From Ruminococcaceae bacterium Marseille-P2935 (GTDB lineage: Bacteria > Bacillota > Clostridia > Oscillospirales > Ruminococcaceae), in contig LT629951.1 of assembly GCA_900104565.1 (NCBI GenBank), positions 339,501-403,500 on the forward strand: a DNA stretch of 64,000 bases, given 5' to 3'. The notes beneath the pieces were generated by a model, which had not been told where the DNA came from, did not search any database, and was given only the letters and a program-made list of their open reading frames with translations. Made by a program: the position numbers and the translations under genes. Positions 1 to 64,000 of the stretch are shown here, in pieces. Each line of letters starts with the position of its first letter. The stretch's first letter is position 1.

Positions 1-149
1 GCGCACAGCAGCAGCGCACCGCCCGTCAGCAGCACCGCAATTTGTTTTGTCACAAAAAACAGGGCTATGGTGATCCCGGACATGGAGAGGACAAGCCCCA
101 TTGCCACCCGGCCAAACAGCCGCTTTACCGAGAGGTTTTGAAACTTCAT
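1..149 (-). CDS. Sensor histidine kinase, N-terminal part only (cut by window edge)
   Basis: The reverse strand from an ATG at 147-149 encodes MKFQNLSVKRLFGRVAMG followed by a long hydrophobic stretch, then runs off the window. The start overlaps the stop of the upstream response regulator as ATGA, which is typical of translationally coupled regulator-kinase pairs. A basic N-terminus followed directly by a membrane segment fits the first helix of a sensor kinase. The catalytic domains are outside the window, so the kinase identity rests on context (inference) and on the membrane start (seen). Confidence 0.6.
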   Translation of the reverse strand, partial: MKFQNLSVKRLFGRVAMGLVLSMSGITIALFFVTKQIAVLLTGGALLLC

Positions 150-838
150 TTTGCCTCGCCTCCCGTCCATTGATAGCCCATGCCGTAAACAGTCTTGATG
201 TAGGGTGCGCCGCCGTCAGATTCAATCTTGCTGCGAATCCGGCTGATGGAGGTTGTCAGGGTGTGTTCGTCCACAAACCTCTCGTCTATATCCCACAGCT
301 TTTCCAAAAGCTGCCCACGGGTCAGCACTTGCCGGGGATTTTTGCGGAACAGGTTCAGCATTTTATACTCCATCGGGGATAGGGTCAGGGGCTTGCCGTT
401 TAGGGACGCCGTCTGCTCCGAGAAGTCCAGAAACAGCCGCCCGTCGTCGTAAATGTCCTTGGCCGGTTTGTGGTGTTCCAGCATAGCGAACATGGCTTTG
501 ATTTTTCGCTGCAAGGCCCCGATCACAAAGGGCTTTGTGATGTAGTCCACCGCGCCCACCTCATAGCCCCGTATCTGGTCGCTCTCCTGATCGTTGGCGG
601 TCAGGAATATTACGATGGTGTCCGGGTGCTGGGGCTTTATCAGCTTGCACAGCTCAAAACCGTTCCCATCTGGCAGGTTAATGTCCAACAGCACTAAATC
701 AAATTCCCGCTGGCGGATGGCGTCGGCTGCGGTTCTGGCATTTAGAGTAGAAGTCACGCCGTAGCCGTCTGCGGTCAGGTTATAGGCTAACATCTTATTC
801 AAAAAACTGTCGTCCTCGACAATTAAAATCTGCTTCAT
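146..838 (-). CDS. OmpR/PhoB-family response regulator
   Basis: A 230-residue two-domain regulator. The receiver domain (about residues 1-115) has the acidic pair in VEDD near residue 8, the phospho-acceptor Asp52 in LLDINLPDG, Thr80 and Lys102 (TKPF). A winged-helix DNA-binding domain follows (about 130-228), with the family's ending VYGMGYQW. I chose the ATG at 838 rather than an upstream in-frame start at 919. It gives the canonical MKQILIVEDD start and is preceded by GGAAGTGAGG at a good distance. It ends in an ATGA overlap with the kinase and so acts with it in phosphorelay control of transcription. The stimulus is not visible. Confidence 0.93.
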   Translation of the reverse strand: MKQILIVEDDSFLNKMLAYNLTADGYGVTSTLNARTAADAIRQREFDLVLLDINLPDGNGFELCKLIKPQHPDTIVIFLTANDQESDQIRGYEVGAVDYITKPFVIGALQRKIKAMFAMLEHHKPAKDIYDDGRLFLDFSEQTASLNGKPLTLSPMEYKMLNLFRKNPRQVLTRGQLLEKLWDIDERFVDEHTLTTSISRIRSKIESDGGAPYIKTVYGMGYQWTGGEAK

Positions 839-958
839 ATCCTCACTTCCTTTGCTTTTTGCAGATAGTATAACAGGCAAATGTCCGAGAATTGTTACAA
901 GGACAAATATATTTATCATTTTACAGCTTTTTTATGTGTACTGCAATTTTATAAAAGA

Positions 959-990
959 AAGGACAGCAGTATCATCAAATTGCTGTCCTT
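959..990 (-). terminator. Intrinsic terminator of the XRE remnant
   Basis: Perfect 10-bp inverted repeat AAGGACAGCA/TGCTGTCCTT with a 12-nt loop. On the reverse strand it is followed by a T-rich run, so it would end transcripts coming from the truncated XRE gene. Confidence 0.6.
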
Positions 991-1049
991 GCGGTTTATT
1001 ATAGCTGGTAGTGTATAAGCGTGGGTTCATCATATTTGGTGTGGTATCT

Positions 1050-1178
1050 TTAACTATGGGAAACTCCCGTTTCCCATTTTGAAATAGATTGCCGGGAGAT
1101 ACCAATTTTTTCAGCAAGCTCTGCTTGAGATAAATGCTTTTCTGCCCGAAGCTTTGCTATGTTTTCTCCTAAGGTCAT
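1050..1178 (-). pseudogene. Truncated XRE-family helix-turn-helix regulator
   Basis: From the ATG at 1178 the reverse strand encodes 42 residues that are an almost perfect start of a Cro/C1-type DNA-binding domain: MTLGENIAKLRAEKHLSQ, then AELAEKIGISRQSISKWETG. The reading frame stops four residues after KWETG. Family members continue with an acidic/proline linker, helices 4-5 and usually a membrane or dimerisation part. The other two frames downstream do not restore it, so this looks like a rearrangement rather than a single indel. A peptide with only the helix-turn-helix could still be made, but a relic is more likely. Confidence 0.7.
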
Positions 1179-1409
1179 ATAACCCCACCTTCCTTTGGCT
1201 TTAAGTATAACAAAAAAGCAGGAGGGAGTCGACCAACACGCCTTGAAATCATGGCAACCGGCAGTTGCAACAGACATTTTAATTTGTTTTGCCTACAAAA
1301 AATTGGCCGCGGAGGCCTTCTTAAACACCTGGACATAAAAAAGCGGTTTCCTATTTTATGGGGACATGCGCTTAAAAACCGCGGTGCATCTGCTATTACG
1401 ATGCAGTAT

Positions 1410-1466
1410 TTTGGTCATTTTACGTTATATGACCAAATTGTCACACAAAATGGTTCAAAATATTTT
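1410..1466 (+). promoter_or_regulatory. Promoter region of the response regulator with two overlapping dyads
   Basis: A perfect 9-bp inverted repeat TTTGGTCAT (1410-1418) / ATGACCAAA (1429-1437) overlaps TGACC-AAAT-TGTCA at 1430-1443. TTGTCA (1438-1443) lies 17 nt before TATTTT (1461-1466), a plausible weak sigma-A promoter for the gene starting at 1512. The second motif matches the one before the ABC transporter at 3188-3201 in 13 of 14 positions, which argues for a shared regulator-binding site. Confidence 0.55.
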
Positions 1467-1511
1467 ATAATAAAAATATCTTTTCCAATTATGTTGCTGG
1501 GAGGGTTGGTT

Positions 1512-2195
1512 GTGAAAATTTTATTGGTAGAGGATGACCGCACCATAGCCTCTGGGCTGGAATATTCCCTGCAAACCGAAGGGTATGAGGTGATGGTTTG
1601 CGAAAACTGTGCTCAGGCGGAAAAGGAAATAGCGACAGGGGAATATGCCCTGTATTTATTGGACCTTACACTGCCGGACGGATCGGGTTATGACCTTTGT
1701 CGAAAAGCCAAAGGGTTTTCGGATGTACCGGTCATTTTTCTGACCGCCTGTGACGAGGAAGTGAGCGTGGTGATGGGGCTGGATATGGGGGCGGACGACT
1801 ATGTTACCAAACCCTTCCGCTTAAGAGAACTACTCAGCCGAATCAAATCGGTTTTGCGCCGGGCAAACCGGATTCCTGCCGACCCGGCGGTGTTGAATTT
1901 TGGGAACCTGACCATTCAACCACAAAAAGCTATGGTGCTTGTAAATGGCAAAGAGGTAGCGCTTACGGCGTTAGAATACCGGCTGCTGCTTACCTTTGCT
2001 GCTCATCCAGGCCAAATTTTAACCCGTTCACAGCTATTGGAAGGTATTTGGGACATTGCGGGAAACTTTGTCAACGACAACACCCTTTCGGTATACATTA
2101 AGCGCCTGCGGGAAAAGCTGGCAGAAGCTGGGGATGCTGAACGAATTGCAACCGTACGCGGGTTAGGGTACCGTATGGAGGGGGAATCATGTTGA
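1512..2195 (+). CDS. OmpR-family response regulator of the ABC-transporter module (BceR/VanR-like)
   Basis: A 227-residue regulator. The receiver domain starts VKILLVEDD, with phospho-acceptor Asp51 in LLDLTLPDG and Lys100 in VTKPF. The C-terminal winged helix ends IATVRGLGYRME. I chose GTG at 1512, preceded by GGGAGG at 7 nt. An ATG at 1491 would add seven unusual residues. Its stop overlaps the kinase start by 7 nt. Its place directly ahead of a short-loop kinase and an FtsX-type ABC exporter resembles antimicrobial-peptide sensing modules. It probably activates the transporter promoter through the dyads at 1430 and 3188 (inference). Confidence 0.93.
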   Translation: MKILLVEDDRTIASGLEYSLQTEGYEVMVCENCAQAEKEIATGEYALYLLDLTLPDGSGYDLCRKAKGFSDVPVIFLTACDEEVSVVMGLDMGADDYVTKPFRLRELLSRIKSVLRRANRIPADPAVLNFGNLTIQPQKAMVLVNGKEVALTALEYRLLLTFAAHPGQILTRSQLLEGIWDIAGNFVNDNTLSVYIKRLREKLAEAGDAERIATVRGLGYRMEGESC

Positions 2196-3190
2196 AAAAC
2201 CGGGAGATCAGACTGTTTTTCGGGGGCTATTTTGTATTGTCAGCGCTTACGGCGGGCTTTTGCTTTTATTTTAGTGCCCCGGCCGGCTGGGCGTGCCTGG
2301 CGTTGGCGCTGATTCTGGGGGAAGGGTTCTGGCTGTTTACCTGGTGGAGATACCAGCAAATCAGGCGGTTATCCTCTTATTTGGCAAGCGTCTATTCCGG
2401 TGGCGAGGCACTGGATATTCGGGACAACCGGGAAGGCGAATTGAGCATTTTAAAAAATGATATTTACAAAATTACCCGTGTACTTACCCGGCAGGCAGAA
2501 CTATTGCACCAGGATAAAGATTATCTGGCCGAGGCGCTGGGGAATATTTCGCATCAGCTTAAAACACCCCTGACCAGCCTTTATGTTATGACCGACCTGC
2601 TGAAAGCGCCCGGCCTTCCGCAGGAAAAACGTCAGGAGTTTTTAACCCGCACCACCGACCAGCTGGACAGAATACAGTGGCTGGTTGCCTCGCTGCTCAA
2701 ACTGTCGCGCATTGACGCTGCAGTGGTGACTTTTAAAAAAGAACCGGTGATGATAACCGAGCTGCTGAACCGGGCAGTGGCACCCTTCGAGATTCCAATG
2801 GAAGCGAAGGAAATTCAGCTAACCAAAACTGGTGATGCGGCGCTTTGCTGGACAGGCGATATGAGCTGGACCGCCGAAGCTGTGGGGAATATCATTAAAA
2901 ATTGCGTGGAACATACCCCACAGGGCGGCAGCATTTGGGTTGACTGTGTAGAAAACCCGCTGCATACCGAAATTTCCATTACCGACAATGGCCCGGGCAT
3001 CCCGCTCAGGGACCTGCCGTTTTTATTCCAGCGGTTTTATAAAGGCGAAAACGCCGGGGCGGACAGCGTAGGAATCGGCCTTGCTATGGCAAAGACTATT
3101 TTGCAAAGCCAGAATGCAGACGTTTTTGCAGAAAACCTGCCCCGGGGAGGCGCAAAATTTACCATCAAGCTATATAAGCAGGTTGTGTGA
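2189..3190 (+). CDS. Sensor histidine kinase with short extracytoplasmic loop (BceS-like)
   Basis: 333 residues. Two membrane segments (about 11-30 and 33-52) are separated by only a few residues, so there is almost no external sensing domain. A cytoplasmic linker leads to the H-box SHQLKTPLT (His122), N-box VGNIIKNCVEH (about 232-242), DNGPG (266-270) and GIGLAM (295-300). These define an intact HisKA/HATPase kinase. Kinases of this shape usually sense through a partner FtsX-type ABC permease, and such a transporter follows directly. The start overlaps the regulator by 7 nt. Autophosphorylation at His122 and transfer to Asp51 of the regulator is the expected reaction. Confidence 0.93.
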   Translation: MLKNREIRLFFGGYFVLSALTAGFCFYFSAPAGWACLALALILGEGFWLFTWWRYQQIRRLSSYLASVYSGGEALDIRDNREGELSILKNDIYKITRVLTRQAELLHQDKDYLAEALGNISHQLKTPLTSLYVMTDLLKAPGLPQEKRQEFLTRTTDQLDRIQWLVASLLKLSRIDAAVVTFKKEPVMITELLNRAVAPFEIPMEAKEIQLTKTGDAALCWTGDMSWTAEAVGNIIKNCVEHTPQGGSIWVDCVENPLHTEISITDNGPGIPLRDLPFLFQRFYKGENAGADSVGIGLAMAKTILQSQNADVFAENLPRGGAKFTIKLYKQVV

Positions 3191-3201
3191 CAAAATTGTC
3201 A
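3188..3201 (+). promoter_or_regulatory. BceR-like inverted repeat before the ABC transporter
   Basis: TGACA-AAAT-TGTCA, perfect 5-bp arms with a 4-nt centre, overlapping the kinase stop codon and 73 bp before the ATPase start. It differs by one base from the 1430-1443 site. The arrangement resembles the TNACA-N4-TGTAA box known for BceR-type regulators. It suggests a second, induced promoter inside the module, although no strong -10 is visible. Confidence 0.55.
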
Positions 3202-3273
3202 TCTGTACCGTCACCGCAGAGTCATTTGGTTGCAGTAAGATGAGCACAGTAAAAAAACAGGAGGTAAACTAAA

Positions 3274-3957
3274 ATGGAATTACTGCGGGTACAGCACCTG
3301 TGCAAAAGCTATGGAGAGGGAGAGGCCAAAATTGATGCGCTGAGAGACATAAGCTTTTCAGTGCAAAAGGGCGAATTTGTAGCGATTGTGGGGCCTTCAG
3401 GCTCTGGAAAAAGTACCTTGCTTCATATTTTGGGCGGAGTTGACAGCCCTACTTCCGGAAAAGTATATGTGGACGGCACCGATGTTTACGGTTTAAACGA
3501 GACTGCCCTGGCGGTTTTTCGCCGCCGCCAGATCGGGCTGATCTATCAATTCTACAATTTAATTCCGGTGCTGAACGTACAGGAAAACCTGACCCTTCCC
3601 CTATTGCTGGATGACCGCAAGGTGGATAACGGCCAGCTGAACCGGCTGGTTCATACCCTTGGGCTGGCAGACAGGCTAAAGCACCTGCCCAACCAGTTGT
3701 CCGGCGGGCAGCAGCAGCGGGTAAGCATTGGCCGCGCTTTAATTGCAAGCCCTGCCCTGGTTCTGGCAGATGAGCCTACGGGAAACCTGGACAGCAAAAA
3801 CAGCGGGGAGATTATTGCGCTGCTCAAAGAGTTTCACCAAAACCTGAACCAGACGCTGATTATAATTACCCATGACGAGCGGATTGCACTGCAGGCTGAC
3901 CGGATTATTGCAATTGAAGATGGAGCCATTGCCCGTGACGAGGTGATCCGGCCATGA
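3274..3957 (+). CDS. ABC transporter ATP-binding protein (MacB/LolD/BceA type)
   Basis: 227 residues, the normal length for this family. Walker A GPSGSGKST is at 40-48, the Q-loop is near IYQFYNLIP (about 90-98), the signature LSGGQQQR is at 142-149, Walker B ALVLADEP at 161-168, and the switch His is in ITHDE. The gene follows AGGAGG and overlaps the permease start by 4 nt (ATGA). It powers the large FtsX-type permease next door. Such pairs work as exporters, mechanotransmission pumps or target-protection systems against membrane-active peptides. The substrate cannot be read from the sequence. Confidence 0.95.
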   Translation: MELLRVQHLCKSYGEGEAKIDALRDISFSVQKGEFVAIVGPSGSGKSTLLHILGGVDSPTSGKVYVDGTDVYGLNETALAVFRRRQIGLIYQFYNLIPVLNVQENLTLPLLLDDRKVDNGQLNRLVHTLGLADRLKHLPNQLSGGQQQRVSIGRALIASPALVLADEPTGNLDSKNSGEIIALLKEFHQNLNQTLIIITHDERIALQADRIIAIEDGAIARDEVIRP

Positions 3958-6542
3958 ATGTCATTAAAAAGCTGACCCTGCGCTATATGTCGCAGAATAA
4001 AAAACGAACCTTAGTTACTGTAATGGGCACCATTGTTTCGGTGGCAATGATCACCGCAGTGGCGGTGATTGCAGCGTCTTTTATGGATTTGATGCAGCGC
4101 ACCGTTATAGAAACCAGTGGGAAATGGCAGATTCAAATTGAAAATATACCGGGCAAAAATCTTTCATCTGCTTTTGACCAGCCGGGAATTGACGCGGCCA
4201 GCGCCATATATGAAAGCGGTTTGGCAAAGCTTCCCCAAAGCGCCGACTCGCGGCGCGGGTATCTGCTGTTAACCCAGGCAGCCGGGCAGATTGACGTATC
4301 TTATCCAGTAGAGCTGGAGGAGGGGCGTTTTGCCCAGAACAGCAGCGAGCTGGTCATATCCCGGGAATTTTTAAATACCTCGGGCAACCGCTGGGGGGTA
4401 GGAGACCGGATTAAGCTGGAGACCGGTCGGCTTTTTGTCGATTATGAAGAAGAGGACGGCGAGCAAGTCCGCCGCATTTTGGGCAGCCAGGATGCGCTGA
4501 CTGGGGAAGAACAGTGGGAAAGCGCGGGAGAAAAAGAGTATACCATTGTTGGTATTGCGCGCATGGGGCAACAGTTGGAGCCCACCTGGCGGGCGTGGTA
4601 CACCGGCTTGACAGCTATGGAAGAAACTCTGCCTGAAGATTCCACCCTCATTATGCGGTTTTGGATTGACCACCCGGACAAGACGATTTATCGGGTTGGG
4701 GAAAATTTGCAAAACCGGTTGGGCGCCAATGTGCTCAGCTACAATAACCAGCTGCTTTTTTATGCGGGGCTTTCGAACAATGCCGAGCTGGTAGTGATTT
4801 TAACCATGATTATTGGCATTATTTCCACGGTTATTTTGGTGGGCTCGGTCAGCCTCATTTATAATGCGTTCTGTATTACCCTTTCAGAGCGCAGCCGTAC
4901 CCTGGGCATGCTGGCCAGCGTGGGCGCGACAAAAAGGCAAAAAAGGGGCAGCGTGTTTTTTGAAGCTGCCGTGATTGGTATTATATCCATCCCCCTTGGC
5001 GTCCTATTCGGGATTCTTGGAATTGGAATCACCTTTGCACTGATTAACCCTGTGGTGCAGGGTGTGTTCAGTACCGCGCAAACCTTAAGTGTGGTGCTGC
5101 CGGTTCCAGTGCTGCTGGCAGCCGTGGCGTTCTCTGTTGTGGTACTTTTTGTTTCCGCCTGGATCCCCGCTCGCCGGGCGTCAAGAATTACCCCCATTGA
5201 AGCGATCCGGGGCAATCAGGAGCTGAAAATCAGTGCCCGACAGATCAGGACCTCCTCCGTTACCCGCAAAATTTTTGGGTTTGAAGCCGAGCTGGGGCTT
5301 AAAAATATTAAGCGCAGCAAAAACCGCTACCGTGCCACACTGTTTTCGCTTATCATCAGTGTAGTGCTGTTTTTAACCGCTTCCACCTTCACCTTTTACT
5401 TGAGCAGAACCTATGAAATGGCACAAACTCAGGTGCAGTTTGATATTGCCTGTTATTTTAGCCTGGACGATGTGCAGCAGCGCCAGGAGCTTGTAAGCAG
5501 ATTGTCAGAAGCCCAAGGATCGGACGGTATAACGGTAAGCGAAGAAATGTACTTTTTTGCAAAAGTACCGCCTGGCCAGCTTAGCCCTGCAGTGGCAGAA
5601 CGTATGAAAAACTGGGGGGAGAAAAACGCCGAGCTGATGGTGCACATCCTTTCGCTGGATGATGCAGCCCTCAAAGAATTTGGGGAAGAAGCAAAGGTAG
5701 CTGTGGAAGAGCTGCATAGCAACGAGCTGAAGGGAATTTTAATTAGCCCCATCACCTTAAAAGAGGGAAGCAGCATGAGCGAGATAGCACAGCTGCGTGA
5801 ACCGGTTGGAACAACACTGCATCTGCTGCCCTGGTCGGCGGAAGGTGCCCGGGGCGAAATACAAATTATTGCCCAGACGCCCCAGGTGCCTACCCCTGTC
5901 AGCAATATTCAAGAGGATTACAAGCAGGTGTACCTAGTAACTTCCCAGCAGGCGCTGGATGCCTGGTACAGCAAAAATGGGGAAGACACTGCCCGGCAAT
6001 ATGTCGCCCTGTTCCTCGCTAAACAGCCTACCGACCTTTACAACAACCTGAGCGGGCTTTCCAGTGAATTCCCCGCTGCAAACATGAATATTTTTAATAT
6101 GGCAGAAAACCGCGGGGTATACCAGCAGATGATGATTATGGCGTCGGTTTTCCTGTATGGGTTTGTTGCGCTTATCACCATGGTCTGCACGGCCAATATT
6201 TTCAACACCATATCAACAGGGGTAGCGCTGCGCAGCCGGGAGTTTGCAATGCTGTATTCGGTGGGTATTTCCCCCAAAAAATTCGACCGTATGCTCCGCT
6301 ATGAGAGCTGGTTTTATGGCATGAAGGCGCTTCTTTATGGACTTCCTATCAGTGTGTTGCTGGGCGTCTGGATTTATAACATTTTGCAGGGAATGTTCTC
6401 CTTCCCGTTTAGCCTGCCGCTGGGCAACTACCTTGCCGCAGTTGCCGGGGTATTCCTGCTGGTTAGCCTTACCATGTGGTATTCGGTACGCAAAGTGAAA
6501 CGTGCCGACATTATGGATGTTTTGAAAAACGAAAATCTGTAA
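3954..6542 (+). CDS. FtsX/MacB-type ABC permease, two FtsX domains (862 aa)
   Basis: 862 residues. There is a membrane helix near residues 20-40 and a large extracytoplasmic region (about 45-270). An FtsX core with three helices follows (about 275-410), ending in the coupling-helix-like SAWIPARRASRITPIEAIR. A second membrane helix is at about 460, a second external region at about 480-710, and a final FtsX core ends WYSVRKVKRADIMDVLKNENL. Two copies of the core in one chain match the LolE-like/duplicated FtsX class, larger than a classical BceB. It forms the transporter with the ATPase at 3274 and probably supplies the sensory input to the short-loop kinase (inference from family behaviour). 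Confidence 0.9.
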   Translation: MNVIKKLTLRYMSQNKKRTLVTVMGTIVSVAMITAVAVIAASFMDLMQRTVIETSGKWQIQIENIPGKNLSSAFDQPGIDAASAIYESGLAKLPQSADSRRGYLLLTQAAGQIDVSYPVELEEGRFAQNSSELVISREFLNTSGNRWGVGDRIKLETGRLFVDYEEEDGEQVRRILGSQDALTGEEQWESAGEKEYTIVGIARMGQQLEPTWRAWYTGLTAMEETLPEDSTLIMRFWIDHPDKTIYRVGENLQNRLGANVLSYNNQLLFYAGLSNNAELVVILTMIIGIISTVILVGSVSLIYNAFCITLSERSRTLGMLASVGATKRQKRGSVFFEAAVIGIISIPLGVLFGILGIGITFALINPVVQGVFSTAQTLSVVLPVPVLLAAVAFSVVVLFVSAWIPARRASRITPIEAIRGNQELKISARQIRTSSVTRKIFGFEAELGLKNIKRSKNRYRATLFSLIISVVLFLTASTFTFYLSRTYEMAQTQVQFDIACYFSLDDVQQRQELVSRLSEAQGSDGITVSEEMYFFAKVPPGQLSPAVAERMKNWGEKNAELMVHILSLDDAALKEFGEEAKVAVEELHSNELKGILISPITLKEGSSMSEIAQLREPVGTTLHLLPWSAEGARGEIQIIAQTPQVPTPVSNIQEDYKQVYLVTSQQALDAWYSKNGEDTARQYVALFLAKQPTDLYNNLSGLSSEFPAANMNIFNMAENRGVYQQMMIMASVFLYGFVALITMVCTANIFNTISTGVALRSREFAMLYSVGISPKKFDRMLRYESWFYGMKALLYGLPISVLLGVWIYNILQGMFSFPFSLPLGNYLAAVAGVFLLVSLTMWYSVRKVKRADIMDVLKNENL

Positions 6543-7491
6543 TGATTGCTTGGTTGCCCAAAAAGAAACCTTAAAAAACCATACGCAGGGCTCCAAAATA
6601 AGCATTTATTGGAGACATACTTTTTAAAAGGGCCTAGCAGCCGTATGGCGGAAAAGGTGGGAATTCCCCAAGCAGATTCGAATTTTTTTACACCACCGCG
6701 CCGCCCCCTAAAAAAGGCTACATTTTGAAAAGCCCAATGCCTTTATGCACTGCCCTTGTGGACGGCATATCCATAGGGCGCTGAATCATCGCTCCAAACC
6801 GGAATTTGCAGAAGCTGTTGGCGATGCAGGTGATTTGGCTGCTTGCACAAAGCATACGATACCGGCTTTGAAGAATTGGAATTCTCAAATGCTCCTGTTT
6901 ACTGGAAGCAACCAAACATCAAAAAGCGCCGTCCTTGACAGGAACGGCGCTTTTTTGTAGGATAACCGTATAGCTTAACGATTCACTTTTACTGTGGCGT
7001 ATTTTACGAAAACTATTGCGGACAGTATTCATAAAGCATCAGGATGGGAGCCGATAGGCGAATCGACTGCGTATCATTTTTTATAAAACAGGGTGCTAAG
7101 CTTTTGGCTTTATGGTAAGCGGTACTGCACTGCCGTAGGAAGTTTTAAATTGTCATCCCTTAGGCATTGCCAAGCGGGGGCATAATTTTTTAATAAAGCA
7201 GCCAGGAGAAACTAAATACTGGTTTTACACCGAAAAGTCGTATGGAAAGTAGCAATATGCTTGAAAAGATAATGGTTTTCCTGTTCTGCTTCCCTTCACA
7301 TAAAAGTTTCGGTCCTGTCCTGATAGCGCATATTTTGGCGGGCAGCTGCTTTTCAATAGCCTATTCCAGAAGTTTTATGGCTGGTGGATTAACATGGCTA
7401 AGCTGTAACATGCCTTTCGGGGGGTGTAGCCCGGGTTTCCCCTGGCTATGATGGGGGTAATTCCCTTTTTCCATCGATAATTGGAGGCACT
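6543..7491. other. 949-bp intergenic region without a supported gene
   Basis: Only short open frames without ribosome sites or recognisable motifs are present. The one clear element is the terminator hairpin at 6921-6956. The rest may be decayed sequence. Confidence 0.5.
6921..6956. terminator. Bidirectional intrinsic terminator
   Basis: GCGCCGT (6926-6932) pairs with ACGGCGC (6944-6950), flanked by A5 on the left and T6 on the right, so it can stop transcription from either side. It lies 380 bp after the permease gene. Confidence 0.8.
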
Positions 7492-8229
7492 ATGAGTTTT
7501 ACTGTTTTAAAATGTATTGCTATTTTCACCATGCTGATCGACCATATTGGAGTGTTGTTTGGAGGAAGCCATACACTTTTTATGCGGCTGATTGGCAGGG
7601 TTGCAGCGCCTGTGTTTCTGTTTGGCATTGCAAACGGGTACCGCCACACCAAAAATGTACGCCGCTACGCTTTGCGTATTCTGGTATTTGCATTGGCTTC
7701 TCAGCTGCCTTACCTGTTTTTTTTACAGCAACAGGCAGTTGTTGAAGCAGAGAAGTTTTTCTGGCAGCAAGCACCTCTTAATTTTTTATTTACCCTGGGT
7801 CTGGGGCTTATCTCTACCTGGGCGTATCACAGGGTGGGCCAGAAGCATAGCCAACTTGCGGGCTTTTTGACTGCATTACTGCCCGCCCTGGCGGGTGAAG
7901 TGCTGCGGGCAGAAGGCGGGGCAGCCTATGTTTTGCTGGTTTTGCTTTTTGATTTGACCATGGGACTTCCGGTTTGGAAAAAAGCCTTGCTCTGGCTGCC
8001 GGTTTTTCCGGTTATTTTTAGCGGGGCTTTGTTTTCGCTTTTTGTTTCACCAGGGCAGTTTGACCCGGGGTTGATGTTCGTTTGTGCGTTCGGGCCCTAT
8101 TTGGGCGCTTTGGTTACCTTTTTTTATAACGGCAAAAAAGGTTCCGACAATAAGTGGATGCAATATGCTGTTTATGCGTTTTATCCGGTACATTTATTCA
8201 TATTGGCGGCTGCGAAAGCCCTGCTTTAG
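7492..8229 (+). CDS. TraX-like multi-pass membrane protein
   Basis: 245 residues with seven to eight hydrophobic segments. The opening MSFTVLKCIAIFTMLIDHIG and the nearby LIGRVAAPVFLFGIANGY are characteristic of the TraX family. That family was first described as the F-pilin acetylase and is widespread as a chromosomal membrane protein of unclear role in Firmicutes; it is related to membrane acyltransferases. The start follows GGAGGCACT. The gene stands alone and its stop lies within a terminator hairpin. I infer an acyl-transfer type activity only from the family; there are no conjugation genes nearby. Confidence 0.8.
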   Translation: MSFTVLKCIAIFTMLIDHIGVLFGGSHTLFMRLIGRVAAPVFLFGIANGYRHTKNVRRYALRILVFALASQLPYLFFLQQQAVVEAEKFFWQQAPLNFLFTLGLGLISTWAYHRVGQKHSQLAGFLTALLPALAGEVLRAEGGAAYVLLVLLFDLTMGLPVWKKALLWLPVFPVIFSGALFSLFVSPGQFDPGLMFVCAFGPYLGALVTFFYNGKKGSDNKWMQYAVYAFYPVHLFILAAAKALL

Positions 8230-8239
8230 TGCGGGGCTT
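8216..8239 (+). terminator. Intrinsic terminator overlapping the TraX-like stop codon
   Basis: AAGCCC pairs with GGGCTT around the TAG stop, followed by a TTTTATT tract. Confidence 0.65.
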
Positions 8240-8660
8240 TTATTGTGTTCATATACAGCCACCGGCTATGCGGCGTCTGCCTCTCCTACGGCCATAACAT
8301 GCGTATGCTAAAAAACGGCCGCATATAAAAATTCCATACACCAATTATTTTGTATTTTTGGTGGTGCAGGAAAAAAGCTGATGCCAGATAAGCCGGCAGA
8401 TGTATAAAGGTGACCTGTAGCATTGCTGTTGACCAGCGGTTTGCTTTGGAAAATGCCTAGGACTGTTTTGGTGCGCTGCAGTACAGGTGTTTTCACCACT
8501 GCTGACAGGATATGCAGGGGGCAGCAGGTTTGGCCCTGCTTTAACGCAGGGCATTTACTGTGCAGGAGTACAGCAACACATATCCTAAAAGAATGCGCAG
8601 GGCAGGCCGGCTTACACAGCTGACGCCGTTAGCAGCAGCTCTTATACGGCCGAACTGTAT
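8240..8660. other. Gap of about 420 bp, no supported gene
   Basis: Several short frames on both strands lack ribosome sites and known motifs. Nothing identifiable is seen. Confidence 0.5.
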
Positions 8661-9497
8661 TTACAGGACGGTACCGCTGGACGTATATTGAACAGATAAT
8701 TTAAGCAGGTAATTGTCGTAGCCCTGTACCGTTAGCTCGTCCAGCAGAACATCTTCGTAAAAATATTCCCCCAAACTATAATTGTTTTGTTTTGCGTAGT
8801 CCAGCAGTTGCTGGTAGGCGCTCCTGGCGGAATCAAACCCTCCCTGATGATAAATGGTCAGATAAAACCCGGCGGGCTTTATCTGCAGCGGAAGGTGGCC
8901 CTTTTTATGGAAGATACGGGTATAAAAGCAATGGTAGGCTTCCCAATGGCCGCAGGTGACCTGTTGGGTTCGTTTTAACCCGCCAATTGCATACGGGCTG
9001 AATATTCCATTTTGTTTACAAAACAGAACGTGCTGTGAAATGCACAGTGCCATGGATTTTTCGTCTTTTCCAGGGGGAGCGGAAACCACCAGGAACTCCT
9101 CCTGGCACTCCTCCTTTTGAATTTTACCTGGAATAACCTGCAAGGCGCTTTGTGTGATCTTTACTTTTTGGCGAACAAAACCGCGTATACGCTTTAACTG
9201 TTCCATTTTCTGGGTAATTTCCTGCTCTTCCCTTTTCAGCAGCGCCACAAATTCTTTGGGGCTGCGCTGCTGCAGGTATGCTTTGATTTGTGATAAAGGC
9301 ATATCCAGTTCTTTCAGCATAGTAATTACGCTGAATACATCCAATTGAGCGGAAGAATAATAACGGTATCCATTTGCTTTTTTTATTTCGGGGGAAAACA
9401 CGCCTATTTCATCATAATGGAATAAGGTGTGTTTGCTAACGCCGCAAAGCCGGGCAAATTCGCCCGTAGTGAATGCCGCTTTGGAATGCTGGTCCAT
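8661..9497 (-). CDS. MerR-family regulator with GyrI-like effector domain (BmrR-like)
   Basis: 278 residues. The N-terminal winged helix-turn-helix (about 8-80) contains [20 protein letters not shown], then the wing [14 protein letters not shown] helical linker (about 85-120) follows, then a C-terminal region (about 130-275) with the length and pattern of a GyrI-like small-molecule-binding domain. I chose the ATG at 9497, preceded by GGAG; the open frame runs further upstream without domain content. The gene is divergent from a MATE efflux pump whose promoter has the hallmarks of MerR control (10130-10160). A role as drug-responsive activator of that pump is a strong inference. Confidence 0.92.
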
Positions 9498-10129
9498 AAA
9501 AATCTCCGTTCTGCCGCTTTGCGCGGCGCAAAATAAAAATGAGAGCGCGGCTCTTGTCATGCGAAGCGGAAAAAAATAACAAGAGCATTTCAGCTTCCCG
9601 CAGAAGACCGCTCCAAAGCGTACTCTGCCGGGAAGAAGTATAAGGAATCCTGTGCACCAGCGCGGGTGGTTCCATGCAGGGAAACATACAGCAAGTACAT
9701 AATACAGGCCCTTAGTAAGAGGCAAGCTGCGGAAAGTTACTTTCATACAAAGGCCTGTTCGGTCTTTATTCAGCGTTCTGCTTAGCCAAGGTTTGCAGTT
9801 TGATTTTTGCTTCTATTAAGGCTGAAAGGCTTATTTCCGAGAATGAAAGAAAAACCATGCCGGTTTTTATGTAAGGAAAATATTTTCCTTTTAATGGGGG
9901 CAAATAGTATAATAGCCCGGGGTTTGCAAAAGTCTTTTATGGGGCATATAGGTTACTGGCGGGCAGGGCGGAACCGGGGAGATTTTTGCCCAGCCGGAGA
10001 TCAGGAGAGTTCAATTGCAAAGCAGCAGGGCTATGGGGGCCTCCAGGCTCGACGATGCGATGGATGAGAGGGGTTAGGGGAATTCCAAAATTAAGGGGAT
10101 CTGCTGATCTGCCATTTTTATGCTTCCTA
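9498..10129. other. Long divergent intergenic region
   Basis: No gene is supported. It contains an 8-bp perfect inverted repeat GCTCTTGT (9550-9557) / ACAAGAGC (9579-9586) just upstream of the MerR gene. A 15-base string AGCGGCAGAACGGAG lies next to the MerR start on the reverse strand and recurs before the gene at 36868. Confidence 0.5.
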
Positions 10130-10160
10130 TTGACTGTCGGGTTACCCAATAGTTTATGAT
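10130..10160 (+). promoter_or_regulatory. MerR-type promoter and operator of the MATE pump
   Basis: TTGACT (10130-10135) and TATGAT (10155-10160) are separated by 19 bp, longer than the usual 17 and diagnostic of MerR-activated promoters. A dyad centred on 10143 fills the spacer: ACT-N3-GGGT-T-ACCC-N3-AGT, with 8 of 10 pairs matching. The divergent MerR-family gene at 8661-9497 is the obvious candidate regulator. Confidence 0.75.
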
Positions 10161-10198
10161 AATATGTATGGCTAATTTTTTCAATAGGAGTAATACTG

Positions 10199-11530
10199 AT
10201 GAGCAATGCACTGGCAAGGGAATTCCATTTTGGTTCCCTTTTAAGATTCGCGTTTCCCACTATCGTTATGATGATATTTACATCCCTGTACACCATTATA
10301 GATGGTATTTTTGTATCGCGTTTTGTTGGAACCGATGCTTTGTCTGCGGTCAATATTGTTTTTCCGGTTATTAATATTGTTTATGCAGTTGCTATTATGC
10401 TGGCGACCGGAGGCAGTGCTGTAATTGCCCGGCGTATGGGCGAAGGAGACATGAGAACGGCAAAAGAAAATTTTTCTTTTATTGTCTTGGTGGGCGTACT
10501 GGCAGGTTTTCTAATTTCCGTATTAGGCCTAATTTTTTTAGATCCTCTGGTACATTTGCTGGGTGCCAATGAAAAACTGGTACAATTATGCAAAGAATAC
10601 CTTGCAATTTTACTGATTTTTACGCCTGCATCGGTATTGCAGCTGTTGTTCCAATCTTTTTTTGTTACAGCTGGCAGGCCGGGTACCGGGTTAACCCTTA
10701 CTGTTTTAGCGGGTGTTACCAATGCTGTATTGGATTTTATATTAATTGTACCCCTGGGTATGGGTATTCAGGGTGCTGCGCTAGCCACGGCTGCGGGGTA
10801 TTTGATACCGGCTGTATATGGGGTCGTTTTTTTTCTTGTACGTAAGGAAGGGCTTCGCTTTGCAAAGCCTGTGTTGGACTGGAGAATGCTTTGGCAGAGC
10901 TGCGGAAATGGGTCTTCCGAGATGGTTACCAACCTTTCTACCGGCGTGGTAACTTTTCTGTTTAACCTGGCTATGATGCAGCTGCTGGGGGAGGATGGCG
11001 TAGCCGCCATTACCATTGTTATGTACTCTCAGTTTTTACTTACCGCCATGTATCTGGGTTTTTCCATAGGGGTCGCGCCGGTTATCAGCTTTAATTATGG
11101 CAGCGAGAACTTTCCTCATCTGCGTCGTATCTATAAAATATGTATTGGGAGTATAACGGTATCTTCCGTGCTGGTATTTCTGCTTGCAATAGGGCTTGCT
11201 TCTCCTGTCGTAAGCGTCTTTTCCCCCAAGGGGACGGTGGTGTATGAGATTGCCATTCATGGGTTTTTGCTCTTTTCGATCAATTACCTGTTTGCAGGAA
11301 TGAATATTTTTGCGTCGTCCTTTTTTACTGCCCTGTCAAACGGTAAAATTTCAGCATTTTTATCTTTTTTGCGTACAGGCGTATTTATTGTGCTGGGTAT
11401 GCTGCTACTTCCCCGAATGCTGGGGGTAAATGGAGTATGGCTGGCCGTACCTTTTGCCGAATTTTTTTCGGTTCTTCTTTCGGTATTTTGCTTATGGCGC
11501 GGAAGAAAAGCTTACAATTATGGCAGATAA
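10199..11530 (+). CDS. MATE-family multidrug efflux transporter
   Basis: 443 residues with about twelve hydrophobic segments in two six-helix halves, the standard MATE architecture and length. Family-typical stretches include FPTIVMMIFTSLYTIIDGIF near residues 18-37, GTDALSAVNIVFP at about 43-55 and LATGGSAVIARRMGEG at about 72-87. These proteins export cationic drugs or metabolites by Na+ or H+ antiport. The start follows AGGAG. The promoter at 10130-10160 points to drug-inducible expression by the divergent MerR regulator. The substrate is unknown. Confidence 0.93.
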   Translation: MSNALAREFHFGSLLRFAFPTIVMMIFTSLYTIIDGIFVSRFVGTDALSAVNIVFPVINIVYAVAIMLATGGSAVIARRMGEGDMRTAKENFSFIVLVGVLAGFLISVLGLIFLDPLVHLLGANEKLVQLCKEYLAILLIFTPASVLQLLFQSFFVTAGRPGTGLTLTVLAGVTNAVLDFILIVPLGMGIQGAALATAAGYLIPAVYGVVFFLVRKEGLRFAKPVLDWRMLWQSCGNGSSEMVTNLSTGVVTFLFNLAMMQLLGEDGVAAITIVMYSQFLLTAMYLGFSIGVAPVISFNYGSENFPHLRRIYKICIGSITVSSVLVFLLAIGLASPVVSVFSPKGTVVYEIAIHGFLLFSINYLFAGMNIFASSFFTALSNGKISAFLSFLRTGVFIVLGMLLLPRMLGVNGVWLAVPFAEFFSVLLSVFCLWRGRKAYNYGR

Positions 11531-11532
11531 CC

Positions 11533-11561
11533 TTGTTATGGAAAACCTTTTGTGCTAGAAT
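11533..11561 (+). promoter_or_regulatory. Sigma-A promoter of the CoA-disulfide reductase gene
   Basis: TTGTTA (11533-11538), 17-bp spacer, TAGAAT (11556-11561), 52 bp before the start at 11614 and right after the MATE stop codon, so the gene has its own promoter. Confidence 0.6.
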
Positions 11562-11613
11562 GAAAATACACTAATCCGGTGTACAAAACCGAAAGATGGA
11601 AAGGGGTTTGAAA

Positions 11614-13308
11614 ATGAAAGTTGTCATTATTGGCGGCGTGGCAGGCGGTGCTTCGGCTGCGGCCAGGCTGCGTAGGCTGAATGAACAGGCCGAGATTATT
11701 CTACTAGAGCGGGGAAACTATATCTCTTACGCCAACTGTGGGCTGCCCTATTATGTAGGCGGAGAAATTACCGATAAAGCCGATTTAACCTTGCAAACCC
11801 CAGAAAGTTTTTATGCACGTTTCCGTGTGGATGTACGGGTCAACCAGGAGGTTGTTTCGGTTGACCCCAAAGTACAGACAGTTACCATTAAAAACCTAAA
11901 ACATGGCACTGTCCATGAAGAAAGCTACGATAAATTAATCCTCTCCCCTGGCGCAGAGCCGGTACGGCCGCCTATTCCCGGAGCAGATGACAATAGAATA
12001 TTTACTCTTCGCAATATTCCCGATACGTTTAAAATCCGGGAATATATTGAGGAAAAACGCCCCAAAACAGCAGTTGTGGTAGGGGGCGGCTATATTGGTA
12101 TGGAGATGGCCGAAAACCTGACCCGTGCCGGGCTTAAGGTTACCGTAGTGGAAATGATGGATCATGTAGTAGGCCCTTTGGACTACGATATGGCATGTGA
12201 TATTCACCACTATGTAAAAACCAAGGGCTTGGAACTGCGCCTGAAAGAGCAGGTAAAGGCATTCCGGTCGGAAGAGGATGGCCTGAAAGTGGAACTGAGC
12301 GGCGGAGAGCTGGCTGCCGATATGGTGCTGCTGTCGGTAGGGGTACGCCCTGATACCAAGCTGGCGAAAGCGGCTGGGCTTCAGCTCAGTGAAAAGGGCG
12401 CTATTCAGGTGGATACGCAGATGCGTACATCAGATAAAAATATTTACGCAGTAGGCGACGCGGTAGAGATTACCGATTTTGTTACTGGCCAGCCGGGTTA
12501 TGTGCCTTTGGCGGGCCCGGCCAACAGGCAGGGGCGTATAGCCGCAGACAACATATGCGGGCTGAACAGCAGCTATAAAGGGACACAGGGTTCAGCCGTG
12601 CTGAAAATTTTTGACATGACCGCTGCTGCCACCGGTTTGAATGAACGGGCGGCGAAAGCTGCCGGTCTGGATTATGATAAGGTGTTCCTCTACAGCGCAT
12701 CCCATGCCACCTATTACCCAGGCGCCAGCAATATGAGCCTTAAGGTGCTATTTGAAAAGGGGTCCGGGCGGATTTTGGGCGCTCAAATTGTGGGATTTGA
12801 CGGGGTGGACAAGCGCTGTGATGTGCTTGCCACAGCAATTCGCGCCAACCTGACCGCAGCCGACCTTACCGAGCTGGAGCTGTGCTATGCCCCCCCGTTT
12901 TCTTCAGCTAAAGACCCTGTGAATATGGCGGGTTTTGTGATTGAAAATTTGATGACTGGAAAAATAAAACAGCATCATTGGCATGATGTGGCACAGCTGC
13001 CCAGGGACGGCAGTGTCACCCTGCTGGATGTGCGCACCGTACCGGAGTATGAACGGGGGCATATTGAGGGGGCCGTCAATATACCGCTGCACCTGCTGCG
13101 AGACCATTTATATGAGCTGGACAAAAAGAAACCGATCTATGTCAATTGCCAAAGCGGGCTAAGAAGCTATGTAGCCTGCCGGATTCTTTCTCAGAACGGT
13201 TTTGACTGCAGCAACCTGGCAGGCGGCTGGAGGCAGTACCATGCGGTTACCTCTGACCAGGCGTTTGACTGTACACCAAATCACCCCTGCGGGCTGCCCA
13301 TCAAATAA
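11614..13308 (+). CDS. CoA-disulfide reductase / NADH oxidase with C-terminal rhodanese domain
   Basis: 564 residues. A Rossmann FAD-binding start VVIIGGVAGGASAAARLRR comes first, with active-site Cys42 in SYANCGLPYY. The NAD(P)H-binding motif AVVVGGGYIGMEMAENL follows near residue 150, then AVGDAVEITD near 285 and a dimerisation domain to about 450. A rhodanese domain (about 460-560) has the active-site loop CQSGLRS (Cys512). This is the CoADR-RHD fusion, which reduces CoA disulfide, persulfides or polysulfide and handles sulfane sulfur, in keeping with redox defence in an anaerobe. I chose ATG 11614 because it gives the canonical MKVVIIGG start behind AAAGGGG. It is monocistronic and ends in a strong terminator. 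Confidence 0.93.
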   Translation: MKVVIIGGVAGGASAAARLRRLNEQAEIILLERGNYISYANCGLPYYVGGEITDKADLTLQTPESFYARFRVDVRVNQEVVSVDPKVQTVTIKNLKHGTVHEESYDKLILSPGAEPVRPPIPGADDNRIFTLRNIPDTFKIREYIEEKRPKTAVVVGGGYIGMEMAENLTRAGLKVTVVEMMDHVVGPLDYDMACDIHHYVKTKGLELRLKEQVKAFRSEEDGLKVELSGGELAADMVLLSVGVRPDTKLAKAAGLQLSEKGAIQVDTQMRTSDKNIYAVGDAVEITDFVTGQPGYVPLAGPANRQGRIAADNICGLNSSYKGTQGSAVLKIFDMTAAATGLNERAAKAAGLDYDKVFLYSASHATYYPGASNMSLKVLFEKGSGRILGAQIVGFDGVDKRCDVLATAIRANLTAADLTELELCYAPPFSSAKDPVNMAGFVIENLMTGKIKQHHWHDVAQLPRDGSVTLLDVRTVPEYERGHIEGAVNIPLHLLRDHLYELDKKKPIYVNCQSGLRSYVACRILSQNGFDCSNLAGGWRQYHAVTSDQAFDCTPNHPCGLPIK

Positions 13309-13345
13309 AAAAACTCCCTGCACCAATTGGTGCAGGGAGTTTTTT
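13307..13345 (+). terminator. Strong intrinsic terminator
   Basis: Perfect hairpin with arms ACTCCCTGCACCAA and TTGGTGCAGGGAGT, A-rich on the left and T6 on the right, starting at the stop codon of the reductase gene. Confidence 0.92.
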
Positions 13346-13902
13346 ATTTGGAAACCACCGGCTCTGCCGGTGGAGGTATGATATAAAAATGCTTAAGATT
13401 TAAAAGTCAATCATTTAAAATAATAAAATGAGCGAATGATTTTCCCATTTATGGGTGGCAGGATAAATCAACGCAAGCGTAGAAATATTTGACTTCTCTT
13501 GAGAACAGCTAGTAACCTACCTTTTTAGGGTTGTGCATACCGTCAGTTGAACTATGATTAAGGCTAAAAGGCTGTACAAATTTTTCGAACTTTACATCGG
13601 CAAACAGAAACAACTGTATTTTCTATCGCCAAGGCCATCCCCCCGGGCCTTATCCTCGCTGCGGGCGAAAGCCTGCTTTTTTGCCAGCACTCGGTGCTGT
13701 TTGCTTTGAAGACCAAAGCATCTTTAGAAGTTAATTTCCATTTTGGTTGCTGTTTTTTGAACAACTGCCTGACCGATCGTTTTGTTTTTACAGGGAGCAG
13801 TTTTAGCCTGTTTGCGGCTTACCGTGAATGCCATCTGTGATTATTGCAAAATTTTCTTTTCCAAGGAAAACCCAACATGCTTTTTTAAAGGTATGGCATA
13901 AA
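13346..13902. other. Gap of about 550 bp with a short palindrome
   Basis: No gene is supported. A perfect hairpin CCACCGGC-TCT-GCCGGTGG lies at 13355-13373 just after the terminator. A related element (GAAACCACCGG, then GCCGGT) follows another terminator at 22614-22632, so this may be a dispersed short repeat. Confidence 0.5.
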
Positions 13903-13934
13903 ACAGCCCCTCCATCTTCTGCCGGAGGGGCTGT
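13903..13934 (-). terminator. Intrinsic terminator of the superoxide reductase gene
   Basis: Perfect 11-bp arms ACAGCCCCTCC/GGAGGGGCTGT with a T-run on the reverse strand, 12 bp past the stop at 13947. Confidence 0.85.
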
Positions 13935-13946
13935 CTCCTTTTTCTG

Positions 13947-14336
13947 TTAAATTTCTGTTTTCCAAAATCCGTGTAGATTACACCAGGCATAAGCGGCTAG
14001 CGGTTCATCACCGTTTGCAACACAAAACTGCGCGACTGGTTCGTCTTGAGGGGAGAGATAAACAATCTGCCCGCCTTTTTGGGTTTGCAGGTAAACCCAG
14101 TTAATACTATGCTCTTCGCTCATGGGGTGAAAAACACTGCCCACCTTTACCGTGACCTCGTTGTAGTTGCGTTCCACCACAGGCAGATGCTTTTCTGAGG
14201 CCCCTTCTGAAGTATTGGCAGTCAGTTCAGTCATAGTTTCACTGAAACATTTTAAATGCTCGGGGTTGTCCCCTGCAATTAACTGTACAATGTTTTTTCC
14301 ATCATTACATGAGAAAAATTTAGGCTCGCAACTCAT
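13947..14336 (-). CDS. Superoxide reductase (desulfoferrodoxin-like) with degenerate desulforedoxin domain
   Basis: 129 residues. The catalytic neelaredoxin-like domain keeps the full iron site: His50 in EKHLPVVE, His70 and His76 in FHPMSEEH, Cys119 and His122 in CNLHG, with Glu48 and Lys49 beside His50. It should reduce superoxide to peroxide without making oxygen. The N-terminal desulforedoxin region (residues 1-40) has lost most of its Cys4 site: FFSCNDG replaces the usual CxxC and LKCF the CC pair, so the structural iron centre is probably absent. The ATG at 14336 follows GGAG. It stands alone with its own terminator and an upstream dyad at 14482. Confidence 0.92.
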   Translation of the reverse strand: MSCEPKFFSCNDGKNIVQLIAGDNPEHLKCFSETMTELTANTSEGASEKHLPVVERNYNEVTVKVGSVFHPMSEEHSINWVYLQTQKGGQIVYLSPQDEPVAQFCVANGDEPLAAYAWCNLHGFWKTEI

Positions 14337-14481
14337 AAAACACACTCCAATTTGTTTTGATTTCCCTGATAGTATGCTGAAATTGTCCATAAATATGCTG
14401 TTGGCCGGAACTTTACCCTGCGGTGCGCAGCAACCAAAAATTTGCAGTGAAAAAAAACAGTGCCGCACGTTAAAACTTTTT

Positions 14482-14498
14482 TAGAATAGGATATTCTA
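14482..14498. promoter_or_regulatory. Candidate operator of the superoxide reductase gene
   Basis: Perfect dyad TAGAATA-GGA-TATTCTA, 146 bp upstream of the reductase start on the reverse strand and overlapping a possible -10 (TATTCT). It does not match the PerR or Fur consensus I know. Confidence 0.4.
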
Positions 14499-14806
14499 TA
14501 TTGTTTAAAAACGAAAAAATAGTATGGCAAATGTGCTGACAGCCGACAAATTGCAACAGGTTGTTGCATCAACAGGGAACCGGAAACACAGGGAAAAAAG
14601 TTCGACCTTCAGTAGTTCCATAGTAATATGTTCTTCATGCCCACAAAAACTGCTGTGATTGCTAATGCAGGCATCAGTTTGTTTTTGAAATACGTAAACG
14701 CACAGATGTCCCGACTTTGGAAACTGCAGGAAAAAAGCTTTAAAAAATTTAAATAACCTTTTTAAGATAAAAACTATCTATCAAATTTTTGGAAGAACAT
14801 AAAAAA

Positions 14807-14838
14807 ACCGGACAAAAAGAAAATCCTTTTTGTCCGGT
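14807..14838 (-). terminator. Terminator of the split tRNA-Arg gene
   Basis: Perfect 13-bp arms ACCGGACAAAAAG/CTTTTTGTCCGGT followed on the reverse strand by a T-run. It sits 4 bp past the CCA end of the tRNA 3' half, as expected for the original tRNA transcription unit. Confidence 0.88.
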
Positions 14839-14842
14839 TTTC

Positions 14843-14886
14843 TGGCACCCCCAGTAGGAATCGAACCTACAACTAGCCCTTAGGAG
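14843..14886 (-). tRNA. tRNA-Arg(CCU), 3' half only (gene interrupted in anticodon loop)
   Basis: The reverse strand reads anticodon loop CTCCTAA, 3' anticodon stem GGGCT, a short variable loop, T stem-loop GTAGG-TTCGATT-CCTAC, acceptor strand TGGGGGT, discriminator G and an encoded CCA. Every part is intact. The matching 5' half (acceptor GCCCCCA, 5' anticodon stem AGCCC) lies 3.1 kb away at 18026-18062 in the same orientation. Joined, they give a normal 75-nt tRNA with all stems paired. The gene was therefore whole before an insertion in the anticodon loop. This half has no promoter of its own and should be non-functional. Confidence 0.9.
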
Positions 14887-15243
14887 AACCCGTAAACACT
14901 TTCCCTTTTTGTTCATTAGCATTCAAAAAATGCTGTAAACATCAAGGCTTTTTCGGTGTCCGAGTCCATTTACATTTAGGTTTGTCTGAGTTCACCCATT
15001 TCGTTAGATGTTCATGGGTACGTTTTAGACGTTTTTTAGATTTTTCTAACAGTAGCGGAAAATGCATTTTCCATTACTCGCCGGTATTAGATAAATGGGA
15101 TATTAGTACCCTGTTAACCCTCAGGGGACGCACTTTCTATGACACCATATTATCATGACAGCATCAGAAAGTCCATATAACAAAAAGAGTACTGATAGAC
15201 TCTTTCTAGATGGATTCGTTCGTTCAATACTCTCTATGTAATT

Positions 15244-15348
15244 TTATTTAATTGCTTGTGCCAATGTATTTATAAGTGCAGCCATTTCTGGGTTACTCAA
15301 GATTTTCAGTAGTTGCTCGGGACTTAATTCAGCATCACCAACTATAAA
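15244..15348 (-). pseudogene. C-terminal fragment of an unknown protein (34 aa)
   Basis: Directly downstream of the adhesin, the reverse strand encodes a well-formed C-terminal tail (VGDAELSPEQLLKILSNPEM, then AALINTLAQAIK, stop), preceded by an in-frame stop and with no start codon. The helical, amphipathic, protein-like composition suggests a real gene end left behind when the rest was lost. It is in a different frame from the adhesin. I do not recognise the family. Confidence 0.45.
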
Positions 15349-15361
15349 CTACAACATTGCT

Positions 15362-16906
15362 TTAGCCGAAAGTATATGTTACACACTTATTCTTCTTGAA
15401 TTCCAGTTTGTGACTACCGTTGCCAAATGCGATAGCATTGTGGCCTTTGTAGGAAGGATTGTTGTCAATCAGGCAGTCAATCGCAGCATTTACAAGAGTT
15501 GCATCAACTACTTCTGAAAACCAGAACATACCGGAAGTGCCCTGCTTCATGAACATTACGGAAACATAGTTGTCTGCCATGAGGATAGGAGTCGATGTAG
15601 CATCATCGTTAATATCAATCTTATTGATGAATTCAACGTTTCCGGTTTCTTTGTTGATGAACATATAGCTGATGTTGGAAACAGTACCGCCTCTGAAAGT
15701 TACATTGTTGAATCCAATGCTTGCTTCAGCGTAAACAGGAGTTTCGCCCATTGCTACACCAACTAAGTTCTGAGATACTTCGCGACTGGTAGCAATACCG
15801 TCGTTATTTACATCAGCTGCTTTAGGTGCATAGAAGTAAACTCCTTTGTGAAGAACCTGGGTACCGGACACAACTGCTTTGATAGTGTCGCCAGGCTGTG
15901 CAACTACTTTAATGTTGTATGTTTCGGTGCCAAGTTTTACAGGAACAACCTCTACGTTGTCTCCTGCTGTTACAGTGATCTGGATATTATCCTGATAACC
16001 GCTGCCGCTATTGTTCAGTGTGATTTCAAGATTTGTTGTGTAATATTCGCCATTTAAAGCAACAGGTGCGCCTGTCATTTTCAGATCTGTGATAATGATC
16101 TGTGCTTTGTCTGCATACACAGCATTCTGCGTCAGCAGGTAATCAACAAGTGCGTCAACACGTGTGCCGACTTCGGTAAGATTAGTGAATTTTCTATTGC
16201 CGGTTGCCCAGTCAAAAGTACCGTCCTCATTCTTCATTTCATTGTTGTAATCGTGCATTACAGTGCCCCACTGGAAGTTGTCAGGAACATTGTAGGTTTT
16301 GTTATATCTCAATGTTTCGCCGCCATTAGCGCATGTCCAGATAGCAGTCTGAACCGCTGCAATGATATCACCGCGAGTCAGTTTGTCTGCGTCTGTGAAG
16401 CCATTCTCAGCCAGATCGGCTTTCATAGCTTCCAGAGAAACATATGGATAGGAATTGGTTACAATAGAACGAATTTTAGCAGCATTTTCATTATTGAAAT
16501 ACTCGCTGTCTTCAAGGTTCATACGCTTGTAATAAATGCTGTCACCAATTATGGTTTCAACATCACAGCAGTAAGTAACATCGTAGTTACTTGTATAGGG
16601 AGAATAAATCCCATTAGGTGTCCATGTTGTGCCGTTGTATGCAGCAGTATCGATTACAACAAATGTCTGAGGGGATTCGCTTGCCATGAAGTGATTGCTG
16701 ATTTCATACGCGTGACTAGGCTTTCTGAACAGAGACATGTAATTATAGCCTTCGGTACCCGCTGTCACTTCAACAGCCATTTCGTCACCATACCAGATGT
16801 TGCCGTTGTCTAAAGTTGTTTTTGCCATTGCCGGTGTGCTGACTACACTTGAGCACAACACAAGAGCCAGTAATGTGGAAAGAACTTGGTAAAGTTTTTT
16901 TGCCAT
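15362..16906 (-). CDS. Secreted thioester-domain (TQXA-type) adhesin-like protein
   Basis: 514 residues. The start is at ATG 16906 behind AGGAGAA. A signal peptide (about 1-28) ends STPAMA. The N-terminal region (about 30-250) has the two features of thioester domains: Cys113/114 in TYCCDVET and Gln186 in AAVQTAIW, able to form an internal Cys-Gln thioester that bonds covalently to host or surface amines. A beta-rich middle part (about 275-400) holds a single calcium-loop-like DVNNDG. The C-terminal domain (about 400-514) is unrecognised. There is no LPXTG motif or C-terminal membrane anchor, so it is probably released or held non-covalently. It is the only full protein gene inside the split tRNA. 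Confidence 0.8.
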   Translation of the reverse strand: MAKKLYQVLSTLLALVLCSSVVSTPAMAKTTLDNGNIWYGDEMAVEVTAGTEGYNYMSLFRKPSHAYEISNHFMASESPQTFVVIDTAAYNGTTWTPNGIYSPYTSNYDVTYCCDVETIIGDSIYYKRMNLEDSEYFNNENAAKIRSIVTNSYPYVSLEAMKADLAENGFTDADKLTRGDIIAAVQTAIWTCANGGETLRYNKTYNVPDNFQWGTVMHDYNNEMKNEDGTFDWATGNRKFTNLTEVGTRVDALVDYLLTQNAVYADKAQIIITDLKMTGAPVALNGEYYTTNLEITLNNSGSGYQDNIQITVTAGDNVEVVPVKLGTETYNIKVVAQPGDTIKAVVSGTQVLHKGVYFYAPKAADVNNDGIATSREVSQNLVGVAMGETPVYAEASIGFNNVTFRGGTVSNISYMFINKETGNVEFINKIDINDDATSTPILMADNYVSVMFMKQGTSGMFWFSEVVDATLVNAAIDCLIDNNPSYKGHNAIAFGNGSHKLEFKKNKCVTYTFG

Positions 16907-17066
16907 GTTTAACTTCTCCTTTTTGTAAAATGATTTCGAAAGATGAAAAGAAACATAGACGGTCGGGCTGTCATAGCTTGTAAAAGCCGTAGACCCCTTA
17001 ACTTTGCGCCCCAATTTTTCAAAAGGTTTGCCATTATCAAGTTTCTATGAATTCCAGGTGATTAAG

Positions 17067-17125
17067 GTATGTACAGGATTGGTATACATACCATCCTGTC
17101 GTTTTTCCCAGAACAGATACGACAG
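17067..17125 (-). promoter_or_regulatory. Two dyads upstream of the adhesin gene
   Basis: GGTATGT pairs with ACATACC (about 17067-17092), and CTGTCGT (17096-17102) with ACGACAG (17119-17125). They lie 160-220 bp before the adhesin start, in a leader or operator position. No clear -35/-10 pair is visible. Confidence 0.35.
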
Positions 17126-17473
17126 AAATGAGAATATATATCGTCTGTGACCGACAACTATTCTTATCAAAAACATTTTACCAAATATAGGTCTCGAAAT
17201 AAAGATATTTTTTTGAAAATATTTATAATCAGATGAAAAAACTCAATTAAATCAACTAAGATGTATGTGCCGCTTTTGAAATTCTCGGAGCTGCACTATT
17301 CAGATGAGAAATATCCCGATATGCAAGAAGGGACTGATCTTCAAAAATTCTTTCCGGAATCTGTGATATCCAGCTAGATTCATTCATAGTAGGAACTTCC
17401 AGATCAAATGCAAAGAGAACAATTGCCGCAAGATCACGGATGTTCATGTTTTGAATGACCGTAGCATTACAGC

Positions 17474-17508
17474 AAAAAAAGCCCTGTGATGGTGACCACC
17501 ACAAGGCT
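17474..17508 (-). terminator. Strong reverse-strand intrinsic terminator within the element
   Basis: A 13-bp stem AGCCCTGTGATGG (17480-17492) / CCACCACAAGGCT (17496-17508) with a 3-nt loop is followed on the reverse strand by seven T. It would stop read-through from the tRNA-Arg region before the adhesin. Confidence 0.8.
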
Positions 17509-17690
17509 ATGTAAGATATCATCATTCAATTTATACAGAGAAGTACACAAAGAAACACCCAGCAACAGTGAATATACCTCTCTTTTAGAAAAATCGTTCT
17601 TCAAATTTTCATCGTGTTTTTGGTGAAACATATTATTTTTTAGATTTGTTCTAATTGTAAATTAAAAATATTAGATTAAAATATTAGAAA

Positions 17691-17721
17691 ACGCGGAAGA
17701 TTACTTAGAATACTTCCACGT
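17691..17721 (-). terminator. Terminator of the intact tRNA-Arg
   Basis: ACGCGGAAG/CTTCCACGT forms a 9-bp stem with one wobble pair, with T-rich sequence after it on the reverse strand, 9 bp past the tRNA CCA. Confidence 0.65.
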
Positions 17722-17729
17722 CTATTGGC

Positions 17730-17806
17730 TGGCGTCCCCGAGAGGATTCGAACCTCCGGCCTGCTGCTTAGGAGGCAGCCGCTCTATCCTACTGAGCTAC
17801 GGAGAC
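17730..17806 (-). tRNA. tRNA-Arg(CCU), complete
   Basis: A 77-nt tRNA with acceptor GTCTCCG/CGGGGAC, a normal D arm, anticodon loop CTCCTAA (anticodon CCU, reading AGG), T arm with TTCGAAT, and encoded CCA. Its body differs clearly from the split tRNA-Arg(CCU), but the anticodon loop is identical. It lies within the inserted DNA, 220 bp inside the junction and in the same orientation as the split gene. It could supply the lost decoding function. No good promoter is visible directly upstream; the orphaned promoter of the split gene points toward it. Confidence 0.95.
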
Positions 17807-18025
17807 ATTTGATAAAAACCCTTATTTTTCAAGGCTTTTCGGCCTTCCGATTCGGGTTCCAGATTATATTTTTATACCCAAAATCTATTAGAAATTTGGA
17901 TGTAAAAATTCTTTTTTGGGAAAATGCTAACGCCGCCTTTTTTAGATTTTTTGAGAAAACCTATCTGGATTTGTATTCCCATCCAGATTATTATTCAGTT
18001 CATTTTCCCCGTACTAACAAGTTAT

Positions 18026-18062
18026 TAGGAGGGGCTTGTTATATCCATTTAACTATGGGGGC
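18026..18062 (-). tRNA. tRNA-Arg(CCU), 5' half only (gene interrupted in anticodon loop)
   Basis: The reverse strand reads acceptor GCCCCCA, TA, D arm GTTA-AATGGATA-TAAC, a linking A, 5' anticodon stem AGCCC and loop CTCCTAA, then departs into unrelated sequence. GCCCCCA pairs fully with TGGGGGT of the 3' half (one G-U), and AGCCC pairs with GGGCT. The element's end does not rebuild the missing half, unlike most tRNA-targeting integrations, so the gene is broken. Confidence 0.9.
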
Positions 18063-18071
18063 GAATAGACT

Positions 18072-18099
18072 ATTTATGCGGTTTTTTCCATTGAAACAA
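18072..18099 (-). promoter_or_regulatory. Retained promoter of the split tRNA-Arg gene
   Basis: On the reverse strand TTGTTT (18094-18099), 16-bp spacer, ATAAAT (18072-18077), about 9 nt before the first base of the tRNA 5' half. It still faces into the inserted element and could drive the intact tRNA-Arg at 17730-17806. Confidence 0.5.
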
Positions 18100-18309
18100 C
18101 GCATTTATTTTACAATGAAGCGTATGTTTTGTCAACTGAATGGAAGAAAATGCGCAGAACACTTTATTATTATCGTAAAAGATGCTATATTAATAAAGGA
18201 TTTCGCTGGGACACGTTTCCATTTCAGCTTGGAACGGGATAATCTGCCCTGTTCAGGTTTAAACTAGAAGAAGCGAAAGAAAATTTTCAACAAGGTAGGT
18301 AGAATTTGC

Positions 18310-18744
18310 GTGCAGGGACTTAAACGAGAGAAGTCCTGCGGTGCATTGGTGTACCGCAAGCAGGATGATAAAATTGAATTACTGGTGCTGAAGCATCGCT
18401 ATGGCGGACACTGGTCTTTTCCAAAAGGCCATGTGGAAAATGGCGAGAACGAGCACCAAACCGCACTGAGGGAAGTTAAGGAAGAAACTGGCCTGAGCAT
18501 TGATTTGCTGGAGGGTTTCCGTAAAAGTGTGGAGTATTACCCGAAGCCGAATGTAAAAAAACAAGTGGTGTATTTTTTAGGCCACGCAAGAGATGACAAG
18601 GTAAAGAAACAGGAAGAGGAAGTGAGCGAGATTAAGTGGGTTGATTTAAAAGAAGCCCACAAAGTTGTAACTTTTCGCAATGACAAAAACCTTATTGATG
18701 AGGCAAAACGGTATTTAATTGATCCAAAAGAATTGGAAAGATAG
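18310..18744 (+). CDS. Nudix hydrolase (Ap4A-hydrolase-like)
   Basis: 144 residues. The Nudix box is complete: Gly40, Glu46, then Arg54-Glu55, Glu58-Glu59 and Gly61 in KGHVENGENEHQTALREV. The small size and FPKGHVENGE context are typical of bis(5'-nucleosyl)-tetraphosphatase-like or general housecleaning Nudix enzymes, which cleave nucleoside diphosphate-X compounds using Mg2+. The start is a GTG behind AAGGTAGG. It stands alone next to the tRNA insertion and before trkH. The exact substrate cannot be told. Confidence 0.88.
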   Translation: MQGLKREKSCGALVYRKQDDKIELLVLKHRYGGHWSFPKGHVENGENEHQTALREVKEETGLSIDLLEGFRKSVEYYPKPNVKKQVVYFLGHARDDKVKKQEEEVSEIKWVDLKEAHKVVTFRNDKNLIDEAKRYLIDPKELER

Positions 18745-18931
18745 CCCCGCCCAAAAGGAATGGGCGGAATACATATGATAATTAGGGCTTGTTTGAAATA
18801 GAAAAGTTTGCTGTAAAACGAAAACTGTAGGAATACGTTCGGTGATCCAACTAGTTTTTTAAACGTGGCAGATTGCCGCTGTTTTGGCAAACGACGTGAT
18901 CAAACGCCCCTAGGTTAGGTAGGTAAGTATT

Positions 18932-20311
18932 GTGCAGGAGTCCGCAAAAAAACAAACCCTGCTAAGCCGGGTTTTCGGCTCTTCTACCAGGGTGATTTCG
19001 GTTAGTTTTGCCATGGTAATATTAGCAGGTACGCTGCTTTTAATGATGCCGTTTTCTGCAAGGGATGGGCACTTCACCAACCCTTTGGATGCTCTATTCA
19101 CCGCCACCTCGGCTACCTGTGTGACAGGGCTTATAGTATTTGACACTTTTACAAAATGGACAACCTTTGGTCAAATTGTTATTCTTGCATTGATTCAGAT
19201 TGGCGGGTTGGGCTTGGTTACCTTTACAACTTTTTTTAACGTGCTGATTGGCCGAAAACTGGGCCTGCGCAGTATGCAGCTTGCCCAGGAATCGATCAAT
19301 TCTTCCAGCATGGTCGGAATTACAAAACTTGTTAAGATGGTCGTTCTGGTGTCTTTCCTTATTGAAATGATTGGTATGCTCTCCCTTTGTTTGACCTTTG
19401 TTCCAAAATATGGTGCACAGGGCGTTTTTATCTCCTTCTTTTTAGCAATATCCGCATTCTGCAATGCAGGGTTCGATATTTTAGGGCGGGAAGGAGAGTA
19501 TTCCTCCCTGATTCATTATAATGGCAATTTTAATGTTATACTTACCATTGCACTGCTCATTATTATAGGTGGTTTGGGGTTTGCGGTGTGGAATGACCTG
19601 ATTAATTACCGGAAAACCAAAAAACTACTGCTGCATACCAAAATAGTTCTGCTTTGCACCGGTGCGCTGATTGTAGTTGGTACCCTGGCGTTTTTAATTA
19701 TTGAATGGTCCAACCCTGCTACGATTGGTGAAATGCCATTTTACAAAAAAGTGCTCAATTCATTTTTTCAGTCAGTAACTTTACGTACCGCGGGGTTTAA
19801 CTCTATTCCGTTGGAACCGCTGAATGGGTTGACCAAGATGGTTTCGATTGTGCTTATGTTTATTGGTGCGGCACCAGGCTCTACTGGCGGCGGTATTAAA
19901 GTAACCACCTTTATGGTAATTGTTATGACGGTTGTCAGTGTTGTAAAAGGCCGGGACGACACAGTTATTTTAAAACGTAAAGTGAATAAACAGGTTGTAT
20001 ATAAATCGCTGTCTGTTATGATGATTGGTGTTTTGGCTGTTGCTACCTGTTCTATTATTATTTTCTTTACGACTAGCGAAAGCCATATGGTTTCCGGGTT
20101 AGACGCCTGTTTTGAATCTGTTTCGGCATTTGCAACGGTGGGTGTTTCCACTGGTGTCACCTCGATTGCCAATGTTCCATCTAAAATTGTTTTAATTCTA
20201 TCCATGTTTCTGGGCAGGGTTGGCCCTGTATCGCTGGCACTTTCGCTGGCAATGCGCGGCAGCGGCAACAAAAAAGAGGTTATTCCGGAAGGGAAAATTA
20301 TTGTCGGCTAA
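18932..20311 (+). CDS. TrkH/KtrB-family potassium uptake protein
   Basis: 459 residues with four membrane-pore-membrane repeats. The selectivity-loop stretches are visible: TSATCVTGL near residue 58, NAGFDILG near 182, TAGFNSIP near 286 and ATVGVSTG near 400. The protein is the ion-conducting subunit of a K+ (or Na+/K+) uptake system. Its regulatory partner TrkA/KtrA is not nearby. The start is GTG 18932. The upstream AGGTAGGTA...TGTGCAGG resembles the sequence around the preceding Nudix start. A clear terminator follows. Confidence 0.92.
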   Translation: MQESAKKQTLLSRVFGSSTRVISVSFAMVILAGTLLLMMPFSARDGHFTNPLDALFTATSATCVTGLIVFDTFTKWTTFGQIVILALIQIGGLGLVTFTTFFNVLIGRKLGLRSMQLAQESINSSSMVGITKLVKMVVLVSFLIEMIGMLSLCLTFVPKYGAQGVFISFFLAISAFCNAGFDILGREGEYSSLIHYNGNFNVILTIALLIIIGGLGFAVWNDLINYRKTKKLLLHTKIVLLCTGALIVVGTLAFLIIEWSNPATIGEMPFYKKVLNSFFQSVTLRTAGFNSIPLEPLNGLTKMVSIVLMFIGAAPGSTGGGIKVTTFMVIVMTVVSVVKGRDDTVILKRKVNKQVVYKSLSVMMIGVLAVATCSIIIFFTTSESHMVSGLDACFESVSAFATVGVSTGVTSIANVPSKIVLILSMFLGRVGPVSLALSLAMRGSGNKKEVIPEGKIIVG

Positions 20312-20313
20312 AG

Positions 20314-20339
20314 CAAAAGCCCGCCTAAGCGGGCTTTTG
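20314..20339 (+). terminator. Intrinsic terminator after trkH
   Basis: CAAAAGCCCGC/GCGGGCTTTTG, an 11-bp perfect stem with a 4-nt loop, right after the stop codon. Confidence 0.88.
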
Positions 20340-20435
20340 TGGGCTTTTAACCTTTGCATTAACGGCTTGGTTAAACCATAGGCGGCGTTACAACGGCATA
20401 AGCGGGTGTGTTATAACCAAAGTTGTTTGCGATGC

Positions 20436-20618
20436 CTACTTCATCATATAGGAGACGTTGTCAATGAAATTTCCAACAGTGCGGATTGCTTTGCCGGCAT
20501 TTTTTTTCAAAGCTTTCCGTTGGGATTTCATGTTTTTACCAGACATCATATAAGCTGCGGTACCTACTGCCATGGTAACCGCCAGGCCTGTAAGAGCGGT
20601 CGATGTGGTTCTGTTCAT
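20436..20618 (-). CDS. Small basic single-pass membrane protein
   Basis: 60 residues behind a strong AAAGGAGG site. One hydrophobic helix (about 7-26, TALTGLAVTMAVGTAAYMM) is followed by a lysine/arginine-rich tail and a short hydrophobic end. The strong ribosome site supports it as a real gene. I do not recognise a named family. It resembles YtxH-like or other small envelope proteins only in layout. It is convergent with trkH. Confidence 0.65.
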   Translation of the reverse strand: MNRTTSTALTGLAVTMAVGTAAYMMSGKNMKSQRKALKKNAGKAIRTVGNFIDNVSYMMK

Positions 20619-20882
20619 AGGTTGATTCCTCCTTTAAATTATGAATCGCTTTCGCACTACTATTGTTTCACAAACTGCCGGGCAAACACCCATCACTTTT
20701 TACCATATGCACAAATAAAATGGGAACGATTGCTCCAAAAATATACAATTTTTTGTTTGCCTGATTTCTTTTTCAAAATTTTGTTATGGTTTTAGTGGAA
20801 TATTATAAAATTTTTTTAAAATAGCATCAATCATTATATAAAACGAATAATTTTTGATTTAATAAACACGCAGTCGGCTGTT

Positions 20883-20911
20883 TTGCTCCATGTAGGAATG
20901 GGGAATATAAT
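20883..20911 (+). promoter_or_regulatory. Promoter of the pyridoxamine kinase operon
   Basis: TTGCTC (20883-20888), 17-bp spacer, TATAAT (20906-20911), 29 bp before the start codon. Confidence 0.65.
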
Positions 20912-20939
20912 AAAACTGCTTACTAAAGCGAGGTAACTT

Positions 20940-21803
20940 ATGGAAAACAGACCACGTAGGGTTGCAGCTATTCATGATCTTTCTGGTTTTGGGCGGTGCT
21001 CCCTAGCAGTCATTCTGCCGGTACTATCCGCTATGGGGGTACAGGTTTGCCCGGTGCCTACTGCTGTCCTTTCCACCCATACTGGTGGATTGGGTGAGGT
21101 AGAGTTTCGGGACCTTACCGACTATATGAACCCATGCTTAGCCCATTATAAGCGCCTGGATATTGAGTTTGAATGTATTTACAGCGGTTTTTTGGGTTCG
21201 GAAGCACAGATAGACCATTGCCTGGAATTTTTGCGTGCTTACCCCAATGCGCTGCACGTGGTGGACCCGGTAATGGGTGACCATGGAAAAGCCTACCGCA
21301 CCATGGGGGAAAGCATACGCAGAAGAATGGGGGAACTGGCACGGGAGGCAGACATTATTACGCCAAACCTGACCGAGGCATGTATGCTGTTGGGGCAGGA
21401 ATACCAAAGCCAGCCGGTAACCCGCACCCAGGCCAAAAGCATGCTGTTAAAACTGAGCGAGTTGGGACCAAAACAGGTTGTCATTACCGGAGTGCAAATG
21501 GCTGCCGGAGAGATGGCAAATTTGGGTTACGATAAAGAGCGGGGCTCCTTTTGGATTGTAGTATGCGACTATGTTCCAGTCTCTTACCCCGGCACTGGCG
21601 ATATTTTTTCCAGTGTACTGGTGGGAGGTTTACTTACGGGGGATAGTCTGCCAATTGCCATGGAACGTGCAACCCGTTTTTTAGAGCTGGTGATTAAAAC
21701 CACCTTCAGCTACGGAACCGACACCCGTCATGGCGTCATGCTCGAAACGTCTTTAAGCTGGCTTACCCAGAAGGATCTGTTAAAGGGTTACGCAGCGCTG
21801 TAA
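20940..21803 (+). CDS. pdxY: Pyridoxamine / pyridoxal kinase
   Basis: 287 residues of the PfkB/ribokinase-like vitamin B6 kinase family. It has an AIHDLSGFGRCSL start, the region VVDPVMGDHGK (about 102-112), ITPNLTEACMLLG (about 140-152), and the catalytic/anion-hole motif YPGTGDIFSS near 220. It phosphorylates pyridoxamine or pyridoxal to feed the PLP pool. It is the first gene of a two-gene operon; the following ECF S-component begins 29 nt after its stop, which supports a salvage role. The pdxK/pdxY naming is by family. Confidence 0.9.
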   Translation: MENRPRRVAAIHDLSGFGRCSLAVILPVLSAMGVQVCPVPTAVLSTHTGGLGEVEFRDLTDYMNPCLAHYKRLDIEFECIYSGFLGSEAQIDHCLEFLRAYPNALHVVDPVMGDHGKAYRTMGESIRRRMGELAREADIITPNLTEACMLLGQEYQSQPVTRTQAKSMLLKLSELGPKQVVITGVQMAAGEMANLGYDKERGSFWIVVCDYVPVSYPGTGDIFSSVLVGGLLTGDSLPIAMERATRFLELVIKTTFSYGTDTRHGVMLETSLSWLTQKDLLKGYAAL

Positions 21804-21832
21804 GCAAATACCGTTAATTGAGGGTGTATGCA

Positions 21833-22411
21833 ATGAACAGCGAGAAAAAATGGAGTACCTACGATCTGGTAGTGGTCGGTGTTATGGCTGCTGCTGTATT
21901 TGTGGCAACGTTTTTGTTAAAAATTGGGCCTATCCCGACTCCGGGCGGTCCTACCCAGCTTAAAATGGGCAATGCGCTCTGCTTATTGGGCGGCCTGTTG
22001 TTTGGTGGGTTAAGAGGTGGTTTGGCAGCGGGAATTGGTTCTGCTCTTTTTGATCTGACCAACCCGGCCTTTGTAGCCAGCGCACCGTTTACCCTGGTGT
22101 TTTTCTTTATGATGGGGTTCGTATGCGGAAAAATCTCACATTTGGGGGATAACAAGGGTCAGAGCTTTAAATGGAATTTAATTGGCGCCATTGCTGGGTC
22201 GGTTTCTTACATGGTGCTGCATTTTGGTAAATCTATTCTTACATTGGTGCTTAGCGGCAGTACCTGGCAGGCGGCGGTTGTTGCCAACACTACAAAATAT
22301 ATTACCTCAGGCATTAATTCGGTGTTTGCTGTCGTTGTTTCGTTAGCATTGGCTCCGGTTATGCGGACAGCTCTGAAAAAAGCCGGAATTTACGAAAAAA
22401 TTCGAATCTAA
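21833..22411 (+). CDS. ECF transporter S-component, probable vitamin B6 or pyrimidine-precursor binder
   Basis: 192 residues with six predicted helices and the glycine-rich core GPTQLKMGNALCLLGGLLFGG (about 42-62) common to ECF substrate-binding subunits. I chose ATG 21833, preceded by GAGGG; an upstream TTG at 21818 is less likely. S-components dock onto a shared EcfA/A'/T energy module, which is not encoded here. Placement directly after a pyridoxamine kinase suggests uptake of pyridoxine-type compounds (PdxU-like) or, less likely, hydroxymethylpyrimidine. Specificity is inferred only from this neighbour. Confidence 0.82.
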   Translation: MNSEKKWSTYDLVVVGVMAAAVFVATFLLKIGPIPTPGGPTQLKMGNALCLLGGLLFGGLRGGLAAGIGSALFDLTNPAFVASAPFTLVFFFMMGFVCGKISHLGDNKGQSFKWNLIGAIAGSVSYMVLHFGKSILTLVLSGSTWQAAVVANTTKYITSGINSVFAVVVSLALAPVMRTALKKAGIYEKIRI

Positions 22412-22575
22412 CCAGACTAGGTTTGAAAAATAGGCTGTAAGCAAATTGGAGAGAGGATATTGCCTGTTGGGGTCTTGGAAGCTTAATTCCCCTATTAAGG
22501 CTTAGAATATAGAATTTAAATATACCATCGTGTCCCTGCCCAAGAGGGCAGGCAGGCAAAAAAGCTGTATTTGAG

Positions 22576-22610
22576 GGGCAGACGCAGATTTACTGCGTTT
22601 GTCCTTTTTT
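22576..22610 (+). terminator. Intrinsic terminator of the pdx operon
   Basis: GGGCAGACGCAG/CTGCGTTTGTCC, a 12-bp stem with two G-U pairs, followed by six T, 165 bp after the S-component stop. Confidence 0.8.
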
Positions 22611-23232
22611 AGTTGAAACCACCGGTATTGCCGGTAAGGTATTCCGCTAGCTTTCGCTTCAAGCAAGAGCCAAAGCGAAAAATCAATAAAATACCTTGCT
22701 GAAAATTCATACACCGGGTCCGGCTGCTTTAGCAGCGAATCGATCAATATTATTTGCAGCGTAATATAAGAGGTAAGCTGGTTTGGTACCCCATAAGGGA
22801 CTTAAAAATTTATGAACATTGAAAATATGTAACGATTGATACTTGAAATCAATAACAGAACTGTGTAAAATAAGATGTAACGCTTGTTATACTTGGGTAG
22901 TGGAGCGCTACAACAGGTCAATAACCTGCGCGCAAAATGTGTAGCGACGTTTGTCAATACAGGTGGCTGTTTTTGGCGGTATCGTGAGAAATGCATTTAA
23001 AAATGCGGAAAACAGTAACTTCCCGCCTCAAGTTCACTAACTTTCGGCAAAAGGGGGTTTGTGTAAACGCCTTGACAAGGTGGTTTTCAAACTAAAAATT
23101 GTTGCCGATGTTACCTGCCTGTACATGAGGGGCCCGTTGCAGCTCTATCTTTTTTGCAAATGAAAATTTTATGAAAATAGTATGAATGCAAAGGCTTATG
23201 CCAATGCTGGAAAAATGGGGAGATACAAAAAC
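22611..23232. other. Gap of about 620 bp before trmL
   Basis: No gene is supported. It holds the GAAACCACCGG palindrome-like element at 22614-22632, related to 13351-13373, and two similar stretches starting ATGTAACG (about 22828 and 22876). No riboswitch or RNA gene was recognised. Confidence 0.45.
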
Positions 23233-23733
23233 ATGGCAAAATTAAACCTGGTTCTGGTGGAACCGCAAATTCCCCAAAATACCGGTAACATAGCTCGAAC
23301 CTGTGCGGTAACAGGAGCAAGCCTGCATTTGGTAGGCCCACTGGGTTTTTCCATTGACGACAAAAAATTAAAACGCGCCGGATTGGATTATTGGTACCTT
23401 TTGGATATTACCCAGTATAGCTCTATGGAAGACTTTTTTGCAAAGAATAACGGCCCCTTTTTCTATTTCACCACAAAGGGCAGAAAAATCCACAGTGATG
23501 TTTCTTATCCTGATGGAGCCTACTTGGTATTTGGCCGTGAGGATGCGGGTTTGCCGGAAGATTTGCTTTTCCAAAACCCGGACTGGTGTGTGCGTTTACC
23601 TATGATTGAAGGAGCACGAAGCCTGAATTTATCCAATACTGTGGCAATTGCAACCTACGAAGTTCTGCGGCAGTGGGGTTACCCCAAGCTACAGGCCGCC
23701 GGCCAACTCACCAAGTATACATGGAAGGATTAA
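23233..23733 (+). CDS. trmL: tRNA (cytidine/uridine-34 2'-O)-methyltransferase
   Basis: 166 residues, the family size. It is a SPOUT methyltransferase with the hallmark N-terminal VEPQIPQNTGNIARTC, then LVFGREDAGLP (about 113-123) and the knot motif SLNLSNTVAIATYE (about 139-152). It methylates the wobble ribose of tRNA-Leu isoacceptors using SAM. I chose ATG 23233 behind GGGGAG; the open frame extends upstream without conserved sequence. It overlaps nothing and is followed 8 nt later by degV, so they are likely co-transcribed. Confidence 0.92.
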   Translation: MAKLNLVLVEPQIPQNTGNIARTCAVTGASLHLVGPLGFSIDDKKLKRAGLDYWYLLDITQYSSMEDFFAKNNGPFFYFTTKGRKIHSDVSYPDGAYLVFGREDAGLPEDLLFQNPDWCVRLPMIEGARSLNLSNTVAIATYEVLRQWGYPKLQAAGQLTKYTWKD

Positions 23734-23740
23734 AAAATAT

Positions 23741-24616
23741 ATGGAGCGAATTAAGTTCATTATAGATTCCACCAGCGATATTAAGGATGAAGACCTGCAG
23801 GAGTATGACATTAAGCTGATGCATGTACCCATTACGGTAGACGGAGTTGGGTATTTGGAACGGAAGGACTTTACCAGTCAGGAGTTTTATACTGTTTTAG
23901 CAAATGCCCAGGAACTGCCTGCTACCAGTCATATTCTACCTATTCAATTTTTGGAAGCCTATAAGGAAGCTTTTGATGAAGGGTACACCGATGTCATCTG
24001 CACCACCATGAATGCAAAAGGCTCCAGCACCTTTCATGCCGCTGAGATGGCGGCAAAGATGTTGGAAGAAGAATTCCCTGAAACTGAGGGAAAGCTGAAA
24101 ATACATGTGGTAGATTCCCGTGCGTACTGTGCAGTTTATGGCTATTCGGTACCTCAGGCAGCCAAACTTGCCCGGCAGGGGGCTGGAGTGGAGGAGGTAC
24201 TGGAATATTTGGATGATTTTATTCGCCGTTCAGAAATATATATTGGGATGTATTCTTTAAAGTTTGCGAAACGTTCCGGGCGCATCAGTGCGGCGTCTGC
24301 CATTGTCGGTGAAGCCCTTGGAATCCGTCCTATTGTCGAAATGATAGATGGCAACACCAAAACCATTGTAAAAATGCGCGGCGACAAGCAGATGGTACCG
24401 CAAATGGCCGAGCTTTTCCGCAAGCGGTATATTCCGGGGTCGGACTACATTGTGGCCAAAACCACCAAGGAAGAAGAAGCGGAAGAACTGATAAAGCTGT
24501 GTACCCAAATTGCCGGAAAGCCGCCGGTCGGGGTGTATTTTTTGGGTGCTTCCGTTTCAATCAACTCGGGACCAGAGACCGTGGCGTTTATTTTACAGGG
24601 CAATAAGAGACCATAA
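23741..24616 (+). CDS. DegV-family fatty-acid-binding protein
   Basis: 291 residues. The family signature start IKFIIDSTSDI, then PATSHILPIQFLEAYKEAF (about 60-80) and KRSGRISAASAIVG near 170-183 are visible. DegV/FakB-like proteins bind a fatty acid in a cleft and, with FakA kinase, present it for phosphorylation; FakA is not nearby. I chose ATG 23741. Its ribosome site GGAAGGA lies within the end of trmL. A long inverted repeat follows the gene. Confidence 0.9.
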   Translation: MERIKFIIDSTSDIKDEDLQEYDIKLMHVPITVDGVGYLERKDFTSQEFYTVLANAQELPATSHILPIQFLEAYKEAFDEGYTDVICTTMNAKGSSTFHAAEMAAKMLEEEFPETEGKLKIHVVDSRAYCAVYGYSVPQAAKLARQGAGVEEVLEYLDDFIRRSEIYIGMYSLKFAKRSGRISAASAIVGEALGIRPIVEMIDGNTKTIVKMRGDKQMVPQMAELFRKRYIPGSDYIVAKTTKEEEAEELIKLCTQIAGKPPVGVYFLGASVSINSGPETVAFILQGNKRP

Positions 24617-24658
24617 AATAAAAACGATATGGGTAAGGGTTCTTTTTCCTAAAAATAC

Positions 24659-24699
24659 TTCAGGGCGTTATTGTTTCGACCAAACGATGACGCCCTGAA
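24659..24699. terminator. Long hairpin after degV
   Basis: Outer arms TTCAGGGCGT/ACGCCCTGAA and inner arms ATTGTTT/AAACGAT make an almost continuous stem. The T-tract is weak on the + side. Confidence 0.6.
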
Positions 24700-25559
24700 T
24701 TTATTATGTTCTATTGATGTTACAGGTTTGGCTAATAAAAAGCCGAAAAGAACTTCTATTAAATTTTTTAAAATCTTATTGCCGTTTCCAGCCCAACTGA
24801 TCGGAATTGCATCTGCTGGTTTTTCTGAAATCCGTACACTTTTAATTTTGTAAAAAGCGACGGTCTGCCCAAAATTTGCAGTCCTGCTGCCGCAAAATAT
24901 TAAAACCTTTCAGTTTGACCATCAGGGTATAGGTTCTGAACCACTAAATACAACAGTTGAGGGAATTGGGGGTTGTATCAAACCGTTCTTTACCGTTTTA
25001 TAAATGATAGATCAGAGCCGATTATTTAACGGAAAAGCCGCCCTAATTACCATTTATAAAAACAGTTGTTGAACCCATATAGCGTAATCATTTTGTACAG
25101 GCTTCTATAGTTTTACGGCGGGAATAATCCGCAGAGCGCTTTGTTTTGCGGGTATATTTGTAATGATCTAAAATATTTTGTTTGTTCCAATGAAATACGG
25201 GCAAAATAACCGCATAGAAAACGAGCAGGAAGAAAAATTTTGGTATGAAAAGCAGACTGAGCTAACTTGTAAAAAAAGAATTTTCCGGCAAAATTCACAG
25301 TTGCGTCAGGGGTGACAAACCTTTTGCATAAAGAAGCGCCAATTTATGGCAAAATTAGCAGAATCAGGCGCATAAACCCTTGCATTTTCAGGGGTTTTGA
25401 TTTAAAATAACTAATGAATTGTTGTATATTTAACAACTGTTCCCAATGATTTTCGTCGCAGTGCCTAATAGGGGGTTTGCCGGGCACAGCGAAAAAACTG
25501 CAATTACCCCGAGGGATATTCCAAGGGAAATAGAATGATAAGTCGAAAGGATGACGGAC
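24700..25559. other. Gap of about 860 bp before pgk
   Basis: AT-rich, no supported gene on either strand. Near the end, TTGTTG...AACAAC (about 25423-25441) and GTGCC...GGCAC (about 25460-25486) could form leader hairpins of the pgk transcript. Confidence 0.45.
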
Positions 25560-26750
25560 ATGACCGCTATCAACAAAAAGACCATTGAGGATATTGACGT
25601 ATCCGGTAAAAAAGTTTTGGTTCGCTGTGATTTTAACGTTCCTGTTAAAGATGGCGTAATCACCAGTGACAAAAGAATTATTGCATCCCTGCCCACCATT
25701 GAGTATTTGGTGAAGCATGGTGCTAAAGTAATCCTCTGCTCTCATCTGGGCCGCCCCAAGGGCGAAGTGAACCCCGAGTTTTCTATGGCTCCTGTTGCAA
25801 AACGCCTTTCCGAATGCCTGGGCCAGGAAGTGAAAATGGCAAAAGACGTGGTTGGTGAAAGCGCAAAAGAGATGGCCGCTTCCTTAAAAGACGGCGAAGT
25901 TATGCTGTTAGAGAATGTTCGCTTTGAAAAAGGCGAGACTAAAAATGATGCCGAACTTTCCAAAGCGTTTGCTTCTTTGGCAGAAATTTATGTAAACGAT
26001 GCGTTTGGCACCTCTCACCGCGCACATTCCTCCACTGCTGGTGTTGCCGATTACCTGCCGGCAGTTTGCGGTTACCTGATTCAAAAAGAAATTTCTATTA
26101 TGGGCGGTGCTTTGGCTAACCCCAAACGCCCCTTTGTGGCTATTTTGGGCGGAGCAAAAGTTTCGGACAAAATCGGCGTGATCAACAATCTGATCGATAA
26201 AGTAGATACTTTGATTATTGGCGGCGGAATGGCTTATACCTTTATGGCTGCAAAGGGTTGGAATGTTGGTACCTCAATTTGTGAGACCGATAAAATCGAG
26301 CTTGCAAAAGATCTGATGAAAAAAGCCGAAGAGAAAGGCGTCAGCTTCCTGATTCCGGTAGATAACGTCATTGCGGACGAGTTTGCTGAAACTGCCAATT
26401 CCCAGGTAGTTGATTCTGACTCCATTCCAGACGGCTGGATGGGTATGGACATTGGCCCCAGAACCGAGCAGTTGTTTGCCGAGGCTTTAAAAGGCGCCGG
26501 TACCGTAATTTGGAACGGGCCTATGGGCGTATTTGAAATGAAAAAATTTGCCAACGGCACCAATGCGGTTGCCAAAGCAGTTGCAGACAGCGGCGCAATC
26601 TCGATTATTGGCGGCGGTGATTCTGCTTCTGCGGTTACCAAATTAGGCTATGCCGATAAGATGACCCATATCTCTACCGGCGGCGGAGCTTCTCTGGAAT
26701 TTTTGGAAGGTTTGGAGCTGCCTGGCATTGCCTGCCTCAATGACAAGTAA
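25560..26750 (+). CDS. pgk: Phosphoglycerate kinase
   Basis: 396 residues, full length. Family motifs are seen: [18 protein letters not shown] near the start, HLGRPKG (about 63-69), [15 protein letters not shown] (about 143-157), and the nucleotide-binding GGGDSASAV near 355 followed by [15 protein letters not shown]. It transfers phosphate between 1,3-bisphosphoglycerate and ADP in glycolysis. I chose ATG 25560, 9 nt after AAAGG, because an ATG at 25551 would abut that site. It is first in a cluster with an HPr-like gene, tpiA and gpmI. Confidence 0.97.
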
Positions 26751-26886
26751 TCCTTTACAGGCGTAACATCCAGCCTGTTTATTCATGAGCTGTTCAGCGC
26801 CATGGAGTAATTGGCAAAATGGGATGGCGGGAGCTGATCCTTCCCCCATTTACACATAAATTTATTTGACGGAAAGGAAGAGGATT

Positions 26887-27102
26887 ATGATCACGAGAAA
26901 AACTTTTAACTCGATTAATGAGATCCAGCGTGTACAGGAGATTGCCTGCGAGTCTGATCAGGATGTATTTCTCCACTCGGAAGATGATTCGGTTATGGTA
27001 GATGCCAAATCCTTCATTGGCCTGTTTGCCCTCGATTTTTCCAAACCCATTAAAGTTGTTTCTGAGGACGAGAGCGTTCATAAGAAAATTGCAAAAATCT
27101 AA
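26887..27102 (+). CDS. HPr-like protein lacking the phosphocarrier histidine (Crh-like)
   Basis: 71 residues, slightly shorter than HPr (about 85). The C-terminal half has the HPr pattern DAKSFIGLFALDF, where Ser42 corresponds to the regulatory Ser46. Counting back 31 positions from it gives Asn11 where HPr has the catalytic His15, and no GLHARPA motif is present. It therefore should not carry phosphate for PTS transport but could be a target of HPr kinase, as Crh is in Bacillus. It sits between pgk and tpiA behind GGAAGAGGA. A regulatory role in carbon metabolism is inferred. Confidence 0.75.
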   Translation: MITRKTFNSINEIQRVQEIACESDQDVFLHSEDDSVMVDAKSFIGLFALDFSKPIKVVSEDESVHKKIAKI

Positions 27103-27114
27103 CTGGCTACAAAC

Positions 27115-27145
27115 AACAGCCTGGAAATTTAGTTTCCGGGCTGTT
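27115..27145 (+). terminator. Hairpin between the HPr-like gene and tpiA
   Basis: 13-bp stem AACAGCCTGGAAA/TTTCCGGGCTGTT with one G-U and a 5-nt loop but only a weak T-tract. It may act as an attenuator or processing site rather than a full stop. Confidence 0.55.
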
Positions 27146-27200
27146 ATTACTGATATCGGGGGTATCCCCTTCTATAATTTTATATAAAGGATGATATAAA

Positions 27201-27968
27201 ATGAATAAAGCACTGAGAAAAGCTGTTATCGCTGGAAACTGGAAGATGAACAAAAACCGCGCAGAGGCGAAAGAACTGATTGAGGCATTAAAACCTGTTG
27301 TTGCAGACGCAAAATGTGACGTTGTTATTTGTGTTCCTTACACTGACCTGGAAACCGCAATGGCCGCTACCAAAGGCAGCAATATCAAAGTGGGTGCTCA
27401 GAACTGCCATTGGGCAAAATCCGGTGCTTTTACTGCTGAGATTTCTGCCGATATGCTCACCGAGATGGGTGTGGAATATGTGATTATTGGCCATTCCGAG
27501 CGCCGGCAGTATTTTGGCGAGAGCGATATTACCGTAAATCATAGAGTGCGCGCAGCCCTGGATGCTGGCCTCACTGTCATCCTTTGTGTTGGCGAGCTGC
27601 TGGAGCAGCGCGAGCAGGGCATCACTTCCGAAATTGTTTCCATGCAGACCAAAGTGGCATTGGGCGGCGTTTCGGCGGAAGAACTGAAGAGAATTATTAT
27701 TGCATACGAGCCGGTTTGGGCAATTGGCACCGGTAAAACTGCTACCGCAGACCAGGCCAACGAAGTAAACCACTGCATTCGTGAAGTGGTTGCCGAACTG
27801 TATGGCAAAGCAGCAGGTGATGCAATAACCGTACAGTATGGCGGCTCGATGAATGCAGCCAATGCAGAGGAACTGTTGGGTAAAGAGGATGTTGACGGCG
27901 GGCTGATCGGCGGTGCTTCGCTGAAAGCACCGGATTTTGCAGCAATCGTAGCAGCGGCCTCCAAGTAA
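27201..27968 (+). CDS. tpiA: Triosephosphate isomerase
   Basis: 255 residues, a full TIM barrel. Asn-Lys of AGNWKMNKN (about 11-19), catalytic His in IIGHSERRQYF (about 96-106), catalytic Glu in IAYEPVWAIGTGKTAT (about 168-183), and the phosphate-binding GGSMNAANAEEL and DGGLIGGASL are all intact. It interconverts DHAP and glyceraldehyde-3-phosphate. It follows AAAGGATG and precedes gpmI by 51 nt in the glycolytic cluster. Confidence 0.97.
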   Translation: MNKALRKAVIAGNWKMNKNRAEAKELIEALKPVVADAKCDVVICVPYTDLETAMAATKGSNIKVGAQNCHWAKSGAFTAEISADMLTEMGVEYVIIGHSERRQYFGESDITVNHRVRAALDAGLTVILCVGELLEQREQGITSEIVSMQTKVALGGVSAEELKRIIIAYEPVWAIGTGKTATADQANEVNHCIREVVAELYGKAAGDAITVQYGGSMNAANAEELLGKEDVDGGLIGGASLKAPDFAAIVAAASK

Positions 27969-28019
27969 TTTCGATTTACGCATGGCCGGTTTTTAAGCCG
28001 GCGGATTGGAGAAAATAGC

Positions 28020-29534
28020 ATGAAACCTTTGATGTTAATGATTTTAGATGGTTTTGGCCAGAGCGGCACCGATTATGGAAATGCCATTCAGGCAGCCAAA
28101 ACTCCCAATATTGACCGTATTTTTGGTCAAAACCCAAAGACAACGCTCGGCGCTTCGGGGATGAATGTAGGCTTGCCCGATGGGCAGATGGGCAACTCTG
28201 AAGTTGGGCATACCAACATTGGTGCCGGCCGCGTTGTTTACCAGGAGCTTACCCGCATTACCAAATCAATTGCTGACGGAGATTTTTTTGAGAATGCCGA
28301 GCTGCTGGGTGCTGTGGAAAACTGTAAAAAACACGGTACTGCACTGCATTTAATGGGCCTTCTTTCTGACGGCGGCGTGCACAGCCACATTCAGCACCTG
28401 TATGGAATGCTGGACCTGGCCAAGAAAAATGGTTTGGATAAGGTTTATATTCACTGCTTTTTAGACGGCAGAGACGTTCCTCCAACCTCTGGCAAAGATT
28501 TTGTTGCGCAGCTGCAGGCGAAACTGACCGAGCTAGGAATTGGCAAAATTGTAACTGTTATGGGCCGCTACTATGCCATGGACCGTGACAACCGCTGGGA
28601 GCGTGTAAACAAGGCCTATGACGCTATGGTAATGGGCGCAGGGAATTTTAACAATGACCCGGTAGTTGCTGTGGAAAAATCATATGCCGAAAATATTACC
28701 GATGAGTTTGTGCTGCCCACTGTTTGCCTGCGTGACGCAGAAATCAAAGAAAATGACTCGGTTGTCTTCTTTAATTTCCGTCCTGACCGGGCGCGTGAAA
28801 TCACCCGTACCTTTGTTGACCCTGAATTTACCGGGTTTAAACGTGAAAAAGGGTTTTTTAACACCTATTATGTTTGTTTTACCCAGTATGATGCTTCTAT
28901 GCCCAACGTACATGTGGCATTTAAGCCGCAATCGCTGAAAAATACTTTTGGCGAATTCATCTCGGAGCATGGCCTTACCCAGCTGAGAATTGCCGAGACA
29001 GAAAAATATGCTCATGTGACCTTCTTTTTTAATGGCGGTGTTGAGACCACCTATAAAGGGGAGGACCGTGCGCTGATTCCTTCCCCCAAGGTTGCTACTT
29101 ACGACCTGAAACCCGAGATGAGCGCGTATGAAGTGACCGATGAGGTTTTAAAACGCATAGACAGCGGCATTTATGATGTGATCATTCTCAACTATGCCAA
29201 CTGCGACATGGTAGGTCACACCGGTGTATTTGCCGCGGCAGTAGCGGCAGTGGAAGCAGTAGATACCTGCGTGGGCAAGGTTGTAGACAAAGTACTGTCG
29301 GTTGGCGGCGCGGTGTTGATTACCGCTGACCACGGAAATGCCGACCAGATGTATGAGCCGGATGGCTCGCCCTTTACCGCACACACCACCAACCCGGTTC
29401 CCCTGGTGGTTGCAGGTTACCCCTGCAAGCTGAAGGAAGGCGGAAAATTGGCTGATTTGGCACCCACAATGCTGGAAATGCTGGGACTTCCCCAGCCTGC
29501 CGAAATGGATGGCAAAAGCCTTTTGAAGAAGTAA
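28020..29534 (+). CDS. gpmI: 2,3-bisphosphoglycerate-independent phosphoglycerate mutase
   Basis: 504 residues, alkaline-phosphatase superfamily. Metal-binding Asp10 is in MILDGFG, the phospho-enzyme Ser60 in MGNSEVGHTNIGAGR, with HCFLDGRDVPP, FFNFRPDRAREITR and ITADHGNADQM further on. It converts 3-phosphoglycerate to 2-phosphoglycerate with two Mn2+ ions. Mn dependence links its activity to internal pH in spore formers. Its ribosome site GGAG lies just upstream and a hairpin follows the gene. No gap or eno gene is in the window. Confidence 0.97.
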   Translation: MKPLMLMILDGFGQSGTDYGNAIQAAKTPNIDRIFGQNPKTTLGASGMNVGLPDGQMGNSEVGHTNIGAGRVVYQELTRITKSIADGDFFENAELLGAVENCKKHGTALHLMGLLSDGGVHSHIQHLYGMLDLAKKNGLDKVYIHCFLDGRDVPPTSGKDFVAQLQAKLTELGIGKIVTVMGRYYAMDRDNRWERVNKAYDAMVMGAGNFNNDPVVAVEKSYAENITDEFVLPTVCLRDAEIKENDSVVFFNFRPDRAREITRTFVDPEFTGFKREKGFFNTYYVCFTQYDASMPNVHVAFKPQSLKNTFGEFISEHGLTQLRIAETEKYAHVTFFFNGGVETTYKGEDRALIPSPKVATYDLKPEMSAYEVTDEVLKRIDSGIYDVIILNYANCDMVGHTGVFAAAVAAVEAVDTCVGKVVDKVLSVGGAVLITADHGNADQMYEPDGSPFTAHTTNPVPLVVAGYPCKLKEGGKLADLAPTMLEMLGLPQPAEMDGKSLLKK

Positions 29535-29565
29535 CCCTGTTATTGGAAAAGTAATGTTTTATACT

Positions 29566-29596
29566 AAGGGCGCAATCGATTACAGATTGCGCCCTT
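29566..29596. terminator. Hairpin after gpmI
   Basis: 12-bp perfect arms AAGGGCGCAATC/GATTGCGCCCTT. No strong T-tract. Confidence 0.65.
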
Positions 29597-30285
29597 GCTA
29601 TATGGCGATTTGTTTTTAGCGATCAAACAACTGGAAAATTGTATAGCTGCTTACTCTTTTGAACATTACTTTTTGAAATTACTCAAACATTTGACGATTT
29701 TGTGCTCAAATAGCGCCGGAATTTTTGCGGTGATACAAACAATATTACAGCCTTTCTTGCTTCTGTAACAATCCCCTCTTATACTTTCCATTAATCGTGT
29801 AGATGAAATAAGGGGTTTGAAACTTACCAATGGGCATTGTAAAGCGAAAAACGAAAGTGGGTACCCACTTTCTATGCTTGCTCTTCTAAAAAACACGGTG
29901 ATAAAACAAATGAATAGAATAAATATGGTATTTCAAGTCAGCATTAAGCCAGCATTTAAACAACGCCGTGTAGTGCTAAGGTAGTGCCAGGTGTTATAAA
30001 ACCACCGTATATGGAGATACGGTAAGATAAATGATGATATGTGAAAACATTTGGATTTGAAGCTCTCATAGCACATAAACATTTATGAAGGCCTGCAAGA
30101 AGATTTGCACCTATCCAATCAATAAAAAACGGCCTATGAGGCTTATGAAACACCGGTTGGATTTGTGTCTATTATGTAAAAACTATGCAATTACCAAAAT
30201 AAGGATTGTTATTTGCCCGTTTAGGGATTATAATAATACTAGAAAATTATATCTGGCATTAGATTGTATGGCAGGAGGAATTGAA
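29597..30285. other. Gap of about 690 bp
   Basis: No gene with a ribosome site or recognisable product. Nothing else is identified apart from AT-rich sequence before the next start. Confidence 0.45.
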
Positions 30286-30540
30286 ATGAAAAAGAGTACC
30301 CTAATCTCTTTGATTGCTTTGTTGGTTGCTGCAGTCGGCGTGCTGATTGCGCTGGTTGCTTATTTTAAACGGAAACGCTGCGTGCTTTGTGATGATTTTG
30401 ATGAAGATATGATTGACGATTGCCCCGACTGTGATTACTATTCCACTGATTTGGAAGAAGACGATGAAGGAAACGTTGAGGCAGCTTCAAATACTGCAAC
30501 CGAAGAGAAACCCCTTGGAACCGAAGACGAAGAAGAATAG
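30286..30540 (+). CDS. Small acidic membrane-anchored protein
   Basis: 84 residues from ATG 30286 behind AGGAGG. One N-terminal helix (about 5-27) is followed by a basic stop-transfer KRKR. Paired cysteines RCVLCDDF and DDCPDC, spaced like a small metal-binding knuckle, come next, then a strongly acidic tail. The four cysteines suggest zinc binding, but the spacing is unusual and I do not know the family. It is monocistronic with its own terminator. Confidence 0.65.
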   Translation: MKKSTLISLIALLVAAVGVLIALVAYFKRKRCVLCDDFDEDMIDDCPDCDYYSTDLEEDDEGNVEAASNTATEEKPLGTEDEEE

Positions 30541-30549
30541 AAGATCATA

Positions 30550-30577
30550 GTTCAGCGGTGAGTATTCACCGCTGAAC
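30550..30577 (+). terminator. Hairpin after the acidic membrane protein
   Basis: 12-bp perfect stem GTTCAGCGGTGA/TCACCGCTGAAC with a 4-nt loop. Confidence 0.75.
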
Positions 30578-30674
30578 TTGTCTAATCCTGTCGTAAAAAA
30601 AGTTACGAAATGGGCTTGCATCCTTTGGTGATTTATGCTATAATAAAAAAGCACTCAAAAGAGTGCATTCATAT

Positions 30675-30751
<77 letters not shown>

Positions 30752-30783
30752 TAATTGGCGACCAAAATAGATGCCGCCACGAT

Positions 30784-30817
30784 AAGCCCGGTAACCGCAA
30801 CGGTTTCTGGGTTTTTT
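30784..30817 (+). terminator. Terminator of tRNA-fMet
   Basis: CCCGG...CTGGG around AACCG/CGGTT with one mismatch, followed by T6. Confidence 0.75.
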
Positions 30818-30902
30818 CGTACCTAAAAAAGCAATGAAAATAAAAAATGCAATCCCCTAAAAATAAATGACAGGGGGACTTGAACTAAAACTTACGGTTT
30901 TT

Positions 30903-30941
30903 AAGGGCAGATTTTACGAAGGAATCGTAAAATCTGCCCTT
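30903..30941 (-). terminator. Terminator of the 30946-32132 operon
   Basis: 16-bp perfect stem AAGGGCAGATTTTACG/CGTAAAATCTGCCCTT with a 7-nt loop, 5 bp past the stop of the reverse-strand gene. Confidence 0.85.
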
Positions 30942-30945
30942 GCTG

Positions 30946-31173
30946 TTATTGCTTATTTTCTTTTTTTAATCTTGCTTTTGCTTCTTCAACGGATTCACCG
31001 TCTTTGGCAAGATAAGTATTAACGAATTTATCTTCAATTTTTGAGTAACCGCTTACAACGCCCTGCTCGATCTTCTTGTAACCGCCTACAACACCTTTTT
31101 CGACTTTCTTATATCCATCAACTACTGTTTCGGCGATTTTTTCATTTGCTTTAATAAGTTTAGATTTTGCCAT
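30946..31173 (-). CDS. Possible separate small protein from an internal start (75 aa)
   Basis: CGGAGGGAGGTG stands 7 nt before an in-frame ATG at 31173, a much better site than most genes here have. The resulting protein MAKSKLIKANEKIAETVV... is soluble, charged and repeat-containing, and begins like an independent gene. It may be translated both alone and as the tail of the 273-residue membrane protein. I do not recognise the family. Confidence 0.5.
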   Translation of the reverse strand: MAKSKLIKANEKIAETVVDGYKKVEKGVVGGYKKIEQGVVSGYSKIEDKFVNTYLAKDGESVEEAKARLKKENKQ

Positions 31174-31767
31174 ATTTACACACCTCCCTCCGATCAGGTT
31201 GATTCCAAGCAACAGCACAAACAGCCATACGGCTGTTCCTGTCAGAATATTAAATAACTGAACCTTTTTCGATTCTATGCCGGAAAATGATACCAACATA
31301 GAACGCTGCAAAGAATAAATCGAAACAAATGCATCCGTAAGCGAGATGTTTCTTAAGGCTTCTATCACCGGAGAGGAATTTCCTCTTGCCTTTACAAGCC
31401 CGATTACAGCCAGTGTGATTTTAGCAAAAGTATAGGTGGCGACTGCGATCATAATAATTTCGTGAAAGACACTACCACGCTCTTTTACAACCGAGAGGAT
31501 ATTGATTCCTATCAAGCAAAAGGAAAGAGCAATAAGCAAAACCCCCGCAATTCGCTTGGCAAACAGCTCTGTCTCAGCGTTTTCTCCCGATTTCCGTTTG
31601 ACTTGCAATACAGAAAAGCGAGCAACAGTCAACACAGAATAATAGGCCCCCAATGTAACATACCACCAAGAATACGTAACGAAACCGATAGCACAATTGC
31701 CGATAGCATATACAAGATTGATAATAAGGCTTGTATATGTGTTTCGTATCATTTTTAAAATATTCAT
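30946..31767 (-). CDS. Multi-pass membrane protein with repeated C-terminal tail
   Basis: 273 residues. Five to six membrane segments (about 13-33, 36-55, 72-92, 103-123, 177-197) are followed by a soluble tail with three 11-residue repeats (VVDGYKKVEKG, VVGGYKKIEQG, VVSGYSKIEDK). The start overlaps the upstream gene as ATGA, so the two are coupled. A very strong internal ribosome site lies before Met199 (see 30946-31173). The long product could therefore be a fusion of two genes that are usually separate. The function is unknown. It is divergent from and probably controlled by the TetR gene at 32253. Confidence 0.7.
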   Translation of the reverse strand: MNILKMIRNTYTSLIINLVYAIGNCAIGFVTYSWWYVTLGAYYSVLTVARFSVLQVKRKSGENAETELFAKRIAGVLLIALSFCLIGINILSVVKERGSVFHEIIMIAVATYTFAKITLAVIGLVKARGNSSPVIEALRNISLTDAFVSIYSLQRSMLVSFSGIESKKVQLFNILTGTAVWLFVLLLGINLIGGRCVNMAKSKLIKANEKIAETVVDGYKKVEKGVVGGYKKIEQGVVSGYSKIEDKFVNTYLAKDGESVEEAKARLKKENKQ

Positions 31768-32132
31768 TTGATACCTTTAATCATAGGAATCAAAGAAACC
31801 AGCATAACAATACCGAGAAATCCTACAAGAGTGCCCCATATAATTATATTCCAGACAAGGCACATGCACATTCCTGTACCGAGTACTAAAGCGCCAACTA
31901 TACCGAAAACGATGAAAAAGATGTTTTGGGCGTTCAATTTCGGCCATTTTTTATTCTCCATTTTACACCACACAAAAAAGTCAATAATGCCGAGGAGCAA
32001 TCCAATACCACTGAAAATCACCCCTTCTGCAAATGCGTTCCATTCAGGCAAAAGAGCCATACACATACCGAGAGAGAACAATATACCGCTAACAGTCCCA
32101 AGGATCAATGCAACAAAATTACTTTTTTTCAT
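31764..32132 (-). CDS. Four-helix small membrane protein
   Basis: 122 residues from ATG 32132 behind AAAGGAG. Four hydrophobic helices are visible: NFVALILGTVSGILFSLGMC, FAEGVIFSGIGLLLGIIDFF, NIFFIVFGIVGALVLGTGMC and WGTLVGFLGIVMLVSLIPM. The repeated LGxGMCM motif in helices 1 and 3 suggests an internal duplication. It is the first gene of the operon under the TetR-type divergent promoter. Products of this kind are often small transporters or membrane regulators; no family is recognised. Confidence 0.75.
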   Translation of the reverse strand: MKKSNFVALILGTVSGILFSLGMCMALLPEWNAFAEGVIFSGIGLLLGIIDFFVWCKMENKKWPKLNAQNIFFIVFGIVGALVLGTGMCMCLVWNIIIWGTLVGFLGIVMLVSLIPMIKGIK

Positions 32133-32153
32133 ATAAAAACTCCTTTCATTAAA

Positions 32154-32235
32154 CCAACACTTGTATGTTTTTTGCATTTTTAGTATAATACCGCTAGCAG
32201 AACAGAACAATCATCAAATTGGAAACAAGTGTTGG
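32154..32235. promoter_or_regulatory. Divergent promoters bracketed by an 11-bp inverted repeat (TetR operator candidates)
   Basis: CCAACACTTGT (32154-32164) and its exact reverse complement ACAAGTGTTGG (32225-32235) flank the divergent region. On the + strand TTGTAT (32161-32166)-N17-TATAAT (32184-32189) drives the TetR gene. On the reverse strand TTGTTC-N17-TATACT drives the membrane operon. One copy overlaps the + strand -35. Each copy holds an AACA-N2-TGT(T/A) half-dyad. Confidence 0.65.
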
Positions 32236-32252
32236 AATAATGAGGAAACCGT

Positions 32253-32771
32253 ATGAACACAAAGTGTAATAAGCGGCGAAAAGAATCGCAGAAAAAAATC
32301 GAAAAAGCTTTTGTAGAACTGCTACAAAGCCGTGAAATCAGGGAAATAACCGTATCTGATATCATCAAAATTACGGGACTTAACCGAAGTACCTTTTATG
32401 CAAACTACATCGATATTTACGATCTTGCCGATAAAGTAAAAGAAAAATTAGAAAACGACTTTTCTGAAATGTTTGCAGATTACGATTATTATAATGAACG
32501 TACCGGCGCTCTTAAAATGTTTACCCATATTAAAGAGAATCAAATCTTTTATAAAACCTACTTTAAATTGTGTTACGACAGTAAGCATCAGGTTTACGTT
32601 TACGATCGAAAAAGAGCTGAAATGGAATTCGGCAACAAAAACATAAAATATCATATTGAGTTTTTCAGGAACGGCCTTAACGCCATTATAGAATTGTGGC
32701 TTTCGAACGGGTGCAAAGAATCGCCGGAGGAAATGGCGGAGATTATAAAAAATGAGTATAAAGGACGGTAG
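32253..32771 (+). CDS. TetR/AcrR-family transcriptional regulator
   Basis: 172 residues. The N-terminal helix-turn-helix (about 12-55) contains EITVSDIIKITGLNRSTFYANY, a textbook TetR recognition region. The C-terminal part (about 70-172) has the short, charged pattern seen in the TetR_C_7-type effector domain. It probably represses its own gene and the divergent two-gene membrane operon through the inverted repeats at 32154 and 32225. The ligand is unknown. It ends in a terminator. Confidence 0.92.
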   Translation: MNTKCNKRRKESQKKIEKAFVELLQSREIREITVSDIIKITGLNRSTFYANYIDIYDLADKVKEKLENDFSEMFADYDYYNERTGALKMFTHIKENQIFYKTYFKLCYDSKHQVYVYDRKRAEMEFGNKNIKYHIEFFRNGLNAIIELWLSNGCKESPEEMAEIIKNEYKGR

Positions 32772-32814
32772 AAGATAACGCATCTATTTTGGTCGCAATT
32801 AAAAATCGAGAAAA

Positions 32815-32850
32815 TGACCTTCGGGCATAAACCTGAAGGTCATATTTTTA
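32815..32850 (+). terminator. Terminator of the TetR gene
   Basis: ATGACCTTC/GAAGGTCAT stem extended by GG/CC, followed by a T5 run. Confidence 0.8.
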
Positions 32851-32959
32851 GAAAATCTTTTTACTGTAAACGAAAAACAGTTTCGTGCATGTAATGCAAT
32901 TAGCAGAATTTCCCCTTTCCTTAAGAGGGGGCCGGAATCCTCCCTGTAAAAGCCTATGG

Positions 32960-33121
32960 CTATTTCTCTGTAATTGGTTTGGCTTTTTCTTTCGTATGTT
33001 TGGCTTTCCCCTGCAATTCGGGTACGGGAGGTGCGTCATTTTTAGGAAGATGCATTTTATGATTGCTTTCAGTTCCATGTGGGTCTTTGGGATCAGGCCT
33101 GCGCATACCTGCTTTTGCCAT
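32960..33121 (-). CDS. Small hydrophilic protein (53 aa)
   Basis: MAKAGMRRPDPKDPHGTESN and a lysine-rich tail, from ATG 33121 behind AAAGGAGG. The strong ribosome site and low-complexity proline/charged composition suggest a real, disordered protein. I have the impression similar short proteins occur in related Clostridia but cannot name a family. The longer open frame upstream has no coding character. Confidence 0.6.
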   Translation of the reverse strand: MAKAGMRRPDPKDPHGTESNHKMHLPKNDAPPVPELQGKAKHTKEKAKPITEK

Positions 33122-33284
33122 TATAATTCCTCCTTTTTGATTAGTATTTGCAGGCGGAAGAAAACTATTCGGTAAGCTATGCTGAAAGCATATTAAAAAG
33201 CCGCATAGGCAAAATGAGTATGCAGGATAACAGAGATTTTTATTAGGATACAAAACGGTCATATATATTTAATATTTTAAATAC

Positions 33285-33344
33285 TTGACGCTTTAAACTG
33301 TATATGTTATTCTTACAGCAATAAATGTAATTTTTTTTATTACA
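33285..33344 (+). promoter_or_regulatory. Promoter and dyad of the rhodanese/Rrf2 operon
   Basis: TTGACG (33285-33290), 17-bp spacer, TATTCT (33308-33313). Downstream, TGTAAT-N7-ATTACA (33326-33344) lies between the -10 and the ribosome site, where a bound repressor would block transcription. The Rrf2 regulator encoded in the operon is the natural candidate. Confidence 0.6.
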
Positions 33345-33358
33345 GTTAGGAGAAAGAT

Positions 33359-33865
33359 ATGAAAAAACCAATCATTATGTTCTCTGTTTTATTAGGGCTG
33401 TTTGGGGTGGCAGCGTGCAGCAGCAATGGGGGTAGTTCTGCGCAGCCGTCACTAACCGCTTCTGTTCCATCCAGCCAGGCGGCAGAGAGCCCGGCAGGTG
33501 ATACAGCGCAGCAGCAAAACTCAAACCTTAGCGGTGAGCAACCGGAGAAAGGCGTTTATCAAAAAATTACTGCGGAACAGGCAAAACAAATGATGGAGGA
33601 AGGCGGTGTAACAGTAGTAGATGTTCGCCGCAACGATGAATATGACAATGGGCATATTCCTGGTGCCAAATTAGTGCCAAACGAGGTGATCGAACTGCAG
33701 GCAGAGGAGCTTTTGCCAGACAAGGACGCAGTGCTCTTAATTTATTGCCGCAGTGGAAACCGCAGTAAACAGGCGGCAGATAAGCTGCTGGCCATGGGGT
33801 ACCAGGCGGTATATGATTTTGGCGGTATTATAGATTGGCCTTATGATATTGTTACGGGGGAGTAA
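33359..33865 (+). CDS. Rhodanese-domain lipoprotein
   Basis: 168 residues. The signal peptide ends in the lipobox GVAAC (Cys20), then a Ser/Gln/Pro-rich linker (about 21-65) and one rhodanese domain (about 70-168) with VVDVRRNDEYDNGHIPGA and the active-site loop CRSGNRS. It should sit on the outer face of the membrane and handle sulfane sulfur or persulfides. It is first in an operon with an Rrf2 regulator and small membrane proteins. A CcdA-TlpA fusion follows, so an extracytoplasmic thiol system is likely. Confidence 0.9.
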   Translation: MKKPIIMFSVLLGLFGVAACSSNGGSSAQPSLTASVPSSQAAESPAGDTAQQQNSNLSGEQPEKGVYQKITAEQAKQMMEEGGVTVVDVRRNDEYDNGHIPGAKLVPNEVIELQAEELLPDKDAVLLIYCRSGNRSKQAADKLLAMGYQAVYDFGGIIDWPYDIVTGE

Positions 33866-33870
33866 GCGCA

Positions 33871-34293
33871 ATGACGAGTGATTTTTGCGTGGCGGTGCAT
33901 GCATTGGTTTATTTAAACCGTAAAGCAAAGGTATTATCCAGCGAAGAGCTGGCTGAAAATATTTGTACCAACCCTGCCAGGGTAAGGAAGGTAATGGCCA
34001 AGCTGAAAAAAGCTGGACTGGTACAAACAAAAGAAGGCAACGAGGGTGGTTACCGGTTTGACAAAAAACCGCAGGAAGTTACGCTGTATCAGGTTGCTAA
34101 TGCCTTGGAATTCCGTTTTGTTTCGGCGGCTTGGCGCAGTGGAAACCCGGATATGGAATGTTTAATCGCTTCAGGAATGGCGGATGTTATGGATGGGATT
34201 TTTACAGACTTAAATGAGCAATGCAAACAACAGTTAAAAAATATTACAATCGCACAAATAGACCATAAAATTTTTGGAGGGAAACAGTCTTGA
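33871..34293 (+). CDS. Rrf2-family transcriptional regulator
   Basis: 140 residues. The winged helix covers about 1-80 with FCVAVHALVYLNRKAKVLSS, ELAENICTNPARVRKVMAKL and the wing NEGGYRFDKKP. The cluster-binding cysteines typical of IscR/NsrR are not present; only isolated Cys residues (Cys6, Cys30, Cys91 and one near 115) are seen. It thus may sense a thiol or sulfur compound like CymR-type members. It probably controls its own operon at 33326-33344. Its stop overlaps the next small gene. Confidence 0.88.
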   Translation: MTSDFCVAVHALVYLNRKAKVLSSEELAENICTNPARVRKVMAKLKKAGLVQTKEGNEGGYRFDKKPQEVTLYQVANALEFRFVSAAWRSGNPDMECLIASGMADVMDGIFTDLNEQCKQQLKNITIAQIDHKIFGGKQS

Positions 34294-34382
34294 AGGGCAT
34301 ATGGAAGATCATGCTTGCCCTGGCGGTAGCTGTAGGGGCGTTTTATCTGCTTGTTTTTAATGGCAGTTCCTGTGTATGGTAA
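34290..34382 (+). CDS. Tiny membrane peptide (30 aa)
   Basis: TTG at 34290, overlapping the Rrf2 stop (TTGA), with GGAGGG at 7 nt. It encodes KGIWKIMLALAVAVGAFYLL and ends NGSSCVW. One membrane helix with a cysteine near the outer C-terminus. The coupled start, ribosome site and exact fit between neighbours (the next gene's AAGGAGGG follows the stop) support translation. A role in the thiol-redox operon is inferred from context. Confidence 0.6.
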   Translation: MKGIWKIMLALAVAVGAFYLLVFNGSSCVW

Positions 34383-34394
34383 GGAGGGAAAAGT

Positions 34395-34682
34395 ATGTAT
34401 CAGATAATCAGTCTAGCCGTGTTTTTGTTGGGAATGGCGGTGGCAACTACAGTTCTTTTCCTTGCATCCAAGGCGCTGCATATCAAAAAAGGTGGGTTGC
34501 CTTCTGTTTACTTTATCGCTTCGTTCCTGTTTGAGCTTGCCATGGTACGCAACCTATTTTTGGCTTTCAACCCGTATGCATGTGCCCGTTTGCCGGTGGC
34601 GGTTTTGGCCGTAAGCGCAGGGCTTGCCTTATTGCAGGGTTTTTTTGTTTATGATTTGATTCGCCGCAGAAAATGCGGCTGA
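34395..34682 (+). CDS. Small membrane protein of the rhodanese operon
   Basis: 95 residues behind AAGGAGGG. Three membrane helices: about 3-25, 35-57 and 66-86, ending in a basic RRRKCG tail. Co-directional and 12 nt after the 30-residue peptide gene. I do not recognise the family. Its position suggests it belongs to the same sulfur/redox unit. Confidence 0.7.
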   Translation: MYQIISLAVFLLGMAVATTVLFLASKALHIKKGGLPSVYFIASFLFELAMVRNLFLAFNPYACARLPVAVLAVSAGLALLQGFFVYDLIRRRKCG

Positions 34683-35035
34683 AATAAATAAGAATGGAAG
34701 ATCTAGCAATGTCTGCCCTGCGCCGAATGGCAGGAAACATTCTGTTTTCTTAAGCCTGCCATGGATGTCAAACTGCTTTATACCGTACTCCGCAACTATA
34801 TGAATACTGACCCCATCAGGAATAAAGTACAAAACGGCCTTTTGGAGGCGCTTACCTGACAGGAGCAAAAAATTGAACAATACAGCAGTTTTTAAGCGGC
34901 AGGTGTAGTTCGTTATGATACGAAAGGTGTGGAAGTTAGTGTATACCAAATGACAGGTTGCCCGAATAGACACTGTGCCGCTTAAAACGGTTCTGGTTTT
35001 GAATTCTTGAAATAAATTAATAAAGGAGATGACTT
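34683..35035. other. Gap of about 350 bp before ccdA-tlpA
   Basis: No supported gene. No clear terminator separates the rhodanese operon from the CcdA-TlpA gene, so read-through is possible. Confidence 0.4.
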
Positions 35036-36361
35036 ATGGGTTTTACAATAGAAACAGGGGTACCGGCTTTTACGGTATTTTTTCAAGGGCTGTTAAGCTT
35101 TTTCTCGCCCTGTGTGCTGCCGCTGGTGCCGCTGTATATCAGTTACCTGGCCGGGGGAGCCCAAACGGTAGCCGAGGACGGAACAATCCATTATCCCCGC
35201 AAAAAGGTATTTATCAATACCCTTAGCTTTATACTGGGAGTAAGCTTTACCTTTTTCCTACTGGGCATCGGATTTTCAGCGCTGGGTCGTTTTTTCAGCG
35301 GAAACCGAGTGTGGTTTGCCCGCATCAGCGGTATTGTAATGATTTTATTTGGGCTTTACCAGTTGGGCGTGTTCGGACGCTCCAATACCATAGAGCGGGA
35401 GCGCAGGCTTCCGTTCCGGCTGGACAAATGGGCTATGAGCCCCCTGGTAGCCCTGGTGTTAGGCTTTACCTTTAGTTTTGCCTGGACCCCTTGTGTTGGC
35501 CCAACCCTTGGCAGCGTACTGCTGATGGTTTCTTCAGCCGGTACCACCGCATGGGGTCTGCTGCTAATTGGCGTTTACACCCTGGGTTTTGTACTGCCAT
35601 TCCTTGCGGTGGGGCTGTTTACCGGTGCAGTGCTGGGCTTTTTTAAAAAACACCGGAATGTGGTCAAGTACACCGTAAAGGTGGGCGGCGCGCTGCTGGT
35701 GTTAATGGGCGTAATGACGCTGACAGGCTTTATGAACGGCATTACCGGGTACCTATCCTCCTTTGGCGGGGCAGCAGGTGGCGGAATATCCTCCTCCCAG
35801 GTTTCGCAGTCATTACAACCGGGTGAGGGAGAAACCTCCTTACAGGGCCCAACAGAATCGTCCGCGGCTGGCAATGCCGCTTCCAAAGGCGGGCAGGCTG
35901 CCATTCCAGCGCCTGATTTTACCCTGACCGATCAGTTTGGAAATACCCATACCCTTTCGGACTATAAAGGGAAGACGGTGTTTTTAAACTTCTGGACGAC
36001 CTGGTGCGGCTACTGCAAAAAGGAGATGCCGGATATTCAGGCCCTTTACGAAAAGTATGGCGGCAACCAAGAGGACTTGGTTATATTGGGGGTTGCCAAC
36101 CCCAAAACAGACAGTGCTCCAAACAATGCCGATGAAAACCAGCAGGTGATTGAAGAGTTCCTGCAAAAGGGCGGTTATACCTTCCCGGTGGTGATGGATT
36201 TGACAGGAGATGTGTATGCCTGGTATGGTATCCGGGCGTTTCCTACCACCTTTATGATTGATAAGGACGGCAATGTTTTTGGCTATGTGGAAAGCGCCCT
36301 GACTGCCGATATGATGGAAAGTATTATTCAGCAGACAATGGACGGAACACACAATTCCTAG
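35036..36361 (+). CDS. CcdA-type membrane thiol transporter fused to a TlpA/thioredoxin domain
   Basis: 441 residues. The N-terminal CcdA/DsbD-like membrane part (about 1-240) has six helices and the redox cysteines in FFSPCVLPLVP (about 22-32) and TPCVGPTLG. A low-complexity linker (about 240-290) follows, then a secreted thioredoxin fold (about 292-441) with active site Trp323-Cys324-Gly-Tyr-Cys327. It should carry electrons from cytoplasmic thioredoxin across the membrane to its own outside domain, all in one chain. It follows the rhodanese/Rrf2 operon. Its target could be the rhodanese lipoprotein or other exported thiol proteins (inference). Confidence 0.93.
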   Translation: MGFTIETGVPAFTVFFQGLLSFFSPCVLPLVPLYISYLAGGAQTVAEDGTIHYPRKKVFINTLSFILGVSFTFFLLGIGFSALGRFFSGNRVWFARISGIVMILFGLYQLGVFGRSNTIERERRLPFRLDKWAMSPLVALVLGFTFSFAWTPCVGPTLGSVLLMVSSAGTTAWGLLLIGVYTLGFVLPFLAVGLFTGAVLGFFKKHRNVVKYTVKVGGALLVLMGVMTLTGFMNGITGYLSSFGGAAGGGISSSQVSQSLQPGEGETSLQGPTESSAAGNAASKGGQAAIPAPDFTLTDQFGNTHTLSDYKGKTVFLNFWTTWCGYCKKEMPDIQALYEKYGGNQEDLVILGVANPKTDSAPNNADENQQVIEEFLQKGGYTFPVVMDLTGDVYAWYGIRAFPTTFMIDKDGNVFGYVESALTADMMESIIQQTMDGTHNS

Positions 36362-36867
36362 AGCGATAGGCAGTTTTAAAAAGGGAAGTAGGCTGCAAAG
36401 CCTGTGGCGGGAACAGAAGCCGGCTGGTGTTTTGAAAACTCCTTCGGAATGACGTCTTCCTTAGTGGGCCGGTTTTGTCCTATTTGGCGCACAAGGCGGC
36501 TGGTGTTAGTACCCGCCGCCTTGTGCTTTGCCCCAATGCCTTCTGTCAGGGGAACTGTCGAAAGGGCGCTTTGTTTTGTACAGTTATTTTATCTGCCATT
36601 TCAATATTGTTTCGACCCTAGGGGTGTGATAAACTAAAACTAATATACAGTAAAAAATGGAATAAAGTGGTGCTGGTATGTAGACTTTTAAAATTGCGTT
36701 TTTGCACATGGTTGCCTGCATCAATATGCCCAGCGTACAATAATCAGAGTATTCTTTTCAACCCTCTTGAAGTGGGCAAAGTGCCTGTGTCATTTTTGCT
36801 TCGCATGCCTTTGGCCGATTCCATACCATATATTGTGCCGGGCGAAGCGGCAGAACGGAGCGTTTTT
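36362..36867. other. Gap of about 500 bp before yaaA
   Basis: It holds a terminator hairpin (36489-36530) but no supported gene. The segment immediately before yaaA (GCGAAGCGGCAGAACGGAG) repeats most of the sequence next to the MerR gene start at 9497. Confidence 0.5.
36489..36530 (+). terminator. Intrinsic terminator downstream of ccdA-tlpA
   Basis: 12-bp perfect stem GCACAAGGCGGC/GCCGCCTTGTGC with a 14-nt loop, followed by a short T-tract. Confidence 0.65.
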
Positions 36868-37611
36868 ATGTTAGCAGTGCTTTCTCCTGCAAAAAATATT
36901 ACCGCCGTACAAAACACCGGGGTTTCCTGTACCCGGCCGGTTTTTAGTCAGGAAGCTGCCAAGCTTGCAGAGATGCTGCGGCAATATGCACCCTGGCAGC
37001 TAGAAAGCCTGATGAAGCTGAACCCGGAGCTGGCAATGAAAGCCTATGCAAATTTTCAGGCCTTTGACCCGGATGCGGCAGGAAGCCCTGCCGTTCTCTC
37101 TTATTCGGGGCTGGCCTATCAATACCTGGCGGCAGGGGAGTTCACCCCCCAGGAACTGGAATCTGCCCAGAAACGACTGCGTATTTTCAGCGCATTGTAT
37201 GGGCTGCTTACCCCTTTTGATGGGATAATGCCATACCGGCTGGACTTTTTCTGCCGGCCAGGCGGACAAAACCTTTACCAATATTGGGGGAATAAGGTTT
37301 ATCAGGAACTGTTTGCTAGTACCCATACAGTGGTGAATTTGGCGTCGGCTGAATATGCCAAGCTGTTTTTGCCTTATTTACAGCCGAAGGACAGGGTTTT
37401 TCACTGCGAATTTATGGTTGTAAAACGTGGCAGTACCCGCGTACAGGCCACATGGGCAAAAATGGCCCGGGGAAGGATGGCGCGTTTTATAGTACGTAAC
37501 CGGCTGGGGTGCCCCGAGAATTTAAAAGAATTTAACGATTTGGGTTTTGTCTTTTCCTCCCAGCTATCCACTGGCAACCGGTTTATTTTTTTACAGCAAG
37601 GCGAAGGATAG
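36868..37611 (+). CDS. yaaA: Peroxide stress protein YaaA (DUF328 family)
   Basis: 247 residues. The canonical start MLAVLSPAKNI, then LMKLNPELAMKAYANFQAFD (about 49-69), FSALYGLLTPFDGIMPYRLDF (about 110-131) and the C-terminal FRVHCEF/KMARGRMARFIV-type stretch match the family. YaaA proteins limit free iron and protect DNA during peroxide stress, and bind nucleic acid. I chose ATG 36868 behind GGAG; a longer frame upstream lacks homology. It is followed 10 nt later by the DUF5131 gene, an operon-like spacing. Confidence 0.88.
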   Translation: MLAVLSPAKNITAVQNTGVSCTRPVFSQEAAKLAEMLRQYAPWQLESLMKLNPELAMKAYANFQAFDPDAAGSPAVLSYSGLAYQYLAAGEFTPQELESAQKRLRIFSALYGLLTPFDGIMPYRLDFFCRPGGQNLYQYWGNKVYQELFASTHTVVNLASAEYAKLFLPYLQPKDRVFHCEFMVVKRGSTRVQATWAKMARGRMARFIVRNRLGCPENLKEFNDLGFVFSSQLSTGNRFIFLQQGEG

Positions 37612-37621
37612 GAGGCGCAGA

Positions 37622-38335
37622 ATGTCTATTACCTGGAACCCATGGCATGGCTGCCATAAAATTAGCCCCGGCTGCGCCAACTGTTATGTTTATCGGGCAG
37701 ACAAACGACATGGCCGCGACAGTACAGTGATAAAAAAGACAGCTGAATTTGACCTTCCGCTGAAGAAAAACCGTCAGGGCAGATATAAAATACCGTGGGG
37801 AGAACTGGTTTACACCTGCTTTACCTCTGATTTTTTACTTGAAGAGGCGGACCCTTGGCGGGGCGAAGTTTGGCAGATGATGCGGACCCGGTCCGACCTG
37901 GAGTTTTTATTTATTACCAAGCGCATTCACCGCTTCAAAGAATGCCTGCCTCCCGACTGGGGAGAAGGCTACCCCAATGTACACGTTTGCTGTACCGTAG
38001 AAAATCAGGATCAGGCAAATTTCCGCCTGCCTATTTTTCAGTCGGCGCCCATTGCCAAGAAAAGCATAGTCTGCGAACCATTGCTGGGGTATATCAACCT
38101 GTCTGACTGGCTGGGAAACTGGGTGGAAGAGGTACTTGCAGGCGGGGAATCGGGCAGCGCTGCCCGGATATGTAAGTATGACTGGGTATTGGATATTCGC
38201 CGCCAATGCATCGAAGCTGGTGTGCCTTTTACCTTTCACCAAACAGGCGAAAGACTGGAAAAAGACGGAAAACTTTACTGTATACGCCGTAAATACCAGC
38301 ACAGTCAGGCCAAAAAGGCTGATATTAATACTTAA
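37622..38335 (+). CDS. DUF5131 (phage Gp37/Gp68-like) protein
   Basis: 237 residues. The N-terminus SITWNPWHGCHKISPGCANC is the family signature, with three cysteines (Cys11, Cys18, Cys21), plus FTSDFLLEEADPWR and FITKRIHRF. The C-terminal GGESGSAARICKYDWV is also typical. The cysteine arrangement and fold relation suggest an iron-sulfur, radical-SAM-like protein, but the reaction is unknown. Family members occur in phages and in bacterial chromosomes. It is probably co-transcribed with yaaA. Confidence 0.85.
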   Translation: MSITWNPWHGCHKISPGCANCYVYRADKRHGRDSTVIKKTAEFDLPLKKNRQGRYKIPWGELVYTCFTSDFLLEEADPWRGEVWQMMRTRSDLEFLFITKRIHRFKECLPPDWGEGYPNVHVCCTVENQDQANFRLPIFQSAPIAKKSIVCEPLLGYINLSDWLGNWVEEVLAGGESGSAARICKYDWVLDIRRQCIEAGVPFTFHQTGERLEKDGKLYCIRRKYQHSQAKKADINT

Positions 38336-38530
38336 AGCGCCGTCCCTTAGGAAAAAGCAGGTACGTATTTGTTTGCTTTGTTTGCTGCCGGCCCGATTTC
38401 TTCTTTGGACCGATACGCTTTCAATACCATCCGGCGAAAAGCCCCAACCGCATTTTTCCTTCACCGCTTTTCGCAATAAGAGGAAGAAAACCAATTTCTG
38501 CCGTGGCCAAACAGTGGAAGGGGGAATGGT

Positions 38531-39071
38531 ATGAAAAAACTGATTTTTATTGGAGGCACTATGGGGGTGGGAAAAACCACCGTAAGCCGGCTGCTGCTTC
38601 AAAGGTTAAGCCCGTCTGTATGGCTGGATGGAGATTGGTGCTGGCAGATGAACCCATTTATCGTAAACGAACAGAACAAAGCGATGGTGCTGGACAATAT
38701 TACACACCTTTTGACCAACTTTTTGCAAAACCCGCATGATGATTATATGATTTTCAGCTGGGTGCTGCATCGGCAACAGATCATAAGCGACTTGCTGAAC
38801 AGGCTGTCGGAACATCCATTTCAATTTTACCCGGTGACCCTGCTCTGTGAAGAGAAACCCTGATCGTCCGGCTGCAGCAGGCTATTTGCCGAGGAGTACG
38901 GGAGAAAGATGTGACCCTACGCAGTGTACAGCGGCTTCCGCTTTACCGGCAGTTGGATACTTTTTTGTTGTGGTGGACAAGCTGGTGCCGCAGCAAACTG
39001 CCGACCAAATTTTACAGCTATTTACACATGAGGGTAAGGAACATTTTCCTTTACGGGATTCACAGCAATAA
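38531..39071 (+). pseudogene. P-loop nucleotide kinase/ATPase, broken by two frameshifts
   Basis: The start is intact: MKKLIFIGGTMGVGKTTVSR with Walker A GTMGVGKTT, and the chain runs to LLCEEKP then stops at 38863. The continuation TLIVRLQQAICRGVREKDVT...RQLDT is found in a second frame, and VVVDKLVPQQTADQILQLF in a third, ending at 39071. A one-base loss near 38850 and another at a T6 run (38961-38966) explain both shifts. The intact protein would be about 180 residues, an AAA-type or shikimate-kinase-like P-loop kinase of unknown substrate. Either the gene is decaying or the sequence has indel errors. Confidence 0.8.
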
Positions 39072-39151
39072 TAATTGTCATCAAACTTTTGGGACACCAA
39101 AGGTAGCTGCCATAAGTTATTTTATACGGATAACCGGGAGGTTAAATTAGG

Positions 39152-40069
39152 ATGGAACTTCGGGATAAAAACGGCCTGACCGAACAGGAATTTCTAAATC
39201 AATATCATCAAAAGGATTACCCGCGTCCTTCCCTTACCGCAGACATTGCGGTGTTTACAGTGGGAGAACGAAAAAATTCATATGCCTGCAGGTTGCCGCA
39301 GCTGGAACTAAAGCTGCTGCTGGTAAAACGGGGCGGGCATCCATTCTTGGGTTGCTGGGCATTGCCTGGCGGGTTCGCAGAGCCCGGGGAAGACTTGGAG
39401 CAGACGGCCAGCCGGGAACTGGAAGAAGAGACCGGGGTGAAAAACATCCCTCTTACCCAAATGCGCCTATTTAGCGCACCCAAAAGAGACCCCCGCAGCT
39501 GGGTGGTAAGCTGTGCCTACCTGGCGTTGGTGCGTCAGGATTCGATTCAGGTAAAAGCGGGGGATGACGCACAGCAGGCAGGCTGGTTTTCGGTCAGCTA
39601 CCGGCTGGTAAAAGAGCGTCGGTTGCCCTCCCGGGAAAGTTTGCGCCGGGAACGCTGGTTTGAATTGGCTTTAAAACATAACCAGACAAAATTGAATGCG
39701 AGCGTTTTGGAATGGACTGAGACGGGAGAAAATGGCATAAAAACCGGGTTGACGGTGCAGAAACAAGAGGGGTTTGCCTTTGATCATGCCGAAATTGCTG
39801 CCAGGGCAGTACGGGAGCTGCGGCAGCAGACGCGTTATGGTTTCGGAGCAGTTCAGCTGATGCCGAAATATTTTACATTGGATCAGTTGCAGCAGTATTA
39901 TGAGGTTATTCTAGGCAGACAGCTTTCCAAACAAACCTTCCGCCAGGCGGTGGCCCCGGCGGTAGAAGCGACCAGCCGTTTTGATCGCCTGCCCGGGCAG
40001 CGCACTCGAAGGCTTTACCGCCGGGCTTTGGACGGACTGGCCGTAGGATATGGGGATTTTGAAGATTGA
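39152..40069 (+). CDS. NrtR-like regulator: Nudix domain plus winged helix
   Basis: 305 residues. A Nudix fold (about 30-190) has a complete box (Gly74, Glu80, Arg88-Glu89, Glu92-Glu93, Gly95). A C-terminal winged helix (about 230-300) contains FTLDQLQQYYEVILGRQLSK followed by an arginine-rich end. This domain pair defines NrtR and related regulators, in which an ADP-ribose or nucleotide-sugar product controls DNA binding of NAD or sugar genes. With a complete box it may also hydrolyse ADP-ribose. No NAD biosynthesis gene is adjacent; a sirtuin lies 5 kb on. Confidence 0.88.
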   Translation: MELRDKNGLTEQEFLNQYHQKDYPRPSLTADIAVFTVGERKNSYACRLPQLELKLLLVKRGGHPFLGCWALPGGFAEPGEDLEQTASRELEEETGVKNIPLTQMRLFSAPKRDPRSWVVSCAYLALVRQDSIQVKAGDDAQQAGWFSVSYRLVKERRLPSRESLRRERWFELALKHNQTKLNASVLEWTETGENGIKTGLTVQKQEGFAFDHAEIAARAVRELRQQTRYGFGAVQLMPKYFTLDQLQQYYEVILGRQLSKQTFRQAVAPAVEATSRFDRLPGQRTRRLYRRALDGLAVGYGDFED

Positions 40070-40316
40070 GGAAATGCAACACAGCGGGTACTTCGACCGG
40101 CAGGCGCTTTCGGCCTATTACAAAGTGAATCATATATGCAGAATATATTTGAGTATAAATTTATTACTTTTATACAATTTGTATTTGTATGGAATAAAAG
40201 AATAAAATTGTTAACCATACTTTTATAAGTAAATACAGTTTGCGTTATTATTGGCTCATAATAAGGCATAAACTTTGGAGTACCTTCCGGAGCAAAATTC
40301 AGAAAGGGAGATTGCT

Positions 40317-40733
40317 ATGAAATCATTTCGTAAAGAATTATTTTTTAACCTGCCAACCCGCCGGGGGGTTGTGAATATTACCCCTGCGGTTGAGGAGGCG
40401 TTAAGAGAAAGTGGTATTCAGGAGGGGCTTATTCTGGTAAATGCTATGAATATTACCGCCAGTGTATTTATTAATGATGATGAAAGCGGACTGCATCAGG
40501 ATTTTGAACATTGGCTGGAAAAACTTGCCCCAGAGAAGCCCTATAGCCAATATCATCACAATGGTTATGAGGACAATGCCGATGCACATTTAAAACGCAC
40601 AATCATGGGGCGTGAGGTTGTAGTGGCAGTCACTGAGGGGAAGCTGGATTTTGGAACTTGGGAGCAAATCTTCTATTACGAACTGGATGGCAAGCGCCGC
40701 AAGCATGCATTAATAAAAATAATTGGGGAGTAG
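40317..40733 (+). CDS. YjbQ/UPF0047 family protein
   Basis: 138 residues, the family size. [43 protein letters not shown] and [20 protein letters not shown] carry the conserved His/Asp/Glu pocket, and the C-terminal [19 protein letters not shown] is diagnostic. Members rescue thiamine-phosphate synthase mutants weakly; the true role is unclear. I chose ATG 40317 behind AAGGGAG. The next gene starts right after its stop, so they form a pair. Confidence 0.9.
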
Positions 40734-40734
40734 A

Positions 40735-41130
40735 ATGCTTTTGGGGGAGAAATGTTTGGCTGATTCAATTAAAGCTTGGGCAAAAAAATTAAAATGCGAG
40801 CTAACCGCTCTGTATTTAGCTTACCGTGATCCCCGGATGAATTGGTGGCGTAAGGTACTTCCCTTTTTGGTGATTGCCTATGCAGTCAGTCCGGTTGACT
40901 TTATCCCCGATTTTATTCCCATACTTGGCTTATTGGATGACGCGCTGCTGCTGCCGGTTGGCATCTGGCTTTGTATTCGCATCATCCCAAACAATATTTG
41001 GCTGGAATGCAGGGGGAGAGCAGGCCAGGGGGAAGAGATTCCCAGGCAGTTTAAAACCGTTGGGATTTTATTGGTGATAGCGTTTTGGGCAGTTATTCTG
41101 ATCCTGTTTTTTCGTGCAGTTTTCTGGTAA
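40735..41130 (+). CDS. DUF1232 (YkvA-like) membrane protein
   Basis: 131 residues. The DUF1232 core is LAYRDPRMNWWRKVLPFLVI, then AVSPVDFIPDFIPILGLLDDA (about 53-73), with helices about 42-60 and 105-130. The conserved SPxDxIPD motif is intact. ATG 40735 is two nt past the YjbQ stop; a TTG at 40762 with a better-spaced GGGGGAG is an alternative start. The molecular role of the family is unknown. Confidence 0.85.
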   Translation: MLLGEKCLADSIKAWAKKLKCELTALYLAYRDPRMNWWRKVLPFLVIAYAVSPVDFIPDFIPILGLLDDALLLPVGIWLCIRIIPNNIWLECRGRAGQGEEIPRQFKTVGILLVIAFWAVILILFFRAVFW

Positions 41131-41405
41131 GCTGATATCATAGCCGCAAAATCCTCATAATACGCTTATGTGAAGGGCGATTTCCCAAAGGGACAAAGTT
41201 TGTACCCTAAAGGTTACGCGACAAAGGTAGTGAAGGCAGCGCCTTTCCCTCATTTGGGTGTTTTTTGATTCCGGCTCTCAGCTGAAGGAAATCATAACAA
41301 GTGGGATACAGTTATGATTATTTGGTTTTCTATCAGGCAAAGCTTTTTATCATTCTTTTTCTTTATAGTCTATGCTGTTGTTTGACGGCAGAATGGAGTA
41401 CGATA

Positions 41406-41702
41406 ATGAAACAGCAAATTTATGAATTTGATGCGATGATTCAAAAGGTGCCGGATTTGGACGGCGCTTATATTGAAATTCCATTTGACGTAAAAGAGGT
41501 TTTTGGAAAATGCCGGGTCAAGGTTCATGCCACCTTTGATGGGGTACCGTATGACGGCAGTTTGGTACGGATGAAAACGCCAGGGCATATTCTAGGTATA
41601 CGAAAAGAAATAAGAAAAACAATTGGAAAACAACCAGGCGACACCGTGCACGTGACCTTATATGAGGTGGTAACATCAAAAAATAATGTTGCCGGGGTAT
41701 AA
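41406..41702 (+). CDS. DUF1905 family protein
   Basis: 98 residues from ATG 41406 behind GGAG. It carries [20 protein letters not shown], then [40 protein letters not shown] and VHVTLY, matching the compact DUF1905 beta-barrel. Longer relatives fuse this to a YdeI/OmpD-associated domain, absent here. Function unknown. Stands alone. Confidence 0.85.
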
Positions 41703-41976
41703 CTGCAAAACTGTGTGTAACGTCTGAGAAAATTGTTTTCGCTCAGGAACGAGTGTGGATGGCGTGTACTAAGGAATATTAGGGTGCAGGCCTAAAACGG
41801 CAGCTAGGAGTAGTCAAAAATCTTCTTGATTTTATTAAAAATGAAAAAGCAGCAATTTTTATGGTATTATTCTTTTAGGGGCACCCCGTATTGTATACCA
41901 TTTATAACAATGAAGCATAGTATGGCAAGGTGAACTTAGAAACAGTGTGATCCTTACATGAATGGAGGAGGGTATC

Positions 41977-42336
41977 ATGGGCTGTTTGGGCAATGGATTG
42001 TGGTTTATTTTTGGCGGGTTATCCCTAGGGCTTAGCTGGACGCTGACGGGGGTACTTTGGTGCATTACCATCATTGGTATTCCAATCGGAATACAGTGTT
42101 TTAAAATGGCAGGTCTGGCTTTTTTCCCTTTTGGCAAAGAGGTCCTGTACGGCGGAGGCGCCGGTTCTTTTTTGCTAAACTTATTCTGGCTGGTTTTTAG
42201 CGGGGTGTTTTTGGCAATAGAGGCTGCATTGATTGGCTGCCTGTTTTGTATTACGATCATTGGCATTCCCTTTGGCAAACAGTGTTTTAAAATTGCAAAG
42301 CTGGCGTTAATGCCATTTGGAGCAAGTGTTATATAG
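41977..42336 (+). CDS. YccF-domain membrane protein
   Basis: 119 residues. Two repeats of the YccF pattern, ITIIGIPIGIQCFKMAGLAFFPFGK and ITIIGIPFGKQCFKIAKLALMPFG, sit in four helices. I chose ATG 41977 because GGAGGAGG lies directly before it; the upstream ATG at 41962 overlaps that site. An inner-membrane protein of unknown function. Confidence 0.88.
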   Translation: MGCLGNGLWFIFGGLSLGLSWTLTGVLWCITIIGIPIGIQCFKMAGLAFFPFGKEVLYGGGAGSFLLNLFWLVFSGVFLAIEAALIGCLFCITIIGIPFGKQCFKIAKLALMPFGASVI

Positions 42337-42680
42337 CCGCCGGTCCTTGGATTTTATTTCGTATAAGTAGCGTGCCTTTAAGAAGGTACTGTGTACGGAT
42401 TATTTTTGCATTTTGATATGCTTAGCACCAAGGCCGTAAGCCGCAGAAGCGGTTTTTATAAGGGCGGCATCATAAATTCTACCCATTATTTTTTAAGGTT
42501 GCTTACAAAAAAGAGGCCGGTAATTTTGGCGGAGAAGTGCACTTTTGCACAAAACAACCGTACCGCTGAATGCCGTAAAAACAAACCCTATGCGGCAGTG
42601 TTTTGGCCTTTTTTATATAAATTTGAATAAATGCCTGGCTAGGGGCAATTTTTTCTTCTTTTGAATAGGATATAGAAAAA
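42337..42680. other. Gap of about 340 bp
   Basis: Contains an 80-codon open frame without a ribosome site or recognisable sequence. Nothing supported. Confidence 0.4.
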
Positions 42681-43346
42681 ATGCGAAGGGCGGTTTTACC
42701 TGTGCAATTATTTTTTCAGTCCTGTTTAGAAGCGTTGGTGCTGGTAACAGCACTTTCGGTGGACGCGTTTGTGGCCAGTTTAGCCTATGGTGCCCACAAA
42801 ATTAAAATCCCTTTTTCTTCGGTTATGATTATCAATGTCATTTGCAGCGGAATTCTTGCGGGTTCACTTTTGGTGGGAACAGTGGTTCGGCCATATATAC
42901 CGGCACACTTAACCAGTTGGATTTGTTTCAGTTTACTGTTCGTTTTGGGACTGGTAAAATTGTTTGACAGTTCAATCAAGCGTGCCATTCAAAAAAGCAA
43001 AGGGCAGCAAAAAGAAATTGAATTTTCTGCCTTTGATTTGAATTTTATTTTAAAAATATATGCAGACCCGGAAAAAGCAGACCGGGATCAGTCCAGAACA
43101 TTAAACCCAATGGAGGCAGTAAGCCTGGCAGTAGCAGTTTCGTTAGACGGTTTGGCAGTTGGATTTGGAGCAGGGCTTGCCAGTATTAACCTGGCAGCGG
43201 TACTGCTTTTTTCTTTGGTTGCTGGCATTGCAGCAGTTTTATTAGGCGGTGCAATAGGCCGTAAAGTGGTGGAACAGTTTCGGCTGGACCTGTCTTGGAT
43301 CAGCGGCGTACTGTTAATTCTGCTGGCAATTATGAAGCTGTGCTAA
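42681..43346 (+). CDS. ytaF: YtaF-like sporulation membrane protein (MntP-related)
   Basis: 221 residues with six helices in two related halves, each beginning with the MntP-like Asp motif: TALSVDAFVASLAYG (about 24-38) and AVAVSLDGLAVGFGAG (about 150-165), joined by a charged cytoplasmic loop (about 95-140). This layout matches the sporulation protein YtaF, related to the Mn2+ exporter MntP. A spore former is thereby suggested. The start is uncertain between ATG 42681 and GTG 42702. Confidence 0.8.
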   Translation: MRRAVLPVQLFFQSCLEALVLVTALSVDAFVASLAYGAHKIKIPFSSVMIINVICSGILAGSLLVGTVVRPYIPAHLTSWICFSLLFVLGLVKLFDSSIKRAIQKSKGQQKEIEFSAFDLNFILKIYADPEKADRDQSRTLNPMEAVSLAVAVSLDGLAVGFGAGLASINLAAVLLFSLVAGIAAVLLGGAIGRKVVEQFRLDLSWISGVLLILLAIMKLC

Positions 43347-43476
43347 AATACTTAATTTTGTCTTAGTTTTGGTTAAAAATATTTCCAAATGTAAGCATAA
43401 GGGGTATAATGAAAATAAAGAAGAAATAGTATGGTTACACGTGGTTTTTATACTGTATTTGGCAGGAGGGATTGTG

Positions 43477-43884
43477 GTGAAAAGCGGAATAAGGCTGGGG
43501 GTTTGCGGGTTTGTAATGCTGGTGCTGCTTAGTCTGCTTTTAGCTTTGCCGGTGTTTGCGGACAGTGTTGTGCCGGCTTCCGGTGAAGACCAGGGGAAAG
43601 CCAGCCAATTTGGTCCGGTTCCTCTGCCGCCGGTTAACCCTAATTTAGCGCCTGTTCCAAAAGAGATGCCTGCATTTATGCAGTCGCAAAGCGAGCCTTT
43701 TCCGCTCATTCAAAACCTTTCAACAGAAAAAGGTGAGAACAACAAAATGACGCTGCAGCAAATACAGCGGCTGGAAGAGAAAAAGGGGTTCTTTGTGGGA
43801 ATAGGCGGGGGGATACTGCTGTCCTTTGGTGGATTGGCGATGCTTTTGAAAAGGAAAATGAAGCGGAAAGCCAGTGACAGATAG
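43477..43884 (+). CDS. Secreted single-pass membrane protein of unknown function
   Basis: 135 residues from GTG 43477, 6 nt after AGGAGGG. Signal peptide about 1-29 (ends LPVFA), a proline-rich external part (about 30-75), a short helical stretch MTLQQIQRLEEKKG, then a C-terminal helix GFFVGIGGGILLSFGGLAML and basic tail. The layout is a type I membrane protein with about 75 external residues. No LPXTG or known domain. Monocistronic with a strong terminator. Confidence 0.65.
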   Translation: MKSGIRLGVCGFVMLVLLSLLLALPVFADSVVPASGEDQGKASQFGPVPLPPVNPNLAPVPKEMPAFMQSQSEPFPLIQNLSTEKGENNKMTLQQIQRLEEKKGFFVGIGGGILLSFGGLAMLLKRKMKRKASDR

Positions 43885-43911
43885 CTAAGTGTGAATCAAA
43901 TAATTTTTTAG

Positions 43912-43947
43912 CGGTATTTACAAGGTGTATTTGTAAATACCGTTTTT
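43912..43947 (+). terminator. Strong intrinsic terminator
   Basis: 12-bp perfect stem CGGTATTTACAA/TTGTAAATACCG with a 7-nt loop, then T5. Confidence 0.9.
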
Positions 43948-43967
43948 GTTTCTTTTAAAACTGATGC

Positions 43968-44031
43968 TTGACAAATGAAAAGACAGACAATATAATAAAT
44001 TAGTAATTTAGTAAATTAGTAGTTTAGTAAA
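43968..44031 (+). promoter_or_regulatory. Consensus promoter followed by four 8-bp tandem repeats
   Basis: TTGACA (43968-43973), 17-bp spacer, TATAAT (43991-43996): a perfect sigma-A promoter. It is followed at 44000-44031 by TTAGTAAT, TTAGTAAA, TTAGTAGT, TTAGTAAA, four direct repeats with a period of 8 bp covering the expected start of transcription and ending just before the ribosome site GGTGATG. Confidence 0.75.
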
Positions 44032-44042
44032 GGTGATGTAAA

Positions 44043-44522
44043 ATGAACATACCAACAACGTTAAAGCATAAGCCGGTCATTGTCTCAGAAAATTATGAAA
44101 ATGTCGACGGCCGCAACGCATATCAATCCGATGCAAAAGGCCTTTCTCTGGGCCTTGCCCAGTGGAATGACCGTGGTAGGGTAGATATTTCTGCAAAAGT
44201 TTGGCGTTATACCGGGGAAAAATGGTCCCGGCAATCAGAAGAGCTGCCCATGCATAGGGTAATCGACCTGGCAATTCTTATTTGCCGGGCGAAGCTTCAT
44301 TTTAGAGAAGCCTACCGTTTCCCCAATTTTTACGACCCCGAGCACCCGGTTATCGACCGTGTAGGGCTGCAAGGGGACGCAATGACAGTGGAAGTGTGTA
44401 CAAAAAATGAGCATATTAACGAAGACATGAAGCTGTTTGCCAATGCCCTCAGCCAGGATGATGAGCTGATTGGGGAGCGGTTAGCGGTTCTTTCGCGCTT
44501 ATTGAAGGAGATGGGGTATTAA
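44043..44522 (+). CDS. Conserved hypothetical protein, possibly DUF6530 family
   Basis: 159 residues, soluble, no signal or membrane segment. It contains a two-part pattern LGLAQWNDRGRVDISAKVWRY and DLAILICRAKLHFREAYRFP followed by YDPEHPVIDRVGLQGDAM. I associate this with DUF6530, a family of unknown function common in Firmicutes, but cannot confirm it here. Its stop overlaps the next start (TAATG), so it is translationally coupled to the GIY-YIG-like gene. Controlled by the unusual promoter at 43968. Confidence 0.65.
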   Translation: MNIPTTLKHKPVIVSENYENVDGRNAYQSDAKGLSLGLAQWNDRGRVDISAKVWRYTGEKWSRQSEELPMHRVIDLAILICRAKLHFREAYRFPNFYDPEHPVIDRVGLQGDAMTVEVCTKNEHINEDMKLFANALSQDDELIGERLAVLSRLLKEMGY

Positions 44523-44869
44523 TGGATGCAAAACAGCACCGAAAGGAACTGGTGCAGGAATATAAACAACGGAAGCTGACTGGCGGTGTATTCTGTATTG
44601 TAAATGATTTGACCGGACAAAGGTTGCTGCTAGCAGAAACTGACCTGCAGGGCAGCCGCAACCGGTTTGATTTTATGACTATGACCGGAAACAGCCCCCA
44701 CTATAAATTAAACAAAGACTATGCTGCACAAAAAGGAAAAGGGTTCCGGTTTGAAGTTTTAGAGCAGATAGAACAGAAAGAAAACCAGGATAAAGCAGAA
44801 TTTTTAGAGGAACTGGAAGTGCTGCGTCAGCTTTGGTGTGAAAAATATTTGCCCGAAGCATTGTATTAG
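44522..44869 (+). CDS. GIY-YIG nuclease-like protein
   Basis: 115 residues. LTGGVFCIVNDLTGQRLLLA resembles the GIY-YIG core strand with the G-x(n)-Y/I pattern altered (GVF and CIV). SRNRFDFMTMTGNSPHYKLN and GFRFEVLEQIEQKENQDKAEF resemble the Arg/His and Glu regions. A known clostridial group annotated GIY-YIG has this shape, but catalytic tyrosines are not obvious, so it may be a non-nuclease relative. Coupled to the preceding gene. Confidence 0.55.
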   Translation: MDAKQHRKELVQEYKQRKLTGGVFCIVNDLTGQRLLLAETDLQGSRNRFDFMTMTGNSPHYKLNKDYAAQKGKGFRFEVLEQIEQKENQDKAEFLEELEVLRQLWCEKYLPEALY

Positions 44870-45288
44870 AATGGTTTTGCAGTCTGGTAAAGTAAAAAGC
44901 CCGCCTCTTTTTTATTAAAACAGTCCCCGGAATTCGGAAAAGCGCAGTTCAGCAGTATACTGAATACAACTTGCGGCTGCCGTACAAATTTGGTTTATGA
45001 AAACCCAAAGAAAAACTGTACCACCAGTGTTATTGGGGACAAAAGGAAGCGGCGAGGGACTGGAATACCGCAGGCGGCCGTGAGAAGAAAACTTTTCACA
45101 ACGGCTGCCGCTGTTGACCGAAAATTTTACGGCTTTTAAAGGCACTTAACTGCAATGGGGTAATTTTCGGAGGCCTTCATACGATTTAATAGAATACCGC
45201 AGTGTTTTTGCAGGTTAAAATTACTGTGAAACGAGCTGCCTGTTTTATTTTCAGACACGCCGCCAGTAATGGAATGGGAGCAATGAAT
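44870..45288. other. Gap of about 420 bp
   Basis: No supported gene or RNA. The sirtuin open frame begins inside it at 45202 but the likely start is 45289. Confidence 0.4.
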
Positions 45289-45999
45289 ATGACATTACAG
45301 CAAATGATATCTGCCAGCAAATCCATTGTGTTTTTTGGTGGGGCAGGTGTTTCCACCGAAAGCGGAATTCCGGATTTCCGGTCAGCTGACGGTCTGTACC
45401 ATCAAAAATACGATGTACCGCCCGAAACACTGCTTAGTCATGGTTATTTTTTAAAACATACCAAAGAATTCTACCGGTTTTACCGGGAAAAAATGCTTTG
45501 CCTGGGTGCCAAACCCAATGATGCTCATTTTAAACTGGCGCAGCTGGAGCAGGCAGGGCGGCTGAAAGCAGTGGTAACCCAGAATATTGATGGGCTGCAT
45601 CAATTGGCGGGAAGCAAAAAAGTATATGAGTTGCATGGTTCGGTATATCGTAACCATTGTATTAGCTGCGGCAAACAATATGGCGTTGAGAAGATTTTGC
45701 AAGGGGAAGAGATCCCTCTATGCAGCTGCGGGGGAGTGATAAAGCCCGATGTTGTGCTGTATGGTGAGGCACTGGACGACAGGACTGTTGCCGGCGCTGT
45801 ACACGCCATCTCAAACAGTGATATGCTGATTATTGCGGGCACCTCGCTGGCGGTTTACCCTGCTGCTGGGTTGGTTCAGTATTTTAATGGCAACCACTTG
45901 GTGCTTATCAACCGTGACCCAACCCCTATGGATTGTTGCTGCGAACTGGTAATTCGCGATAAGGTAGGCGAAGTACTGGGACAGATAACAGCGGAATAA
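45289..45999 (+). CDS. cobB: NAD-dependent protein deacylase (sirtuin, CobB-like)
   Basis: 236 residues. It has NAD-binding GAGVSTESGIPDFRS (about 18-32), QNIDGLHQLAG with catalytic His in VYELHGSVY (about 100-120), and a zinc site of four cysteines (CISCG and CSCGG). It removes acyl groups from lysines using NAD+ and makes O-acyl-ADP-ribose. ATG 45289 is 8 nt after GGGAG; 45283 is an alternative. It stands alone with a terminator. Confidence 0.95.
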   Translation: MTLQQMISASKSIVFFGGAGVSTESGIPDFRSADGLYHQKYDVPPETLLSHGYFLKHTKEFYRFYREKMLCLGAKPNDAHFKLAQLEQAGRLKAVVTQNIDGLHQLAGSKKVYELHGSVYRNHCISCGKQYGVEKILQGEEIPLCSCGGVIKPDVVLYGEALDDRTVAGAVHAISNSDMLIIAGTSLAVYPAAGLVQYFNGNHLVLINRDPTPMDCCCELVIRDKVGEVLGQITAE

Positions 46000-46002
46000 G
46001 CA

Positions 46003-46046
46003 AGGCAGCTAATGCCCTGGAACACCGGGGCATTTTGCTGTGCCTT
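46003..46046 (+). terminator. Nested terminator after the sirtuin
   Basis: AATGCCC (46011-46017) / GGGCATT (46028-46034) within outer arms AAGGCA/TGCCTT, followed by TTTT. Confidence 0.7.
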
Positions 46047-46474
46047 TTACAAGTGGCGGGGAACGTGAACCAGATGCATGACAAGCTGGATTGCGATAGG
46101 TATGCGGCATAGGAAACTCAAAATAGCAGGTAAAGGTGATCTTGACAGACAGCCACAGCCTTACGCCCGGCAACCAAAGCTACCCCTTATTTTAGCCGAA
46201 GTGCCGATGGGTGTAACCGGGCTACAAGCGGAGATATACGGCAGCCCATGGAAGTTATAATTCCGTCTGTGTCAAGTCACACACATTTCGTTGTACTGTA
46301 TAAAAAAGCTGCTGGGCGGTTATCACCCAGAAAGGTAATCAGGGGGCTTTTGTTGCTAGGCATTATCGGTTAGGAATACAGGCTTATATATTGTAATAAT
46401 GCTCTGAATATGGTAGGGCGAAAAAAAAGAAAATAGGAATTTTGTATAGTTTTCGACGGAAATGAGGCGACATC
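46047..46474. other. Gap of about 430 bp
   Basis: Nothing recognised. A 60-codon frame has no ribosome site. Confidence 0.4.
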
Positions 46475-47171
46475 ATGAATTGAACTCAAAAATTCCCAGT
46501 CAACATTTTTTTGTCCCGAATGCTGTGCTCCGGTTCGCCAGGGTGGGCAGTTTTGCAACCAGTGTGGCGCTAAAATACCAGAGCGGCACAATCCCGTTCC
46601 ACCAGCGAATGAACTGATGCCGCAAATTCCGCCCAGCGCTGGTATTGAAGCATATAATGCCCAGGTAAAAAAGCAATCCAGCAGGAAAAGACCCATTACT
46701 ACCATACTGCTGGCGGTACTGTGCGGCGTTTTGGGTATCAGTACAGCGGTGATGGAAATTTATTCTGTCTGGCAAAATATTCCGCTGGCCCAAAAGAGCG
46801 AAGAGCTGAGGAAGAGCATTGACTCTTATGATGAACTGTGTGAAATGCATGAACAGCTGCTTGTAGAATATAAAGAACTTTGCACAGACTACGATACGGT
46901 TTATGATATGGCTGAGTACTATGAAAAGGAACTGCTTAATCAGCAAAAAGGAATTAAGGCATTGCAGTATGTTGCAATCATCGATTCCGCTTCGGTTTAT
47001 CATCGGTATGATTGTACTAGAATGGATTGGACGACCGGCTGGTGGGCCTGTATGAGTCAAGACGCAAAAATGCTTGGCTATACGAAGTGCAGTATTGCTG
47101 GCGATAATTTTTGGCAGCCATTTACTATTTGTGTAAACAGTGATATAATACTATTCTGGTGTAGTTTATAA
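46475..47171 (+). CDS. Zinc-ribbon membrane protein, probably frameshifted at codon 3
   Basis: From 46479 the open frame encodes ELKNSQSTFFCPECCAPVRQ, then GGQFCNQCGAKIPER. This is a CxxC...CxxC zinc ribbon, followed by a membrane helix (TTILLAVLCGVLGISTAVM), a coiled-coil-like external part and a C-terminal VYHRYDC...GYTKC motif. That frame has no ATG before the ribbon; the nearest in-frame ATG (46617) would lose it. An ATG at 46475, 7 nt after GAGG, reads ATG AAT TGA; dropping one T joins it to the ribbon frame. So either one base was gained at the second codon or a rare ATT start at 46479 is used. Confidence 0.6.
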
Positions 47172-47221
47172 AACAATAAGATAAACTACGTATGATTGTA
47201 AAACAGGAAAGAAGAATGGTT

Positions 47222-48268
47222 ATGAAAAAAATAGTTTTTGGAATTTTATCGTCCTTAATGGCATTGACAATGGTGGCTTGTTCAGCAGGGGGCCAGTCTT
47301 CCTCGGCTGCTTTATCCAGCGATCCATCAGTGGCTCCTACCAGCCAGGCAGCTTCGTCGCTGCCGGCAGAAACAGAGCCGGTCACAATGCGCATTGCCAC
47401 TATGAAGGGACCAACCACCATGGGAATGGTGAAGCTGATGTCTGATGTGGACAGTGGGAATGCCGGCGGGAATTACCAGGTAACCATGTATGGCACCTCG
47501 GATGAATTTGTACCCAAAATTGTGAACGGAGAGGTTGATATTGCGGCTGTTCCCTGCAATTTGGCTTCGGTGCTTTACCAAAAGACCGGCGGGAAAATAA
47601 AGGTGACGGCTATCAACACGCTGGGCGTTTTGTATATGGTGGAAAGCGGCAACCAGGTGCAGTCGGTGGCTGACCTAAAAGGAAAAACCATTTATACAAC
47701 CGGAAAGGGCACCACCCCCGAATATGTTCTGCGGTATGTTCTTACCCAAAATGGAATCGACCCGGATCAGGATGTAACCATCGAGTTTAAATCGGAATCA
47801 ACCGAAGTAGCTGCTATGCTGGCCCAGGGGGAAAATGTGGTTGCCATGCTGCCCCAGCCGTTTGTAACCACTGCCCAGGCTAAAAATGAAAAATTGCGGA
47901 TCGCCTTGGATATGACGGAAGAATGGAATAAGATCAGCACGGACAGCAGCCTGGTGACAGGTGTTATTATTGTGCGGGATGAATTTTTACAGCAGAATAA
48001 AGAGGCTTTTGACACCTTTTTACAGGAATACAAAGCATCGACTGAATTTGTAAATGCCAATTTAGACCAGGCGGCCGCACTGGTTGGCGGGTATGAAATT
48101 GTGCCGGAAGCGGTGGCAAAAAAAGCGCTGCCTCACTGCAATATTACCTATATTGACGGCGCCGAGATGAAACAAAAAATCAGCGGATATTTAAATGTGC
48201 TGGCAGAGGCAAACCCGCAGTCGGTGGGAGGAAAGGTACCTGATGCGCCATTCTATTATGAAAAATAA
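47222..48268 (+). CDS. ABC transporter substrate-binding lipoprotein (NMT1/SsuA/TauA-like)
   Basis: 348 residues. The signal peptide ends in lipobox LTMVAC, then a Ser/Ala linker and a type II periplasmic-binding fold: VTMRIATMKGPTTMGMVKLM, a domain hinge near AAVPCNLASVLYQK, then DLKGKTIYTTGKGTTPEYVL. This arrangement is typical of binding proteins for nitrate, sulfonates, taurine or thiamine precursors. It overlaps the permease gene. The ligand cannot be told. Confidence 0.9.
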   Translation: MKKIVFGILSSLMALTMVACSAGGQSSSAALSSDPSVAPTSQAASSLPAETEPVTMRIATMKGPTTMGMVKLMSDVDSGNAGGNYQVTMYGTSDEFVPKIVNGEVDIAAVPCNLASVLYQKTGGKIKVTAINTLGVLYMVESGNQVQSVADLKGKTIYTTGKGTTPEYVLRYVLTQNGIDPDQDVTIEFKSESTEVAAMLAQGENVVAMLPQPFVTTAQAKNEKLRIALDMTEEWNKISTDSSLVTGVIIVRDEFLQQNKEAFDTFLQEYKASTEFVNANLDQAAALVGGYEIVPEAVAKKALPHCNITYIDGAEMKQKISGYLNVLAEANPQSVGGKVPDAPFYYEK

Positions 48269-49016
48269 AATATGGTGGCAGCGGGCGTTGGCTTATCTTT
48301 TCTGGTTGGCCGTATGGCAGGCCGCCAGTGTGGCAATTGGGCAGGAGCTGTTTTTGGTTTCTCCCTTTGCGGTGATCAAAACCCTCCTTTCCCTTTCAAA
48401 AAGCGCAGAGTTTTGGGGAGCGGTGGGATTCTCCCTGCTGCGCATAACAACCGGCTTTTTGCTGGCTATTCTGTTAGGCGTGGGTTTTGCAGTGCTTTCG
48501 GCCCGGTTTCAATGGGTGGAGCTGCTGTTATATCCGCTCACAGCGGTGATTAACTGCACGCCGGTGGTGTCCTTTATTATTCTGGCGCTTATCTGGATCA
48601 GCTCCAGCAACCTGTCGGCGTTTATTTCTTTTTTAATGGTGTTCCCCATTATCTACCAGAATACCCTGCAAGGCATTCTTCATGTCGATCATAAACTGCT
48701 GGAGATGGCAAGGGTGTTTCGGGTAGGCGCCTGGAGGCGGGTTCTTTATATTTACCTTCCCGATGTGATGCCTTTTTTCGTATCAGCCTGTTCGGTTGCA
48801 TTGGGAATGTGCTGGAAAGCAGGAGTCGCTGCCGAAGTAATTGGTTTACCCAGTGGTTCCATTGGAGAAAAGCTGTACCAGGCTAAGATTTATTTAAACA
48901 CCGGCGAGGTATTTGCCTGGACAGTTGTGATTATTGTCATCAGTATTCTGTTTGAAAAACTGTTTTTGACGGGGCTTCGGGCGTTGCAGCGAAACCTGGA
49001 AGGAGGCCCCGCCTGA
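48243..49016 (+). CDS. ABC transporter permease (SsuC/TauC/ThiX-like)
   Basis: 257 residues with about six helices and the cytoplasmic coupling loop region EMARVFRVGAWRRVLYIYLP, the EAA motif of importers. ATG 48243 lies inside the end of the binding-protein gene and follows GGAGGAAAGG. Together with the neighbours it forms a three-gene importer, genes overlapping by 26 and 1 nt. Confidence 0.93.
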   Translation: MRHSIMKNKIWWQRALAYLFWLAVWQAASVAIGQELFLVSPFAVIKTLLSLSKSAEFWGAVGFSLLRITTGFLLAILLGVGFAVLSARFQWVELLLYPLTAVINCTPVVSFIILALIWISSSNLSAFISFLMVFPIIYQNTLQGILHVDHKLLEMARVFRVGAWRRVLYIYLPDVMPFFVSACSVALGMCWKAGVAAEVIGLPSGSIGEKLYQAKIYLNTGEVFAWTVVIIVISILFEKLFLTGLRALQRNLEGGPA

Positions 49017-49594
49017 TGAATATTGTGATAGATCGCCTGTTGAAACGATATGGAGATCAAATTGTTCTGAATGGGTTTTCGGCTCACATACCGCAGGGGA
49101 AAATCACCTGTTTGATGGGGCGTTCCGGCTGCGGAAAAACTACGCTGCTGCATATTTTAATGGGGTTGGTTCAGCCGGACGGCGGCAGTATTTATGGGTT
49201 GGACGGCCTGCGTATCAGCGCGGTTTTTCAGGAAAATAGGCTGTGTGAACGGCTGAATGCAGTTTCTAATGTGAAGTTAGTCTGTGAGTATACCATGAAT
49301 GACGGGAATATTAAAAACCAATTGGAAAATGTAGGACTGTTAAATGAGGATATTGCCAAGCCGGTCAGCCAGCTAAGCGGCGGAATGAAACGCCGGGTAG
49401 CAATTGTACGCGCTATGGCAGTCCCGTTTGATTTGGTATTCATGGACGAACCTTTTAAGGGCTTGGACGATGAAACCCGTCAATTGGTAGTGGGGTATCT
49501 GTTGCAAAAACTAGGCGGAAAAACGGCTTTGATTGTCACCCATGATCCGGCAGAAGCCCGGCTGCTGGGCGGCACGGTTTTGGAAATGGAATGA
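49016..49594 (+). CDS. ABC transporter ATP-binding protein of the importer (short)
   Basis: 192 residues, about 40 fewer than usual for the SsuB/TauB type; the Walker A-to-signature distance is short. Walker A GRSGCGKTT (about 36-44), Q-loop VFQENRL, signature LSGGMKRR, Walker B LVFMDEP and switch His THDP are all present, so it should be active. The missing part is C-terminal. Its start overlaps the permease stop (TGATG). Confidence 0.92.
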   Translation: MNIVIDRLLKRYGDQIVLNGFSAHIPQGKITCLMGRSGCGKTTLLHILMGLVQPDGGSIYGLDGLRISAVFQENRLCERLNAVSNVKLVCEYTMNDGNIKNQLENVGLLNEDIAKPVSQLSGGMKRRVAIVRAMAVPFDLVFMDEPFKGLDDETRQLVVGYLLQKLGGKTALIVTHDPAEARLLGGTVLEME

Positions 49595-49810
49595 ATTCTA
49601 TTACACGTAAGAATAAAAAACACCCCCAGCTTGAAAGGTACACGATGGTTGCTGTGTAGCTGGCAAATAGGCAGTTTTTTTCTTTGGGGCACAGCTGGTT
49701 CCCCTACATTCCTGGTGTGGCGTCAGTCTGCGTATGCTGTTTGAAAAACTGCCGTTTTTTTACCATAAAAAACGATCGATTAACGGTATACGCCGGGTAA
49801 GGTTGTAAAA

Positions 49811-49857
49811 AATCAGGCAGTGTTCCTTTAAGGGTTGAACACTGCCTGATTTTTTTG
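49811..49857 (+). terminator. Intrinsic terminator of the ABC operon
   Basis: 15-bp perfect stem AATCAGGCAGTGTTC/GAACACTGCCTGATT with an 11-nt loop, A-rich before and T-rich after, about 220 bp past the ATPase stop. Confidence 0.88.
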
Positions 49858-50274
49858 ACAGCTAACCCTTCGGTATTCCCCTATAGGGCCGCTGCTTTCC
49901 CAAAGCTGCATTTAATAGTGCTTTTGCCTGGGAGCGCAAGGGCATAAAATATGATTTCGGCAGAGCAAATTGCAATGTGTTCCTTATTTTCAACTTGCAA
50001 TTCGACTTTGTGTTTCCGGTCAAAAAGTTTGAATGTTCATCAATTAACAGTGAATAAATATTAAGTGCGTAAAAATAGGACTATCATTTAGAAATAGGCG
50101 GTAGTCCCATTTTTATATGCAGTAATGGTGACGATATGGTATTCTAGGATAGAAAATATTGAAAACACACGATGTAAAAACATTTTTGTATCAAAAAGTT
50201 GTTGTGTAAAAGTATTTTGATAGCCTGAAATTAGCTTATTGTGTATGATATAGATAAATAAAGGTGGTGAGATT
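49858..50274. other. Gap of about 415 bp
   Basis: No supported gene. AT-rich sequence leading to the promoter of the XRE gene. Confidence 0.4.
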
Positions 50275-50919
50275 ATGAATATTGGAATAAAAATTAAGGA
50301 AGCACGAATTGCCGCACGACTTACACAAGAACAAGCTGCGGAAGTGCTCGGTGTAAGCAGACAAACGATGTCAAACTGGGAAAACAGCAAAACATACCCA
50401 GACATTGTTAGTGTAATAAAAATGAGTGACTTGTACGCAGTAAGTCTCGACCACCTTTTGAAAGAAAAGGAGGAAGCGCCTATGTCGCATTATATTGATT
50501 ATCTTGAAGAAAGCACTAACACCGTTAAGAGCAAAACTAAACTATCTAAAATTATTTTGATTGCTACTTACCTTAGTATCTGGTCATTCGCCTTAATAAT
50601 GTTCTGGTTCTTTATTAGCGGTTCGGATGCTATGGGATTTAGCCTTGTGTTCTTGTGGGTTGTTCTTCCTGTTTCAACATTTGTGATTTCTTTGCTGATA
50701 GGCAAGAACGATTTCTGGAGAAAGCGAAAATGGTTTGCAACTATCGCTTTTGGTGCAATGTATATGCTGGCTGAATACGCAACATTCAGTACCGCCAATA
50801 TGATTGCATTCGACAAAATCAATATGCCGCACTTTGAAATAATTTTAGTTGGTGCAGTTATCTCGGCTATCGGATTAGGAATTGGCACTATTGTCAACCA
50901 CAAAAAATCCAACCACTAA
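50275..50919 (+). CDS. XRE-family regulator with C-terminal membrane domain
   Basis: 214 residues. The helix-turn-helix covers about 1-68 with IKIKEARIAARLTQEQAAEV, LGVSRQTMSNWENSKTYPDI and MSDLYAVSLDHLL. A linker leads to four helices (about 88-112, 118-138, 150-170, 184-204). Membrane-anchored XRE regulators of this type are common in Clostridia and may sense envelope stress. It follows AAAGGTGGTGAG. No target gene is adjacent, so autoregulation or a trans target is possible. Confidence 0.88.
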   Translation: MNIGIKIKEARIAARLTQEQAAEVLGVSRQTMSNWENSKTYPDIVSVIKMSDLYAVSLDHLLKEKEEAPMSHYIDYLEESTNTVKSKTKLSKIILIATYLSIWSFALIMFWFFISGSDAMGFSLVFLWVVLPVSTFVISLLIGKNDFWRKRKWFATIAFGAMYMLAEYATFSTANMIAFDKINMPHFEIILVGAVISAIGLGIGTIVNHKKSNH

Positions 50920-51195
50920 TCTAAACACAAGAGGTTCCATTCTTATCGAGCGGAGCCTTTTTTATATCCCCTAATGAAAAAATCTACAATAGCTGTCCCT
51001 AACTATACTCCGGGAAGATAAAAGGGAATTGGGAGATTTTTAATGATCAAAGTGATAGCTGCAAAGCAGTATTTTTTAAGTGGCAGTATCTTATATCATG
51101 ACTTGAGAATTTTCCTCTTTTGCTGCAACTAAAAGGTAAAAATGGGAAGTAGATAAGTGAAGGGTCCTGAAACGGAATTCTGGGAGGTTGACGGG

Positions 51196-51752
51196 ATGAA
51201 TGACTGCAAAATTGTTGATTTGTTTTGGATACGCTCTGAGCGCGCCATAACTGAGACAGCGGAAAAATACGGGAAATACTGCCGAAGCATTGCTTATAAC
51301 ATTTTACTTGATGAAGAGGATGCGGAAGAGAGTGTGAACGATACCTATTGGGGGTATGGAACAGTATACCGCCTTACCGTCCCTCTGTCCTACGGACTTT
51401 TTTAGGAAAAATCACACGCCGTATCTCACTGAAGAAGTGGAGGGACAAAACCAGAAACAAGAGGGGCGGCGGTGAAGTGGCCCTTGTGCTTGAAGAACTG
51501 GAGGAATGTATCCCTTCCGCCCTTGCTGTTGAAGATAAAATTCATGCGGCGGAGCTTTTAGAAATACTTAATCGCTTTGTGGCTTCATTGCCTGAAACAG
51601 AACGACGGGTTTTTCTTTGCCGTTATTGGTATCTGGATTCTGTCGATACAATCAGCCGGAATTTTCACTTCAGCACCAGCAAAGTAAAATCCATGCTTTA
51701 CAGAACAAGAGGAAAGCTGCTTTCCCAGCTGCGACAGGAGGAAGCTTTATGA
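51196..51752 (+). pseudogene. Sigma-70 family (ECF-type) sigma factor, frameshifted
   Basis: ATG 51196 follows GGGAGG. Region 2 is clear: AEKYGKYCRSIAYNILLDEE, then DAEESVNDTYW, after which the frame stops at 51405. In the next frame the protein continues GVWNSIPPYRPSVLRTFLGK, ITRRISLKKW and region 4 PETERRVFLCRYWYLDSVDT, ISRNFHFSTSKVKSMLYRTR. The shift is at a run of five G (51350-51354); six G would restore an intact protein of about 185 residues. The downstream gene overlaps its stop (ATGA). It may be phase-variable, recently broken, or a sequencing error. Confidence 0.85.
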
Positions 51753-52315
51753 ATGCGAGTCATATTTTGGATGTGTTGGAAATGATTGACGATCCGTTTA
51801 TTTTACAAGCAAAAGACGCAAGTAAAAAATCTGCGCATGATCCGCATAAGAAGGTTAGAAACCTTAGGCGGACATTTGTTTTGGCAGCTATTATTGCAGC
51901 GGTATTATCTTTCTGTGGTTTTGTAGCTTATGAGTTTGGGTGGTTTGACCCATGGATTCAGAGGCCATCAACAGACCCGACTCAAACTGTGCGAAGTGCA
52001 ATCGAAAACCAGCTTGAGAAAGAATATACGTGGAATATCCGCATTGAGGAAATTGAGATTGACAAAGCAGAGACCGAGCGCGTTAAGGCAATGTATTTGG
52101 GTAGTGAACTGGCCGCTTTGCGAGGCTGGACAGACGAATCTCTTGCCGAGCATTTTGTCGTGGTGCGGGCAAAATATTATGCCGAGTATGACCATACCAA
52201 GACATTTATAGGTGACGGATACACACAACAGTATTTTTACCTGATACAGGATAAAACTACCGCCAAATGGATTATTGTGGACAATACAAGCCCAAATACG
52301 CACAACAAAACATAA
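51749..52315 (+). CDS. Putative membrane-bound anti-sigma factor partner
   Basis: 188 residues. A cytoplasmic N-terminus (about 1-50, MNASHILDVLEMIDDPFILQ), one helix (about 51-73) and an external C-terminal domain (about 80-188) resemble the DUF4829-like/lumazine-binding-type sensors paired with ECF sigma factors. ATGA overlap with the sigma gene indicates coupled translation. If the sigma is truly broken, this gene is left without its partner. Family assignment is by layout and context. Confidence 0.65.
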   Translation: MNASHILDVLEMIDDPFILQAKDASKKSAHDPHKKVRNLRRTFVLAAIIAAVLSFCGFVAYEFGWFDPWIQRPSTDPTQTVRSAIENQLEKEYTWNIRIEEIEIDKAETERVKAMYLGSELAALRGWTDESLAEHFVVVRAKYYAEYDHTKTFIGDGYTQQYFYLIQDKTTAKWIIVDNTSPNTHNKT

Positions 52316-52606
52316 CCTGGTCATTTGTAACATAAAAATCCATCATGGAGTGCCGCATCTTAAAATTAATACCTCACGTTAGGGGAGGGCCATTTTTCTG
52401 TTTTATCCGATTCTCATAGCAGGCCGTTGTATTCACCGGCAGCAGATGAAAACAGGTAAAAGCACCTGGTTATCCAATAAAATAATTGGTGCATAGTTTT
52501 TCAAAAATAAATTTCTCATTAGGCTTTTCTCTTGCTTTCCATATTTTATCCAGTATAATGAAAACAAAGGAAACCTTTAGAAAGATTGAGCTTAAGGGGA
52601 GAGAAC

Positions 52607-53515
52607 ATGGGCAAGGGCGAGGTGTTTGAATACCTGGGCAATGTGCGTGTTTTAGAGGATATGCGGCGTGAGCTAATCCGTGACAGGGTACGTTGCGTCA
52701 ATGAGCAAAAAATCCTGGGACAAAAGAAAAAGTATACCCACAGCGCTACACTGGATGGGCTATGGAATATTCCAAAGGCAGCGTTTTGGATTGTGCTTTT
52801 ACATGGAATTTTATTTTTCATTTGCGGGTTGCTGGACTACGTTCATATCTTATTCCCTTTTTTACCTCAGGGTGGAAATATTATATTACGTTTAGACGGT
52901 AAATTTGTCCCGTTTATCCGCTGGATGGAAAGCTGGTTTTTAGGTGCAGATGCCTTAATTGTGCTGTGGCCCGAAACTATGCTGGACAAGCTTAGAATGA
53001 TAGCCGAGGGTTCTGTTTCTATGGTTATTTTAGCAGCGCTTTTGGTGAGTGCATGGGTGATGATAAAGTTTGTATTGAACACCTATGTTGACCGCCAGGA
53101 AATAGTGAGTTTTGAAGAGATGGAGCTAAATCGCCTACGCATGGAGGAGGCCCGCAAAAAAGAGTTGGAAGACGATTTAAGCCTGCTTGCCCGGCTGTTG
53201 AACCGTACGGAAGAAATACTTCAGAGAGCCTATGAGATACCGGTATTGCCCAGGGGTTACAGACGATATGAAGCAATCAACCGGATCCAAGAACTTTTGG
53301 CTGACGATAATTGTCATTCTGTAGAAGATGCCGTGCGCCTGTATTATCAGGAAGATCATCAGGCTCCGGCTGCTTCTGCGGCCTTTCATGATGGTGATGC
53401 CGCATGGGAAGATAAAATGAATGAATTTAACTGCACTGCCAAACAGTTTTTAGAAGAGGGAATGAAACAGGAAGTGGAAAAACGGCAGGAGCAAACCAGC
53501 GTATTGAACGGATAG
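52607..53515 (+). CDS. Membrane protein with coiled-coil cytoplasmic tail
   Basis: 302 residues from ATG 52607 behind GGGGAG. Two membrane helices (about 52-78 and 125-150) are separated by an external part. A long charged, coiled-coil-like region rich in Glu/Arg (about 165-215, EEMELNRLRMEEARKKELED) and an acidic tail follow. No recognised family. Monocistronic. Confidence 0.65.
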   Translation: MGKGEVFEYLGNVRVLEDMRRELIRDRVRCVNEQKILGQKKKYTHSATLDGLWNIPKAAFWIVLLHGILFFICGLLDYVHILFPFLPQGGNIILRLDGKFVPFIRWMESWFLGADALIVLWPETMLDKLRMIAEGSVSMVILAALLVSAWVMIKFVLNTYVDRQEIVSFEEMELNRLRMEEARKKELEDDLSLLARLLNRTEEILQRAYEIPVLPRGYRRYEAINRIQELLADDNCHSVEDAVRLYYQEDHQAPAASAAFHDGDAAWEDKMNEFNCTAKQFLEEGMKQEVEKRQEQTSVLNG

Positions 53516-53804
53516 CGCGTTTTTCAATAGTCTTGGCCTTCAGCGGCAAATTTTGTTTTATACTGGTTAGCAGGCGTAGATTTCTGCAGCTTTTATAAGT
53601 TGCATAACACGGGTTTCGATGAAAAAACAGCACCAAAAGGGTTGCTTCTGGCGCCGTTGCTGAATATGCGTTTGTGGGTTGCTTTTTGCAAAAAACCAAT
53701 GGCAGGTGTACAGTTTTTTCATATTGGTTCTGCCCAAGCGTCAGCTCAAAAGGCGTTTCATATAAAAATGGCCGAAGCTGAATTAGCAGGCTGATAACAA
53801 TTCA

Positions 53805-54809
53805 CTATGATTTTAATTCGGGAAAATAGAGCTGAGAGACTTCTTTCAGTTGCTTTTCCATCTGTTCGATTACCGACCCGGGGTGAAGAATTTTTACGCC
53901 ACTGCCCAAACCAAAGATCCAGGCAAGAAACTGCGGGCTGATCGCTGCATGAATACGTATCATAAAATGCTGTGCATCAGTAGGAATGATAGAAATATCT
54001 TTACCAAACCGATCAATTACTACCCCCACTAACCGGTTTTCAAATTCCAGAGTGACAACTTCCTCTAAACCACCATACATGCCAAACATTTTCCGAGAGT
54101 AAACTGCCATGTCAAATTGGTCGAAAACATCTTGCCCCGCTCTTTTTTCACCGGTTAAACAAATATCTACCATTTTGTCTACCCGGTAATGCTTGATTCG
54201 GCAGGCAGCAGCGTCATAAGCGATTAAATAATAGTTTTCGTCGTCCCAGCTTAATGCATAAGGGCTTACTACATATCGTTCGCCATCCCGGCGGAATTTA
54301 CGCTTCTTTTCTACCGTATATTCAAAATATTGAAAAGAGATTTGGCTGCCTTGGGCAATGGAAGAATGAATTTGGTCTACGTTGTAGTAGATGCTTTCGT
54401 TAATTGCTTTGATTCGGTTGGTCACATAAACCTGCCGCTGCAGCAATCGTGCTTGATGGCTGCTGCAAAGGCTTTCGATTTTATGAATCAATTCAGTGCT
54501 CTTTTTTAATGTAATAAATTTTGAGGACTGCACTGCATCTACCAGCAGTTTAAGCTCAGGCAGTTCAAAGGTACGGTTGGCAATATAATAACCATAAGCT
54601 TTCCCTTCGCGGGTTACTTCAACATCCAGGCCATAGAACGAGAGCGCTTCCAGATCGTCATAAATACTTTTGCGTTCGGCCCTGATATCATACCGGCTCA
54701 ATTCCTCTATTATTTGCATGATGCTGAGGGTATGGGTATCATCGGTTTTCTCCAATAATATTTTCATCAGGTAAAGAAGCTTGAGTTTTTGTTTGGACGA
54801 TTTAGGCAT
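53805..54809 (-). CDS. WYL-domain transcriptional regulator
   Basis: 334 residues. The N-terminal winged helix (about 5-70) has SIMQIIEELSRYDIRAERKS, IYDDLEALSFYGLDVEVTR. A WYL ligand-binding domain (about 145-240) contains VSPYALSWDDENYYLIAYD, a variant of the family's W-x-L...YL pattern, followed by a C-terminal extension. WYL proteins bind nucleotides or ssDNA and regulate DNA-repair, defence or metabolic genes. ATG 54809 lies 8 nt after GGAGG. Not adjacent to an obvious target. Confidence 0.9.
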   Translation of the reverse strand: MPKSSKQKLKLLYLMKILLEKTDDTHTLSIMQIIEELSRYDIRAERKSIYDDLEALSFYGLDVEVTREGKAYGYYIANRTFELPELKLLVDAVQSSKFITLKKSTELIHKIESLCSSHQARLLQRQVYVTNRIKAINESIYYNVDQIHSSIAQGSQISFQYFEYTVEKKRKFRRDGERYVVSPYALSWDDENYYLIAYDAAACRIKHYRVDKMVDICLTGEKRAGQDVFDQFDMAVYSRKMFGMYGGLEEVVTLEFENRLVGVVIDRFGKDISIIPTDAQHFMIRIHAAISPQFLAWIFGLGSGVKILHPGSVIEQMEKQLKEVSQLYFPELKS

Positions 54810-55443
54810 ATTTTCAACCTCCAAAAAACGCGTGTCTTTTTACTACGGTGTCATCTTCTGGAATTAAACCTGTTGCAGTCTGTTTAAGAAAGGTTTTCCA
54901 TCCAAGGTGTAGCGTTTTTAGATGGTGCGTTGATTATAGGATTATACATTCATTGTTCTCTCAGGCATTCAAAACTTCGATTTGGGTACGCTGTAGGATT
55001 ATGATACCACAAACACGAGGTAACCTTAAAAACAGGTTTGAGTATTTTCGGTACCCGTTTAAAATCTCTGATTTTATTGAGTGAGTGCGGTTATCCTCTA
55101 CGCGCAGGGCTTTTCCTTGCACCTGAAACGGCTGACGCCTGGCTTTATGCCTTGCACAGTCGCCCTCGGCTGCACCGCTCCAAGCTTTTAAGCCAACTGG
55201 AAGCGCGTCGCAGTGCAGCGGCCTGCGGCTGTACCCTCAGGTCTTCCCATGTTTGCACATTAAAAAACATCTGGCTACCCGTCGGCAGGTGCAGGGCAGC
55301 AGCCAAAAACATTGAAGTATACCCCATACTCTGGGTTACAATCAAAGCGGTTGGTTTTGTATTGGGTAAGTGATTCGTGCGCAAAGCGCATGGGGTTCTC
55401 GGGTACTCGGTTAAAATCTTTGATTTAAGTAACGGGTGAGGTT
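54810..55443. other. Gap with decayed repeat-like sequence
   Basis: No supported gene. The stretch GATACCACAAACACGAGG (about 55004) resembles TATACCACGAACACGAAG in the tandem repeats, and a later TCGGGTACTCGGTTAAAATC (about 55400) resembles TCGGTACCCGTTTAAAATC (about 55050). These look like older diverged copies of the same elements. Confidence 0.5.
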
Positions 55444-55636
55444 GTTATTATACCACGAACACGAAGTGTGAATGGTATAATTGGCCATTGCCGTATGGCA
55501 GGCCGTAGGAATAAGTATAATAAGCGCTTTGCGGTTATTATACCACGAACACGAAGTGTGAGTGGTATAAATTGGCCATTGCCGTATGGCAGGCCGTTAG
55601 AATAAGTATAATAAGCGCTTTGCGGTTATTATACCA
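55444..55636 (+). repeat. Two 90-91 bp tandem repeats plus a partial third, before the Rieske oxidoreductase
   Basis: Copy 1 starts GTTATTATACCACGAACACG at 55444, copy 2 at 55534, and a 12-bp start of a third at 55625. Each full copy holds an inverted repeat TTATACCA ... TGGTATAA, a palindrome-like GGCCATTGCCGTATGGCAGGCC-type core (arms GCCAT/ATGGC) and a TATAAT. The copies differ at only a few positions. The array ends 70 bp before the oxidoreductase start, so it could be a regulatory leader. Confidence 0.85.
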
Positions 55637-55706
55637 TATTTTGGACAAGAGGCAAATGTGGAATAGGAATAAAAAAAGGTGGCACACTTTTTCTGAGGTG
55701 ACCAGT

Positions 55707-57146
55707 ATGAATTCGATTTGGAGAGATAGCGTGTCCCTGCCTAATTTTCCTAGTTTGGATGGAGATAAAAAAACAGATGTTTTAGTAGTTGGTGCGGGAA
55801 TGGCAGGAATATTGTCTGCTTTTTTTCTGCAACGAAGCGGCCTTTCCGTCATTGTGGCAGAAGCGGGCAGAGTTGGTGGAGGAGTTACAGAAAACACCAC
55901 AGCCAAAATAACCTCTCAGCATGGGCTTTGTTACTCCAAGCTGATCCAAGAGGTGGGCAAAGAGAAGGCCGGGCAGTATGCCATGGCAAACCAGCAGGCG
56001 GTGGAAGATTATTTTGACCTGATAAGTGAGCAGAAGATTGAATGTGACCTGCAGCGTAAAAATGCGTACCTTTATACGTTAAATGACCCGGAAACAGCAA
56101 TGACCGAAAATTTTGCCGCAAAGCAACTGGGGCTTCCTTCCCGTTTTGAACCTGACCTTTCCCTGCCTTTTCCTACAGCAGGTGCGGTAGAGTTTAAAAA
56201 CCAGGGACAGTTCCATCCACTTAAATTTGTTAACGCTCTGGCTAAACAGCTTACGATTTATGAAAATACCCGGGTAGAAACAATTGAAGAGGACACTGCT
56301 TTTACCGCTCTTGGGAATATTTGTGCAAAATATATTTTAATAACGACTCATTATCCGTTCATTAACGTACCGGGTTATTATTTTATGCGTATGCATCAGG
56401 AGCGCAGCTACGTGATTGCCCTGCAAAACGCACCTGGTGTCAACGGTATTTATATCGACATGGCACAGGACGGTCTTTCTTTGCGTAATTATCAAAATCT
56501 GCTGCTTTTGGGGGGTGGGGCCCACAGGACAGGGGAAAACCATATGGGTGGCAACTACCAGCGCCTAAGGCAGCTTGCCAGGGAGTATTTCCCCGGCAGC
56601 AGCGAGGTTGCCCATTGGTCAGCCCAGGATTGCATGCCGATTGACCAAATTCCCTATATTGGCACCTATGCGCCAACAAAACCCAACTGGTATGTCGCGA
56701 CTGGTTTTGGGAAATGGGGCATGACCGGTTCTATGGTGGCGGCGAAACTGCTTTGCGCCCAAATTATTGGCAAGGGTTCTCCTTATACCGAGGTATATGA
56801 CCCCTCCCGCTGGAATTTAAAAAGCGCTGCCTCTAACCTGATGGACGAGGTAGGCCATGCTGTTCAGGGGTTGTCGTCAACAGTGGTACAGTTGCCAAAA
56901 ACAAAAACAGATGAGCTTCCAAGAGGGCATGGCGGAATTGTTGAGCATAACGGGCGAAAAGCAGGGGTTTATAAAAATGACGAAGGACGGCTGTTTGTGG
57001 TATCGGTGCGCTGCCCCCATATGGGGTGTCAGCTGGAATGGAACCCGGATGAGCATACGTGGGACTGTCCCTGTCATGGTTCCCGTTTTGATTATCAGGG
57101 CAGGGTGCTTAACAACCCTGCCAATCGGGATTTATCCGAATCATAA
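55707..57146 (+). CDS. FAD-dependent oxidoreductase with C-terminal Rieske [2Fe-2S] domain
   Basis: 479 residues. A DAO-type FAD domain has the Rossmann motif VLVVGAGMAGILSAFFL (about 26-42) and a late GKWGMTGSMVAAKLL that completes the flavin site. At the C-terminus a Rieske domain has cluster ligands in CPHMGC (Cys436, His438) and CPCHGS (Cys454, His457). Fusion of both lets electrons pass between the FAD and the 2Fe-2S cluster. The substrate is unknown; relatives act on amines or amino acids. ATG 55707 follows GAGGTG. It is 18 nt before the lactate-dehydrogenase-like gene, so they form an operon and may share a redox step. Confidence 0.92.
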   Translation: MNSIWRDSVSLPNFPSLDGDKKTDVLVVGAGMAGILSAFFLQRSGLSVIVAEAGRVGGGVTENTTAKITSQHGLCYSKLIQEVGKEKAGQYAMANQQAVEDYFDLISEQKIECDLQRKNAYLYTLNDPETAMTENFAAKQLGLPSRFEPDLSLPFPTAGAVEFKNQGQFHPLKFVNALAKQLTIYENTRVETIEEDTAFTALGNICAKYILITTHYPFINVPGYYFMRMHQERSYVIALQNAPGVNGIYIDMAQDGLSLRNYQNLLLLGGGAHRTGENHMGGNYQRLRQLAREYFPGSSEVAHWSAQDCMPIDQIPYIGTYAPTKPNWYVATGFGKWGMTGSMVAAKLLCAQIIGKGSPYTEVYDPSRWNLKSAASNLMDEVGHAVQGLSSTVVQLPKTKTDELPRGHGGIVEHNGRKAGVYKNDEGRLFVVSVRCPHMGCQLEWNPDEHTWDCPCHGSRFDYQGRVLNNPANRDLSES

Positions 57147-57164
57147 AAGAAAGAAGGTTGGAAT

Positions 57165-58118
57165 ATGCGTATTAATAACAGCAAGGTAGTAGTGATTGGC
57201 GCGGGTTCCGTAGGGTCGGCTACAGCCTCCAGCCTGGTGACCCAGGGTGTTTGCGACCAGGTTATGCTGCTGGATATTAACAGGGAAAAAGCCTATGCTG
57301 AGGCATTGGACCTGCGCCACAGCATTCAATATCTCAACCGCAATGTAAAGGTGTGCTGCGGGGAATATAAGGACTGCGGCGATGCGGACATTGTCGTTGT
57401 AACTGCTGCAGCGCCAATGAAGCCGGGGCAAACCAGGCTGGACATGCTGGCTGATTCTAAAAAAATCATCAAAGAGCTGGTAGAGCCGGTGATGGAGTCG
57501 GGTTTTGATGGTATCTTTTTGGTTATCACAAACCCGGTCGATGTGATCTCCTATTATATTTATAAATTATCCGGGCTTCCAAAAAGCCAGGTGATTGGCA
57601 CTGGAACAGCACTGGACACTGCCCGTCTGAAATGTTACCTGGCAGAACTGATTGACGTAGACCCGCGCAGCGTACACGGCTTTTGTATGGGTGAGCATGG
57701 TGATTCCCAAATGGTGCCGTGGAGCCGGGTGATGGTAGGGGGAAAAAGCTTTACCGATATTCTGCGCGATAATCCCGGGCAGCTGGGCCAGGTGCACCTG
57801 AAAGATATTGCAAAAAAGACTACGCGTGCCGGCTGGGAAATTATTGAACGGAAAGGCAGCACCAATTACGGAATTGCAGCCTCTACAGTTGGGATAATTA
57901 AAGCTATTTTAAACGATGAGAATAAAGTGATTCCTGTTTCTACCCTGCTGGACGGGGAATATGGCCACTGCGAGGTTTTTGCGGGTGTGCCGGCGGTTCT
58001 CTGCCGCAGCGGCGTAAAAGAGGTCATTCAAATTCGTATGCATGAGGATGAAAAAGCCCGGTTTGACCATTCGGTCAAAATAATTAAGGAACACTGTGAT
58101 TCATTGAATGTAAAATAA
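57165..58118 (+). CDS. L-lactate dehydrogenase-like 2-hydroxyacid dehydrogenase
   Basis: 317 residues. The NAD-binding start VVVIGAGSVGSATASSL and Asp37 point to NAD+. Catalytic His178 is in GEHGDSQ and substrate Arg91 in MKPGQTRLDM. The key specificity residue, Gln102 in classical LDH and Arg in malate dehydrogenases, is Met85 here. That suggests a larger or more hydrophobic 2-oxo acid than pyruvate. It is co-transcribed with the FAD/Rieske enzyme. A plain ldh label would be less certain than the family. Confidence 0.85.
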   Translation: MRINNSKVVVIGAGSVGSATASSLVTQGVCDQVMLLDINREKAYAEALDLRHSIQYLNRNVKVCCGEYKDCGDADIVVVTAAAPMKPGQTRLDMLADSKKIIKELVEPVMESGFDGIFLVITNPVDVISYYIYKLSGLPKSQVIGTGTALDTARLKCYLAELIDVDPRSVHGFCMGEHGDSQMVPWSRVMVGGKSFTDILRDNPGQLGQVHLKDIAKKTTRAGWEIIERKGSTNYGIAASTVGIIKAILNDENKVIPVSTLLDGEYGHCEVFAGVPAVLCRSGVKEVIQIRMHEDEKARFDHSVKIIKEHCDSLNVK

Positions 58119-58232
58119 AGGATTGCCTCCAGTGGGATACAAGCATATTTTCGTTGCCCTTTGTCTACAATAGCTGCTTTTTATTGCAATATGATAGAAC
58201 AGGGGACATACACTGCAAAGTATAACAGGATA

Positions 58233-58271
58233 AAAAGAGGTATCTGCATAACACCTGCAGATACCTCTTTT
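58233..58271 (+). terminator. Intrinsic terminator of the oxidoreductase operon
   Basis: 16-bp perfect stem AAAAGAGGTATCTGCA/TGCAGATACCTCTTTT with a 7-nt loop. Confidence 0.9.
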
Positions 58272-58364
58272 ATCATTTTTTAAAAGGGAATCGGCTAATC
58301 GTAAAAACTGGGGCATAAGAGAAAACAGGCAGCAGGCAGATGAGAGGATGCGTATGCTGAAACG

Positions 58365-59120
58365 TTAGGTTAACAGACAGCCGGAAGGTTCGGTTTTATC
58401 CAGCTCAATGAATTGGCCCAGTCCTTCTGCCGCCAGCCGGGCACATGGCGTAATGTCTTCCTCCCCAGTGCTTGTTACCCTGCTTATGCTGGCTGCCCGT
58501 ACCCAGCGGCACCTGGAGACTACAAAAATTGCGGCGGTTTCCATATCGGAACAGAGCACTTTCCCTTTACGCCACGCCCGGTCTAATATAAATTCATTGG
58601 TGATTAACGTCCGGTCAAATTCTTTGGGCCGGTAAAATGCGTCTTTACTTTCTACGATTCCAAGCTTTAGTGTAATACCTGGGTTTTGTCCTGCCGCTGC
58701 TTGTTCCAAAGTGCGGTTTAACACATAATTGGCCACCGCAGGAAACTCCATTGGTACGTAGTCGGCGCAGGTTCCGTCCATTTTTACCGCTGCGGTTGCC
58801 AGTACAATATCGTTTGGCTGGGCGTTTGGCTCAATAGGTGTTGCAAACCCAACCCGCACGACCGTATCCACACCAAGGGAGGCTAATTCTTCCACGGCAA
58901 TTGCGGCGGAAGGGGAGCCGATGCCATAAGACAACACGGTAATTCGTTCCCTATTTTTAGTGCCTAGCATAGCTTTAAATTCCCGATGATAGGAAATTGT
59001 CTTAGCATCCTCTAAAAAACTGGCAATTATTTCACAATCGGCTGGATTTTCCGTTATAATAGCATACCGGCCCACATCCTCCCTGGTTAACCTGGTAAAA
59101 TGCGTTCTATTTTCCATCAT
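58365..59120 (-). CDS. Uridine-phosphorylase paralogue lacking key active-site residues
   Basis: 251 residues, co-directional with and related to the next gene. The fold is kept (YGIGSPSAAIAVEELASLGV, FPAVANYVLNR and Glu in SDMETAAIF). But the phosphate-binding GDPxR is ENPAD (Arg lost), the Thr of RxGTxG is RVGFAT, and the uracil-binding Gln/Arg pair of YPGQxR is YRPKEF. It is therefore unlikely to be an ordinary uridine phosphorylase. It could act on a different nucleoside, bind a ligand, or be inactive and modulate its partner. ATG 59120 or 59117 is the start. Confidence 0.8.
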   Translation of the reverse strand: MMENRTHFTRLTREDVGRYAIITENPADCEIIASFLEDAKTISYHREFKAMLGTKNRERITVLSYGIGSPSAAIAVEELASLGVDTVVRVGFATPIEPNAQPNDIVLATAAVKMDGTCADYVPMEFPAVANYVLNRTLEQAAAGQNPGITLKLGIVESKDAFYRPKEFDRTLITNEFILDRAWRKGKVLCSDMETAAIFVVSRCRWVRAASISRVTSTGEEDITPCARLAAEGLGQFIELDKTEPSGCLLT

Positions 59121-59155
59121 GCAACTCAACCTTTCTTTTATTTTATGGGTATGGG

Positions 59156-59965
59156 TCAGTTTGCCTGGTCACGCTGTATCAGCAGGCGAACGGCATCTAC
59201 AGCAATTTTATTTGCACGCCCATGGCCGCCGTAAAAACGTCTGGTCGATTCCCCCGAGCTTGCACGGTCCATTTGCTGGTCGCTTCCGCGCACATTATTG
59301 CCAATTAAAAAAATTGCCCCGCAGCGTACGCCCAGCACCGACGCTGCGACAAACAATGCAGCAGATTCCATTTCCCCGGCAATTGCCCCGCCGTAAACAA
59401 ACCCCTCGTGTTTGGCAAAAAGCTCTTCCTCCACCCCCATCCGTTCAGGGTTGTGCTGGCCATAATAGGAGTCCTTATTTTTGACGATTCCCACATGATG
59501 CCGTAATCCGTTTTCCACATCATCATGATTTTTGGCGGCGTCCTCCAAAGCTTTTACCACCTGAAAATCGGCAACTGCAGGGAACTGGGGCTGCATATAC
59601 TCTTTGCTGGTTCCATCCATGCGAATAGCTCCATTTGCTATCACTACGTCGCCCAGCTGTACCCTTTCGTGCAGGCTGCCGCCGGTACCTACTCGAATAA
59701 ACGTATCGGCGCCAATGGCGGCTAGTTCCTCTATTGCAATTGTGGCCGAGGGTCCGCCGATGCCGGTGGACATAACGCTCACCTTGACGCCATCCACATA
59801 TCCCGTATAAGTAAGGTATTCGCGGTTATAGGCAATTTTTTGAGGATGATCAAAAAGGCTGGCAATTCCCTCGCATCTTCCAGGGTCGCCGGGTAAAAAA
59901 ACATACCGTCCAACGTCCCCTTCCTTTAAACGAATGTGAAATTGCAACCCTTCTTTTGTTACCAT
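59156..59965 (-). CDS. udp: Uridine phosphorylase
   Basis: 269 residues. All the main sites are present: phosphate-binding LPGDPGR, NREY, RVGTGGSL, the base-binding YYGQ...R stretch, and Glu in GEMESAALF. It splits uridine (or a related nucleoside) with phosphate to base plus ribose-1-phosphate. It lies just upstream of the degenerate paralogue in the same direction. A nucleoside-type ABC transporter is encoded nearby, fitting a salvage locus. ATG 59965 follows AAAGGATG. Confidence 0.9.
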   Translation of the reverse strand: MVTKEGLQFHIRLKEGDVGRYVFLPGDPGRCEGIASLFDHPQKIAYNREYLTYTGYVDGVKVSVMSTGIGGPSATIAIEELAAIGADTFIRVGTGGSLHERVQLGDVVIANGAIRMDGTSKEYMQPQFPAVADFQVVKALEDAAKNHDDVENGLRHHVGIVKNKDSYYGQHNPERMGVEEELFAKHEGFVYGGAIAGEMESAALFVAASVLGVRCGAIFLIGNNVRGSDQQMDRASSGESTRRFYGGHGRANKIAVDAVRLLIQRDQAN

Positions 59966-60109
59966 AACTCTGCATCCTTTCTGTTTTAGTTTTTGATTAG
60001 ATCCAGTTTATACCATTAGATATCAAGCGGTTTGGGCAAAAGCCATGGGCAGGTGTTTGATCAAAAAATAGCTTTGGGTGATAAATTTTGATTTTTTTTG
60101 CTTAGGCAC

Positions 60110-60137
60110 TTGAGTTTTTTTGCGTATGATATATAAT
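60110..60137 (+). promoter_or_regulatory. Promoter of the racemase-like gene
   Basis: TTGAGT (60110-60115), 16-bp spacer, TATAAT (60132-60137), 47 bp before ATG 60185. Confidence 0.65.
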
Positions 60138-60184
60138 TAAGGTATTAATAAAAGCTTTTATCAAGTTAGAAGGGGATGGTTCAA

Positions 60185-60913
60185 ATGAAAATTCTTGTGG
60201 CAAACCCAAATAGCTCTAAAATTGTAACGGAAGTTATTGTAAAATCCGCGATGAGGAACAAAAGGGCGGAAACCGAAATTATTCCCCTGACAAACCCTAA
60301 GGGGACCAAAAATATCGACTGCGGTTTTGCCGATTACCAGTCGGTCTGGTCTTTTCAACGTGCTGTTTTAGACGCAGTGGAAAACCATCAGCCTGATGCT
60401 GTTGTTCTGGCAGGGTTTGGCAATGTGGGGGTTTTTGCGCTTAAAGAGGTACTGGCAATTCCGGTGATCAGTATTTCTGAGGCAGCACAGACAATTGCTT
60501 GTATGCTGGGGCATAAATACACGGTATTAACCATGCTGAAGCAGTTCATTCCATACCAGGAGGACCTGGTACGGCTTTATCGTTTCGAAAATAAATGCGC
60601 TTCTGTCCGTGCCATCAATGTCAACGTGGAAAACTGTGTCACCAACCGGGAATCCACATTAAACGAGCTGAAGGAAGAGATTTTAAAAATAGCCGAACAG
60701 GACGGCGCTGAGGTTGTTATTTTGGGATGCGCCGGCTTGTGCGGGTACGATGAGGAATTGCAGCGGCTAACAGGGCTCCCGGTTTTAGACCCTGTTGTGG
60801 TGGCGGTCAAGGTTGCTGAAATGATGGTGGAAACCCATTTGACACATAGTAAAAAGTGTAAATTTAATTTTCCGCCACAACAGCTGGATGCGTATTTTTC
60901 CGATGGGGAGTAA
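60185..60913 (+). CDS. Asp/Glu/hydantoin racemase-family protein with one catalytic cysteine missing
   Basis: 242 residues. It has the family start KILVANPNSSKIVTEVI and the second cysteine motif VVILGCAGLCGY. The first cysteine, normally in ACFGDPG-like sequence, is replaced: VVLAGFGNVGV. Two-base racemisation needs both cysteines, so this member may be a decarboxylase-, isomerase- or lyase-like enzyme (as arylmalonate decarboxylase uses a single cysteine) or be inactive. It is divergent from udp. Confidence 0.8.
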   Translation: MKILVANPNSSKIVTEVIVKSAMRNKRAETEIIPLTNPKGTKNIDCGFADYQSVWSFQRAVLDAVENHQPDAVVLAGFGNVGVFALKEVLAIPVISISEAAQTIACMLGHKYTVLTMLKQFIPYQEDLVRLYRFENKCASVRAINVNVENCVTNRESTLNELKEEILKIAEQDGAEVVILGCAGLCGYDEELQRLTGLPVLDPVVVAVKVAEMMVETHLTHSKKCKFNFPPQQLDAYFSDGE

Positions 60914-60951
60914 CCTTGGGTAACTGTTTCAAAATAGAACATTTATGCGTT

Positions 60952-61004
60952 AAAACCGGTGGGCTTAGCGGCTGTAACAACAGGCGTTAAGCCACCGGTT
61001 TTTT
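60952..61004 (+). terminator. Intrinsic terminator of the racemase-like gene
   Basis: 15-bp stem AAACCGGTGG(G)CTTA / TAAGCCACCGGTTT with one bulge, ending in T6. Confidence 0.85.
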
Positions 61005-61116
61005 AGTAGCGGAAACTTCCGTCACAGACGGCAAAGGCGTTTTCAAAAATTTTTTCTTTTCAGTATGGGGGAGCGGAATGCCAGCAGCTTTGCAGTATCG
61101 AATCAGCTGCTGCCAG

Positions 61117-61275
61117 AAATGGGTTTACCCATTTGCAGGCAGCGGGTCAGGGGTAAAAAAGGAAAAATTTTAGTGCGTCTTAAGACGCACTCCGGCAGCA
61201 GAATGTTTCGAGGCTTATTGAAATCCCCCCGGCAAGGCCTGAGGGTACTGACTGGATACCACAGGCCTTGCCGGG
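61117..61275. repeat. Cluster of three perfect inverted repeats between convergent genes
   Basis: AAATGGGT-TT-ACCCATTT (61117-61134); AGTGCGTCTTAAGACGCACT (61172-61191, a 20-bp uninterrupted palindrome); and CCCGGCAAGGCCTG (61228-61241) / CAGGCCTTGCCGGG (61262-61275). None has a T-tract on either side. A strong AAGGAGG then precedes a four-codon ORF (ATG GGG AAA CAC TAA) at 61290. Confidence 0.75.
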
Positions 61276-61287
61276 AAGGAGGAACAT

Positions 61288-62322
61288 TTATGGGGAAACA
61301 CTAAAAACAATGGCTTGGCCTGCAGTGCGTGCAGGGCATAGGACATCATATCCGTTTTTGGAATTCTGCCTTACCTTTACACTAAACGGGCCAATCTGGT
61401 CAAAGGAAAATTGGGGGGTGAAATTCCAACCGGATTCTGATTTTTCTAAAAAAACCAGCTTTGCTTCACCAAACAATTCCCCGGCGATCAGGTAGGGGAA
61501 GTCAAAAAGCTTTCCGGCCCATACGGTATGGATATAGTCAAGATGGTAAGAAAATACCTGCTGGTACCCGTCTTCTGAAAGGTCGTATACGGCAAGCTCA
61601 TCTCCGTGAAAGCCGTTGATGGTTACCAGTTCATCCTGGCCGTCGCCGTCCAAATCAAAGGCTGCCGCATCACTGATTTCATGGGGCAGCAGTTTTTCAA
61701 CGGCCCATACCTGGCCTATGCGGGAGGGCACTTTTACCGCATACAAGCCTTCGCTGGCTGAAAATAAAAGAGTATGATGCCCGTTAAAACTGCCCTGCCA
61801 AAAGCCGTGATTTTTTGTCATTGGCTCAATTAGGGGGGTGAACTGCCAGTTGCCTCCAACCAGTTTATCGGGAACCTTGGCAATCAGAACCTGGCCGGGA
61901 ATACTCCAGTCCTCTTTTTCTATTTTGGGGCCGGACAAGGTGGCAGCCAGTAAAAAGGCCTGGTTTTCTACCATGATATAAGCAAATTTGTGCAGGTATG
62001 GCATAAAAAAGCATGGTTCAAGTTTCCAGTGGCGTCCATCTTCCCGAGTGGCTAAGGCAAGGTAAGAGCCTTGGCACTGAAATTCGGGGAAAAACCCCTG
62101 AATTACTAAAAAATGGTCCTGGTCCAATTGGTGAAACATCTGCGCTCCGCCGTTGGAAGGGTTCCACTGTTGGAAGGAGCAGCCATCTCCCTCGAGAGGG
62201 AACATAGCGCAGGCCCCGTCGCTTCCGCTAGCGCAGATTGCATACGGTTTTCCGGAACAATCAAAAAAGTCAATGGCATAGGGGTTTTCAATTTTTGCCC
62301 GGTCAATTCGCGTTATTTTCAT
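61288..62322 (-). CDS. Beta-propeller-like protein with an FG-GAP/VCBS-type repeat
   Basis: 344 residues, no signal peptide, behind AAGGGAG. One clear repeat has the calcium-binding motif AAFDLDGDGQDELVTINGF (about 215-233), and other blades are inferred from regular W/D/G-rich stretches. Relatives act in carbohydrate or integrin-like binding. The lack of a signal peptide suggests a cytoplasmic role or an unrecognised export route. Function unknown. It is transcribed toward the inverted-repeat cluster. Confidence 0.65.
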   Translation of the reverse strand: MKITRIDRAKIENPYAIDFFDCSGKPYAICASGSDGACAMFPLEGDGCSFQQWNPSNGGAQMFHQLDQDHFLVIQGFFPEFQCQGSYLALATREDGRHWKLEPCFFMPYLHKFAYIMVENQAFLLAATLSGPKIEKEDWSIPGQVLIAKVPDKLVGGNWQFTPLIEPMTKNHGFWQGSFNGHHTLLFSASEGLYAVKVPSRIGQVWAVEKLLPHEISDAAAFDLDGDGQDELVTINGFHGDELAVYDLSEDGYQQVFSYHLDYIHTVWAGKLFDFPYLIAGELFGEAKLVFLEKSESGWNFTPQFSFDQIGPFSVKVRQNSKNGYDVLCPARTAGQAIVFSVSP

Positions 62323-62482
62323 AAAACCGCTCCCTTCTGCTGCGCCAACCTGAAAACTCTACTAAAAAGCTTTGCGGGTAATGTTAGATCAATCCGCTGG
62401 ATTTTGGGTGAACGCCAGAGTATGCCCTTAACACCCCTTTACGGCCTGTTTTTGTTAAAATACGTGGCCGATCTATTCCAAA

Positions 62483-62510
62483 TCCTCGCCAGTTTGTACA
62501 CTGGCGAGGA
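62483..62510 (-). terminator. Hairpin downstream of the nucleoside permeases
   Basis: 11-bp perfect stem TCCTCGCCAGT/ACTGGCGAGGA with a 6-nt loop; weak T-tract on the reverse strand. Confidence 0.6.
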
Positions 62511-62582
62511 CTTATGCCCTTCGGTACCAGTTGTTAACAAAATTACCATCTTCAGGCGGGCTTTCAAATACGCTTTGATTTT

Positions 62583-63512
62583 TTATTTTTTCAGTTCCCA
62601 TTTTTTCTTGCGCTGGTAGTTAATAAAGCCTATTACAAATAGTGTAATAATGGTGATAAAATAGGGGAATCCGTTAATCAAATCAACCGACATCTGCAGC
62701 GACTGCATCACGTTGGAGAACACATTGGCGAAGGCAAACAGGATAGAGGAGAGAAACGCCCCTACCGTGGTAGCTCCGCCCATATTACAGGCTGCGATGC
62801 TCATAAAACCGATGCCTGCGGTCATGTCCCTGGTGAAGGAGGAAAAATACCCCATGGTAAGATATGCACCTCCCAGGCCTGCTATCGCCCCGGAGATTGC
62901 AAATGCGGTATAGCGCACCTTGTGCACCCCGATCCCCACCGAGCTGGCGGAATTTGGGTTTAAGCCGACCGCCCGGATTTTCAGCCCCAGCGGTGTTTTT
63001 TTAATCATAATATAAACAAAAAGAATCACAAACAGCGACAGGTAGGTAAAGAAGCTGTAGTCGGTGAACAGCACCCCGAGTACCGGAATGTCGGACAGCA
63101 GCGGGATGGTAAACCTTGGCGCTACCTGATGCGGGATCGAAATAGAGGAGCCCTTCTGTCCGGTAAGCACCGACAGTAAAAATACTGTCCCGCCGGAGGC
63201 AAACATATTAATGGCCAGGCCGCACAGAATGTTGTTGGTTTTCAGCTCCATGACCAGGTATCCGAAAATTAAACTGATAGCAATGCCCCAAACCACCGCG
63301 CAGAGCATCCCTACAACCCAGCTCTGTGCCGCCCAACTGCCAATCACTGCAATCAAGGCGCTGGAGAGTAAAATACCCTCCAATCCTATGTTATTGACAC
63401 CGCTGGTCACATTGATCACCGCGGCCATCGAGCCGTAGGTCAGCAGCGTCAGCACACGGATGGTCGCCGATACGGTATTCGCTGAAAACAGCGTATCCAG
63501 AATCAGGTTCAT
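62583..63512 (-). CDS. ABC transporter permease, nucleoside/simple-sugar type (NupQ/YufQ-like)
   Basis: 309 residues with eight to nine helices. It has the family stretches VTSGVNNIGLEGILLSSA (about 35-52), GLKIRAVGLNPNSASSVGI with the coupling region (about 174-193), and ISGAIAGLGGAYL near 208. These permeases import nucleosides with a BMP-family binding protein. The start overlaps the upstream permease by 4 nt (ATGA). With the phosphorylases 3 kb away it supports nucleoside scavenging. Confidence 0.92.
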   Translation of the reverse strand: MNLILDTLFSANTVSATIRVLTLLTYGSMAAVINVTSGVNNIGLEGILLSSALIAVIGSWAAQSWVVGMLCAVVWGIAISLIFGYLVMELKTNNILCGLAINMFASGGTVFLLSVLTGQKGSSISIPHQVAPRFTIPLLSDIPVLGVLFTDYSFFTYLSLFVILFVYIMIKKTPLGLKIRAVGLNPNSASSVGIGVHKVRYTAFAISGAIAGLGGAYLTMGYFSSFTRDMTAGIGFMSIAACNMGGATTVGAFLSSILFAFANVFSNVMQSLQMSVDLINGFPYFITIITLFVIGFINYQRKKKWELKK

Positions 63513-64000
63513 GAAGCGCTCGCCTCCTTTGTAATTCCCGCTTTCTTTACGGTCAGTTTATGGCGCCATTTGGACAGGAACGCCTCTGCGGCCACCAGTA
63601 CAATCATAATTGCCTGTACCACCGAGATTACCTCGAGCGCCACATCGGAGGTCCGGTTCATAATATCGGCTCCTGCGCGCAGGTAACCCATAAACAGTGC
63701 GGCTAAAATTGCAAACAGTGGGTTCTGCCGGGCGATAATCGCCACCACCATGCCATCAAAGCCGTAGCCAGTAGCGCCTTCCCACGAGAATGCTTTGTAG
63801 GAACCCAGCACCTCTACGCCGCCTCCAAGACCGGCTATGGCACAGCCGATCACCTGGGAAAGCACAATTACCTTTAAGGTTTTGATGCCGGAATAGGAGG
63901 CGAACAATCCGTTGGAGCCAGAGATTCGAATTTCGTATCCCAATTTGGAACGGTATAGAAAAACGTAGACAAAAATTGCCACAACCACTGCGATCACAAA
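63509..64000 (-). CDS. ABC transporter permease, partner subunit (NupP-like), cut by window end
   Basis: The C-terminal 163 residues of a second permease of the same family: LGYEIRISGSNGLFASYSGI followed by IGCAIAGLGGGVEVLGSYK and GYGFDGMVVAIIARQNPLFA. The 5' part lies beyond 64000. It forms a heterodimer with the downstream permease. Expected upstream are the ATPase and BMP-type binding lipoprotein. Confidence 0.9.
   Translation of the reverse strand, partial: FVIAVVVAIFVYVFLYRSKLGYEIRISGSNGLFASYSGIKTLKVIVLSQVIGCAIAGLGGGVEVLGSYKAFSWEGATGYGFDGMVVAIIARQNPLFAILAALFMGYLRAGADIMNRTSDVALEVISVVQAIMIVLVAAEAFLSKWRHKLTVKKAGITKEASAS

Follow-up and report, generated by a model that had tools for sequence, protein, structure and literature searches.

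A tRNA-Arg(CCU) gene split at its anticodon loop by a probable integrative element remnant that carries a replacement tRNA

The window, a stretch of 64,000 nucleotides from Ruminococcaceae bacterium Marseille-P2935, contains a 75-nt tRNA-Arg(CCU) gene cut exactly at CTCCTAA, its 7-nt anticodon loop, with the two halves lying 3.1 kb apart. The intervening DNA comprises, in order on the minus strand, a left arm, a replacement tRNA, a riboswitch, a thioester-domain gene, the tail of an integrase gene and a right arm. The features of the locus, listed in this direction, are:

18310-20311, plus strand: NUDIX and TrkH genes, which mark the host locus in synteny comparisons with relatives
18107-18135, minus strand: promoter-like hexamers of the host tRNA, TTGACA-17-TAAAAT (11/12 matches; form only)
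18025-18062, minus strand: 5′ half of the host tRNA-Arg(CCU), GCCCCCATAGTTAAATGGATATAACAAGCCC-CTCCTAA, with the loop at its end (sequence match)
17807-18024, minus strand: left arm, 219 nt from the break to the replacement tRNA
17588-17949, minus strand: seven TCTAA repeats in the same orientation, candidate arm-type integrase sites on the left (0.8 expected after shuffling)
17730-17806, minus strand: intact replacement tRNA-Arg(CCU) (ARAGORN; Rfam 68.1 bits)
17256-17525, minus strand: 89-aa open reading frame with no family match, which may not be a gene
16955-17042, minus strand: c-di-GMP-I riboswitch (Rfam 64.2 bits; gathering score 35)
15362-16906, minus strand: cargo gene for a secreted or surface protein of 514 aa with a thioester domain (TED, PF08341; E 5e-8)
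15244-15342, minus strand: end of a tyrosine integrase gene, 32 codons plus stop, the rest deleted (62% identical to the C-terminal end of the integrase in G012, E 3e-7)
14887-15243, minus strand: right arm with four TCTAA repeats in the same orientation (15094-15007; from the sequence)
14843-14886, minus strand: 3′ half of the host tRNA-Arg(CCU), CTCCTAA-GGGCTAGTT...GGGGGTGCCA, with the loop at its start (sequence match)
14802-14843, minus strand: terminator-like hairpin of the host tRNA gene, directly after the 3′ half

The two halves overlap in CTCCTAA and nothing more, and they pair with each other in two stems, AGCCC with GGGCT in the anticodon stem and GCCCCCA with TGGGGGT, including one G-U pair, in the acceptor stem. 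A whole-genome search with the joined 75-nt query matched solely these two pieces, bearing out the preliminary description of this DNA, which had proposed a tRNA-Arg(CCU) split at the anticodon loop with seven shared nucleotides. Its statement that neither junction restores the tRNA likewise stood, as no complete host tRNA was found at either insert junction with ARAGORN or by comparison with relatives. The terminator that it had placed outside the insert, at 14807, falls within the hairpin that follows the 3′ half; the promoter that it had placed at 18072-18099 was not upheld, the hexamers lying instead at 18135-18107. These hexamers are judged on form only, because the promoter scan as a whole returned no more sites than shuffled sequences did.

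As anticipated for genomes lacking the insert, an uninterrupted tRNA was common among 100 relatives, the best being 97% identical across all 75 nt (G053). As in the window, the tRNA has TrkH and/or NUDIX as its immediate upstream neighbours at L117, L123, L129 and L199, where it is intact, and at L067, L071, L116 and L118, where it is split. The uninterrupted gene in relatives, including beside TrkH/NUDIX, indicates that DNA was inserted into a conserved locus in the window and that the likeness of the halves to a tRNA is not due to chance.

The intact tRNA-Arg(CCU) of the insert clearly differs in sequence from the split host gene, and a census of tRNA loci found it (17806-17730) to be the only intact tRNA-Arg(CCU) of the genome. 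The census also recovered tRNA-Arg genes with anticodons ACG, CCG and UCU, the last of which may also cover AGG codons. The preliminary description, which overlooked the inner gene, considered the tRNA gene destroyed; this holds for the host copy. Loss of tRNA-Arg(CCU) function was not inevitable, since the insert brings a complete replacement, and the host gene is, judged from sequence, replaced rather than simply lost. We found no clear promoter or terminator-like site between the break and the replacement tRNA in the window, making read-through the likelier route of expression. Among relatives, the left arm of L068 carries a near-perfect promoter (TTGACA-17-TATAAT), and many left arms are too short to hold one, so that transcription of the spare tRNA may start from the host tRNA promoter 5′ of the split half.

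All that remains of a tyrosine integrase gene in the window is its last 32 codons (VGDAELSPEQLLKILSNPEMAALINTLAQAIK, aligned with AGVDPELLMKLLTNPEMASLLKTLAQTIK of G012), whereas relatives have full-length integrases. The tail stops 357 bp short of the right junction, the corresponding distances being about 280 bp in G108 and about 400 bp in G012. The TCTAA motif occurs seven and four times in 480 nt at the insert ends and is absent in that orientation from the cargo gene; the repeats look like arm-type integrase sites, and G025 and L068 have TGCTAAC and TGCTAAT repeats, respectively, at the matching position. The integrase tail agrees with the tyrosine-recombinase-type integration over a 7-bp overlap at the anticodon loop that had been suggested earlier, and the proposal of an unusual integrated element or remnant held up, the copy here being a decayed one. 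The insert holds no usable integrase, and the rest of the genome no helper integrase of the same family, only distant recombinases (best 30% identity), indicating that the mobility of this element lies in the past. Relaxase and type IV secretion system (T4SS) genes are absent from the insert, and gene and domain annotation revealed no phage genes in it.

The 514-aa cargo protein has an N-terminus resembling a signal peptide and a TQXA domain match slightly below cut-off. Its gene lies behind the c-di-GMP-I riboswitch (15362-17042), and the protein has only distant relatives in 149 related genomes. No homologues were found in plasmids or phages; with one weak viral contig and two weak relatives, the protein was dropped as a marker of the family. 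Given the small insert and the unrelated cargo, the thioester-protein gene may have arrived by a separate event.

A search with an alignment of five integrases yielded 79 loci, from Clostridia and Erysipelotrichia genomes, with full-length relatives of the window's tail across Clostridia. A split or element-borne tRNA-Arg(CCU) adjoins 73 of these 79 integrases, 52 identified by script and 21 by reading (CTCCTAA followed by a whole or partial 3′ half); of the six loci without it, three have less than 700 bp on that side. The arrangement in the window is not a one-off: it recurs across many Clostridia, with full-length integrases. At least one complete related element contains conjugation genes, the 64-kb element of G108, which is flanked by host halves that pair and has its spare tRNA 87 nt away from the break; it encodes ParB, a relaxase, a TraG-type ATPase and a T4SS coupling protein, and its integrase shares 62% identity with the one in G025. 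The G012 element is larger, about 72 kb up to the next 3′ half, which derives from another tRNA, and has a RepA_N gene and, recognized by eye, ParA and ParB genes. The element of G068, a single-contig genome, spans 6.3 kb between outer halves that pair.

Several loci stand apart. A second short insert of this kind, of about 2 kb and without integrase, lies at L068 (5155-7283), where genes for a GNAT protein and a zeta-toxin-like kinase adjoin the spare tRNA. At L207-L218 and L280, integrases about 81% identical to the query occur in genera that are not related to each other (Hungatella, Eisenbergiella, Holdemania, Emergencia and others), a pattern suggesting the recent spread of one element; L280 is the only one of these loci without a nearby tRNA-Arg(CCU). 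L040 (G079) has two intact tRNA-Arg(CCU) genes of different types, about 270 bp apart, and no split gene.

All loci together comprised 43 distinct split 5′ halves or stacks of them, 38 with enough sequence to judge. An intact tRNA-Arg(CCU) follows the split 5′ half at 54-501 nt in 35 of these 38; the three exceptions are one N-masked, one with little downstream sequence and one doubtful half. As a rule, the spare tRNA lies 54-240 nt from the left junction. In left arms of 54 nt (L077, L118, L069, L261 and L144), T-loop-like GTTCGANTCC stretches stand immediately 3′ of CTCCTAA, perhaps as relics of an older attP that rebuilt the tRNA.

At least two split 5′ halves precede the intact tRNA in 16 of the 35 cases, the element's own tRNA having been split again. 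In the complete genome AP025576.1, the host 5′ half and an arm are followed by the 5′ half of an outer element, a further arm and an intact inner tRNA, and then by an inner element of about 10.3 kb, the 3′ half of the outer element and the outer integrase. The outer halves pair at 5/5 positions of the anticodon stem and 7/7 of the acceptor stem, and the outer 3′ half pairs poorly with the host 5′ half. In Eisenbergiella tayi, the outer halves lie about 107 kb from each other and also match by sequence (TTCGC/GCGAA and GTCTCTG/CAGGGAC). These matching halves around an inner element indicate that the spare tRNA serves as a target in its turn. The deepest stack seen is that of Angelakisella massiliensis (NZ_LT629945.1, 484083-484607; L261, L305), with five split 5′ halves, three of them in near-identical 93-bp units, and then one intact tRNA-Arg(CCU). 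In G094 (L184-L187) and G012 (L195), the downstream 3′ half fits none of the stacked 5′ halves seen, suggesting that deletions, or exchanges between the att sites of different elements, took place afterwards.

An ordinary insertion might have destroyed a dispensable tRNA gene, the internal tRNA being coincidental; the tRNA-Arg(UCU) of the genome could indeed cover AGG codons, but in 35 of the 38 informative cases, which span many genera, the break is followed by an intact tRNA with the same anticodon, and in the window's genome the internal copy is the sole intact one, making coincidence very improbable. We consider it equally hard to credit that this is a classical tRNA-targeting island whose attP rebuilt the host tRNA and whose rebuilt half has since eroded. 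The GTTCGANTCC stretches in the 54-nt left arms of some relatives, perhaps relics of 3′ halves, speak for such an origin, yet the left arm of the window and most arms of relatives contain no tRNA half, a whole tRNA lies inside instead, and the right 3′ half pairs with the left 5′ half, so that neither half came from the element.

Group I introns occur in the anticodon loops of bacterial tRNA-Arg(CCU), and an intron there, or a two-piece tRNA joined at the RNA level, could likewise separate the halves. However, the insert measures 3.1 kb, its content is unrelated between species, and relatives reach 64 kb with conjugation genes; moreover, no intron family was among the Rfam matches at gathering score, and we give splicing almost no weight. 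The chance of an assembly artefact at one or both junctions is just as slight: the contigs of several relatives end near these repeats, but the window is part of an 809-kb contig with the locus inside it, and the arrangement is seen again in independent complete genomes.

We favor, with a probability of roughly 0.9, the reading that the insert is a decayed integrative element, from a family whose attB is the anticodon loop of tRNA-Arg(CCU) and whose members split the host tRNA, replace it with their own and are re-targeted to the spare. This reading builds on what can be read in the DNA: the host gene is split, the insert contains a replacement tRNA and the remnant of an integrase gene, relatives have an empty site in the syntenic position, the association with tRNA-Arg(CCU) holds across the family, and elements are nested. 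A tyrosine integrase would have recombined the attP of the element with the chromosome over the 7-bp overlap CTCCTAA, strand exchange probably occurring at exactly these seven bases. Because this attP would have held no tRNA half, the host gene would have stayed permanently split, and the complete tRNA-Arg(CCU) near the left end of the element would have taken over, presumably being expressed and used. In relatives, the spare tRNA with the same loop would offer the next landing site, so that elements stack within each other. The window's integrase gene would later have been deleted apart from the final 32 codons, so that the replacement tRNA stayed behind together with the riboswitch-linked thioester-domain gene, whose product may serve as cargo. 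The ancestor of the element was probably transferred by conjugation.

The arrangement resembles tRNA-dependent lysogeny, which is established in actinobacteriophages, where the host tRNA is broken and a spare supplied (Guerrero-Bustamante and Hatfull 2024, PMC10865867); these phages carry tRNA-Lys or others, and the dependence was proven by mutants (PMC10865867). Likewise, the window has an attB in a host tRNA gene, a short 7-nt core and a tRNA that is not rebuilt, and the intact tRNA inside the insert, tRNA-Arg(CCU), has the isotype of the host gene. Actinobacteriophages, however, are phages, whereas here conjugative-type elements and their remnants occupy tRNA-Arg(CCU) in Clostridia: strict tRNA-dependent lysogeny concerns temperate phages, and the insert has no phage genes while G108 has conjugation genes. 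Also unlike the actinobacteriophage account, the spare tRNA here itself serves as attB, resulting in stacks. In the Rhizobium phage vTRX32-1 group and in Sinorhizobium prophages, the host tRNA-Leu is interrupted and a phage tRNA-Leu supplied (PMC8631192, PMC11476347); the tRNA of vTRX32-1 has no att motif, a lack that in the view of its authors prevents further integration (PMC8631192), whereas the spare tRNA of the clostridial elements retains the motif and is re-targeted.

Genomic islands in tRNA genes use a tyrosine integrase, with crossover in the anticodon loop among the known sub-sites (Islander, PMC4383910). Such islands restore the tRNA by a fragment; the elements described here do not, and neither junction in the window gives a tRNA. 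With its relaxase, coupling protein, TraG-type ATPase and integrase, the G108 element resembles an integrative and conjugative element, which is defined by integrase, relaxase and T4SS genes; the window insert has the integrase tail only. In a literature search with sparse coverage of subscription journals, we found no report of conjugative elements acting in this way at tRNA-Arg(CCU), or of serial nesting via a spare tRNA. Conjugative elements in Clostridia that use the principle of tRNA-dependent lysogeny, and whose spare tRNA then becomes the site where the next element lands, appear to represent a new variant of it.

These observations show that the replacement of a tRNA at integration is not confined to phages but extends to conjugative-type elements of a broad family in gut Clostridia. 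Since the element does not restore the tRNA, searches for a tRNA plus a displaced fragment would misread it, and tools expecting a rebuilt tRNA will miss such elements or misplace their ends. The landing site renews itself, and the order of insertions can be read at one locus. We lean towards a broader view in which tRNA-Arg(CCU) is, in many Clostridia, a horizontally renewed gene: a large class of integrative elements would replace it, the spares would become the next targets, the broken 5′ halves would accumulate as a stacked record of one invasion after another, and the need for the tRNA would fix decayed remnants like that of the window in place. The locus also suggests a reason why a decayed element may become hard to lose, and shows a route by which horizontal transfer can replace a translation gene.
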